Assembly (NCBI GenBank): GCA_900299255.1
Contig: OMJB01000089.1
Coordinates: 1-41,644, forward strand
From: Sphingobacteriales bacterium
Lineage (GTDB): Bacteria; Bacteroidota; Bacteroidia; Chitinophagales; Chitinophagaceae
Direction: 5' to 3'
Length of the DNA: 41,644 nt
The notes under the pieces: generated by a model
Database searches by the model: none
The model's input: only the letters and a program-made list of their open reading frames with translations
What the model was told of the DNA's origin: nothing
Position numbers and translations under genes: made by a program
Part shown: positions 1 through 41,644 of the stretch, in pieces
How positions within the stretch are numbered: position 1 is the first letter of the stretch
Layout: each line of letters opens with the position of its first letter

Positions 1-764
1 GAATCAATTTTGTCCACATCCCCATACATCAGTCCGCAATCGGTAATGGTGGTTAGTCCCTGAGCAAAGCAATTTCTTTGCGCAGCGGTCAGCCATTTTT
101 CATAGTCACTGATCAATGGATTGGGGATGATCTTTGTTACCAGTTCTACCGCATTGTCTATCAGCAGGCCTGTGAGCTTTCCATCTTTGGTTTCAATTTC
201 GCCACCTGCAATTTTTTGCGCGGGCTTAACTCCCGCAAGCTCCAGTGCCTTTGCATTAGCAATAGCAGCATGGCCATCTACCCGCTGCAATAAAACCGGT
301 TTGTCGGCAAACAATTTGTTCAGCTCTGCATTATCTGGATAGGCTCCCCCCGGAAACTTATTCTGATCCCAGCCCCTGCCCCTGATCCAGGCTTCCTGCG
401 GATGATCTTTTGCAAATGCATTGATACGTTCCAATGCCTCATTCCAGTTTTTGCAGTCATACAGGTTCACTTCAAACAATCCACGTCCATAGCCTACAAA
501 ATGAGCATGCGCATCTATAAAACCAGGGTACACCGCTTTGCCCTGTGCGTCTACTATATTCCCGGCATCAAACCGGCCTTTTATTTCGTCATTTTTTCCA
601 ACGGCGACAATTTTACCATCTTTAACAGCAAATGCTTCTGCAACATCAAATGCGCTGTCAACAGTATATACTTTACCGTTGATGAGTATGAGATCTGCCT
701 GCTGCTTTGAGCCGCAGGAACTAATCATTAATGCAAGGCAAATGAAACAAACGATACTGCGCAT
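1..764 (-). CDS. Amidohydrolase family lipoprotein (YtcJ-like), 3' end outside window
   Basis: This gene reads leftward and leaves the window at base 1, so only about the first 254 codons are present. The protein starts MRSIVCFICLALMISSCGS, a lipoprotein signal peptide with the acylated Cys after MISS. Next comes the beta-sandwich of amidohydrolases (LILINGKVYTVD, then AFAVKDGKIVAVG) and the metal-binding strand PGFIDAHAHFVGYGRG, whose His-x-His supplies ligands. Later residues (WIRGRGWDQNKFPGG, LLQRVDGHAAIANA, TTITDCG) are typical of the amidohydrolase-3/YtcJ group of metal-dependent hydrolases. The substrate cannot be told. The ATG at 764-762 is the only one placed correctly for the signal peptide. 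A TATCTTTGC -7 element lies 22 nt upstream. Confidence 0.88.
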   Translation of the reverse strand, partial: MRSIVCFICLALMISSCGSKQQADLILINGKVYTVDSAFDVAEAFAVKDGKIVAVGKNDEIKGRFDAGNIVDAQGKAVYPGFIDAHAHFVGYGRGLFEVNLYDCKNWNEALERINAFAKDHPQEAWIRGRGWDQNKFPGGAYPDNAELNKLFADKPVLLQRVDGHAAIANAKALELAGVKPAQKIAGGEIETKDGKLTGLLIDNAVELVTKIIPNPLISDYEKWLTAAQRNCFAQGLTTITDCGLMYGDVDKID

Positions 765-785
765 AGCTTCCGGTATTTATTCCCG

Positions 786-793
786 CAAAGATA
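786..793 (-). promoter_or_regulatory. Putative -7 element of the amidohydrolase gene
   Basis: Minus-strand TATCTTTG followed by C matches the Bacteroidota sigma-ABfr -7 consensus TAnnTTTG. It lies 21 nt before the ATG. No clear TTG/TTTG -33 box is visible upstream, so the call rests on the -7 element and its position. Confidence 0.45.
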
Positions 794-899
794 CTCATTG
801 CTCATTTGTACTTTGTCATCATAGCAAAAGATGCCCATTCTGCCCACGGTGTTTCAAAATCACACAACCATTCCTTATCTTACTTCCACAATTCAGCAC

Positions 900-3320
900 A
901 TGCACAAACATTTGTTTCTATTATTGCTGTTCATGCCCGTTATCTGCGTGGCTCAGAGAGTACAGCGTATCAAGGGCACAGTTGCAGACAAAGAATCCCG
1001 GGCCGTACTTGCCGGCGTAAGCGTAGTGGTATCAGATCTGAACCCTGTTGTGGGCACTGTCACCGATGCCGATGGCCGCTTTGTAATTGAAAACATTCCG
1101 GTAGGCAAGCATACCGTTACTATTTCTTATCTGGGCTATCAGGGCGCAACGCTTAACGATGTTCTGGTGACCTCTGCTAAAGAAGTAGTACTGTCCGTTG
1201 AACTGGAAGAGTCTGCGGTGAAAATGACAGAGGTTACTGTTTCCCATAAGCGGGAGCACATCAATGATATGGCAGTGGTGAGTACAAAAACATTTGATGT
1301 GCAGGAAACCGAGCGCTATGCTGGCAGCCGCTCTGATCCCGCGCGTATGGCATCCAATTTTGCAGGCACACAGGGGGGAGACGATTCACGCAACGATATT
1401 GTGATACGCGGCAACAGCCCGCAGGGAGTGTTATGGCGCATGGAAGGAGTAGACATTCCCAACCCCAACCACTTCTCCATACCCGGCACCACAGGCGGCC
1501 CGGTGAGTATGATCAACAGTAAAACACTTTCCAACAGCGACTTCTTTATGAGTGCATTTCCGGCAGAATATGGCGATGCAGTTGCAGGAGCGTTTGATGT
1601 GAAACTGAGAAACGGCAACAACGACCGGTATGAGTTTACCGCACAGTTCGGATTCCTGGGCACTGAATTGGCTGCCGAGGGCCCTCTATCGCGCAAGGGA
1701 GGGTCATCGTTCCTGTTTTCTTACAGATACTCTACTCTGGCACTGTTCAAAGGCATGAATATTAAGATAGGCACATCCTCAGTACCCAATTATCAGGATG
1801 CTACTTTTAAAGTAAACCTCCCGGTTGGTAAAAAATCAAACATTGCATTCTTCGGCATAGGTGGGCTCAGCAACATAGACCTCATTGTAAGCACCCTCAA
1901 AACACCGCCCAACGAATTGTATGGCGAAAGTGACCGCGATCAATATTTTACTTCAAATACAGGTGTTCTTGGCGCCACATTCAGCCACACATTCAATCAG
2001 AGTACTTACACAAAATTCACCATTGCCAGAACGGGAAATGATATATACGCCCACCATGATTTTGTATTCAGGGATTCGGCCACCTACCGCCTTGACTCCC
2101 TTAAGAATATTCTTGGATACCGGTTCGTTACAGGCAGCACAGTGGCGCACTGGTTCATCAATAAAAAGTTATCTGCAAAACAGACAGTCCGCTTCGGGAT
2201 TCTTAACAACTACTACATCCTCAACTTCATTGACAGCAGCAGGCAAAATCCACCTTCGCGCATTCCGTGGCAGTACCGCGAAAACTTCAAAGGCAGCACC
2301 GATCTGGTTCAGGCCTATATTCAGTTAAAGTACCGCCCAACCGACAAATTGACTTTAACCGGTGGTATTCATGCCCAGTACCTTACACACAATTCGTCCT
2401 CGGCCATAGAGCCACGTATTGGGATGCGACTGGCATTATCAGAAAAAGATTTTATCACTCTCGGTTACGGGTTGCATAGCCAAATGCAGCCATTATACCA
2501 ATACTTTGCCCACGATACAGCCAGCCCTGCCAATGTAATGAAGAACTATAATGTAGGTTTCACCCGCAGCCACCACATTGTATTGGGTTACGACAAAGTG
2601 TTGTCAAATGACATCCGACTGAAACTGGAAACCTATTATCAATACCTTTTTGAAGTACCCATTGAAACCCGCGCAGGCTCTTCCTATTCTGCACTGGATC
2701 AAGGCTCTGGTTATTCCCGTTATTTCCCCGACACACTTAAAAATAGCGGAACCGGATACAATTACGGGTTGGAGTGTACCATTGAGAAAAAATTCAGCCA
2801 TCATTATTACCTGATGCTCACCGGTTCTTTGTTTGATTCTAAAGCCAAAGGCAATGACGGTGTTTTCAGGAATACAGATTACAACAGCCAGTACGCTGTG
2901 AATTTTCTCGGGGGCTACGAAAAGAAAATTGGCAAATACAGTACGCTAATAGCAGGAGGGAAAGTAACATTTATCGGCGGTAAATTGTACTCACCGGTAG
3001 ATACTGCAGCATCAAACTTTTCGGGAGATGCGGTTGTGATTGATAGCCAGCGCAATACGCTCCAGTTTAAACCTTACTTCAGGGCAGATATTAAACTGGG
3101 TGTAAGGTTCAACTCCAAAAAAGCCACACATGAGATTGCTCTTGACCTGGTTAATATTTTTAACAACAAAAATATATTGTCTCAATCCTACAGTTATGGC
3201 CTCAACCGGCAAACCGGTGGAAAAGACCCGTTCTACTACCAATACCAGTTAGGGTTTTTGCCAATTTTTTATTACCGGCTTGATTTTGGAATGAAAAGGC
3301 GTAGTGCAGCAGCCGAATAA
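900..3320 (+). CDS. TonB-dependent outer-membrane receptor
   Basis: The protein is about 806 aa. The ATG at 900 is chosen because it begins a clean signal peptide (MHKHLFLLLLFMPVICVAQ); an in-frame ATG at 831 would add 23 residues with no signal character. After the signal comes a carboxypeptidase-regulatory-like beta-sandwich (IKGTVADKESRAVLAGVSV, then GTVTDADGRFVIENIPVG and SYLGYQ), then a plug domain (ARMASNFAGTQGGDDSRN, IVIRGNSPQGVLWRMEGVDI). The rest is a beta-barrel rich in alternating aromatic strands, with an aromatic last strand (FYYRLDFGMKRR). Such receptors import siderophores, cofactors or oligomers across the outer membrane with TonB energy. No SusD partner lies next to it, so a SusC role is unlikely. 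The ligand is unknown; FeoB, an iron transporter, is 1.6 kb downstream but separated by other genes. Confidence 0.9.
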   Translation: MHKHLFLLLLFMPVICVAQRVQRIKGTVADKESRAVLAGVSVVVSDLNPVVGTVTDADGRFVIENIPVGKHTVTISYLGYQGATLNDVLVTSAKEVVLSVELEESAVKMTEVTVSHKREHINDMAVVSTKTFDVQETERYAGSRSDPARMASNFAGTQGGDDSRNDIVIRGNSPQGVLWRMEGVDIPNPNHFSIPGTTGGPVSMINSKTLSNSDFFMSAFPAEYGDAVAGAFDVKLRNGNNDRYEFTAQFGFLGTELAAEGPLSRKGGSSFLFSYRYSTLALFKGMNIKIGTSSVPNYQDATFKVNLPVGKKSNIAFFGIGGLSNIDLIVSTLKTPPNELYGESDRDQYFTSNTGVLGATFSHTFNQSTYTKFTIARTGNDIYAHHDFVFRDSATYRLDSLKNILGYRFVTGSTVAHWFINKKLSAKQTVRFGILNNYYILNFIDSSRQNPPSRIPWQYRENFKGSTDLVQAYIQLKYRPTDKLTLTGGIHAQYLTHNSSSAIEPRIGMRLALSEKDFITLGYGLHSQMQPLYQYFAHDTASPANVMKNYNVGFTRSHHIVLGYDKVLSNDIRLKLETYYQYLFEVPIETRAGSSYSALDQGSGYSRYFPDTLKNSGTGYNYGLECTIEKKFSHHYYLMLTGSLFDSKAKGNDGVFRNTDYNSQYAVNFLGGYEKKIGKYSTLIAGGKVTFIGGKLYSPVDTAASNFSGDAVVIDSQRNTLQFKPYFRADIKLGVRFNSKKATHEIALDLVNIFNNKNILSQSYSYGLNRQTGGKDPFYYQYQLGFLPIFYYRLDFGMKRRSAAAE

Positions 3321-3342
3321 AACAAGTTTATCAATTTCAAAT

Positions 3343-3350
3343 TACCTTTG
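3343..3350 (+). promoter_or_regulatory. Putative -7 element directly before paaG-like gene
   Basis: TACCTTTG matches TAnnTTTG and ends only 4 nt before the ATG at 3355. Transcription would start at or very near the start codon, giving a leaderless mRNA. No convincing -33 TTG is present. Confidence 0.45.
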
Positions 3351-3354
3351 AGTT

Positions 3355-4131
3355 ATGAGTACTGTGCTTTTTACAAAAGAAAACGGAGTTGGGTATATAT
3401 CCCTCAACCGCCCGGAGAAATACAACAGCTACAACCGCGATATGGCACTGGCTTTGCAGGGCTATCTTGATGAGTGTGAAAAAGATGATGAGATACGTTG
3501 TATATATCTTACAGGCGAAGGCAAGGGTTTCTGCTCAGGTCAGGACCTCTCAGAAGCAACCAACCCTACACCCGAGGAGTTTGGACAGATTGTAGAAGAA
3601 AACTATAACCCAACCATTCTTCGCCTTCGCAATATCGAAAAACCTGTTATTGCGGCGGTAAACGGGGTTGCTGCAGGTGCAGGTGCAAACATTGCATTGG
3701 CATGTGATATTGTGGTAGCCACCGCAAGTGCCTCTTTTATACAGGCGTTCAGCAAAATAGGTTTAATCCCTGATAGTGGTGGCACATATATGTTGCCCAG
3801 ATTGGTAGGTATGCAGCGCGCGGCAGCCCTTACCATGACCGGCGATAAAGTAATGGCTGCCGACGCAGTGGCAATGGGCATGATCTATAAATGCTTCGCA
3901 GATGAGACCTTTAAGGAAGAAAGCAGAAAGATGGCAGAGAATCTGGCGCAAATGCCTACTAAAGGAATTGGGCTAACAAAGAGGCTGCTCAACCAATCAT
4001 ACAGCAACGATCTGAACCAACAGCTGGCGGCTGAGAAAACAACTCAGATGGAAGCTGGGAGCACCTATGATTTCAGAGAAGGGGTACAAGCATTTCTCGA
4101 GAAGAGAAAACCTGTATTCAAAGGTTGCTAG
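3355..4131 (+). CDS. paaG: Enoyl-CoA hydratase/isomerase family protein, PaaG-like
   Basis: The protein is 258 aa, full length for the crotonase fold. The oxyanion-hole segments are visible: GKGFCSGQDLSE (about residues 61-72) and NGVAAGAGANIALACDIV (about 103-120). The sequence FSKIGLIPDSGGTYMLPRLVG carries the Asp expected of PaaG rather than the second Glu of enoyl-CoA hydratases, and the C-terminus YDFREGVQAFLEKRKPVFKG is also PaaG-like. PaaG isomerises ring-1,2-epoxyphenylacetyl-CoA to the oxepin form in aerobic phenylacetate breakdown. No other paa gene is in the window, so the phenylacetate role is inferred from sequence only; a general enoyl-CoA isomerase is the alternative. It follows the TonB receptor by 34 nt but seems to carry its own -7 element. 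Confidence 0.82.
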   Translation: MSTVLFTKENGVGYISLNRPEKYNSYNRDMALALQGYLDECEKDDEIRCIYLTGEGKGFCSGQDLSEATNPTPEEFGQIVEENYNPTILRLRNIEKPVIAAVNGVAAGAGANIALACDIVVATASASFIQAFSKIGLIPDSGGTYMLPRLVGMQRAAALTMTGDKVMAADAVAMGMIYKCFADETFKEESRKMAENLAQMPTKGIGLTKRLLNQSYSNDLNQQLAAEKTTQMEAGSTYDFREGVQAFLEKRKPVFKGC

Positions 4132-4163
4132 CACTTTTTATTGGCGCTATAAATGTAACAAGG

Positions 4164-4673
4164 CTAGAGCTTAGTCATTGTCAGCGTACAACTGCTAATA
4201 GGCCCACCTGCTGAATAGACAGCAAACGGCATGGTGATAACGCCATTTACAAATTTACCGTTGGCACTTATCCCTGAGCCCACTGAAGCTGGTGTTATTT
4301 TCATATTTCCTGCGGAGTCTATAGTTGCAACCTCAGTTATGTTACCATTGTCAAAATTGGAAATACTTACCGTATAGCCACTGTTGGTAACTGATTTTGT
4401 GATAACACTTTTCCATTCCGTTGTATCGGCAACCACAGGGCTGCAACCCGACCTTTTGCATGTGTAAGTACCCACCAGATTATCCGTCCAGCCAGTCTCA
4501 CAACTGCTGCCGGAATACCCGGTAGGGCAAACACACTTATCTCCGCTACAGGTTGCTCCGTTCTGGCAGGTATTTCCACCACACTTTGATTTACTGCATC
4601 CCGAATAAACGATTACGCCTGCCGAAATAATCAGCAGCAAAAAGCCTATAAGTATCCTGTTTGTTTTTTTCAA
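4164..4673 (-). CDS. EGF-like domain lipoprotein, unknown function
   Basis: The protein is 169 aa. The N-terminus MKKTNRILIGFLLLIISAG followed by VIVYSGCSK is a lipoprotein signal with Cys near residue 25. Directly after it sits one EGF-like module with six cysteines (CGGNTCQNGATC, CVCPTGYSGSSCE). The remaining 110 residues form an unrecognised beta-rich domain with Ser/Thr-rich strands and a C-terminal SSCTLTMTKL, resembling the small lipocalin-like calycins common in Bacteroidota lipoproteins. The start codon is TTG at 4673-4671: no ATG or GTG precedes the signal peptide before the in-frame stop at 4685-4683. It is convergent with the PaaG-like gene, 32 nt between stops. Probably surface or periplasm exposed. 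Confidence 0.72.
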   Translation of the reverse strand: MKKTNRILIGFLLLIISAGVIVYSGCSKSKCGGNTCQNGATCSGDKCVCPTGYSGSSCETGWTDNLVGTYTCKRSGCSPVVADTTEWKSVITKSVTNSGYTVSISNFDNGNITEVATIDSAGNMKITPASVGSGISANGKFVNGVITMPFAVYSAGGPISSCTLTMTKL

Positions 4674-4967
4674 TGTGCTTTGTTATTATTTGAAAAATAG
4701 CTGTGTAAAATTAAGGTTTAGCTTTGTTTTAGTAAGATTGCCTGCTTTATTTAACAAAACATTGCACATACCCGAAATCTGTACGCCCCATATTCGATTC
4801 AATATTACTGGTTTTCATAATCAGGAATAATTATGGCCAAATCCTGCGGCCCTGACACCAACCCCAATTACTAAGTGTAAATTTGCAGGCAGATTTAGAG
4901 TGAACAAATTCTGAGTGGCGCCAGCATCAGCCTTTCAGGAGCAGGAATAATATTTTTCAAAAGCTAC
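4674..4967. other. Intergenic region between divergent EGF lipoprotein and feoB
   Basis: This 294-nt divergent spacer has no credible ORF. Two plus-strand matches to TAnnTTTG occur: TAGCTTTG at 4719-4726 and TAAATTTG at 4878-4885. The second is nearer to feoB and listed separately. I see no clear Fur-type palindrome by eye. Confidence 0.5.
4878..4885 (+). promoter_or_regulatory. Putative -7 element of feoB
   Basis: TAAATTTG followed by C matches TAnnTTTG and would leave a leader of about 80 nt before the feoB ATG. No convincing -33 box was found. Confidence 0.35.
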
Positions 4968-7085
4968 ATGCCTCGTACATATACAATAGCCCTGGTTGGC
5001 AACCCTAACAGCGGTAAAAGCTCGCTGTTCAATGTGCTGACAGGGCTAAATCAGAAAGTCGGCAATTTTCCGGGTGTAACGGTTGATAAAAAAACAGGCA
5101 TTGCACGTATTACTGAAGCCTTGTCGGCTCACATTATTGATCTGCCAGGCACTTATAGCCTTTACCCCAAAAGTGCAGATGAGCAGGTTACCTACGAAGT
5201 GCTACTGAATCAGAAAAGTACCGACAGGCCTGATCTTATAGTTGTGATTGCCGACGCCTCTAACCTGAAGCGCAATCTGTTATTCTGTACCCAGATCATA
5301 GACCTTAAGATACCGGTAATCATTGCGCTGACAATGATGGACATTGCAAGGCAAAAAGGCATTACCATTGACAGTGCAGGATTGCGAAGTGCCATGGGCG
5401 TTCCTGTGGTAGCTATTAACCCAAGAAAAAACAAAGGTATTGGCCGCCTGAAAAAAGCCATTTCAGATATGCACGGCCTGGCCAAGCCACCCGCATCTGA
5501 TTTTATGGAGCTCCATTCCTTTACCGGTGAATGGCTGAGCGAAATAAAAGAACTATGCAGCCTTGAAAGCAATTACGCTGCACTGCATATCGCCTGTAAC
5601 TACCTTGAACTGAGATACATTAGTGCAGCACAGCGGATAAGGATTGCCGCCATATTGGGGGAAAGTGGTTTCCAGAAATCAAAGGTGCAGGCCGAAGAGA
5701 TTATGCAGCGTTACAAACGCATAGAGTCTGTAATGAAGCTTTGTGTGGTACAAGAGAGCCCCATGAAACGCATGGTTGCCAGCGAGAAAATAGATAAGTT
5801 CCTGCTGCACCCTGTTTGGGGCAACCTCACGTTATTCGCAGTGCTGTTCCTGTTATTCCAGAGTATCTTCTGGCTGGCGCGCTACCCTATGGACTGGATG
5901 CAGCAGGGGTTTGCATCGCTAGGCAGCCTGCTCAATACTATTTTGCCCAATGGCCTGCTTAGCGACCTGCTCGTAAACGGTGTTGTTGCCGGTGTAAGCG
6001 GCGTGGCGGTGTTCGTGCCGCAGATTATGATTCTTTTCGGGCTTATTACCGTACTCGAAGACAGCGGCTATATGGCACGAATCAGCTTCCTCACGGACCG
6101 TATCATGCGTAGTGCCGGGCTTAATGGCAGGTCTGTAATGCCGCTCATAAGCGGCATGGCATGTGCAGTACCTGCTATAATGGCAGCAAGGACTATTCAA
6201 AACAAAAAGGAACGCCTTATCACCATTCTGGTAACACCATTAATGAGCTGCTCCGCCAGGCTGCCAGTGTATACCATCCTTATTTCGCTGGTAATACCAG
6301 ACAGGTTGATCCTTGGGCTGTTTAGCCTGCAGGGGTTTGTATTAATGGGCCTCTACCTGCTGGGCTTCTTCATGGCGCTGGTAGTAGCAAAGGTGATGAG
6401 CTTTATTGTCAAAAATAAAGGCCGCACTTTCTTCCTGATGGAGCTGCCGGTTTACCGCACACCCAGGTGGAAAAACGTAGGTATCACTATGATCGAAAAA
6501 GGAAAAATATTTATCAGGGATGTTGGCAAAGTTATTTTAGTACTTGCGCTCGTACTTTGGGGTTTAGCAGCATTCGGCCCGCCTGCCCGTATGAAGGCAG
6601 TGGAAGAAAAGTACGCAACACTTGCACAGCAACACCCCCAACAGGCTGAACAACTGGGCCACCTGCGTGCCGCCGAAAAACTGGAAAACTCATTTGCCGG
6701 AATGCTTGGCCATGCCATTGAACCCGCAATACGGCCTCTGGGGTTTGACTGGAAGATTGGCATTGCACTAATTACATCTTTCGCCGCACGCGAGGTTTTT
6801 GTAGGCACTATGGCTACCCTGTATAGTGTAGGAGATGTAGCAGCAGGCAAGTCTACCCTTACCCAGAAAATGAAAGAGGCAAAAAAGGAAGATGGCAGGC
6901 CGGTTTACTCGCTGGCTGCAGGCTTGTCCCTGCTTATTTTTTACGTATTTGCCATGCAATGCATGAGTACCCTTGCAGTAGTAAAACGCGAAACCAACAG
7001 CTGGAAGTACCCGGCCATTCAGTTTGTATACATGTTTGGTATTGCCTACTTATGTTCGTTTATTATCTACCGGTTATTCATGTAA
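4968..7085 (+). CDS. feoB: Ferrous iron transporter FeoB
   Basis: The protein is 705 aa, normal length. FeoB couples GTP binding in a cytoplasmic G domain to Fe(II) uptake through the inner membrane. G1 is GNPNSGKSS (about residues 11-19), switch I contains VGNFPGVTVDKKTG, and G3 is DLPGTYSLYP. G4 reads T122-M-M-D125 where the family norm is NxxD. The helical GDI-like domain follows (about 200-280), then the two gate repeats, including SGYMARISFLTDRIMRSAGLNGRS and PLISGMACAVPAIMAART with its conserved Cys, and a second gate near TSFAAREVFVGTMATLY. The C-terminus ends in two membrane helices. No feoA gene or fused FeoA domain is visible. Its stop overlaps the stop of the convergent downstream gene by 8 nt. 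Confidence 0.96.
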   Translation: MPRTYTIALVGNPNSGKSSLFNVLTGLNQKVGNFPGVTVDKKTGIARITEALSAHIIDLPGTYSLYPKSADEQVTYEVLLNQKSTDRPDLIVVIADASNLKRNLLFCTQIIDLKIPVIIALTMMDIARQKGITIDSAGLRSAMGVPVVAINPRKNKGIGRLKKAISDMHGLAKPPASDFMELHSFTGEWLSEIKELCSLESNYAALHIACNYLELRYISAAQRIRIAAILGESGFQKSKVQAEEIMQRYKRIESVMKLCVVQESPMKRMVASEKIDKFLLHPVWGNLTLFAVLFLLFQSIFWLARYPMDWMQQGFASLGSLLNTILPNGLLSDLLVNGVVAGVSGVAVFVPQIMILFGLITVLEDSGYMARISFLTDRIMRSAGLNGRSVMPLISGMACAVPAIMAARTIQNKKERLITILVTPLMSCSARLPVYTILISLVIPDRLILGLFSLQGFVLMGLYLLGFFMALVVAKVMSFIVKNKGRTFFLMELPVYRTPRWKNVGITMIEKGKIFIRDVGKVILVLALVLWGLAAFGPPARMKAVEEKYATLAQQHPQQAEQLGHLRAAEKLENSFAGMLGHAIEPAIRPLGFDWKIGIALITSFAAREVFVGTMATLYSVGDVAAGKSTLTQKMKEAKKEDGRPVYSLAAGLSLLIFYVFAMQCMSTLAVVKRETNSWKYPAIQFVYMFGIAYLCSFIIYRLFM

Positions 7086-8319
7086 CCGGAGCTGCTGCAT
7101 CCGGAACTGCACGGTAACACTTATATAGTTTATAGCTTAGATCGGCAAGTACAAATGCCGTAAGCGCTGCCAGGAACTTAAAATCAAATATCAGCGTTTC
7201 ATAATTCGGCAGGTGAAAATGCTGCATGGATACTTCCAGTGTAAGGAAATACATGATACTGAATACTGCATACGATGCAAACCTGCCTGTATAAAAAGCA
7301 TAAGCAGTAATAAAAATAAAAGCCGGCTGGCAGTATCGTTCATGTATCTCCGTATTTACAAAATAGAACAGCAAATACAGCACGGCGCATGTCAGCCATA
7401 TCGTTTCCCTTCCGGGCCGATACATTTCATTGCCTGTTTTCCATCGCTTATACAGTAACAGCATCATCGGCAACAATGCAAAAAAAGAGGTGCCAAAAAA
7501 CAAAAGCAACCCGGCCGTTTTATACGAAAGCCCGAGTAACCACGGTTTCGTATCGTCAGCATATATAAGGTAGCCCTTCACTAACCAGTGCCACATATTC
7601 GATGCCTTTATTGACACTGAATGAAACTTGCCGAACGAATCCGTTGCAATAGCATAGATCTGATGCAGCCCGAAATTGCCTCTGGTAAAAGGCACCAACA
7701 GCATCACTTGCACCGCTATTGTAGCCAATACCGGAACAAACAATGTTGCCAACTTCTGTTCGCGTTTAATATTGCTCAGGAATAGTAAACCCCACATCGG
7801 CACTATCACAATTGACTGTATCTTAAAATTAAATGCAATTACAAGAAAGATAGTGCTGAGCAAATTATTCTGTTTATAGCCATAATAAATGCTCATAAAA
7901 ACCAGAGCAGAGAGGATGCCATCTACCTGCCCCCAAATGATGGAATCATAAACATACCCCACATTCAGCATTGACACCACCAAGAGCGCGAAAAATGCCA
8001 CCTTTTTATCAATCCATTTATAAACGTACCAAATCCCCGCAAAATCAAACAAAAGCGTAAAGCACCGCAGCATAGAAATATGATCTGCAATACCTTGGTC
8101 TGTACCCATTATTTTACCAAACAGCCAAAGTATGTATTGGTATACCGGCATGTAATCGGTTGCTCCGTAGGCATTTCTCAGCCCATTCTGATGAATGTAT
8201 ATTGCCCAAGCCTGAAAACCAGTACGCACATCAAATTCCATACCCGGCAGATATGGAAGCATAGTCATCAGAAACAAAAACAGCAGAATTGGAACAGCTA
8301 TATTCAGGTACCGGTTCAT
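7078..8319 (-). CDS. Polytopic membrane protein, GT-C glycosyltransferase-like
   Basis: The ATG at 8319 (MNRYLNIAVPILLFLFL) gives 413 aa. A longer reading from 8403 would run through the coxA terminator hairpin, so it is rejected. About ten hydrophobic helices are visible. The first external loop has an acidic motif (PGMEFDVRTGFQAW), and a later segment reads SIIWGQVDGILSAL followed by FNFKIQSIVIVPMW. This pattern resembles GT-C enzymes of the GT39/GT87 mannosyltransferase type, which use polyprenyl-phosphate sugars. The exact family, donor and acceptor are not recognisable. It lies 67 nt downstream of coxA, beyond a strong terminator, so it probably has separate transcription. Its stop overlaps the convergent feoB stop. 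Confidence 0.65.
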   Translation of the reverse strand: MNRYLNIAVPILLFLFLMTMLPYLPGMEFDVRTGFQAWAIYIHQNGLRNAYGATDYMPVYQYILWLFGKIMGTDQGIADHISMLRCFTLLFDFAGIWYVYKWIDKKVAFFALLVVSMLNVGYVYDSIIWGQVDGILSALVFMSIYYGYKQNNLLSTIFLVIAFNFKIQSIVIVPMWGLLFLSNIKREQKLATLFVPVLATIAVQVMLLVPFTRGNFGLHQIYAIATDSFGKFHSVSIKASNMWHWLVKGYLIYADDTKPWLLGLSYKTAGLLLFFGTSFFALLPMMLLLYKRWKTGNEMYRPGRETIWLTCAVLYLLFYFVNTEIHERYCQPAFIFITAYAFYTGRFASYAVFSIMYFLTLEVSMQHFHLPNYETLIFDFKFLAALTAFVLADLSYKLYKCYRAVPDAAAPVT

Positions 8320-8334
8320 GTATTGGCTAAAATT

Positions 8335-8364
8335 AAAAAAACTCAACCAAGGTTGAGTTTTTTT
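8335..8364 (-). terminator. Intrinsic terminator of the act-cox operon
   Basis: A perfect inverted repeat (ACTCAACC, 2-nt loop, GGTTGAGT) is flanked by an A run on one side and a T run on the other, so it can work in both directions. It lies 23 nt after the coxA stop codon and ends the long respiratory operon. Confidence 0.85.
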
Positions 8365-8386
8365 ATCAGTTAATATGTTGGTTTGA

Positions 8387-10210
8387 TCAATGCGCTTCCT
8401 CACCAGGCCTCAGCGGCACTGTCTGTGGAATGAAGTCGCCACCATTGCCGTCATCTTTGTAATCATAAGGCCAGCGATAAACTTCCGGAATATCACCTTC
8501 CCAGTTACCATGCCCTGGCTCAATTGGAGTAGTCCATTCCAGTGTTGTAGAACCCCATGGGTTTTTAGTAGTCACTTTGCGGCCGCGGTACATACTCATA
8601 AAGAAGTTGAACACAAACAGCAGCTGAGCCACAAATACGATAGTTGCTACGATACTGATAAACCCGTTTACACCCTGGAAATGCTTGAATGATTCCCATG
8701 CAGAGTAATCATAGTAGCGGCGAGGCATACCGGCAATACCTTCATAGTGCATAGGCCAGAAAATCAGGTACGCACCAATAAATGTAATGAAGAAGTGTAT
8801 ATAGCCCAGCGTATTGTTCATATACCTGCCAAACATTTTAGGAAACCAGTGGTAAATACCTGCAAACATGCCGAAGAACGCCGACACTCCCATTACAATA
8901 TGGAAGTGAGCCACAACAAAGTAGGTATCGTGCAGGTGAATATCCAGAGCAGAGTTACCAAGGAAGATACCGGTAAGGCCACCAGAGATAAACAGTGATA
9001 CGAACCCAAGAGCGTAAAGCATTGGAGTGGTAAAGCGTATGTTGCCACGCCAGATTGTGGTAAGCCAGTTAAACACTTTCACCGCAGATGGTACAGCGAT
9101 CAGAAGTGTAAGCAGTACGAAGATAGAACCCAGGAACGGGCTCATACCCGTTACGAACATGTGGTGTGCCCAAACAACGAACGCAAGAACTGTAATGCCT
9201 ATCAGTGAAATGATCATCGCAAAATAACCGAATATCGGTTTGCGGCTGTGTGTAGACAGCACCTCAGATGCCATACCCATACCTGGCAGCATGATGATGT
9301 ACACCTCAGGATGGCCCAGGAACCAGAACAGATGCTGGTAAAGGATAGCAGAACCACCGATGTGCGGCAGAGCCTTGCCACCAATGAATATTTCAGAAAG
9401 GTAGAAGCTGGTACCGAAGTTGCGGTCAAATATCAGCAGTACAAAACCAGAGAATAATACAGGGAACGAAAGTACGCCCAGTACTGCTGTAAAGAAAAGT
9501 GCCCAGATAGTAAGTGGCATGCGCGTCATGGTCATACCCTTGGTACGCATATTCAGCACGGTAGAAATGTAGTTAAGGCCACCCAGAAGCGAAGAAACAA
9601 CGAAAGTAGCCATACTCAGCAACCACAAATCCATACCAACTCCGGCACCCAGAGACGCTTCTTTCAATGCACTTAGCGGAGGGTAAGTTGTCCAGCCACC
9701 TGAAGCAGGACCAGTTTCAACAAACAATGAAACAAACATCAGTATACTTGCCAGGAAGAAGAACCAGTAAGACAACATGTTCATAAACGGAGATGCCATG
9801 TCTCTTGCACCTACCTGCAGAGGTATGAGCAGGTTCGCAAAGGTTCCGCTCAATCCGGCAGTAAGTACGAAGAATACAAGGATGGTACCATGCATGGTTA
9901 CAAGGGCATAATAGAACTCAGGGGATAATTTGCCACCCTTAGCCCATTCACCCAGCACCTTCTCCATTATAGGAAAGGTAGAATCAGGGAAGCCCAGCTG
10001 CAGGCGGAAAAATACAGACATCAGTGCACCAATAATCGCCCAAATAATTCCTGTAACCAGGAATTGCTTGCTGATCATTTTATGGTCCTGGCTGAAAATG
10101 TATTTCCAGATAAAATGCTGCTCATGATGTTCATGTGCATGATGTTCTGCTGCTCCCTCATGGCCATGGGCTATTGCTGCCCCTTCAGTTATGATCTCGT
10201 GGTTATTCAT
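8387..10210 (-). CDS. coxA: Cytochrome c oxidase subunit I (A1-type)
   Basis: The protein is 607 aa with 12 membrane helices and holds heme a and the heme a3-CuB centre that reduces oxygen to water. Visible ligands: H107 (MHGTILVF) and H437 for heme a; H300, H349 and H350 for CuB, with Y304 in the HPEVY motif forming the His-Tyr crosslink; H435 for heme a3 (VVAHFHIVMG). E302 of HPEVY plus D137 (GARDM) mark a D-channel, and K378 (PSAVKVFNW) a K-channel, so this is an A1-type heme-copper oxidase. The N-terminal 30 residues are His-rich (HHAHEHHEQH), of unknown purpose. It is the last gene of the act-cox operon, 42 nt after coxB. No subunit III gene follows before the terminator. Confidence 0.97.
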   Translation of the reverse strand: MNNHEIITEGAAIAHGHEGAAEHHAHEHHEQHFIWKYIFSQDHKMISKQFLVTGIIWAIIGALMSVFFRLQLGFPDSTFPIMEKVLGEWAKGGKLSPEFYYALVTMHGTILVFFVLTAGLSGTFANLLIPLQVGARDMASPFMNMLSYWFFFLASILMFVSLFVETGPASGGWTTYPPLSALKEASLGAGVGMDLWLLSMATFVVSSLLGGLNYISTVLNMRTKGMTMTRMPLTIWALFFTAVLGVLSFPVLFSGFVLLIFDRNFGTSFYLSEIFIGGKALPHIGGSAILYQHLFWFLGHPEVYIIMLPGMGMASEVLSTHSRKPIFGYFAMIISLIGITVLAFVVWAHHMFVTGMSPFLGSIFVLLTLLIAVPSAVKVFNWLTTIWRGNIRFTTPMLYALGFVSLFISGGLTGIFLGNSALDIHLHDTYFVVAHFHIVMGVSAFFGMFAGIYHWFPKMFGRYMNNTLGYIHFFITFIGAYLIFWPMHYEGIAGMPRRYYDYSAWESFKHFQGVNGFISIVATIVFVAQLLFVFNFFMSMYRGRKVTTKNPWGSTTLEWTTPIEPGHGNWEGDIPEVYRWPYDYKDDGNGGDFIPQTVPLRPGEEAH

Positions 10211-10252
10211 CTTTTTTGCACTTTTTTGTGGCTAAATAATTGCTATAGCCGA

Positions 10253-11308
10253 TTATTTCATCGTTACTGCTTTTACGCTATCTGTTTTAGGCTTTGCATT
10301 TTCACCTGCTGCCGGTGTACCGGGTGTTGCAGACGGGCTGTTCTGGCTGTAATAACTTTGCTGGCTAGCCAGCCATTTTTCATGCTGTGCAGGAGTCTCA
10401 ACAATAACAGTTCCGCGCATAGAATAGTGCCCCTTGCCGCATAACTGGTCGCAGGCAATTTCATAAACGAAGTCAGGATTTTTGGTAATCTGCTTCATTG
10501 AATCAGTGGTGATAGAGGGGGTAAACCATAATGTTGTTGTGATTCCGGGAACCGCATCCATTTTCATTCGGAAGTGTGGCAAGCCCACATCATGGATCAC
10601 ATCGCGTGAACCAATCAGCAGTTTAACAGGTTTGCCAACAACTACATGCAGTTCACCGTTCTGAGAAATAATGTCATCAGCATTGTGTGGGTCAGTCCAG
10701 TCGAGTCCGAGTACATTGTTTGCATCGTCTATCTTACGGAAATCCCTCTTGCCTAATTCATTGTCTTTACCAGGGTATCTAACCAGCCAATTAAACTGCT
10801 TACCAACGATTTCAACAACAGTTGCCTCAGCAGGCGCTACCGATGTTACATCATACCAGTTACGCAGTCCGATTGCTACCAGAATCGCCATTGCTATCGC
10901 TGGGATGGTTGTCCACACAAGTTCGAGTTTATTACTGTGTGCAAAGAAAAATGCACTGCGCTTGCTGCTTGCCTGATATTTGTAGCAAAACCAGAAAAGC
11001 AGGAACTGAGTAAGAAAGAAAACTATACCGGTAACTGTTGTAGTTACCATGAACATCGTATCATAATTCTCGCCTGTCTTGCAGGCTGCTACCGGAAGCA
11101 ACCTGTCCTTAAACATCTCATTGCACTCCCAAATACCCCACACGCCCAGGGGAAACAAAAGAAGCAGCAAAATAGCGATTACGCCATTTGCCTGAGCCTT
11201 TACTTTCTCTTCGCCGCGTAGCACTACAGCGTATTCGCTCGCTCTACCAATCTGGTATATGATGATGAATACCAGAACTATCAATGTTATTATAATAAAT
11301 ACCGACAT
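10253..11308 (-). CDS. coxB: Cytochrome c oxidase subunit II
   Basis: The protein is 351 aa and receives electrons at the binuclear CuA site. Two extra N-terminal hydrophobic segments (about residues 2-20 and 43-60) precede the usual two-helix hairpin (about 85-108 and 128-148). The cupredoxin domain carries the CuA ligands H239 (SRDVIHD), C286, C290, H294 and M297 (ACDQLCGKGHYSM), and the electron-entry Trp in KQFNWLVRYPG. The C-terminal tail after residue 310 is low complexity. There is no fused cytochrome c domain, so the enzyme is aa3 rather than caa3 and needs a separate donor, plausibly a heme domain of the Act complex encoded just upstream. Confidence 0.95.
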   Translation of the reverse strand: MSVFIIITLIVLVFIIIYQIGRASEYAVVLRGEEKVKAQANGVIAILLLLLFPLGVWGIWECNEMFKDRLLPVAACKTGENYDTMFMVTTTVTGIVFFLTQFLLFWFCYKYQASSKRSAFFFAHSNKLELVWTTIPAIAMAILVAIGLRNWYDVTSVAPAEATVVEIVGKQFNWLVRYPGKDNELGKRDFRKIDDANNVLGLDWTDPHNADDIISQNGELHVVVGKPVKLLIGSRDVIHDVGLPHFRMKMDAVPGITTTLWFTPSITTDSMKQITKNPDFVYEIACDQLCGKGHYSMRGTVIVETPAQHEKWLASQQSYYSQNSPSATPGTPAAGENAKPKTDSVKAVTMK

Positions 11309-11394
11309 GGACTCAGCTTGTATTTTTCTTGTTAAATTTATTTTATTTACTACTATACCGATTCAATAACAGATCTGCTACCGGCAGCTTACTA

Positions 11395-12621
11395 CTAGCT
11401 AATGTGAATTACAGTCTCTTTCAAGAACAAATTATTGTTAGGTACCAGCGATGACTGGGTGAGCGTACGTGAAACCGCAAAAATCAAAATACCCACGAAG
11501 CCCATAAATATGCCTATTTCATACCAGTTAATATGCCAGTGCTCTCCCAGTACGCCCGGCATGATCATCTGGTAATAATCCAGCCAGTGGCCAAAGATGA
11601 TAACCATTGCCATAAACGTAAGGGTGAAATAATTTCTTTTACTTGGCCTTGCCATCAGAATCAGGATTGGCATAACAAAGTTGATAATGAAATTAGAATA
11701 GAAAATGATGCTGTAAGGCCCCTGCTGGCGCAACTTAAAATAAACAGTTTCATCAGGGATATTCGCATACCATATCAGCATGTACTGAGAGAACCAGAGA
11801 TATGTCCAGAACACGCTGAATGCGAACATGAACTTACCCAGGTCATGCATATGCTCTTTAGTAACCAGCTCCAGGTTTCCCTGATTTTTCAGGTATACAA
11901 CCCATAACAGAATCAAAGACATACCACTTACAAAAGCACTTGCAAATGTGTACCAGCTAAACAAAGTTGAATACCAGTGTGGCTGCACACTCATGATCCA
12001 CAACCATGGAACTGTACTCATCTGAGTCAGTGCGTACACCAGCAGGAACAGTCCGCTCATACGGAAAACCTTCCAGAATATTTTCGTATCGTTCTTTGGT
12101 GCGCTCTCCTGCGCTATAGACATCGCTCTGAATTTTCTGCCAAAGAAAGACCACAAACCAAGAGCAGCAATTGTAAAGCCAACAAACATTCCGGGATTCA
12201 AAAATGCTTTCTTGCCAAATAGTACTTTGTCTTTACCCGGCTCTGCTTCAGTAACCCATTTGTAAATAGTATTAACACCATGTGCATCCCTGAATGTAAA
12301 TACTATCATTAACAGAATGATACCTGATATCGTCGCAAATATCCAGACGTTAGCACCTATAGCTTCAGTTACCCTGCGGTAAGCTGTTATCCATCCGCCA
12401 TGTGCAAGCGAGGTAGCCGCCATGATAAAAATACTCACAGTGCTAATCAGAGTGAAGAATACGCTGTCATGCAGCAGAACTGCCCAGAAGCGTGCTCTTG
12501 CCACATCATCATGGCTCATCAGCAAGGTTGCGATACCCCCAATCAGCGCAGCTACACCTAAGCAAATGAGGATGAGGCTTGTATTCCTTAATCGTGACGG
12601 TATCTCAAAACGATCATTCAT
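11395..12621 (-). CDS. actF: Alternative complex III subunit ActF, quinol-oxidoreductase membrane subunit
   Basis: The protein is 408 aa with about ten membrane helices and is a paralogue of the NrfD-like ActC. In known Act complexes ActC and ActF form the membrane core; ActF lies beside the iron-sulfur arm and is proposed to help in proton translocation. Characteristic stretches are MSHDDVARARFWAVLLHDSV, LAHGGWITAYRRVTEA, TQMSTVPWLWIMSVQPHWYST and a C-terminal MPGVLGEHWHINWYEIGIF. It sits between actE (60 nt upstream) and coxB (86 nt downstream), the order usual in Bacteroidota. There is no separate small ActG-like subunit. Confidence 0.92.
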   Translation of the reverse strand: MNDRFEIPSRLRNTSLILICLGVAALIGGIATLLMSHDDVARARFWAVLLHDSVFFTLISTVSIFIMAATSLAHGGWITAYRRVTEAIGANVWIFATISGIILLMIVFTFRDAHGVNTIYKWVTEAEPGKDKVLFGKKAFLNPGMFVGFTIAALGLWSFFGRKFRAMSIAQESAPKNDTKIFWKVFRMSGLFLLVYALTQMSTVPWLWIMSVQPHWYSTLFSWYTFASAFVSGMSLILLWVVYLKNQGNLELVTKEHMHDLGKFMFAFSVFWTYLWFSQYMLIWYANIPDETVYFKLRQQGPYSIIFYSNFIINFVMPILILMARPSKRNYFTLTFMAMVIIFGHWLDYYQMIMPGVLGEHWHINWYEIGIFMGFVGILIFAVSRTLTQSSLVPNNNLFLKETVIHIS

Positions 12622-12681
12622 TGTATGCGACTTTTATTAAAATATGTTTATAAAATACTCTTTAATTGCTCCTGCCGGATT

Positions 12682-13344
12682 TTATTTTCCTGTTACTGCC
12701 GCAACTGGCTTGCCATGTGCAGTATCTGCAGCCGGCGCAGCTGGTGTGCTGGCAGCTTCACCAAATGTATAGGCATCACCTCCGTTGGTTGACTGTACTT
12801 TCTTGATATATGCAATAATCATCCAGCGCTGCCTGATATCAATCTGGCTGGCGTATGACCCCATCATATTCTTGCCATACTTGATTGCTGCATACATCTG
12901 GCCAACTGACATGTGCAGATACTTTGCGTCTTTGAAGTTAGCTGGCATGGAAGCAAATTTGCCACTTGCAAATAGTGGCCCCTGCCCGTCCAGATTCTGT
13001 CCGTGACAGATTCCGCAGTAAATATTGAACAACCTGCCACCCTCTTTCAACTCAGCCTCGCTGAATTTAGCACTGGTTGTGAACGTTTTATATGCATTCG
13101 TATCGCCTTCTTTAAGATGATCAGGCATCTGATGGCCACGCGCTATAGTACCTTCTACTGGCAAACGGCTGGTCATGCTGTCTGCAAAGTTCGGATTAGT
13201 TGTATAAGCATCATAGGCGCGCGAATACGTCATATCCGGTGCATATATATGGCCAGGTGTGCGGCGCATATTACCTGAGTCGCATGACATGAGGCCCATC
13301 ACCACAACCAGGCTGGCTGCTACTATGCTTTTAATGTTGTTCAT
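12682..13344 (-). CDS. actE: Alternative complex III subunit ActE, monoheme c-type cytochrome lipoprotein
   Basis: The protein is 220 aa. The lipoprotein signal MNNIKSIVAASLVVVMGLMSC places the acylated Cys at residue 21. One heme c site, CGICHG, is near residue 110 in a cytochrome c fold, with a likely axial Met in GKNMMGSYASQI. The C-terminus is Ala/Pro-rich. In the complex ActE lies on the periplasmic side beside ActA and is a candidate exit point for electrons to the oxidase. It follows actD by 65 nt; that gap holds a TTTTGAATTTTTTGAA element. Confidence 0.92.
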   Translation of the reverse strand: MNNIKSIVAASLVVVMGLMSCDSGNMRRTPGHIYAPDMTYSRAYDAYTTNPNFADSMTSRLPVEGTIARGHQMPDHLKEGDTNAYKTFTTSAKFSEAELKEGGRLFNIYCGICHGQNLDGQGPLFASGKFASMPANFKDAKYLHMSVGQMYAAIKYGKNMMGSYASQIDIRQRWMIIAYIKKVQSTNGGDAYTFGEAASTPAAPAADTAHGKPVAAVTGK

Positions 13345-13359
13345 ATTCTAAATAAAAAA

Positions 13360-13375
13360 TTCAAAAAATTCAAAA
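13360..13375 (-). repeat. Intercistronic T-rich element before actE
   Basis: Minus-strand TTTTGAATTTTTTGAA: two copies of TTTTGAA in tandem, ending 15 nt before the actE ATG. Near-identical elements precede actD and actB. Confidence 0.5.
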
Positions 13376-13409
13376 TCATTTGTCTGGAATCTGTCGCTCC
13401 CTTTTGCTG

Positions 13410-13991
13410 CTATCCCGGATTCAGTGCCTCATACGGCTCTTTCTTGTCCCACCTTCCATACCACCAGCCTGACTCTGCAACCTGTACATTAACTTCCTTC
13501 GCACCTGTAGACCTGAGGAACGCCAGAACTGCTTCTTCCGAAGTATGGTTGTTCAGTTCTATCGCCATCACAAACATATCATCGCTCTGCCTTGGGTGAA
13601 AAACGTGTTTCTTCACACCTGGCATAATCTGATTCAGGTAGCACATAGTAAGTGTCATACCTACGGCAGCAAACAGTACTGTAAGCTCAAAGGTGATAGG
13701 CACCCATGCCGGAAGTGCGAAGTGTGGCTTACCACCGTAATTGATTGGCCAGTCTGAAGTATATATCCACGAAATAAATCCTACAGCCGTAGATGTTCCG
13801 CAAAGGCCATAGATAAAACCAGCTATGTGCAGGTCTGTTGTCTTCAACCCCATAGCCTCATCAAGGCCGTGCACAGCAAACGGTGTATAAATATCGTGGA
13901 TCTTGTATCCGCTGTGGCGCACTTTGCTGACTGCCGGGAACAATACATCCTCGTCATCGTAAGCCGCAACTGCAAATTTTTTAATTGCCAT
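13410..13991 (-). CDS. actD: Alternative complex III subunit ActD (DUF3341)
   Basis: The protein is 193 aa, typical for ActD. A cytoplasmic N-terminal domain (MAIKKFAVAAYDDEDVLFPA, then SGYKIHDIYTPFAVHGLDEAMG) is followed by a two-helix hairpin (AGFIYGLCGTSTAVGFISWI and LTVLFAAVGMTLTMCYLNQI), then a soluble ferredoxin-like tail with DDMFVMAIELNNH. This is the DUF3341 family, a structural membrane subunit of the quinol oxidase complex with no cofactor. It lies 32 nt after actC and is preceded by the TTTTTGAATTTTTGAA element. Confidence 0.93.
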   Translation of the reverse strand: MAIKKFAVAAYDDEDVLFPAVSKVRHSGYKIHDIYTPFAVHGLDEAMGLKTTDLHIAGFIYGLCGTSTAVGFISWIYTSDWPINYGGKPHFALPAWVPITFELTVLFAAVGMTLTMCYLNQIMPGVKKHVFHPRQSDDMFVMAIELNNHTSEEAVLAFLRSTGAKEVNVQVAESGWWYGRWDKKEPYEALNPG

Positions 13992-14002
13992 TTTATTCTT
14001 AG

Positions 14003-14018
14003 TTCAAAAATTCAAAAA
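14003..14018 (-). repeat. Intercistronic T-rich element before actD
   Basis: Minus-strand TTTTTGAATTTTTGAA, ending 11 nt before the actD ATG, in the 32-nt gap after actC. Confidence 0.5.
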
Positions 14019-14023
14019 TAATT

Positions 14024-15487
14024 TTAGTGTGCCGCAACCTCGTGGTGCTCTTCGCCGTGATGCGCATGCACCGAATCAATAAACTCCTGTGCATCCATTG
14101 CATCTATCGCCTCCATTTTCTTCTTGTAATTCTCACCAGATGTTTTCAGTACAAACTTAATCTCAGCAATCGCAATTACCGGACAATATTTAGCAAACAG
14201 GAAATAGCAGGTGAAAAATAATCCGAAAGTTCCCAGATAGAAACCAACTTCAGGCCATGTAGGGCTGTAGTATGCCCAACTGCCAGGCACCCAGTCACGA
14301 TAAGTTGATGTAACGATGATTACAAAACGCTCAAACCACATACCTATGTTTACCACAATTGACATTACAAATGTGAACGGAATGTTTCTGCGCAGTTTTT
14401 TCACCCAGAACAACTGTGGAGAAACCACGTTGCAGGTCATCATCGCCCAGTAACTCCACCAGTAAGGGCCCATAATACGCCACTGGAATGCAGCCATCTC
14501 GCCCCATGACTGGCTGTACCACGAAATGAAGAGCTCTGTAAGGTAAGCCACACCAACAATTGACCCTGTAAGTACAATAATCTTGTTCATTGCTTCCAGA
14601 TGGCCTATGGTAATATATTCTTCAAGCCCCAGTATTCTGCGGGTAATAACCAGAAGCGTGTTTACCATTGCAAAACCTGAGAATACCGCACCTGCCACGA
14701 AGTAAGGAGGGAAGATGGTAGTATGCCAGCCAGGAATAACTGAAGTAGCAAAGTCAAAAGATACGATGGTATGCACAGAAAGTACCAGTGGTGTAGAAAG
14801 GCCGGCAAGAACTAATGCCAGGGCTTCCATACGCTGCCAGTTCTTTGCAGTGCCAGTCCAACCGAAAGAGGCTACACCATATGCCATTTTACGGAATTTG
14901 GTTTTAGCCCTGTCGCGGATAAGAGCGAAGTCAGGAACAAGACCGGAATACCAGAACAGCAGAGATACAGTGAAGTAAGTCGAAATCGCAAACACGTCCC
15001 ACAATAGCGGAGAATCGAAGTTAGGCCACAACGGGCCGCGTGAGTTTGGCAGTGGTAATACCCAGAAGCCATCCCATACACGCCCCATGTGCCATATCGG
15101 AAACTGGCCGGCACACATTACCGCAAAGATAGTCATTGCCTCAGCAGCACGGTTTACACCTGTACGCCATCCCTGACGAAACAGCAGCAGGATCGCAGAG
15201 ATCAGGGTTCCTGCATGGCCGATACCGATCCACCAAACGAAGTTGGTAATGTCCCAACCCCAGCCTATGGTACGGTTCACACCCCAGGTTCCTAAACCCC
15301 AGTATACAGACCAGGATACCGAGAAAATCCCGAAGCCAAGTAGTATTAAAGAAAAGATAAAACCAACGTACCACATGCGCCCCGGCTTACGCTCAATCGG
15401 GCTCACAATGTCTTCGGATACCTCATGATAATCTTTACTGTTATCAACCAGTGGTTCCCTTACAAACGACTCGTACTTTAAATGCAT
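14024..15487 (-). CDS. actC: Alternative complex III subunit ActC (NrfD-like, quinol binding)
   Basis: The protein is 487 aa with about ten membrane helices of the NrfD/PsrC family. ActC holds the quinol-binding site next to the [3Fe-4S] cluster of ActB and, with ActF, is proposed to move protons. Recognisable stretches are GWGWDITNFVWWIGIGHAGT, LLLFRQGWRTGVNRAAEAMT, FPIWHMGRVWDGFWVLPLPN and SVIPGWHTTIFPPYFVAGAV. The C-terminus is a soluble tail ending in an HHGEEHHEVAAH stretch. It follows actB by 74 nt, the longest of the gaps without the T-rich element among the first act genes. Confidence 0.94.
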   Translation of the reverse strand: MHLKYESFVREPLVDNSKDYHEVSEDIVSPIERKPGRMWYVGFIFSLILLGFGIFSVSWSVYWGLGTWGVNRTIGWGWDITNFVWWIGIGHAGTLISAILLLFRQGWRTGVNRAAEAMTIFAVMCAGQFPIWHMGRVWDGFWVLPLPNSRGPLWPNFDSPLLWDVFAISTYFTVSLLFWYSGLVPDFALIRDRAKTKFRKMAYGVASFGWTGTAKNWQRMEALALVLAGLSTPLVLSVHTIVSFDFATSVIPGWHTTIFPPYFVAGAVFSGFAMVNTLLVITRRILGLEEYITIGHLEAMNKIIVLTGSIVGVAYLTELFISWYSQSWGEMAAFQWRIMGPYWWSYWAMMTCNVVSPQLFWVKKLRRNIPFTFVMSIVVNIGMWFERFVIIVTSTYRDWVPGSWAYYSPTWPEVGFYLGTFGLFFTCYFLFAKYCPVIAIAEIKFVLKTSGENYKKKMEAIDAMDAQEFIDSVHAHHGEEHHEVAAH

Positions 15488-15561
15488 AGCACGTAATTAA
15501 TTTTTTACTCTTACCTGCCGAAACAGGCCTGACAATTTTGTTAACCTATCAACTATTCAAC

Positions 15562-18500
15562 CTAAATATGGTACTTCAAAAACTCATTCTTATTCTCGTC
15601 CATCGCATTAATCTCATCTGTATTTCTAATCTTGGACAGATAATTTATGCTTGGCAAAGTGTGTATGTGCTCCAGAACATAGAATGTACGTTCAGCCTGC
15701 TCCTGCCTGCGAATCTTATAGATGCTGCTGTTGGTATCTTTTACGTTTCCAAATACGATTGCATCTGTAGGGCACGCCTGCTGGCAAGCAGTTTTCGCAC
15801 CACCGTCTTTCAGCGGATGGCCTTCTTTCTTAGCCACAAGTTTTGCTTCCTGCAAACGCTGTACACAGAAAGAACATTTCTCCATCACACCGCGGCTTCT
15901 TACCGTTACATCAGGATTCAGAACCATGCGAGTCAGGTCATCGTTGATATCGTCACGACGGCCATCTTCATACAGGTTATCATCAAAGCAATCTGCTCCA
16001 TTCCAGTCCATCCAGTTGAAGTGGCGCACTTTATACGGACAGTTATTTGCGCAGTACTTGGTACCGATGCAACGGTTATATGCCATCTGGTTCAGGCCCT
16101 CACTGCTGTGGTTGGTTGCTGACACCGGACAAACGTTTTCACATGGTGCGTTGTCGCAATGCTGGCACAGCATTGGCTGGAACACAGTCTGGATAGTATC
16201 CGGATCATCAGCCATACCGCTGAAATAACGGTCAATACGTATCCAGTGCATTTCGTGATTCTTCAGCACATGATCCTTACCTACCACCGATACGTTGTTT
16301 TCTGCCATACAGCCTACAACACATGCACCGCAACCGGTACAGCTGTTCAGGTCTATCGACATGCCCCATTTAACACCCTCGTAAGGATAATTAGGGTACA
16401 ATGTACCGTTCTCGCGGTATCCTTCTTCTTTATTAGAATCTATTTTTCCTTCTTTGCCTTCTTCAATCCACGGCAGCGCAGTGAATTCAGATATCTCAGC
16501 ACCGCGCTCTTTCAGCAATGCATCAGGATCTTTGGTAAATTCAGCCAGCGTATACTCATGTACCACCGGGCGTGCTTCATAGCTGTTATGCGTCTGCGTA
16601 ATAGCTATGTCGTACTTAAGGTCAGTTTTAGCAATCGTTACATCAGAATGATGCTCAGTAGTAACACCGTTGAACACCATGAATGGGAACGCGTTCTTGC
16701 CACCCTTTGTATCGTCGCTTGCTGCTGCACGGCCTACCTGCTTGTCGCGTCCGAAACCTACTGCCACTGCTACAACATCATTATGCATACCCGGTACCAC
16801 CACTACTGGCAGGTTCACTGAATATCCATTTTCTGCTTTTACAGTCACCACCACTTTCTTCGATTCTACCTCAGAGAAACCGGTAAGCTCAGCATTAAGT
16901 TCTTTTGCACGCTTAGGCGAAACACACAGGTAGTTGTCCCATGTTGCCCTTGTGATTGGATCTGGCATTTCAAGCAGCCATGGGTTGTTGCTCCATGCGC
17001 CACCGGTGCCTATTCCTATTTTCTGATACACAACCAGTTCTACACCGGCATGTGGCTTTTTATTCTGTATGTTGTTAATTGCTTCGTCAGTCTTGCCTGC
17101 AAATGCTGCACCTCCGTTGGCCATTTCACCTGCCGGCTCTATGATACCATCCTGCAGTGCCTTATCAAATGCATCCTGGCTGCCGGTTTTCTTCATCCAG
17201 TATTCTTTCCAGAAGTCTGCCCAAGTCTGTGTTGCACCTGTCCAGGTCAGCAGGCTGTCCTGAAAAGCACGGGTCTTGAACAATGGGGCAATACCCGGCT
17301 GCTGCAGGCTGATGTAGTTAGGTTTTGGCTCAGCATCTCCCCAGTTTTCGAGGAAGTTGTGATCCGGCAGCACAAATTTGCACTTCTGAGCTGTTTCGTC
17401 CATGCGGTCTGCAAAAGATACAGAAACCGGAACTTTAGCTAATGCTGCTGCGAATTTTTTATTGTCAAAGTAGTCGTAAACAGGGTTAACACCGTGCATG
17501 TATACAGAACCAACCTGGCCTGCTTCCATTGCTGCAACCATATCAACTATACCCTTGTCTATACCCTGCTTGCAGTTGCTGGTTACAGTCCAGTTTACAG
17601 TTACACCGTTAGCACCGATCTTATCGTTGATAGCGTTGATAACAGTCTGTATGTTCACATCATTGCTGCTGCCTACCACCAGGCCATTTCCTTTTTTCAG
17701 GTCAGCTGCTGCTTTATTTACCAGTTCATTCAGTGCTTTGCTGGGCAATGAAGGAGCCGCTCCGTTTACAACAGCATTGTACAGTGCTACTGCTACTTTA
17801 CCCATTTCTGATGGTTTGCAGGTAGCTCTGTGGTCAGCTGCTCCACCGGTAATGGTATGCGTTGCTTCCACCTGATAATGCCTGGAGAGATTCTTATTCT
17901 TCGCGCTTATTTTGCGGCCTTTTGAATAACCTTTCGAGAATTCGATCGGAGATATCCAGGTGCCTAGGAAATCTGCACCAAGGCTCACAATAGTCTGTGC
18001 TTTATCGAAATGGTAAGTAGGCAATGTGCGCTTGCCGTAGCATGCTTCATTAGCCAGCAGCATTCCTGAGTACGAGTAAGCATCGTAAGTTACATGCTTA
18101 ACGTTAGGATATTTTGCAAGGAACTGAGCAATAACTTCTTTGGTAGAAGGGCTTAATACAGTACTGGTAACCAGATAGCCCGGTTTGGCTGCAAGGCCCT
18201 CTTTTATCATTCCATCAATAGCTGCAAATGTGGCTTCTTTGCCGTCTGCATACGGATGGCGGATGCGGGCTTTATCATAAAGGTTCAAAACAGATGCCTG
18301 AACCCTAGCTGAAGTACCACCCCTGGTAACAGAAGACATTTCATTGCCTTCAATTTTTATCGGGCGCCCGTCACGTGTTTTGATAACAATAGCGCAATAG
18401 TCTCCGCCATCTGCAAATGTAGATGCGTAATAATTAGGAACACCCGGGACAATATCCTCAGGCTTAATGGCATAAGGTATTGCTTTACGAACGGGCATTT

Positions 18501-18699
18501 CGCAGCTTGCTACCAATGTTGCGGCAAGTGTGCTGAACCCTAAAAATTTCAGAAAATCGCGGCGGGGAGTTGTTGCTCCAAACAAGCTGTCGCTTAATTC
18601 GAAAGGCAACTCTTCTTTAAACTCATTTTCCACCACCTCACGCGGAGTGTTGATGTTATTGAGGTCCTCAATGCCCGACCAATATTGTTTTTGACTCAT
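15562..18699 (-). CDS. actB: Alternative complex III subunit ActB, Tat-exported iron-sulfur protein
   Basis: The protein is 1045 aa and fuses two units. Residues 1 to about 760 form a molybdopterin-oxidoreductase-like domain that in this family binds no molybdenum cofactor; the rest is a four-cluster ferredoxin domain. A twin-arginine signal (TTPRRDFLKFLG, R46-R47) is followed by VASC, a possible lipobox with C66. Cysteine motifs: CTGCGACVVGC (about residue 786), CQHCDNAPCENVC (about 843), CIGTKYCANNC (about 876), CSFC (about 940) and CQQACP (about 973), consistent with three [4Fe-4S] and one [3Fe-4S]. These clusters carry electrons from quinol at ActC to the hemes of ActA. It follows actA by 109 nt. 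Confidence 0.95.
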   Translation of the reverse strand: MSQKQYWSGIEDLNNINTPREVVENEFKEELPFELSDSLFGATTPRRDFLKFLGFSTLAATLVASCEMPVRKAIPYAIKPEDIVPGVPNYYASTFADGGDYCAIVIKTRDGRPIKIEGNEMSSVTRGGTSARVQASVLNLYDKARIRHPYADGKEATFAAIDGMIKEGLAAKPGYLVTSTVLSPSTKEVIAQFLAKYPNVKHVTYDAYSYSGMLLANEACYGKRTLPTYHFDKAQTIVSLGADFLGTWISPIEFSKGYSKGRKISAKNKNLSRHYQVEATHTITGGAADHRATCKPSEMGKVAVALYNAVVNGAAPSLPSKALNELVNKAAADLKKGNGLVVGSSNDVNIQTVINAINDKIGANGVTVNWTVTSNCKQGIDKGIVDMVAAMEAGQVGSVYMHGVNPVYDYFDNKKFAAALAKVPVSVSFADRMDETAQKCKFVLPDHNFLENWGDAEPKPNYISLQQPGIAPLFKTRAFQDSLLTWTGATQTWADFWKEYWMKKTGSQDAFDKALQDGIIEPAGEMANGGAAFAGKTDEAINNIQNKKPHAGVELVVYQKIGIGTGGAWSNNPWLLEMPDPITRATWDNYLCVSPKRAKELNAELTGFSEVESKKVVVTVKAENGYSVNLPVVVVPGMHNDVVAVAVGFGRDKQVGRAAASDDTKGGKNAFPFMVFNGVTTEHHSDVTIAKTDLKYDIAITQTHNSYEARPVVHEYTLAEFTKDPDALLKERGAEISEFTALPWIEEGKEGKIDSNKEEGYRENGTLYPNYPYEGVKWGMSIDLNSCTGCGACVVGCMAENNVSVVGKDHVLKNHEMHWIRIDRYFSGMADDPDTIQTVFQPMLCQHCDNAPCENVCPVSATNHSSEGLNQMAYNRCIGTKYCANNCPYKVRHFNWMDWNGADCFDDNLYEDGRRDDINDDLTRMVLNPDVTVRSRGVMEKCSFCVQRLQEAKLVAKKEGHPLKDGGAKTACQQACPTDAIVFGNVKDTNSSIYKIRRQEQAERTFYVLEHIHTLPSINYLSKIRNTDEINAMDENKNEFLKYHI

Positions 18700-18707
18700 A
18701 TTGCTGT

Positions 18708-18725
18708 TTCAAAAAAATTCAAAAA
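18708..18725 (-). repeat. Intercistronic T-rich element before actB
   Basis: Minus-strand TTTTTGAATTTTTTTGAA, ending 8 nt before the actB ATG. Third member of the set also seen before actD and actE. Confidence 0.5.
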
Positions 18726-18808
18726 GTAGTTTAAATTCTATGCTTTTACTACGTCTTCTTTAACCAAACCTGCCCGGCAAGTTACCCGAGGCCGATTTGC
18801 AATGCTCA

Positions 18809-20089
18809 CTAGTAGTGGCATTTCTGGCACTCGGTTCCGCCCATATCTGCTTCTGTTACACCGGTTCGCTGGCCCGATTTAATTTCATCATGATATTTCT
18901 GGAAAATGCTGTAATAGTTGTTGCTTTCAAACTGTACCTGTGTCTGCCTGTGGCAGTTGATACACCAACCCATGCTCAGAGCTGAGAACTGATACACTTC
19001 ATCCATTTCCTGCACTGGCCCATGGCAAGTCTGGCACTGAACCTGCCCTACTTTAACGTGCTGTGAGTGATTAAAGTAAACGTGGTCAGGCAGGTTGTGG
19101 ATTTTTACCCACTGTATTGGCGTAGCCAGGATATTACCCACAGCATCGCGCTTGTACATTTTTGATGTAGGGTCCCAGCCTGCGTACTTATATAAAAGCT
19201 GGATCTGCTCATTGCCATTTACTTCTTTTCCTTCAGCAGTAATCAGTTTATGATCTGCGGCACCGGTGTACTGGTCAATTTGTTTGTGGCAGTTCATACA
19301 TACGTTCGAAGAAGGTATCATTGCCTGGCGGCTCTTCTCTGCACCTGCGTGGCAATACAAACAGTTAACCTGATTGATTCCTGCATGTACTTTGTGAGAG
19401 TAGAAGATTGGCTGCAATGGTTGATAATTTTGCTGACGCCCTTCATTGATAGCACCGTTTACCAGCCAGTAACCTGCCATAATGAAAATAACAATAGCGG
19501 TAATTGCGATAACCAGTTTGCTTCTGTATAACGGTATTTCTTTCTCAGTAGGAATTCCCTGTTTTTCATTGGCTACACGCTTCAATCCAGCATTTGCACG
19601 CCACAGAATAATTACCAGCAACACCAGTGCCAGTGTGATAATAGTATAAACCCAACTGTTGCTTTCAGCATGCTCGTTACCGGTTGCAGCCGCAGCTGGT
19701 TTTGCAGCCTCAGGAGCTTTGTACTCGTCTACGTATTTTAAGATGGCATCAATATCTTCATTCGACAGTGATGGAAACGCCGTCATTGCAGTCTTGTTAA
19801 ACTTATTGAAGACAGCAACCGCTGTTGGGTCTCCCGCACTAATTAAGGCAGCCGAATTGTGTATCCACTTATAGCCCCACTCCTTGTCCGGAAATGTCTT
19901 GTCAATGTTCTGTAGCGCAGGCCCGGTCGCATCCTTTAACGGATTGTGGCAGGAAGCACAATTTGACATAAAAAGAGCCTTCCCATCGGGCGCGGCTAAA
20001 GCTGAAAAATTGCATAATAGCAAAAGTGTGACGAACGCAAATATGCTGCTGCAGCAAATTCTATTCAGAGGCTTTATTGATCCAGGCAC
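18809..20089 (-). CDS. actA: Alternative complex III subunit ActA, six CxxCH multiheme cytochrome
   Basis: The protein is 426 aa. It begins with a signal peptide (hydrophobic FAFVTLLLLCNFSALA) and an N-terminal monoheme cytochrome c domain with CASCHN near residue 45 and a likely axial Met in NKTAMTAFPSL. A membrane helix (about 155-175) and a second one (about 197-218) follow. The C-terminal part is the cytochrome c3-like pentaheme domain with CLYCH (242), CMNCH (264), CQTCH (351), CINCH (374) and CQKCH (420, six residues from the end). That is six heme c sites. ActA takes electrons from the ActB clusters on the periplasmic side. First gene of the operon; a TAGTTTTGC element lies 48 nt upstream. 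Confidence 0.94.
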   Translation of the reverse strand: MPGSIKPLNRICCSSIFAFVTLLLLCNFSALAAPDGKALFMSNCASCHNPLKDATGPALQNIDKTFPDKEWGYKWIHNSAALISAGDPTAVAVFNKFNKTAMTAFPSLSNEDIDAILKYVDEYKAPEAAKPAAAATGNEHAESNSWVYTIITLALVLLVIILWRANAGLKRVANEKQGIPTEKEIPLYRSKLVIAITAIVIFIMAGYWLVNGAINEGRQQNYQPLQPIFYSHKVHAGINQVNCLYCHAGAEKSRQAMIPSSNVCMNCHKQIDQYTGAADHKLITAEGKEVNGNEQIQLLYKYAGWDPTSKMYKRDAVGNILATPIQWVKIHNLPDHVYFNHSQHVKVGQVQCQTCHGPVQEMDEVYQFSALSMGWCINCHRQTQVQFESNNYYSIFQKYHDEIKSGQRTGVTEADMGGTECQKCHY

Positions 20090-20448
20090 AAGTAATAATT
20101 TTGAAAATTAACTTTTCTTTATGTGAAAAAGAGTGCGCAAAACTACAAACAATTCTGAAAAATTATACACATTTTTTGAAAAATGTTTTTCAGTAATGGT
20201 GCGGGTTTCAGCCCGTTTTTGAATATAAAATATATCTTAATGTCATTTTATTGTCACAAGAAATTTTAACGTAAATGAATCAGAAAAATATTACTGGAGT
20301 TCGCTTTTATTTTCATACGGAATATAATTATTTAATACATAACTCTTTTACTGCCTGAAAAATGCTAAAAACAACATTTAAAAGTATAAATTTCCCTGAA
20401 TTCTTCAAAGCTGCCTGAATAATTTTTTGACTCTTCTATTAAACTACT
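20090..20448. other. Intergenic region upstream of actA
   Basis: This 359-nt AT-rich spacer lies between the SDR stop and the actA start, both on the minus strand. It contains the putative actA -7 element at 20138-20145. A short GC hairpin (GCGGG ... CCCGT, 20201-20215) followed by T5 occurs on the plus strand, where no gene would use it. No credible ORF. Confidence 0.5.
20138..20145 (-). promoter_or_regulatory. Putative -7 element of the act-cox operon
   Basis: Minus-strand TAGTTTTG followed by C matches TAnnTTTG, 48 nt upstream of the actA ATG. No clear TTTG -33 box at the usual spacing; the region upstream is T-rich. Confidence 0.4.
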
Positions 20449-21237
20449 TTATATACTTCCTGTCCTGCCCCCATCTACAGGAATTGATGTTCCATTTACA
20501 TAGCCCGCAGCCGGGCTTGCCAGAAACGCAACAACAGCAGCGATTTCCTCCGGTTTGCCAAATCGGCGTGCCGGCACCTCTTCCATCATCGCTTTTTCTA
20601 CTGCTTCAAGGCTTGCTCCGGTTTTCGCTGATTTATTTTTAATAATCGCATCCAGCCGTTCAGTGGATGTTGCACCTGGTAGCACATTGTTCACTGTAAT
20701 GCCAAACTGCCCCAATTCATTGGCCATTGTCTTGGCCCACGATGCCACAGCTCCTCGTATCGTGTTCGACACGCCCAGGCCGTTCAGCGGAATCTTCACC
20801 GACGTGGAAATGATGTTGATAATACGTCCGTAACCTGCTGCCTTCATTCCCGGTACCACTAAAGTGGTAATTATGTGATTGCAGATGAGGTGCTGATTAA
20901 AAGCCTGCAGAAATTCCTCGGGCTTCGCAAGCAGAACCGGGCCGGCCGCCGGGCCACCGCTATTGTTGATCAGCAGGTGAACAGCATTTTTTTGAACAAA
21001 GCCCTCAACCACTGTGCGCACGTTGTCAGGATTGGCATAATCAGCAACCAGATATCCATGTACCTGACCGGCTTTTACATCCAGCGTCTTTACTGCCTCC
21101 AGCAGCTTCTCTTCATTTCTGGATATCAGAATACAGGCTGCACCCAGCGATGCCAGTGCCTGTGCCGACGCAAGCCCTATACCCTGCGTGCTGCCTCCTA
21201 CAAGGGCCGTCTTTCCGGTTAAATCAAGTGATAACAT
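20449..21237 (-). CDS. SDR-family oxidoreductase-like protein with altered catalytic pair
   Basis: The protein is 262 aa, full length for a classical short-chain dehydrogenase/reductase. The cofactor motif GGSTQGIG (residues 14-21) and the NNSGG motif (91-95) are present, as is the PG motif after the active site (NNVLPGATSTERL) and the C-terminal YVNGTSIPVDGGRTGSI. The catalytic Ser aligns with S144. The YxxxK pair, however, reads S157-N-T-I-R161, so both Tyr and Lys are missing. It resembles FabG-like reductases overall. With the proton-relay residues gone it may have a different chemistry or bind substrate without reducing it. It is divergent from a small membrane protein gene. Confidence 0.85.
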   Translation of the reverse strand: MLSLDLTGKTALVGGSTQGIGLASAQALASLGAACILISRNEEKLLEAVKTLDVKAGQVHGYLVADYANPDNVRTVVEGFVQKNAVHLLINNSGGPAAGPVLLAKPEEFLQAFNQHLICNHIITTLVVPGMKAAGYGRIINIISTSVKIPLNGLGVSNTIRGAVASWAKTMANELGQFGITVNNVLPGATSTERLDAIIKNKSAKTGASLEAVEKAMMEEVPARRFGKPEEIAAVVAFLASPAAGYVNGTSIPVDGGRTGSI

Positions 21238-21241
21238 GCCT

Positions 21242-21274
21242 CAAAAATAACAGAATAAAATGGCACCTTACAAA
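21242..21274 (-). promoter_or_regulatory. Putative promoter of the SDR gene
   Basis: Minus strand: TTTG (21274-21271), a 21-nt spacer, then TATTTTTG (21249-21242). Both boxes fit the Bacteroidota -33/-7 consensus. The -7 box ends 4 nt before the ATG, so the mRNA is likely leaderless. Confidence 0.55.
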
Positions 21275-21350
21275 CTTTCGTTTTTATTCTGCCTGAACTG
21301 AGTACACTTAACTGCAGCTGAAGGCACCGCTGAATAACTGTCAATAGTAT

Positions 21351-21358
21351 TACCTTTG
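21351..21358 (+). promoter_or_regulatory. Putative -7 element of small protein/EamA operon
   Basis: TACCTTTG, identical to the element before the PaaG-like gene, ends 4 nt before the ATG at 21363. It supports this small ORF as real. Confidence 0.5.
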
Positions 21359-21362
21359 GAAA

Positions 21363-21572
21363 ATGGAGTCTGACAGGCTGAAATATGTTTTAGGAGGCAT
21401 ACTGTGCATTGTGCTCGTGCTGATTTGCTTGCTGTCTGTTCTTCAGCAACTGGAATATCCCGTAAAAAATAAAATAATTCTGACCGCCGATTTTTTATTG
21501 ATTGCAGTTTCCTGTACCGCAACAATAGTATTGTTCCGTAAAGGGCGAAAAACAAAAAGTGGCAGGCCTTAA
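21363..21572 (+). CDS. Small two-helix membrane protein, unknown function
   Basis: The protein is 69 aa. MESDRLKYVLGGILCIVLVL leads into a first hydrophobic helix (about residues 9-27). A short loop (EYPVKNK) and a second helix (about 37-58) follow, then a basic tail (FRKGRKTKSGRP), giving a helical hairpin. Support for it being a gene: a TACCTTTG element 4 nt upstream, and only 9 nt separate its stop from the EamA start, so the two are probably co-transcribed. A 102-codon ORF lies on the opposite strand but lacks such support. No family recognised. Confidence 0.55.
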   Translation: MESDRLKYVLGGILCIVLVLICLLSVLQQLEYPVKNKIILTADFLLIAVSCTATIVLFRKGRKTKSGRP

Positions 21573-21581
21573 CCATTTCTG

Positions 21582-22499
21582 ATGCAGCTTAAAAACAGGG
21601 AAGAAAAATCCCTTCTCATCGCCATCATCATCAGCATGTTTCTCTGGGGCCTGAGCTGGCCTTCTGGCAAGGTTCTTTCGCGTTACTGCTCGGTTGTCAA
21701 TTTCTCCGTGTACCGTTATATACTGGTCATCGCTACGCTATTCATTTCGTTACCCTTTATGGGTGTCAGCCTCCGTGTGCGTAAAGCCGGCATCCCCATG
21801 TTCGTCATGTCAGGTATCCTCCTGTCTGTCTACAGTTATTTCTTTTTCGTGGGCATAAAACTAGGCACACCCGGTGCAGGTGGCGTGCTGGTTACAACAC
21901 TCAATCCAATAATTGCATATGCTATAGGCGCGGCACTGGCCCGGAAAATACCGGGCCGAAAAGATATACTCGGACTTGCTTTGGGCCTGGCTGCCTGTTG
22001 CGTTTTATTAAAAGCCTGGGACCCGGCATCCACCGTCTCAGACAGTGGCAACATTTACTTTCTGCTGGCTGCTTTCACCTGGGCAGTGATGAGCAAATTC
22101 ACTGCAAAAGGCGCACAGTACGGCTCGTCTATGGGCTTTAGCCTGTGGCAGTACATTGTCACGCTTGCGTGCCTTACCCCATTGGTAAATATTCAGGAAT
22201 TCGCAGCAGTTTTTCAGGTACGGGACCCTGTGTTCTGGCTCAATCTGATATTTGGTTCGGTTATCGTAACAGCGGCAGCTACTACTATGTTTTTTTATAG
22301 CACCACCCGTATAGGAGCTGAGCGGGCAAGCAGTTTTATTTTTCTTGTCCCGTTATGTGCTGCACTGTCTTCTTTTTTATTTCTGGGCGAACAGATACAT
22401 CTGAACACCGCTGTTGGCGGGGGCCTCGGCATTGGTGCGGTGTACCTGATTAATAAAAAAACAAAACATGCCGTAGGTACGGTTAAAAAAACTGATTAG
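21582..22499 (+). CDS. EamA-family (drug/metabolite transporter superfamily) permease
   Basis: The protein is 305 aa with ten predicted helices in two EamA repeats, ending in a basic tail (INKKTKHAVGTVKKTD). Typical features: IISMFLWGLSWPSGKVL in helix 1, GIKLGTPGAGGVLVTTLNPI at the end of the first repeat, and FLVPLCAALSSFLFLGEQIH with the family LGE motif near the end of the second. Members export amino acids, metabolites or drugs, or import nucleotide sugars; the substrate cannot be inferred. Probably in one transcript with the small membrane protein just upstream. Confidence 0.88.
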   Translation: MQLKNREEKSLLIAIIISMFLWGLSWPSGKVLSRYCSVVNFSVYRYILVIATLFISLPFMGVSLRVRKAGIPMFVMSGILLSVYSYFFFVGIKLGTPGAGGVLVTTLNPIIAYAIGAALARKIPGRKDILGLALGLAACCVLLKAWDPASTVSDSGNIYFLLAAFTWAVMSKFTAKGAQYGSSMGFSLWQYIVTLACLTPLVNIQEFAAVFQVRDPVFWLNLIFGSVIVTAAATTMFFYSTTRIGAERASSFIFLVPLCAALSSFLFLGEQIHLNTAVGGGLGIGAVYLINKKTKHAVGTVKKTD

Positions 22500-22815
22500 A
22501 ATTTACGAACAACCTACAGCTCTCCCCTTTCTTAGTTAACTGCAATCTCGGAAAATACTTCGTTCCTCACATTCCTGAAACAGAATACTGAGGCACACAA
22601 AGATTGTACACTGATATTAACTGCTTTGAAAATTTCGCGCGTGGTATTGCCCAGAGACTTTGCACACTGGTTTCACGAAATGAGATGAGAGAATGCGATT
22701 GCACCGTCATCTGTGCAACTGAAAACTAACATACAGCAATGAGGCTATTAACGCACTTCCATACAACAGAAAAGCCCCGCTATTGCGGGGCTTTCATAAA
22801 TATTATTCAGACCGA
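22500..22815. other. Intergenic region between convergent EamA and lipoprotein genes
   Basis: The 316-nt convergent spacer holds a strong hairpin at 22771-22794 and no credible ORF. I see nothing else in it. Confidence 0.5.
22771..22794 (-). terminator. GC-rich hairpin terminator, probably bidirectional
   Basis: A perfect 10-bp stem, AAAGCCCCGC / GCGGGGCTTT, with a 4-nt loop. It lies 22 nt after the stop of the minus-strand lipoprotein gene. The T tract is short on both strands. Confidence 0.7.
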
Positions 22816-23409
22816 TTAGTTTACTTTTCTTCCGGCAACAACTTTAGCGTTGTTGTCTTTTTTATACACCTGATTCCTTCTTACTACCAGCTTCGCTTCA
22901 GCAGCATTGCCGCATTCGCATGATACCTGATAAGTCTGGTTGTCATACTCAATTTCAGTAGTACCATTGTGCCAGTTTGTACCGGTCAGGATAAAGTTAT
23001 TGTTGTTGTACATAGCAGAAAACTCAATCGTTTTTCCTGCCACGTCAAAGCTGATTTTTAATGCATCTCCACTTACGTGTTCGCATACGCCCGGAGTGTA
23101 TGCTGGTATTACCAGCTCATTGATATACTGCCCATTGTCAAAAATGATTACACCTGACTGAACCTTACCTTTTTCAGAACCCATAGTGCGCCTCAGGGTA
23201 AGCTTCTGATCAATATAAAACTGAATTTTAGACACATCTATATTATCATGCTCCAGCCTCTGCTTCAGTGATTTGGTAAATGATATCCAGGTAGTATCGC
23301 CCTTGTCCATATCAGGACCCGTAGCGAATGCTTTCCTATGGCAACTACTGCAGAAAAGGCAAACGAACAAACTGAGTGATGCCAATGAGAGTAGAACAAT
23401 TTTCTTCAT
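22816..23409 (-). CDS. Lipoprotein of unknown function
   Basis: The protein is 197 aa. The N-terminus MKKIVLLSLASLSLFVCLFC followed by SSCHRK is a lipoprotein signal (acylated Cys about residue 23). The mature part is beta-rich, with TTWISFTKSLKQRLEHDN, then FYIDQKLTLRR, a strand repeat with VQSGVIIFDNGQYINELVIP, and two late cysteines in VSCECGNA. The C-terminal 25 residues are basic. No family recognised. It resembles the many single-domain periplasmic or outer-membrane lipoproteins of this phylum. No following residues look like an acidic lipoprotein export signal, so it may face the periplasm. Confidence 0.75.
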   Translation of the reverse strand: MKKIVLLSLASLSLFVCLFCSSCHRKAFATGPDMDKGDTTWISFTKSLKQRLEHDNIDVSKIQFYIDQKLTLRRTMGSEKGKVQSGVIIFDNGQYINELVIPAYTPGVCEHVSGDALKISFDVAGKTIEFSAMYNNNNFILTGTNWHNGTTEIEYDNQTYQVSCECGNAAEAKLVVRRNQVYKKDNNAKVVAGRKVN

Positions 23410-23974
23410 AACCGACTGTTTAGTTTTTGTTTATAATTTAACTCTGGTACCCTGCAATTAGTAACCTGTCATTCTGTTTTGACATAGTTAATAACCGGTT
23501 TGCCCAATAATCAGCATGCAAGATAAATCTTTATGCTTAAAAACATAGGCTATAATGCAGTATTTTTTATAACAGCATTCCCTTATCCAATAATATTAAA
23601 ACATAATACAAAGGGATAATTCGACAGACAGGGAGGCACAAGATAATGAAGCAAATGCGAAAAACAAAGATATCTGCGTTTTTTTAAAAAAAATAAAATA
23701 CGGTAATCTTAAAACAAGCACGGCAATTCCCTTTTTCAACTGGCAAACAGATACCCCTGGCCAGCAGGCGAAAACACACGCTCAACTTTTAAAACCGGGT
23801 ATTTACCTTCCAAAAAAACATGACTTTAATATCAACTGTGACCGTTCACAAAAGCCTTGCCTGTTGCGCGGGCACACTATTTTTGCCCGAAAATTTGCAT
23901 TTTACCGAAAATAATTACTATCATTGTATGGTTTTTTGTTAGTACCATAACTATTTCAAATTAAATTGCCATTT
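23410..23974. other. Divergent intergenic region, AT-rich
   Basis: This 565-nt spacer separates the divergent lipoprotein gene (-) and T9SS cargo gene (+). It is AT-rich with several A tracts and has no credible ORF. I did not find a good TAnnTTTG match on either strand, although promoters for both genes must lie here. Confidence 0.5.
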
Positions 23975-25264
23975 ATGAAAAGAAAGATTTTACTCTTTAC
24001 ACTTGCAATTCCTGTGATTTTATGCCAGAATGTTATCGCTCAGACAGCTTCAAGGTTGGTAGCTGAGGCTAGCTGGATTAACGATGGTGTATCTTTCCAG
24101 TATTCCGATACCGGCTTTTATAGTTATTCTCATGGCCGCGGTGGCGACCTTAATCATACACTTATGTATGACAACTACACCGTGATGACCTATGATACAG
24201 GCACTTATACTAATTCGTGGAATTACATAAAGAGGTATGATGCCAACAATAACGATACCAGCACTATTGCACAATACTGGGATAACACTGCAGGTGTTTG
24301 GGTTCCTTTCAGCAATACGCTTTACTTCTACAATTCTTCCAATAAGCTTACAAGCATGGTTACGCAGGCGTGGAGCGGTTCTGTTTGGTATCCGCTTTCT
24401 CGCAACCTGTACACCTACAATGGTACTGGCAAACTGGTGAATGACCTGTTTCAGGTGTATTCGATGGGTTCTTATTCTAACACAAGCCAGAAAACCTATT
24501 ATTACGATGCAATTACTAACAACCTGACCAACGAAACTGATCAGGATTATATCTCAAGCACCTGGATTTATTCTAACCTGTGGGATTACACTTACACAAG
24601 TGCAAACCAGCTGCAGTCTACTACCTACAAAACATGGAATGGTTCTGGCTGGGACGCTCACACCAAAACAATTAATACTTACAACGTTTCAGGTGATATG
24701 ACTTACAAAAACATTCAGTCATATAGCATGCTTGACAGCTCATGGCATGACGATACCATGCATACCTACTCTGGCTTCATAGCACACAACCCTAGAATGG
24801 ATGTGGTACAGCGCAATGATACCGGCACATGGTTTAACGTAATGCAATACAATTACGCTTATAATTCTTACAACCAGCTCACAGTACTTACAGGCATTTC
24901 ATGGAATGACCCTAGTTCAATTTTTGAGTATGCTGCCGGCGATCCAAGGTATAACTACTATTATGGTACTTATAACCCAGGAGAAGTTTCTGTTAAGAAT
25001 GTAACAGACAACGGCGGAAGCGCAAATGTATATCCGGTTCCTGCTCAGAATACAATCAACGTTGACCTGAAATGGGATGCAGTACAGTCTGCCGACCTGA
25101 TGATCTATGATGCACAGGGCAGGGTTGTAAGGCATTGGGAAACTCCTGCTGCTGCTCAGTACACCAGCTCAGTATCTGTTGACAACATGGCTGATGGCCT
25201 TTACTTCCTCAGCATCACAGGCACTCAGGGCAAAATTGTTAAGCAGATAGTTATTGCACACTAA
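23975..25264 (+). CDS. Secreted repeat protein with T9SS C-terminal sorting domain
   Basis: The protein is 429 aa. The ATG at 23975 is preferred over an in-frame TTG at 23966 because it starts the signal peptide MKRKILLFTLAIPVILC, cleaved near VIAQ. The middle (about residues 115-310) holds about six degenerate repeats of 35-40 residues with the core Y-x-YN-x-x-(N/G)-x-L followed by a Trp-rich strand (for example LYFYNSSNKL, YTYNGTGKLV, YTYTSANQLQ). They recall YD/RHS repeats but are shorter. The last 80 residues are a type A sorting domain (NVYPVPAQNTINVDL, DAQGRVV, GLYFLSITG, GKIVKQIVIAH), which sends proteins through the type IX system to the cell surface. A relative lies at 27541-29013. 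Confidence 0.85.
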   Translation: MKRKILLFTLAIPVILCQNVIAQTASRLVAEASWINDGVSFQYSDTGFYSYSHGRGGDLNHTLMYDNYTVMTYDTGTYTNSWNYIKRYDANNNDTSTIAQYWDNTAGVWVPFSNTLYFYNSSNKLTSMVTQAWSGSVWYPLSRNLYTYNGTGKLVNDLFQVYSMGSYSNTSQKTYYYDAITNNLTNETDQDYISSTWIYSNLWDYTYTSANQLQSTTYKTWNGSGWDAHTKTINTYNVSGDMTYKNIQSYSMLDSSWHDDTMHTYSGFIAHNPRMDVVQRNDTGTWFNVMQYNYAYNSYNQLTVLTGISWNDPSSIFEYAAGDPRYNYYYGTYNPGEVSVKNVTDNGGSANVYPVPAQNTINVDLKWDAVQSADLMIYDAQGRVVRHWETPAAAQYTSSVSVDNMADGLYFLSITGTQGKIVKQIVIAH

Positions 25265-25283
25265 TACTGTACTTTAATAAAAC

Positions 25284-25318
25284 AAAAAAAGAGCGTCCTG
25301 CGGGCCGCTCTTTTTTTG
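25284..25318 (+). terminator. Intrinsic terminator after T9SS cargo gene
   Basis: A 7-A run, stem GAGCG with inner CC/GG pairs and closing CGCTC, then T7. It lies 20 nt after the stop. Its T tract also contains the TTTG that may serve as the -33 box of murI. Confidence 0.8.
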
Positions 25319-25344
25319 TTTATGCACATCGTTCCCTACCTTTA
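25315..25344 (+). promoter_or_regulatory. Putative promoter of murI
   Basis: TTTG (25315-25318), an 18-nt spacer, then TACCTTTA (25337-25344), one base off TAnnTTTG. The box ends 5 nt before the ATG at 25350, again implying a very short or absent leader. Confidence 0.45.
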
Positions 25345-25349
25345 TCTCC

Positions 25350-26174
25350 ATGCAGGGAATCAGCCCAATTGGTATATTCGATTCAGGTTACGGCGGGCTT
25401 ACCGTCTTCAGGTCTATTGCCGCGCTGCTTCCTGAATACGATTACATCTATCTGGGCGATAATGCAAGAGCCCCTTATGGCAACCGCTCTTTTGAAACAG
25501 TGCACCAGTACACGTTGGAGTGCGTTAAATGGCTGTTCAGTAAAGGTTGCCCACTGGTAATACTCGCCTGCAATACTGCATCTGCAAAAGCACTCCGTAC
25601 CATTCAGCAGAAGGACCTTCCGGCTATTGCTCCTGATAACCGGGTTCTGGGTGTAATCAGACCAACAGCAGAAAAAATTGGCAACTACACCCGTTCAAAT
25701 TCGATTGGCGTACTGGGTACAAAAGGCACTGTTACTTCGGGCTCCTACGAAATAGAAATTCATCATTTTTTCCCCGGTGTGCAGGTAAGCCAACTTGCAT
25801 GCCCCATGTGGGTGCCGTTGATTGAAAACGGCGAAGCAAAATCTGCGGGAGCTGATTTTTTTGTTCAAAAAAACTTGAACGAATTACTAACAAGTGCCCC
25901 AGATACAGACACTATACTGCTGGCGTGCACCCACTACCCGCTGCTGATGGACAGCATAAGGAAATATCTGCCTGAAAACATACAGGTGATACCGCAGGGG
26001 CCTATTGTAGCAGATAGCCTGAAGGAATATCTGCACCGCCACCCCGAGATGCTGGCACGTATCACCGCAGGAGGCTCCCGCCACTTCTTCACCACCGATG
26101 ATGCCACTGATTTTGATAACCACGCTTCAGCTTTCTTTGGAGCGGAGGTGAGGTCTGAGCAGGTGAGGTTATAA
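25350..26174 (+). CDS. murI: Glutamate racemase
   Basis: The protein is 274 aa, normal length. MurI makes D-glutamate for peptidoglycan by a two-cysteine, cofactor-independent mechanism in the cytoplasm. The catalytic Cys pair is seen as C74 (ILACNTASAKALR) and C193 (ILLACTHYPLL). The N-terminal GIFDSGYGGLTV (D11) and YLGDNARAPYG motifs are intact. A GVLGTKGTV motif marks the domain hinge. It stands alone between an upstream terminator and a convergent gene, with its own promoter-like sequence. Confidence 0.96.
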   Translation: MQGISPIGIFDSGYGGLTVFRSIAALLPEYDYIYLGDNARAPYGNRSFETVHQYTLECVKWLFSKGCPLVILACNTASAKALRTIQQKDLPAIAPDNRVLGVIRPTAEKIGNYTRSNSIGVLGTKGTVTSGSYEIEIHHFFPGVQVSQLACPMWVPLIENGEAKSAGADFFVQKNLNELLTSAPDTDTILLACTHYPLLMDSIRKYLPENIQVIPQGPIVADSLKEYLHRHPEMLARITAGGSRHFFTTDDATDFDNHASAFFGAEVRSEQVRL

Positions 26175-26211
26175 ATGCCGTTCACTTGTCTCAATTATGT
26201 GCCCTTTCTGA

Positions 26212-26580
26212 TCAGCACACCGTATTCGGGTGTTCGTAATTATCTGACTGGTCTTCGGAGGTATTGTCTATGCATTTGAAGTCTTTTTCCAGCAGCAGAG
26301 ACAGATGCCCGCCTCCCGGCAGCGGCATTTCGCCGGATGTACCTACCACTGTATTCCCGGGCCATGTTCTGGCAAACTCAACCGGCGTATACATGGTTAC
26401 AACTCCATTCTCAAACGAGGCCTGCAGCCCGCTGATTCCGTCCTTTACCTGCAATGCATAACGAAATGTACCGGTTCCGAATTCGGTGGCATCTTCCAGA
26501 TGGCCGGTGGTGCAAAGTGCATCCACTTCGGTACGTGAAAGCCTTATTCTTACTGAGTTACTTCTGATTCGCAGCTTCAT
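26212..26580 (-). CDS. DUF7009-like small protein, partner of fdhD
   Basis: From the ATG at 26580 the protein is 122 aa (MKLRIRSNSVRIRLSRTEVD). A 10-codon longer reading is unlikely because it adds no conserved sequence. The N-terminus, with basic residues alternating with hydrophobic ones, resembles the DUF7009 proteins of Bacteroidota. The rest is beta-rich (FRYALQVKD, LQASFENGVVTMYTP), ending in a hydrophilic tail with a terminal Cys. It lies 49 nt after fdhD on the same strand, suggesting a link with formate dehydrogenase or molybdenum cofactor use. A TAACTTTGC element in the gap may give it its own promoter. Family name given from memory. Confidence 0.6.
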   Translation of the reverse strand: MKLRIRSNSVRIRLSRTEVDALCTTGHLEDATEFGTGTFRYALQVKDGISGLQASFENGVVTMYTPVEFARTWPGNTVVGTSGEMPLPGGGHLSLLLEKDFKCIDNTSEDQSDNYEHPNTVC

Positions 26581-26607
26581 TTCAATTATCCCTTTTGCAG
26601 CAGGCAG

Positions 26608-26615
26608 CAAAGTTA
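26608..26615 (-). promoter_or_regulatory. Putative -7 element before DUF7009-like gene
   Basis: Minus-strand TAACTTTG followed by C. It overlaps the last-codons/stop region between fdhD and the small gene; a TTG lies 23 nt upstream, inside fdhD. Confidence 0.35.
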
Positions 26616-26629
26616 AACAAAGGCTTGCT

Positions 26630-27481
26630 TTACTTCATCAATATCCGCTCCGCTCCTGAATATATATTAAACCGTTCTCCTCTCAGAAAACCAATCAGGG
26701 TCATGCCCTGCTCTTCGGCCATTTCTGCGGCCAGGCTAGATGGCGCACCTACTGCTGCCACTATCTTTATACCCGCCATTACGGCCTTTTGTACCAGTTC
26801 AAAACTGATCCTGCCACTCAGCATAAGTACATGTTCCTGCAGCGGCACCATCCCGGCTAGCAGCGCTGCGCCAATCAGTTTGTCCACTGCATTGTGGCGG
26901 CCCACGTCTTCTCTGCTCAACAGCAGATTTCCCACAGTATCAAACAAGGCACAGGCATGCAGCCCGCCGGTATTGTCAAATATATCCTGGGTGCTGCGCA
27001 GCTTTCCGGGCAGCCCGTACAGTACCGACGAAGGTATTCTGATCGTGTCAAATGTTTCAGGTACAGTACATACCGTCTTTACTGCTTCAATAGAAGCTTT
27101 GCCACATACGCCACAGCTGCATGTGGTGTAGAAATTACGCTCGGGTATAGCAAACTCCTTCCCTGATGTATCAGAAAGCTGTACACAGATTATATTCTTG
27201 TTATCTGGCTTGCAGTAGCCAACATCTGAAATATCATGAATGGAACTTATGATGCCCTCTGTAAACAAAAAACCAACAGCCAGCTCTTCATCATTGCCCG
27301 GGGTACGCATGGTTACAGACACACTCTTTTGCTGTGTTACTTTACCCGCATGGTACACCAGCCTGATCTCCAGCGGTTCCTCTACCGCCAGCAGGTCCCC
27401 TTCGTCAGTGCTTTGCTGGCCACTTATTTTTTTAATTGTAGTCCTTACTGTCTGCGGCATAAAACTTCTGGTAACCCGCAC
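26630..27481 (-). CDS. fdhD: Formate dehydrogenase accessory sulfurtransferase FdhD
   Basis: The protein is 283 aa. FdhD takes sulfur from a cysteine desulfurase and passes it to the bis-MGD cofactor, making formate dehydrogenase active. The catalytic CxxC is C123-G-V-C126 within TTCSCGVCGKAS. Other family blocks: EEPLEIRLVY (about 35-44), RTPGNDEELAVGFLFTEGII (59-78), NTGGLHACALFD and SREDVGRHNAVDKLIGAAL. ATG at 27481 is the longest start; a second ATG at 27460 is possible. No formate dehydrogenase structural gene lies in the window. It is 59 nt downstream of the T9SS cargo gene on the same strand. Confidence 0.95.
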   Translation of the reverse strand: MRVTRSFMPQTVRTTIKKISGQQSTDEGDLLAVEEPLEIRLVYHAGKVTQQKSVSVTMRTPGNDEELAVGFLFTEGIISSIHDISDVGYCKPDNKNIICVQLSDTSGKEFAIPERNFYTTCSCGVCGKASIEAVKTVCTVPETFDTIRIPSSVLYGLPGKLRSTQDIFDNTGGLHACALFDTVGNLLLSREDVGRHNAVDKLIGAALLAGMVPLQEHVLMLSGRISFELVQKAVMAGIKIVAAVGAPSSLAAEMAEEQGMTLIGFLRGERFNIYSGAERILMK

Positions 27482-27540
27482 AAACGGTTTAGTTCGTTAC
27501 TGCTTTTTTTCAGCACAGAATGGTGCAAGTGTGTATACTG

Positions 27541-29013
27541 CTATTGCTGGGCTTTAACTATCTGCTGTTTGTGCAAAAGGTGGCCTTCCATATCCTGAAC
27601 AACCAGCAGGTACATACCAGGCACCAGCCTGTCTGTAAACAGCTGTTGCTCGCCTGCCCATGGAGCCCGCTCCCTGCTCACCATCTGCCCGTTCATATTG
27701 ATAAGGGTATAGTCAACAGGCGTATTGGCCGCCAGCTGCAGTCCTGACACCGTCATCATATTTTGAGCGGGGTTAGGATATACTTTTACAGTATTTACTG
27801 CACTCAACTGGTTGCCTGCTTCAAGTGTATTTGTGTAGTTCTGGTAATAGTAGGTTGTTGTGTAACGCGGCAGCGCAGGGAAGTAAGTGAACCTGTATTC
27901 AAAATCCTTCAGCGAATCCGGGTTATTGGAAGCGTTGTAATGAACCACATCCATTGTCTGTGGCACCCACGAATTGAGCAGGCTGTCAAAACCCTGAATG
28001 TAAACAGTATCAGGCAGGTTCAGCCCGTTTAAGTGCTTGCTCATGTAAAACATGGGAGCCCAGTATCCGTTAATAGCATCCCACTGGTATTGTTTCCAAG
28101 AAGTATGGAACGGTAGTGTTCCGGTATAGGCCATGGTGTCTTTTTCATTCTGCATCAGGCTGGTACCGTTAAACGTGCTGTCTAAAACTGTGAGCAGGCG
28201 GTTGCTTCCATCGTAAGTGTTCACATACTTTTGCTGTATCACCAATGGTAACAAAAAGGATGTATCCGTCATGTTGGCGTAATTGTCAATCTGGATAAGA
28301 TTGTTGCTGCCATCATAAGTGTAATAATCCTTTGCTGCCAGCCTCCATACACCCAGGTGCAGCTCATAGGTACTATCGGCAATAAGCTTGTTGGAAGTGT
28401 TATATGCAAAGTACTGCTTGAAAACACTGTCCACTGTACCGCCAATATAGTTTGAAGAATAACCCACCGCAATCTTATTGGCCGGAGTAAAACTGTTGCT
28501 GAAAACCATATTCGGATTCATAGCCGAGTCAATGTTTGTTGACAGCAAAGCCGTCAGGTTGCTTAAACCATCGTAAGCAGCAATATTGGTTTCATAATAG
28601 CCATACACAAGCGTATTCGGGTCCACTGTCCAGTGCATCATCGTATCATACAATACCTGCGGCCTGGTAAAAGTACCCGCAAAATCAAACATGGGAGTAG
28701 AACTGTATGGATAATTGTAAGGGTATATCATTGTGTTATAGTCGTATGTCGACCCTCTGAAGGCGTTATACCTCAGGTTTACAGAGTCTATCAGCGGCAC
28801 AATGTTACTGTCTCGCGTACTCTGTGCAATTACTCTTTGCAGAGAAACGCCTGCGGTGCCTTTCATACCTGAATGCAGTGCTGCATTTTGCATCAGCAGG
28901 CCGCTTAGCACCCGGCCATGGCTGTTCCTGATGCCTGAATGACTGGCTGACTTGGCCAGCAGCGTGTTGGAAAAAACTGTAAAAAACAAAAAGTAAAAAA
29001 AGCACTTCATCAT
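27541..29013 (-). CDS. Secreted protein with T9SS C-terminal sorting domain
   Basis: The protein is about 490 aa. The start at 29013 (MMKCFFYFLFFTVFSNTLLA) gives a signal peptide; the next ATG at 29010 is equally good. A Ser/Arg-rich stretch follows, then a long beta-rich region with the same degenerate Tyr/Asp repeats as the protein at 23975-25264 (YFAYNTSNKLIA, YYTYDGSNNLIQ, VNTYDGSNRLLT). The C-terminal 85 residues form a type A sorting domain (VKVYPNPAQNMMTVSGL, LINMNGQMVSRE, PGMYLLVVQDMEG, LLHKQQIV). Expected location is the cell surface or medium, through the type IX system. The role is unknown; adhesion or matrix binding is one possibility. Confidence 0.85.
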   Translation of the reverse strand: MMKCFFYFLFFTVFSNTLLAKSASHSGIRNSHGRVLSGLLMQNAALHSGMKGTAGVSLQRVIAQSTRDSNIVPLIDSVNLRYNAFRGSTYDYNTMIYPYNYPYSSTPMFDFAGTFTRPQVLYDTMMHWTVDPNTLVYGYYETNIAAYDGLSNLTALLSTNIDSAMNPNMVFSNSFTPANKIAVGYSSNYIGGTVDSVFKQYFAYNTSNKLIADSTYELHLGVWRLAAKDYYTYDGSNNLIQIDNYANMTDTSFLLPLVIQQKYVNTYDGSNRLLTVLDSTFNGTSLMQNEKDTMAYTGTLPFHTSWKQYQWDAINGYWAPMFYMSKHLNGLNLPDTVYIQGFDSLLNSWVPQTMDVVHYNASNNPDSLKDFEYRFTYFPALPRYTTTYYYQNYTNTLEAGNQLSAVNTVKVYPNPAQNMMTVSGLQLAANTPVDYTLINMNGQMVSRERAPWAGEQQLFTDRLVPGMYLLVVQDMEGHLLHKQQIVKAQQ

Positions 29014-29199
29014 ATTGCTCGTTTGAATGGACAAAATCTATGGAAAGTTAGTATTTAAATTTAAGTATTTCACTTTGAAAATAAAAATAAAAAATATGTC
29101 GCCAACTTTTTGATTAATAATAAAAAAGTATGTATTTTGTGTGTACGTGTGCGGTATATTAAAAATACAACGGGTATCCATTTTCTAAAAAAACAGGCA

Positions 29200-30309
29200 A
29201 TGAAAAGATCGTCTATAGGTAAAACAATCAGGTTAACTGCGATGTGCTATGTGGCCGTGATGGCTGGCATAGCCGCATTTGTTAACTCATGTAGCAAAAG
29301 CACTCCTTCTGCAACAAAAGTAGCCACATCTGAGTCTTCTCTTCAGGTTGATAAAGTTGCAGCGGCACAACCGCTTCAACAGAATGCTCCCCAGACAAAT
29401 ACCGTTACTGTTGCCGCAATCCGTAAATCATCGGATGGCACAGTTAATGAAGTAATGTTTAATGAGCTGGCAGAACTGTTTACTGTACAGGACGCTGCCG
29501 TTCTGGGCGTGCTACAGCATGCGCTAGACAACAACCGCATGGTCAGCATTAAATTCGACCCCTGGAATGGCATTGTTTTGTATGCTAATGTAGTTACTCT
29601 GGCTGAAGAGCAGGCGCATCAAAGCAGGGAAGTGATCAATGCGCCTGGCACTGGCATACCGGTGAACCTGGCCACAATGGACGCTGATGTAATCAACGGA
29701 GCCACAGCTGCTATGTCGGTATTAAACACTTCAACACCAGGCCTTACCAATGTGATTCCCGACTTCGCCACCGCTCAGCTCATGTTCGACTATATAGTGA
29801 AACAATGCTGTGCGCTGCCTTCACCTTATGGAATTGATCATTGTATTTCTTTCCAGTACTGTCAGGATGGTTGTTATGCAAGAGCGCACAAAATGTGCTG
29901 GATCATCAATAACCGTTATCATTATGCTACCCACAAAATATTCAGCTTTGCCAATTCAGGTTCAGACAGATTGAGTGTTAAGTGCCTCAAATGGCGTGGT
30001 TGCTGTGTTACCTGGTGGTACCATGTAGCTCCGCTGGTAAATGTAAAAACCCCGACCGGTGTAAAAGCTTATGTGTTTGATGCTGCTATGTTCGATCAGC
30101 CGGTGTTGCTGGCCACCTGGCTGCATGCGCAGGAAAACCCTTCATGTGTTACAGGTACCAGTGTTGCCCGTGTCTCTATGATTAATATCCAGCCTACTGC
30201 TTCTTATTCTCCTGCTGGTTATTCCGGCCTTACATTTAATACAGACCCAACTTATTCTTCAACAAATAGCACATTAATAAGCTACGCACCGCTGCACACA
30301 TGCTATTGA
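29200..30309 (+). CDS. Protein-glutamine glutaminase-like (protein deamidase) lipoprotein
   Basis: The protein is 369 aa from ATG 29200. MKRSSIGKTIRL then VMAGIAAFVNSC is a lipoprotein signal (Cys31). Residues about 60-205 resemble the inhibitory pro-region of Chryseobacterium protein-glutaminase, including NVIPDFATAQLMFDYIVKQ. The catalytic part follows: DGCYARAHKM (C225), GCCVTWWYHVA (H275) and AYVFDAAMF (D294), in the order and near the spacing of the known Cys-His-Asp triad. Many paired cysteines (CC at the domain start, DHC, QYC, KCL, GCC) suggest disulfides. Protein-glutaminases convert protein Gln side chains to Glu, releasing ammonia. The known enzymes are secreted and cleaved from the pro-region; this one appears membrane anchored. 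No acidic export signal follows Cys31, so a periplasmic face is likely. Confidence 0.82.
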   Translation: MKRSSIGKTIRLTAMCYVAVMAGIAAFVNSCSKSTPSATKVATSESSLQVDKVAAAQPLQQNAPQTNTVTVAAIRKSSDGTVNEVMFNELAELFTVQDAAVLGVLQHALDNNRMVSIKFDPWNGIVLYANVVTLAEEQAHQSREVINAPGTGIPVNLATMDADVINGATAAMSVLNTSTPGLTNVIPDFATAQLMFDYIVKQCCALPSPYGIDHCISFQYCQDGCYARAHKMCWIINNRYHYATHKIFSFANSGSDRLSVKCLKWRGCCVTWWYHVAPLVNVKTPTGVKAYVFDAAMFDQPVLLATWLHAQENPSCVTGTSVARVSMINIQPTASYSPAGYSGLTFNTDPTYSSTNSTLISYAPLHTCY

Positions 30310-30659
30310 TCGTTTCTAAGGTAAATAGAAAAATAAACTCAGCATGCTTCAAAACCTTGCTGAGTTTGTTTTTTTTGCTCGTTTCTATGCAGTCCTGCTC
30401 TGCTCACAAAGGCAGCCGGGTTAAGAAAATGGTAGAAAAACAGATGACCGTGGCTTCCATCAGATCTGAAAACCCTACTGCTGATTTCATCACTGTATGC
30501 TTTCTCGAGTCAGCCAGATTTTACAAACTGTCTAAAAAATCAAAACCTGTATATCTGCAATTATTGAAAGAATCTGAAAAAAAACAAACTGCCGTTTGGG
30601 TCACTCGAACCGACGAAAAATCGGACGAGATTATTAAGGTCCGGGCATTACTTAAGTAG
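30300..30659 (+). CDS. Small lipoprotein overlapping the deamidase gene
   Basis: The protein is 119 aa. The ATG at 30300 lies inside the last codons of the deamidase gene (10-nt overlap, different frame). The N-terminus has a basic region (KVNRKINSACFK), a hydrophobic core (TLLSLFFLLVS) and lipobox MQSC with Cys33. The mature part is short, basic and mostly helical-looking (GSRVKKMVEKQM, KLSKKSKPVYLQLLKESEKK, ending KVRALLK). No family recognised. Overlap with the deamidase suggests coupled translation and a shared function, possibly an anchor, chaperone or inhibitor; this is inference. A perfect 10-bp hairpin followed by T8 lies within its signal-peptide codons. Confidence 0.6.
   Translation: MLLIVSKVNRKINSACFKTLLSLFFLLVSMQSCSAHKGSRVKKMVEKQMTVASIRSENPTADFITVCFLESARFYKLSKKSKPVYLQLLKESEKKQTAVWVTRTDEKSDEIIKVRALLK
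30335..30376 (+). terminator. Intrinsic terminator or attenuator within the small lipoprotein gene
   Basis: Stem AAACTCAGCA (30335-30344) pairs perfectly with TGCTGAGTTT (30358-30367) across a 13-nt loop; one G and then T8 follow. It lies 25 nt after the deamidase stop and inside codons 12-26 of the overlapping lipoprotein. Confidence 0.7.
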
Positions 30660-30743
30660 CGTCCAGCACATCTTTCCAGGACGAGGCCTGATATTAGATT
30701 TTTGCCTGACTCATTCTTTAGGTGCACAGACATTATACCAAAA

Positions 30744-30772
30744 AAACAGGCGAGCAGAAAGCTCACCTGTTT
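30744..30772 (-). terminator. Intrinsic terminator of DUF697-like gene
   Basis: A 12-pair stem with one mismatch (AAACAGG-C-GAGC / GCTC-A-CCTGTTT) and a 5-nt loop. On the minus strand T7 follows, 20 nt past the stop of the minus gene. It may also stop plus-strand reading from the lipoprotein gene. Confidence 0.75.
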
Positions 30773-30791
30773 ATACTTTATCCCCCTAGAA

Positions 30792-31307
30792 CTATTTCTT
30801 TTTTGTTGCGTCAGTTGCCGTTACTGGCTCCTTTGCTAAATTCATCTTTGCAAGATATTTTTTGACCATTTCTGCAAAATGGTCTTTGTATTTCTTCGGA
30901 TCAAAATCAAGCAAAGTACCACCCGATTCAAAGTGAGTAATAAAAATCTGACCCAGTGCCCAGGTTGATCCTGCCGCCAGGCCAGGAACCACCAGACTGC
31001 TTGCAATGCCACCTATTATTGGAATAGCCTTCACCATTCTCAGCCCTATACCCTTACCAAGGGTGGTAGCAAGATAGCCACCAACCAATGATCCGATAAC
31101 TTCTTTCCCCCAGTTAGACGAAAATTTGTATCCGTATATATCACCTATTTTATTCAGCATATTCAGTTGAATAGCACTGATTGCAGCAAAATCAATTATC
31201 GGCACTGGTATTATACCAGCAGCACCTGTCCACATAATGTAGTTTTTTACAACTTCATTTGCCTTATGCAGTTTTGTATAGTCGTGTAAATGATCGGTAT
31301 TTTCCAT
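30792..31307 (-). CDS. DUF697-like membrane protein
   Basis: The protein is 171 aa. The pattern YIMWTGAAGIIPVPIIDFAA, then ISAIQLNMLNKIGDIYGYKF matches the DUF697 (YcjF-type) domain: a Pro-rich amphipathic hairpin, then Ile-Gln-Met helix, then a Tyr-Gly turn. Two Gly-rich hydrophobic segments follow (EVIGSLVGGYLATTLGKGIG and AIPIIGGIASSLVVPGLAAG), then a soluble tail ending in KKK. DUF697 domains are often found with GTPases in stress or membrane-remodelling roles, but no GTPase gene is adjacent. Function unknown. It is monocistronic between a -33/-7-like promoter and a terminator. Confidence 0.7.
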   Translation of the reverse strand: MENTDHLHDYTKLHKANEVVKNYIMWTGAAGIIPVPIIDFAAISAIQLNMLNKIGDIYGYKFSSNWGKEVIGSLVGGYLATTLGKGIGLRMVKAIPIIGGIASSLVVPGLAAGSTWALGQIFITHFESGGTLLDFDPKKYKDHFAEMVKKYLAKMNLAKEPVTATDATKKK

Positions 31308-31854
31308 GTTTTGGCTATTTTATTCCTGCAAAACTATTTCAACAGCATAGCTTGTGCAAGGTGCATTTAATTTTATTTAAAATACTATACGTGTCCGTAT
31401 GGTTTACGTATGTAATTCCTCTGTCTTTGAATCAAAATTTGCATTTGAGCCCCTCCCCCCTCTACGATACCTTTTTTTCAGCGGGGCTGTTAAACAGGAA
31501 TAAAACTATCAATGTTACAATAGGTGTTACTATTAGACTTAAAATTAATATACCCCATAAACCAAGCCTCGATTTACTTCCTTAGTAAGCTGCGATTATG
31601 GATAGCAATATATATACTACTAAAAACTGCATATGTTCATTTATTTGTCATAAAAGTAATAACATTTTTGGTATTTTCAATAAGATTTTTTACTGCAACT
31701 GTTCCATTCTACGCTAGTTTGGCCAAAGTTGATAAATCCGGCCTAATATAAATTAGATAAAACAGCAGATATAGCTGAATTTTAATTAAATTTTTAATAT
31801 ATTTCACTCTCTATTTTTATTTAAAACGTTGTTATTTTAATATGTAGTTGATTT
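31308..31854. other. AT-rich intergenic region before the ABC exporter
   Basis: This 547-nt region is clearly AT-richer than the surroundings. It holds the promoter-like sequence of the DUF697 gene near its left end. Short ORFs of 75-108 codons occur but have no plausible starts or domain-like sequence. No clear promoter for the exporter was found. Confidence 0.5.
31329..31359 (-). promoter_or_regulatory. Putative promoter of DUF697-like gene
   Basis: Minus strand: TTG (31359-31357), a 20-nt spacer, then TAGTTTTG followed by C (31336-31329). The -7 box ends 21 nt before the ATG at 31307. Both boxes fit the phylum consensus. Confidence 0.55.
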
Positions 31855-33497
31855 ATGGACATTAAAGTAATGGTTAGCTTTATAAGACGTGAATCTGGGA
31901 ATGATGTCCCTAAGCAGGTCTTATTAATGACAGTAATATCCGGCTTGGCACACTCGTCTTTATTGGCAATAATCAACCATTCTGCTACAAAACTCGTTGC
32001 GAATACTTTCAACTATAAATTTATATTTGTATACATCATCATATATATTATTTGGCTTATTACCAAAAGTCGCGCTCTTCGTCTTACCAATCTATTATCT
32101 GAAACCATAGTTTATAAAGTGCGAAAGCGTGTTGTAAACTACCTGATGAACACAGAACTGGTTCATTTTGAAGAATTAGGCCGCGCAGAGATTTACGCCC
32201 GCCTTACCAAAGACACCAATGAAATAAGCGGCTCTTCTTCCAAATTATTATCGGCATCCAGTCGGCTGTGCTGGTCATTTTTGCACTGATTTATTTGTTG
32301 TTCCTGAATTTCATTGCCTTCCTCATAGCTTTTGTACTGCTTATGTTGCCGATAGCTAATTATTTTATCGGACTGAAACGAATTAAATATGAGTTCAAAG
32401 AATCAGCTGATCTGGAAAACGTATACTTCGAAACAATCAATGAGATAACAGGCGGGTTTAAAGAGCTCAAAATAAATCAACAGAAAAAACACGATATTTT
32501 TTCCGTCAAAGCACAAACATTGACTAAAAAGCTGATGAATATGAAAATAGTTACCGATAACAAAATGAATACCTATTTCATTTTTGCCGTTGGCTGCTTC
32601 TATTTTCTGCTGGGGCTCATGGTTTTTATTGTACCCGAACTTGATAAAAGCGTTTTTGCTGATGTTGCTAAAATTACATCAACAATCATATTTATTATCA
32701 TGCCGCTAAGTGATGCTGTTGGTTCGTTTGATTCTATGAACAAGGCATCTGTTTCTGTTGCCAATCTCATTGACCTCGAAGAAAAACTAAAAAGCAGAAT
32801 CGTTTTCAATAAAGCTGAACCAGTTCTTTACGGGATGTTCGACAATTTCAGCAAAATCAGTTTTAAAGAGCTTGAGTTTGCTTACTTCGACGGTGCCGAC
32901 AAAAAACAATTTGGAATCGGCCCTATAAATTTCGAAGTCAACAGAAGAGAAATCATTTTTATCATTGGAGGAAACGGGAGCGGCAAGTCCACGCTTATTA
33001 AGCTGCTCACAGGCTTATATAAACCAGTTGCCGGAGAAATTGTTGTTGATGATGAAACTGAAATAACTGAGGAAAACTTACAGGAATACAGGGAACTTTT
33101 TGGTGTAATTTTCTCAGACTTCTTTTTGTTTTCAGAGCTCTATGGCATACGAGATCTGGACCCCAGAAGAGTTTTAAAGCTTATTGACAAAATGCAGTTG
33201 TCCAATAAAACCAGCTTTAAAGACAATTCGTTTACCAACAGAAGTCTTTCTACCGGTCAGAAGAAAAGGCTGGCTATGATTTCGCTGATGCTGGAGCAGA
33301 AAAACATTTTTGTGTTTGATGAGTGGGCTGCAGATCAGGACCCTGAATTCCGAAAGTACTTTTATAATGAGCTGATACACGAATTTAAGAAAATGGGAAA
33401 AACAATTATTGCGATTACCCACGACGATTTTTATTTTGGTAAAGCTGATAAAATTTACAAAATGGATTACGGTACTTTTTCGGAATATAAAAATTGA
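31855..33497 (+). pseudogene. Cyclic-peptide-export-type ABC transporter (PvdE/SyrD-like), frameshifted
   Basis: Two overlapping frames together make one fused membrane-ATPase protein of about 546 aa. The first (31855-32289) gives MDIKVMVSFIRRESGNDVPK through ARLTKDTNEISGSSSK. The protein then continues in the -1 frame as FQIIIGIQSAVLVIFALIYL. The shift lies at about 32228-32243; one extra T in the CTTCC there would restore the frame. The ATPase half has Walker A (GGNGSGKST), signature SLSTGQKKRL, Walker B with the diagnostic FDEWAADQDP, and switch ITHDD, which identifies the PvdE/SyrD-type exporter family. All motifs are intact, so decay is recent or the shift is a sequence error. No peptide synthetase or precursor gene is nearby. 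Confidence 0.85.
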
Positions 33498-33517
33498 TAA
33501 AAATAAATTTTTGAATT

Positions 33518-34330
33518 GTGGACCAGAAAAAGATAAACTTTACTATTGCAATCTTAGTTATTCTGTTGGTTATTGTAATGTTTATTGACAGGGTAGTACA
33601 CTTTAACGGCCCTGCCAGAGCCGCGGTGATATATATGCCCTTCAATGGAGGGCTGCTCACTTCAGAGGTGTTTAAAGAAGGAATGTACCTTACATGGCCC
33701 TGGAATACAGTATATACATTCAGTACCCGCGAGCAATTTGTAGACAAACGGCTCAATATTGTTGTAAGAAATGGTGTAACTGTAAATGTGAGAATTAATT
33801 ACAGGTACGCTCCGGTGCAGGATAGTCTGCCAATTATTTTCAGAAAATACGGCAAGAGATATGACTCGGTTTTTGTAGAGCCTGAGATAGTTTACGCTAT
33901 CCGCGAAACTATTTCAAGCCTTAGCCCTGAGGAAATCTATTCGTTGAAAATAGATTCTATTACCAGTTCCTCCTTCAATCTTGCAAAAAACCGGCTGAGA
34001 GAAGGCAATATTTTGGTGACAGATATTTACCTGCTCGACATAAAACTGCCACCAAAGGTTGTAGCCGCTATAGAATCAAAACTGCAGGAAGAACAGCTGA
34101 ACCAGCAATACGCATTCAAGGAAGAAGTTGCAAAGAAAGACCGTGAAATAAAAATCATAGAGGCTGCAGCAATAAAGAAAGCGTGCGATACCATCAGCAA
34201 GGGTCTTACCCCGGAATATATTCAGTACAAACAGATTGAAGCGTTTCTTAAGTTGTCAGAATCGCCCAACTCCAAGACTATCATCATGCCGCAGAATGCA
34301 AAAACTCCATTCATCCTGAACACCAATTAG
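33518..34330 (+). CDS. SPFH/prohibitin-like (band 7) membrane protein
   Basis: The protein is 270 aa. It starts with GTG at 33518 (DQKKINFTIAILVILLVIVM, one N-terminal membrane anchor) followed by the SPFH domain: GGLLTSEVFKEGMYLTWPWN, STREQFVDKRLNIVVRNGVT, VNVRINYRYAP, then an alpha/beta section ending LVTDIYLLDIKLPPKVVAAI. A charged coiled-coil helix (SKLQEEQLNQQYAFKEEVAK) follows. The arrangement is that of prohibitins, which form ring assemblies that organise membranes or regulate proteases. Its start is 20 nt after the ABC exporter stop, so it is likely in that transcript. A TTTTTGAATT sequence precedes the start, like the elements before three act genes. Confidence 0.85.
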   Translation: MDQKKINFTIAILVILLVIVMFIDRVVHFNGPARAAVIYMPFNGGLLTSEVFKEGMYLTWPWNTVYTFSTREQFVDKRLNIVVRNGVTVNVRINYRYAPVQDSLPIIFRKYGKRYDSVFVEPEIVYAIRETISSLSPEEIYSLKIDSITSSSFNLAKNRLREGNILVTDIYLLDIKLPPKVVAAIESKLQEEQLNQQYAFKEEVAKKDREIKIIEAAAIKKACDTISKGLTPEYIQYKQIEAFLKLSESPNSKTIIMPQNAKTPFILNTN

Positions 34331-34420
34331 TGTTTGCTGAATTAGGCTTGTAGTGTCACCGCTATCAGTTCATAGCCCGAACGCAACCCTTATGAAAATT
34401 AAATGGAATTATTGCGCAGA

Positions 34421-34696
34421 CTATCTGCCTTGAACCTGCACCTTACAGCCTATAAGGCCGGTATCTTTGGCTAGAATATCCAGATGCTCCAGTGCATCCT
34501 GTTCATTGGGGTATTTCTGCACCATTTTACCAAACACACAGTCGCAGTAGCTTTTTGCCACGGAATCATTTCCTGCCCAGGTTTTCGCTTCATCTGTGCA
34601 GGCCTGGTAAAATGCGTCTTTGTCTTCCTGGCTCCATGTATTTTTACAGGATACAGCAATCACCGTAACCAGCAGCACCAGGGCTAACTTTTTCAT
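34421..34696 (-). CDS. Small cysteine-containing lipoprotein, unknown function
   Basis: From the ATG at 34696 the protein is 91 aa (MKKLALVLLVTVIAVSCKN), a textbook lipoprotein signal with Cys17. A longer reading from 34738 puts polar residues before the signal and is rejected. The mature domain (SQEDKDAFYQACTDEAKTWA, then AKSYCDCVFGKMVQKYPNEQ, ending GLIGCKVQVQGR) is helical with cysteines spaced like small Bacteroidota helical-hairpin proteins of unknown role. It is alone; neighbours are the SPFH gene (convergent) and hpt (same strand, 83 nt upstream). Confidence 0.75.
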   Translation of the reverse strand: MKKLALVLLVTVIAVSCKNTWSQEDKDAFYQACTDEAKTWAGNDSVAKSYCDCVFGKMVQKYPNEQDALEHLDILAKDTGLIGCKVQVQGR

Positions 34697-34778
34697 GTTC
34701 ATCTGTTTGCAGATTAAAGATAGTGCCTTTTCCTGCAAAACCGTTTTCAGGAATCTGTTGCACTGGTCAAATCCGGGT

Positions 34779-35315
34779 CTAGTCTTTCAGAATATACAGC
34801 TCAGGCAGATTCCGTCCAAGGCCATCATAATCAAGGCCGTAACCAACAACAAACTTATTGTCGATCTCAAAACAGAAATAATCGGCATGAACATCAAACT
34901 GTAAAGCCGCCGGCTTGGTGAGAAACGCTGCAATTTTTACAGATGCCGGCTGCCGCTGAAGAACCTCCGGCAAAAATGCATGCAGGGTCTTACCAGTGTC
35001 AATTATATCCTCTACTATGATGATGTGCCTGCCATGCAGATTTTCTTCCAGCCCTATTGACGTAACAATATTTCCTGAGGAAGAGGTACCCTTGTATGAA
35101 GCCAGTTTGATAAAAGATATTTCAGCTTCAATGTCCAGTTGTCTGAAAACATCTGCCGCAAACATAAACGATCCGTTCAGTATTCCCAGTATCAGCGGCC
35201 GCTTACCTGCATAATCCCTGCTGATCTGTTTTGCAGCAATCGTTACCTGTTCCTGTATCTTGTCAGCTGGTATAAACGGGGTGAATGTCTTTCTGTGGAT
35301 AATAACGTCTGGCAT
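34779..35315 (-). CDS. hpt: Hypoxanthine phosphoribosyltransferase
   Basis: From the ATG at 35315 the protein is 178 aa (MPDVIIHRKTFTPFIPADKI), the normal length. It joins hypoxanthine or guanine to PRPP to make IMP or GMP in purine salvage. The PRPP loop VEDIIDTGKTL is clear. The flexible-loop region FIKLASYKGTSSSGN and the base-binding segment FEIDNKFVVGYGLDYDGLGR are present. It lies 5 nt after the GH73/LysM gene and is probably translated from the same mRNA. Confidence 0.95.
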   Translation of the reverse strand: MPDVIIHRKTFTPFIPADKIQEQVTIAAKQISRDYAGKRPLILGILNGSFMFAADVFRQLDIEAEISFIKLASYKGTSSSGNIVTSIGLEENLHGRHIIIVEDIIDTGKTLHAFLPEVLQRQPASVKIAAFLTKPAALQFDVHADYFCFEIDNKFVVGYGLDYDGLGRNLPELYILKD

Positions 35316-35320
35316 AATGC

Positions 35321-36769
35321 TTATTTTATACGCAGTACCTGACCTGTTTTCACACCACCCGGCCCGATGCTGTTCCATTCAGAAAGCTGATCGAGGGTTA
35401 TGTTATTGCGCTTGGCTATTGAAAAAGCAGTATCACCTTTCTTTACGGTATAGGTACTTTCACTTTTCCCGGCATTAGGTTTTATTCCTTTTTTTTCGGG
35501 CAGCGCAGGTTGCTTCTTGTCAGGCGTTATTACCGCTTTCTTTTCCGGCTGCACGGCAGACTGATTTTCTGCAATGAGCTTGCTGTCGTCTGCATACACA
35601 ACCTTATCCAGTTCGGCTTTCAGTGCACTGAATTCGGCTTCCTTCTTTACCTCCGGGTCATTCGGATCCGGCCTATCTGGTGGCCGCACGGGGCGTTTGT
35701 TAGATTCTTCGATAATAATGATAGGCTTAGGTTTGGCAGGTTCAGCCGGAGTCTGGGCTAGCGAAGCCGGAGTACTTACCTGCTTTGCCCTGGCAGTATC
35801 TTTTATAGTTTTACCATTCACCCTGTTGATGGCAATGTAATCGCCTGCGGGAGCTTTTTCGTCTCCGGTTGCAATGGCGTTGCCCTTATGTGCTGTAATG
35901 GGGTTCACTGTTACCGCTGGCTTGCGCGATGCGGGTACTGTCAGTTCCAGTATCACGCCCACTATTGGTTCTTCATTGGGGTTCAGCATGTTCAGCTGCA
36001 TCAGCTTCTTCAGCTCCACGCCTTCAGAGCGCGCAATTGCAGCCATTGTTTCGCCGGCAAGCACCTTATGCTGTCGGGTCACAGGAATGACTGTTGTATC
36101 TCCCCTGAATTTGCCTGCACTGGCATAACCCGGTGATTGCGAAATAGGTAACGTAGGTTTTTTCGCTACCGGCTTCACAACCGAATCCATGGGAGGCTGC
36201 GCTTCAACAACAGGTATTATTTTCTCTTTCTTCAAAAACGAACTGTCTTTGGCGCTAAAGGTGTACTGCTGCAGATCAAAATCTTCTATGATCTGTATAA
36301 GCTTCTGCGCATATTGCGGATTGGTGGCATAACCACACTTCTTCAGGCATACCGCCCACGACTTATAATCTGTCTCTTTAATCTTGAATAAAGGACTGTA
36401 CCGGGGATTCCGCTTCAGATGCTCAGAGTGATCTTTATACGATTCTGCTGCACATGAGTATTTTTTGAAGCATTCATCCGGTGCATCATCCGTATGAGTG
36501 AAAGTAGGCCCCTGCCACCCATTTTTACATTTTATACCAAAATGGTTATTGGCTTCCGTCATCAGTTCGCTGCTGCCTGCCTCAGTTTCCAGTATCCCCT
36601 GTCCCAGCGTTATAGCTGCAGGTATACCATTTTTACACTGCTCATACATTGCCAGCGATGCATATTGGTCTACATACTTCTTTGCCCTTTCTGTATAGCC
36701 TTCCTGGGCACCGGCTATTGCAGGCACCAGTACAACAAAAAGTAAGAAGAAATGCAGTATTCTACGCAT
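35321..36769 (-). CDS. GH73 glucosaminidase with two LysM domains
   Basis: The protein is 482 aa. A signal peptide (MRRILHFFLLFVVLVPAIAG, cleaved near AQ) is followed by a glucosaminidase domain (about residues 25-170) with the catalytic Glu at E61 in GQGILETEAGSSELM and NHFGIKCKNGWQG. Then two LysM modules follow: about 231-275 (HKVLAGETMAAIARSEGVEL) and about 437-482 (STYTVKKGDTAFSIAKRNNI), separated by a Pro/Lys-rich linker. LysM modules bind GlcNAc in peptidoglycan, so the enzyme probably trims glycan strands in the periplasm. A TACTTTTGC -7 element lies 36-43 nt upstream. First gene of an operon with hpt. Confidence 0.92.
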   Translation of the reverse strand: MRRILHFFLLFVVLVPAIAGAQEGYTERAKKYVDQYASLAMYEQCKNGIPAAITLGQGILETEAGSSELMTEANNHFGIKCKNGWQGPTFTHTDDAPDECFKKYSCAAESYKDHSEHLKRNPRYSPLFKIKETDYKSWAVCLKKCGYATNPQYAQKLIQIIEDFDLQQYTFSAKDSSFLKKEKIIPVVEAQPPMDSVVKPVAKKPTLPISQSPGYASAGKFRGDTTVIPVTRQHKVLAGETMAAIARSEGVELKKLMQLNMLNPNEEPIVGVILELTVPASRKPAVTVNPITAHKGNAIATGDEKAPAGDYIAINRVNGKTIKDTARAKQVSTPASLAQTPAEPAKPKPIIIIEESNKRPVRPPDRPDPNDPEVKKEAEFSALKAELDKVVYADDSKLIAENQSAVQPEKKAVITPDKKQPALPEKKGIKPNAGKSESTYTVKKGDTAFSIAKRNNITLDQLSEWNSIGPGGVKTGQVLRIK

Positions 36770-36804
36770 GAAATATAATTATATAGAATGGGCTTTCGGT
36801 ACCG

Positions 36805-36812
36805 CAAAAGTA
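36805..36812 (-). promoter_or_regulatory. Putative -7 element of GH73-hpt operon
   Basis: Minus-strand TACTTTTG followed by C matches TAnnTTTG. The -33 region is not convincing. Confidence 0.45.
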
Positions 36813-36870
36813 CGATTCATTCACCTAACTGGATGTTAACAAAACAACAAAACGCCGCCAATGCCCAGTT

Positions 36871-37524
36871 CTACTCCCTTATTTTACGCACTACCATAAG
36901 CCCATCCCTCACCGGTAGCAGCATATGTTCTACCCGGTTGTCGGCTTTTACTTTTTGGTTGAAGGCACTTATTGCCCGGGCGTTCTTGCTTTGTTCATTT
37001 GCCGGCAATACTACCTCACCGTCATACAGTACATTATCGGCAATAATGTAACCGCCCACAGGCAACTTGTCAAATACAAGGTCGTAATACAGCCCATAGT
37101 TTGCCTTATCAGCGTCTATAAAAACCATATCAAATACTTCATCCAGCTGAGCTATCACTGCTGCCGCGGCTCCGGTATGCTGCACAATCTTTTCCCGGTA
37201 GCCCGTTGCTGTGATGTATTTGTCGGCAATATCATACAACTCTTCATCAACCTCTATGGTATGCAGCAATCCGCCCTCCTGCAGGCCAGCTGCCAGGCAA
37301 ATGGCCGAGTACCCTGTATAGGTACCTATCTCCAGAATGCGTTTCGGCCTGGCCATCTTACTCAACAGCTGCAGCAGCGCCCCCTGCAGATGCCCCGAGA
37401 GCATTACTGCATCTCCGCGCTTCAGGTTTGTCTCGCGATTGAGGGCTGCAAGTTCTTTTGATTCCGGCGTAGTGAAATGCTCGGCATAATCGTTGAGTGC
37501 TTTTGAAATAAGCAACGTAGTCAT
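36871..37524 (-). CDS. SAM-dependent O-methyltransferase (CCoAOMT-like)
   Basis: The protein is 217 aa, normal for the caffeoyl-CoA/catechol O-methyltransferase-like family. SAM motif I is RILEIGTYTGYSAICLA (about residues 62-78). An acidic residue for the ribose follows in LHTIEVDEE. The metal-binding region is DMVFIDADKANY and GGYIIADNVLYDGEV. The substrate in bacteria is usually unknown. Its start codon overlaps the stop of the LOG gene by one base (TAATG), so it is translationally coupled to it. Confidence 0.92.
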   Translation of the reverse strand: MTTLLISKALNDYAEHFTTPESKELAALNRETNLKRGDAVMLSGHLQGALLQLLSKMARPKRILEIGTYTGYSAICLAAGLQEGGLLHTIEVDEELYDIADKYITATGYREKIVQHTGAAAAVIAQLDEVFDMVFIDADKANYGLYYDLVFDKLPVGGYIIADNVLYDGEVVLPANEQSKNARAISAFNQKVKADNRVEHMLLPVRDGLMVVRKIRE

Positions 37525-38222
37525 TAGTAATTCGGTTGTAGTTTATTATGCGAATAAAAATCACTCATGTAGGCAACAACTTCATCAGGAGTATCAAAGA
37601 TTTTAATCAGTTCCAGGTCCCCCGGCGCAATGTTGCCCTCAGCTTCCATCATAGACTTGCGCATCCAGTCAAATAGCCCGCCCCAGTATTCCGACCCTAC
37701 ACATATCATAGGTGTTTGCGCCAGCTTGCCCGTCTGTATCAGTGTGGCAACCTCAAAAAATTCATCCATCGTACCCCAGCCACCGGGCATCATAATAAAC
37801 CCCTGCGAGTATTTAGTGAACATTACCTTGCGCACAAAGAAATAATCAAAATTCATAGAGGTCTCACTGTCCAGATATTTGTTCTGGTGCTGCTCAAAAG
37901 GTAATTCTATATTCAGCCCTACAGACTTGCCGTTGGCCAGGCTGGCTCCTTTATTGCCCGCTTCCATTATGCCGGGGCCTCCGCCTGTAATTATTCCAAA
38001 ACCTTCCTCAGCCAGTCGCCTGGCTATCTCTGTAGCAATCTCATAGTATTTGTTACCCGGCTTGGTACGTGCCGATCCGAATATTGAAATACAGGGACCC
38101 ACCTTTGCAAGCGTCTCAAACCCCTGCACAAACTCTGCCATTACTTTAAAAATCTGCCAACTGGAGTGCGCCTTGGTCTCGGTCCAATCGCGCATTTTGA
38201 TCTTGTCTATGTGCTCTTTCAT
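37524..38222 (-). CDS. LOG family protein (TIGR00730-type)
   Basis: From the ATG at 38222 the protein is 232 aa. The longer reading from 38336 lies inside the upstream symporter gene and is rejected. The domain is of the lysine-decarboxylase-like fold: ISIFGSARTKPGNKYY (about 45-60), GIITGGGPGIMEAGNKGA (76-93) and PGGWGTMDEFFEV (146-158), which holds the catalytic Glu and binding loop. LOG proteins cut N6-modified AMP riboside monophosphates to free cytokinin-type bases; many bacterial members also hydrolyse AMP. The usual Tyr of PGGYGT is Trp here. Coupled by one-base overlaps to the symporter before it and the methyltransferase after it. Confidence 0.9.
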   Translation of the reverse strand: MKEHIDKIKMRDWTETKAHSSWQIFKVMAEFVQGFETLAKVGPCISIFGSARTKPGNKYYEIATEIARRLAEEGFGIITGGGPGIMEAGNKGASLANGKSVGLNIELPFEQHQNKYLDSETSMNFDYFFVRKVMFTKYSQGFIMMPGGWGTMDEFFEVATLIQTGKLAQTPMICVGSEYWGGLFDWMRKSMMEAEGNIAPGDLELIKIFDTPDEVVAYMSDFYSHNKLQPNY

Positions 38223-39745
38223 TATTTGATTGCATTTAATGGTCCTCCTTTTCTGGAGACAAACAGTAATAGTATAAAGGTGAGTGCAGCATTGATGATG
38301 AGTAGTTCTGTGCCTATACTGTAGCCACCCAGCCAAACTTTATCGTTTTGCTTTAAAATGTAGCATGCCACCGGCGCGGCAATACAAACTATCGGCACCA
38401 ATTCGTTGCGCACAGACAACTTCGTGAAAATGCCGAATGCAAACAATGCCAGCAGCGGCCCGTAGGTGTATCCGGCAACTACCAGCAGCAGCTGAATCAG
38501 TGAGCCATTGTCAACAGCCCTGAAAATAAATACACACGCAAGAAAGATCACGGCAAATGTGTTGTGTACAATCAGGCGTTTGCGCTTTTGTTCCTGCTCA
38601 GTGAGTCCCGTTTGTTTGCGCAGGCCCATTATATCAATACAGTACGACGATGTAAGTGCCGTGAGCGCACCATCTGCACTGGGGAAAAGTGCGGAAATGA
38701 GGCCAATGATAAAAATGATACTGATAAAAGGTGGCATGTATTTGAATGCAAGAACCGGAAACAGGTCGTCTCCGATGATATTTTTCCCATCCAGCAAAAA
38801 CTGAAAGGTATCTTTCCCATCCACCATTACATGCTGAAAAGACCCACCCTTACTCATGCCATAGAGATACAACAGGCCGCCCAGCGAAAGGAAAATAAAT
38901 ACCACAACCATCTGTAGAAAACTCAGCGTAAGCATATTCTTGCGCGAATCTTTGTAGTTGCTCACACTGATATTTTTCTGCATCATCTCCTGATCCAGGC
39001 CAGTCATAGCAATGGTAATAAATGCACCTCCCAGAAACTGCTTTAAAAAGAAATTGGCCTTTAAAGAATCAGATTCCACCAGCTTGGTGAATCCCTTGTC
39101 TACCATAGCCTGCCAGGCACCGGCCATGTCAAAATTCAGTGAATGAACAATATACCCAACACAGGTAATGAGTGCCAGCAGCATGAAAGTAGTCTGCAGC
39201 GTATCTGTCCATACGATCGTTTTCACACCACCGCGGTAGGTATAGAGTAATATAAGCCCCAGTATCACCACAGCTGTAACTTCGAATGATATACCTAGGT
39301 CTGCCAGGACAAACTTCTCCAGCACTTTTATTACAAGATACAGGCGCAGAGTGGCCCCCAGTGTGCGGGAAAGTATAAAAAACAAGGCTCCGGTTTTATA
39401 GGAAGTGTTGCCCAGCCTGCTTTCCAGATAAGTGTAAATAGAGGTTAGATTAAGTTTGTAATAGAGCGGCAACAATATAAACGCCACAGCAAAATACCCC
39501 AGAAAATAACCGATTACTACCTGAAAATAATCAAAACCAAGCTTACCTACCGTACCCGGTACTGAAATAAACGTCATACCCGATAGCGAGGTACCTATCA
39601 TGCCAAAAGCCACCAGCCACCACTTGCTGCTGCGGTTGCCGATAAAAAACGACTCGTTGTCAGAGTGCCGCGATGTATAGAATGCTATACCCAGCAGCAC
39701 CGAGAAGTAAACAATGATAATAGAGAACAGTAATACTGAATTCAT
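38222..39745 (-). CDS. Sodium:solute symporter family transporter
   Basis: The protein is 507 aa with about 13 membrane helices of the SSS (LeuT-fold) family. Family marks: SDNESFFIGNRSSKWWLVAF after helix 1, GMIGTSLSGMTFISVPGTV with the small residues of the unwound helix, RLGNTSYKTGALFFILSRTL, and TDTLQTTFMLLALITCVG. The substrate class (sugar, proline, pantothenate, sialate) cannot be told by eye. It is the first gene of a three-gene set, with the LOG gene starting inside its stop codon. The downstream hairpin of the outer-membrane protein gene lies just before its start. Confidence 0.93.
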   Translation of the reverse strand: MNSVLLFSIIIVYFSVLLGIAFYTSRHSDNESFFIGNRSSKWWLVAFGMIGTSLSGMTFISVPGTVGKLGFDYFQVVIGYFLGYFAVAFILLPLYYKLNLTSIYTYLESRLGNTSYKTGALFFILSRTLGATLRLYLVIKVLEKFVLADLGISFEVTAVVILGLILLYTYRGGVKTIVWTDTLQTTFMLLALITCVGYIVHSLNFDMAGAWQAMVDKGFTKLVESDSLKANFFLKQFLGGAFITIAMTGLDQEMMQKNISVSNYKDSRKNMLTLSFLQMVVVFIFLSLGGLLYLYGMSKGGSFQHVMVDGKDTFQFLLDGKNIIGDDLFPVLAFKYMPPFISIIFIIGLISALFPSADGALTALTSSYCIDIMGLRKQTGLTEQEQKRKRLIVHNTFAVIFLACVFIFRAVDNGSLIQLLLVVAGYTYGPLLALFAFGIFTKLSVRNELVPIVCIAAPVACYILKQNDKVWLGGYSIGTELLIINAALTFILLLFVSRKGGPLNAIK

Positions 39746-39758
39746 TGTGCTAAATAGA

Positions 39759-39786
39759 AGAGCCTTGCAAATAACTGCAAGGCTCT
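39759..39786 (-). terminator. Hairpin terminator after outer-membrane protein gene
   Basis: A perfect 11-bp stem AGAGCCTTGCA / TGCAAGGCTCT with a 6-nt loop, 28 nt after the stop at 39815. The T tract is weak (TTCTATTT on the minus strand). It separates the gene from the symporter operon that begins at 39745. Confidence 0.6.
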
Positions 39787-39814
39787 AAATTAAATGATTT
39801 TTGCCAGCCTGTCT

Positions 39815-40441
39815 CTAAAACCCTGCGGCGAAACCAAAGTTCACATCCGGAGTTCCTTTTGGATACGGGCTATTTTCTCCCTGCAGCACATCATAGATCA
39901 GTTCGGCATACAGCGAAACCCGGCCTCCCAGCGGCTGCCGCAATCCGGCGCCAAGCAGCAAAGCTGTATTGGTTACATTTCTTTTGATGGTGGTGAGGTT
40001 ACCGTAATTGTCGTAGCCTGGCCCTTTCTGGCTGATGAAATCATACTCAACAGTACCGGATACAAAAAAATTACGGAAGACGATATAGCGCGTCCATAAG
40101 TTTGGATAAAGCAGGTTTTGCCTGATATACGATACTTTATTTGGATCAACCGGATCTACATACACTGGCTCCTGTGCATATTTGTATCCGAACCCCACCC
40201 CAGCCATAAAATGTTCTGTGATGCGGTACCCGACAATAGGAGCGAGCCCGAAACTGGCGTAACCGCTGGAGTACCCGGCAGCAAATCCGCCGCCCACTAT
40301 CAGCTTATCCGGATTATAGCCTTTCTTGTGTTTTTTGGAGGCCTTTTTATGGAATCCCGGCTTGCCGGAGCTGGTGTATACTTCCTGTGCCGAGGCCGCA
40401 GTTACTGCCAATACCAGAAAAACAATGAACAGATTTTTCAT
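39815..40441 (-). CDS. Small outer-membrane beta-barrel protein
   Basis: The protein is 208 aa. A signal peptide (MKNLFIVFLVLAVTAASAQE) is followed by a basic, Lys/His-rich stretch (HKKASKKHKKGYNPDK) and then amphipathic strands with aromatic girdle residues (LIVGGGFAAGYSSGYASFGL, APIVGYRITEHFMAGVGFGY, RNFFVSGTVEYDFI). The last strand DVNFGFAAGF ends in Phe, the usual beta-barrel assembly signal. About eight to ten strands fit. Function unknown; porin-like or OmpW-like roles are possible. It is alone, with a terminator behind it. Confidence 0.82.
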   Translation of the reverse strand: MKNLFIVFLVLAVTAASAQEVYTSSGKPGFHKKASKKHKKGYNPDKLIVGGGFAAGYSSGYASFGLAPIVGYRITEHFMAGVGFGYKYAQEPVYVDPVDPNKVSYIRQNLLYPNLWTRYIVFRNFFVSGTVEYDFISQKGPGYDNYGNLTTIKRNVTNTALLLGAGLRQPLGGRVSLYAELIYDVLQGENSPYPKGTPDVNFGFAAGF

Positions 40442-40504
40442 AGCTAATAATTCTTGTTACGAAGTTATATCAAAATAGCATCCACGAAACAACTCCATAT
40501 GCTA

Positions 40505-41644
40505 CTAAGACGTTAAAATCTTACCGGGGTTTAATATGCCCTTAGGGTCAAAAACATCCTTTATCTGCCTCATCAGCCCCATCTGCACCTGATCAAAGGC
40601 TATATCCATGTAATCCTTTTGTACCAGCCCTATGCCATGCTCACCGGAGATGGTACCGCCCATACGCACCACTTCTTTAAACAACTTTCTGATTCCCAGC
40701 GGCAACTTGTTTTTCCAGTCATCATCTGTCATTTCTCCCTTCACAATGTTTACATGCAGGTTGCCATCGCCTGCGTGGCCGTAGCAAACTGATTTGAACC
40801 CATACTCAACACCCAGCGCCTTGATGATCTGCAACAGTTCAGGCAATTCTGCTCTGGGTACCACCGTATCCTCTTCTTTGTAAATCGAATTGCTTTTTAC
40901 GGCCTCCCCTACCTTGCGGCGCAGTGTCCACAGCATTTGCTTCTGCTCGTGGCTATCGGCAAATAAAACTTCACCTATATCATAACGCTGCACAATCTGA
41001 GATATTGCTTCCGCATCACGGTATAATTCGTCCATATGGTTCCCATCCACTTCTATCAGCAGATGAGCCGCTATATCATCGGGCAATTGTATGCCCGTAG
41101 ACTGTACATACCGCATAGACCACTCCAGCGCATCGCGCTCCATGAATTCCAGTGCAGAAGGCGTGTAACCAGCCAGAAATATCGCATTAACTGCCTCGCA
41201 GGCTTCCACTGCCGACCGGAACGGAACCAGCAACAGCAGATCGTGCTTTATAGCCGGTATCAGCCGCAGCACTATTTTTGTGAGCACACCCAATGTGCCT
41301 TCGCTGCCTACTACCAGTTGTGTAAGATTATACCCTGTAGCATTTTTAAGCACATTTGCACCTGTCCATATCACATCTCCGTTAGCCAGCACCATTTCCA
41401 GGTTCAGCACATAATCCTTCACTACTCCGTATTTTACCGCCCTTGGGCCTCCTGAGTTTTCAGAAACATTGCCGCCTATAAAACAGGAACCCTTGCTGGC
41501 AGGGTCAGGCGGATAAAACAACCCCTCAGCTTTCAGATGCTCCTGCAATACCTGAGTGATCACTCCCGGCTCAGTCGTCACCTGAAAATTGCGCTTATCA
41601 ACGTTCAGAATTTTATTGAATCGCTTCATATCCAGCACCACGCC
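40505..41644 (-). CDS. glcD: FAD-linked oxidase, GlcD/D-lactate dehydrogenase type, 5' end outside window
   Basis: The gene enters from the right edge: reading frame is open to base 41644 (GVVLDMKRFNKIL), so about 80-100 N-terminal residues of a 460-aa protein are missing. The visible part includes the FAD-binding segment (GNVSENSGGPRAVKYGVVKD, ANVLKNATGYNLTQLVVGSE, GTLGVLTKIVLRLIP) and the C-terminal substrate domain (CYGHAGDGNLHVNIVKG, ISGEHGIGLVQKDYM, FDPKGILNPGKIL). It oxidises a 2-hydroxy acid such as glycolate or D-lactate with FAD. Which acid cannot be told; gene symbol is therefore tentative. Confidence 0.88.
   Translation of the reverse strand, partial: GVVLDMKRFNKILNVDKRNFQVTTEPGVITQVLQEHLKAEGLFYPPDPASKGSCFIGGNVSENSGGPRAVKYGVVKDYVLNLEMVLANGDVIWTGANVLKNATGYNLTQLVVGSEGTLGVLTKIVLRLIPAIKHDLLLLVPFRSAVEACEAVNAIFLAGYTPSALEFMERDALEWSMRYVQSTGIQLPDDIAAHLLIEVDGNHMDELYRDAEAISQIVQRYDIGEVLFADSHEQKQMLWTLRRKVGEAVKSNSIYKEEDTVVPRAELPELLQIIKALGVEYGFKSVCYGHAGDGNLHVNIVKGEMTDDDWKNKLPLGIRKLFKEVVRMGGTISGEHGIGLVQKDYMDIAFDQVQMGLMRQIKDVFDPKGILNPGKILTS

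Follow-up and report, generated by a model that had tools for sequence, protein, structure and literature searches.

Protein-glutaminases (PGs) are known from Chryseobacterium proteolyticum (PDB 3a54, 3a55, 3a56, 2zk9, and 2ksv) and, as FBPG, from Flavobacterium (8z3i); they share a catalytic fold, a Cys-His-Asp triad, and a pro-region with the enzyme described here. In the available passages of a 2018 report (PMC6132073), a "highly conserved hypothetical protein" of C. proteolyticum QSH1265 shares a predicted promoter with PG. The text there describes a signal of 22 aa followed by a mature part of 80 aa; it names PG at this point, where the context implies the hypothetical protein. These passages give no pro-region homology for this protein, and its role in secretion was guessed. 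Beyond this report, no stand-alone PG pro-domain or PG inhibitor was found among the open-access literature listed, and the terms sought had no match in PMC8834458.

According to the sections considered of PMC2873492 and PMC3462683, SpeB-Spi of Streptococcus pyogenes and the C10 protease/inhibitor operons of Bacteroides combine a zymogen with a small inhibitor, encoded by juxtaposed and co-transcribed genes. Spi is termed a propeptide analogue, and the Bacteroides C10 proteases and several of their inhibitors are predicted exported lipoproteins. These enzymes are proteases, whereas the enzyme described here is a predicted deamidase whose partner would have the PG pro-region fold; the Bacteroides C10 inhibitors, unlike this partner, are described in the same sections as staphostatin-like and not propeptide-like. 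Polymorphic toxin/immunity pairs with papain-fold domains, as far as covered by the part of PMC3482391 considered, likewise place a papain-like Cys-His-Asp enzyme beside a small partner gene. The present enzyme differs from those toxins in belonging to PF18626 and in being built like PG, pro-domain included; no toxin delivery domain was seen in it. Immunity proteins are not known to copy the pro-domain of their toxin.

The protein-glutaminase gene

The window, a 41,644-nucleotide stretch of contig OMJB01000089.1 from a Sphingobacteriales bacterium, contains a gene assigned by family to the protein-glutaminases, which convert glutamine to glutamate in proteins (Table 1). The product matched PF18626 (Gln_deamidase_2) with an E value of 1.6e-24 and 86.6 bits against a curated cut-off of 25, and its top PDB match was the Chryseobacterium pro-PG. 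C225, H275, and D294 paired with the triad of 3a56 in the alignment, and an N-terminal pro-domain like that of 3a56 was present, its model superposing on the 3a56 pro-region. The original prediction of a PG with this triad and a retained pro-region was borne out, and the feared failure of the triad to align did not occur. The enzyme differs from C. proteolyticum PG in that its identity to 3a56 was 24% across the Foldseek alignment and its score with the NCBIfam equivalog NF040782 (PG_glutam_Chrys) was 84.6 bits, under the 250-bit cut-off.

Table 1. Coordinates of features of the PG locus in the window.
Feature	Position	Strand	Basis or remark
T9SS-sorted secreted protein (predicted), ~490 aa, divergent from PG	27541..29034	-	PF18962, E = 4.7e-9
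PG precursor, 369 aa, predicted lipoprotein pre-pro-enzyme	29200..30309	+	
PG signal sequence, ending in lipobox V-N-S-C31	29200..29292	+	Cys31 invariant in 28/28 aligned sequences
PG cis pro-domain, ~residues 64-135, hook column Ala91	29389..29604	+	Model elements 65-131; superposes on 3a56 pro-region; hook column from alignments
PG catalytic Gln_deamidase_2 domain	29776..30129	+	PF18626 match
PG triad codons C225, H275, D294	29872-29874, 30022-30024, 30079-30081	+	C225 and H275 invariant, D294 in 27/28 aligned sequences
Companion (predicted stand-alone pro-domain homologue), 119 aa	30300..30659	+	Start codon 10 nt inside PG gene end
Companion signal sequence, lipobox-like M-Q-S-C33	30300..30398	+	Sequence
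Companion pro-domain (predicted); hook S71-A72-R73, codons 30510-30518	30432..30647	+	Model pLDDT 84-94 per block; S71 and R73 invariant in 27/27

A scan of named genomes gave 225 relatives, and the best 80 of these 225 loci, with 83 PG ORFs, form the base of the survey counts below. The predicted lipoprotein signal of the window PG held, as the lipobox Cys was conserved throughout an alignment of 28 PGs, which includes the window's own and omits L025 (upstream frame break) and L002 (second copy, divergent), and homologues did not place the true start after the lipobox. It had also been proposed that this enzyme stands apart by carrying a lipobox instead of a plain secretion signal. That contrast fell away: a lipobox-like Cys after a hydrophobic stretch was found in 67/83 PG ORFs and in all 18 from Chryseobacterium, as called by a simple pattern, not SignalP, in a survey without C. 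proteolyticum's own record. The lipid anchor would be on the pro-region, so that the catalytic domain would be freed by cleavage, in line with the original prediction.

The adjacent companion gene

The original prediction had missed the gene that overlaps the end of the PG gene, hereafter the companion. As judged from profile and fold comparisons, in both of which pro-PG ranked first, it is a detached homologue of PG's own pro-region. Since pairwise BLAST detected no similarity between the window PG and the companion, and the window companion sequence alone had no pro-PG match in the PDB, this relation is visible only by profiles and fold; a profile of Chryseobacterium companions had no PDB match. 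The empty searches would suit a tethered deamidase with a pro-region that merely lies alongside an unrelated small lipoprotein, which is the original prediction taken alone. We consider this highly improbable in view of the profile and fold results and of linkage across phyla.

The Phd/YefM antitoxin family of Pfam matched 6/27 companions of the window's genus weakly (best E = 2.4e-4) and did not match the window companion itself. The best matches of the companion model were pro-PG, and the lack of Phd/YefM from that match list excludes nothing. The antitoxin reading was set aside because of the companion's predicted fold and signal sequence, the matches being weak only. ExbD gave a weak match in 6/14 Chryseobacterium companions (E = 0.0021). 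By the simple pattern, 14 of the 27 genus companions were lipobox-like and the other 13 were not.

Chryseobacterium companions are 101-107 aa long, compared with the 22 + 80 aa given for the QSH1265 protein in the available passages of PMC6132073. Judged by size and linkage, that promoter-sharing protein is probably the companion.

At two loci, L024 (2390-3286) and L025 (2445-3314), the gene after the companion encodes a protein with a hydrophobic N terminus (298 and 289 aa, respectively), and the two proteins look alike. In an otherwise well-conserved PG (L030, genome G004), the catalytic Asp is replaced by Ala (YVFAPAMF), and the companion frame is open; the change could be real or a sequence error. 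Tandem PG genes were seen with a single companion between them (L138, 3944-6723) and without a companion (L131, 2474-4984). Divergent PG-domain proteins without a signal sequence (L002 and L060/L069) seemingly have, by eye, two tandem pro-like repeats in their N-terminal part.

Linkage, compartment, and genomic neighbors

A companion was found directly downstream of 59 of the 83 PG ORFs, and its start overlapped the PG end by 10 nt in 30/59 pairs when the first start codon found was used. Companions per PG ORF numbered 35/51 in Chitinophagales and other Bacteroidetes, 14/18 in Chryseobacterium, 3/3 in Chlorobiaceae, 2/2 each in Verrucomicrobia and Acidobacteria, and 1/1 each in Xanthomonadales, Gemmataceae, and Brocadia; PG ORFs of Agrobacterium (1), Flavobacteriaceae (1), and an unplaced MAG (2) had none. 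PG-linked detached pro-domains, for which there is no Pfam model, were seen in Bacteroidota, Chlorobi, Acidobacteria, Verrucomicrobia, Planctomycetes, and Proteobacteria. Phyla were taken from record titles, and single assignments may be wrong because every record outside Bacteroidota is a metagenome bin or assembly. No companion-type match lay away from PG among the 4504 ORFs of the 80 loci; the scan gave 58 downstream matches and one "elsewhere," namely the companion of L124 itself, which lies within a long open frame.

Co-occurrence was also evident at the genome level. Among 35 genomes of the window's genus, including the window's own, 28 had both genes, one had PG only (G002), five had neither, and one had the companion only (G006, cut by the contig start). 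PG was found in 69 and the companion in 66 of 118 Chryseobacterium genomes, all 66 within the 69 (Fisher p = 4.9e-30, kinship ignored). Of the 66 companions, those of G756 (fragmented) and G762 (interrupted by stops) are remnants, and G391, G791, and G772 have PG only. In the Chryseobacterium rows compared by eye, the companion shared contig and strand with PG and lay some hundreds of bases beyond the PG domain. Both genes occurred in the same 4/61 genomes of Chlorobiaceae. In genome G772, which gave no companion match, PG was matched nine times, and seven of these matches fall within ~13 kb of contig C2.

The companion is predicted to go to the same compartment as the enzyme. A hydrophobic N-terminal stretch was present in both proteins of 46 pairs, in neither of 10, and in only one protein of none; three of the 59 pairs (L109, L119, and L128) were not counted, as their PG start was truncated or out of frame. 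A threshold of 1.9 was chosen after the values had been seen, and the values separate cleanly (PG 0.61-1.53 vs. at least 2.15; companions -1.55 to 0.36 vs. at least 1.90). The motif was not found in L122, which was scored on the initial 80 residues of its frame. All 10 leaderless pairs are outside Bacteroidota by record title, and their neighbors in the ORF lists were unremarkable by eye.

The companion is under purifying selection, with dN/dS of 0.085, 0.15, and 0.21 in three close pairs, for which the PG values were 0.036, 0.087, and 0.053; most other listed pairs had high dS, and the list covers pairs below dS 1.8. On a tree of 61 of 137 domains, hand-chosen for spread, the cis and trans labels needed 3 changes compared with 19.6 for shuffled labels. 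Chryseobacterium companions grouped beside Chryseobacterium cis domains, and constraining the companions to a single clade gave a p-AU of 0.238, so that one origin for all of them was not rejected. Cis and trans distances over 25 pairs were correlated (Spearman 0.86; 0.72 without Chryseobacterium), a level reached by 0/2000 permutations in each set, as expected for genes inherited together.

The predicted T9SS-sorted protein is a near-constant genomic partner of this PG clade. Across 40 distinct loci (L078-L117, with four longer entries of the run being second copies of loci in this set), 37 had it beside PG on the opposite strand; in L113 it lay on the far side. Of the other three loci, L097 and L103 are truncated by the contig start, and L112 has no such explanation. 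An orthologue (E < 1e-90) was found in 30/99 genomes, namely in 30/33 with PF18626 and 0/66 without. The exceptions G050, G058, and G087 have PGs of other types, and weak matches (E 1e-13 to 1e-3) occurred in four further genomes. The protein was still present where the companion is absent (G002 and G039). It is a possible substrate of PG; conservation of its glutamines was not above average among 34 sequences.

No PADLOC match to a defence system was found for five proteins, and the search for a mobile element gave no phage match and one distant plasmid match. An ABC transporter in the window (31855-33497, + strand) is seemingly split over two overlapping frames, a membrane part and an ATPase part.

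The active-site loop and the proposed role of the companion

The structures 3a56 and 3a54 (the A47Q mutant) showed a single difference in the companion-profile alignment, which locates residue 47, and the companion motif Ser-Ala/Gln-Arg aligned there without gaps. The residue-47 loop reportedly covers the PG active site, and A47Q pro-PG is said to yield enzyme-substrate and acyl forms. In 57 companions (the 59 minus L119 and L122, not placeable by script), the residue before the hook was always Ser, the hook itself was Ala (32), Gln (22), Glu (2), or Pro (1), and the next residue was Arg (43) or Gln (14). The entropies of these columns were 0, 1.27, and 0.80 bits in companions vs. 2.49, 1.93, and 1.86 bits in the 57 cis pro-domains from these loci, with a mild bias in that the companion-finding profiles contain the hook loop, whereas the whole-domain means were nearly equal (2.10 and 2.32). 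On a quick tree of the 57 companions, hook Gln versus the rest required 11 changes.

If the companion activated PG by displacing the cis pro-domain, or served as a decoy substrate deamidated at its hook glutamine, this would suit the 22 Gln hooks and the enzyme-substrate complexes reported for the A47Q mutant. The 32 Ala hooks cannot be substrates, however, and we know of no activator precedent for the PG pro-region fold; we judge both roles improbable. The most likely reading, which we favor with some confidence, is that the companion is a co-translated, trans-acting, substrate-mimicking PG inhibitor, analogous to SpeB-Spi, and probably acts as a built-in off-switch. The companion shares with Spi that it is, by prediction, a stand-alone homologue of its partner's propeptide and that its gene adjoins the enzyme gene (59 of the best 80 loci).

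The enzyme family, triad, lipobox pattern, companion homology and fold, linkage, shared compartment, hook conservation, and purifying selection rest on computation, and from there we infer physical binding, inhibition, self-protection, and release by cleavage. The PG zymogen and the companion would be translationally coupled, and PG would be exported with its lipid-anchored cis pro-domain masking the active site. Proteolysis would release the catalytic domain from the lipid-bearing pro-domain, and the companion, in the same compartment, would use its Ser-[Ala/Gln]-[Arg/Gln] loop as a substrate mimic to dock at the active site of any enzyme that is freed too early or comes back, sparing the cell's own proteins from deamidation.

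Pro-domains of other secreted enzymes help folding, and the companion could be a folding or export helper, that is, a detached pro-domain serving PG as an intermolecular chaperone and not mainly as an inhibitor. The 10-nt overlap in 30 of the 59 pairs fits such a role, as does the guess in PMC6132073 linking the small protein that shares the PG promoter with secretion of PG, although in the passages available that guess rested on signal peptide similarity only. PG still has its own pro-domain, and the most fixed companion columns include the active-site loop with its invariant Ser, which would be needless for a pure chaperone. This explanation ranks second and seems rather unlikely.

A further, speculative reading seems doubtful to us. 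The detached pro-domain family might include one-shot "timer" inhibitors, in which the Gln hook is attacked and the enzyme is held as an S-acyl intermediate, to be freed once the hook has become glutamate; an Ala hook would be a lasting lock, and the leaderless pairs would be a cytoplasmic enzyme/inhibitor module.

PG is used commercially as a food enzyme, and the linked small gene of C. proteolyticum was published in 2018 as encoding a conserved hypothetical protein. If the companion is a trans-inhibitor, it would explain this gene and give a handle on PG production and control. The design of a zymogen with a detached propeptide, already known from SpeB-Spi and represented for PG by only the promoter-sharing hypothetical protein in the literature listed, would then hold not just for proteases but also, in several phyla, for deamidases. 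The leaderless pairs raise the new question of why some bacteria would keep a protein-glutaminase in their own cytoplasm, and the near-constant T9SS-sorted neighbor provides a lead to the natural target of PG.
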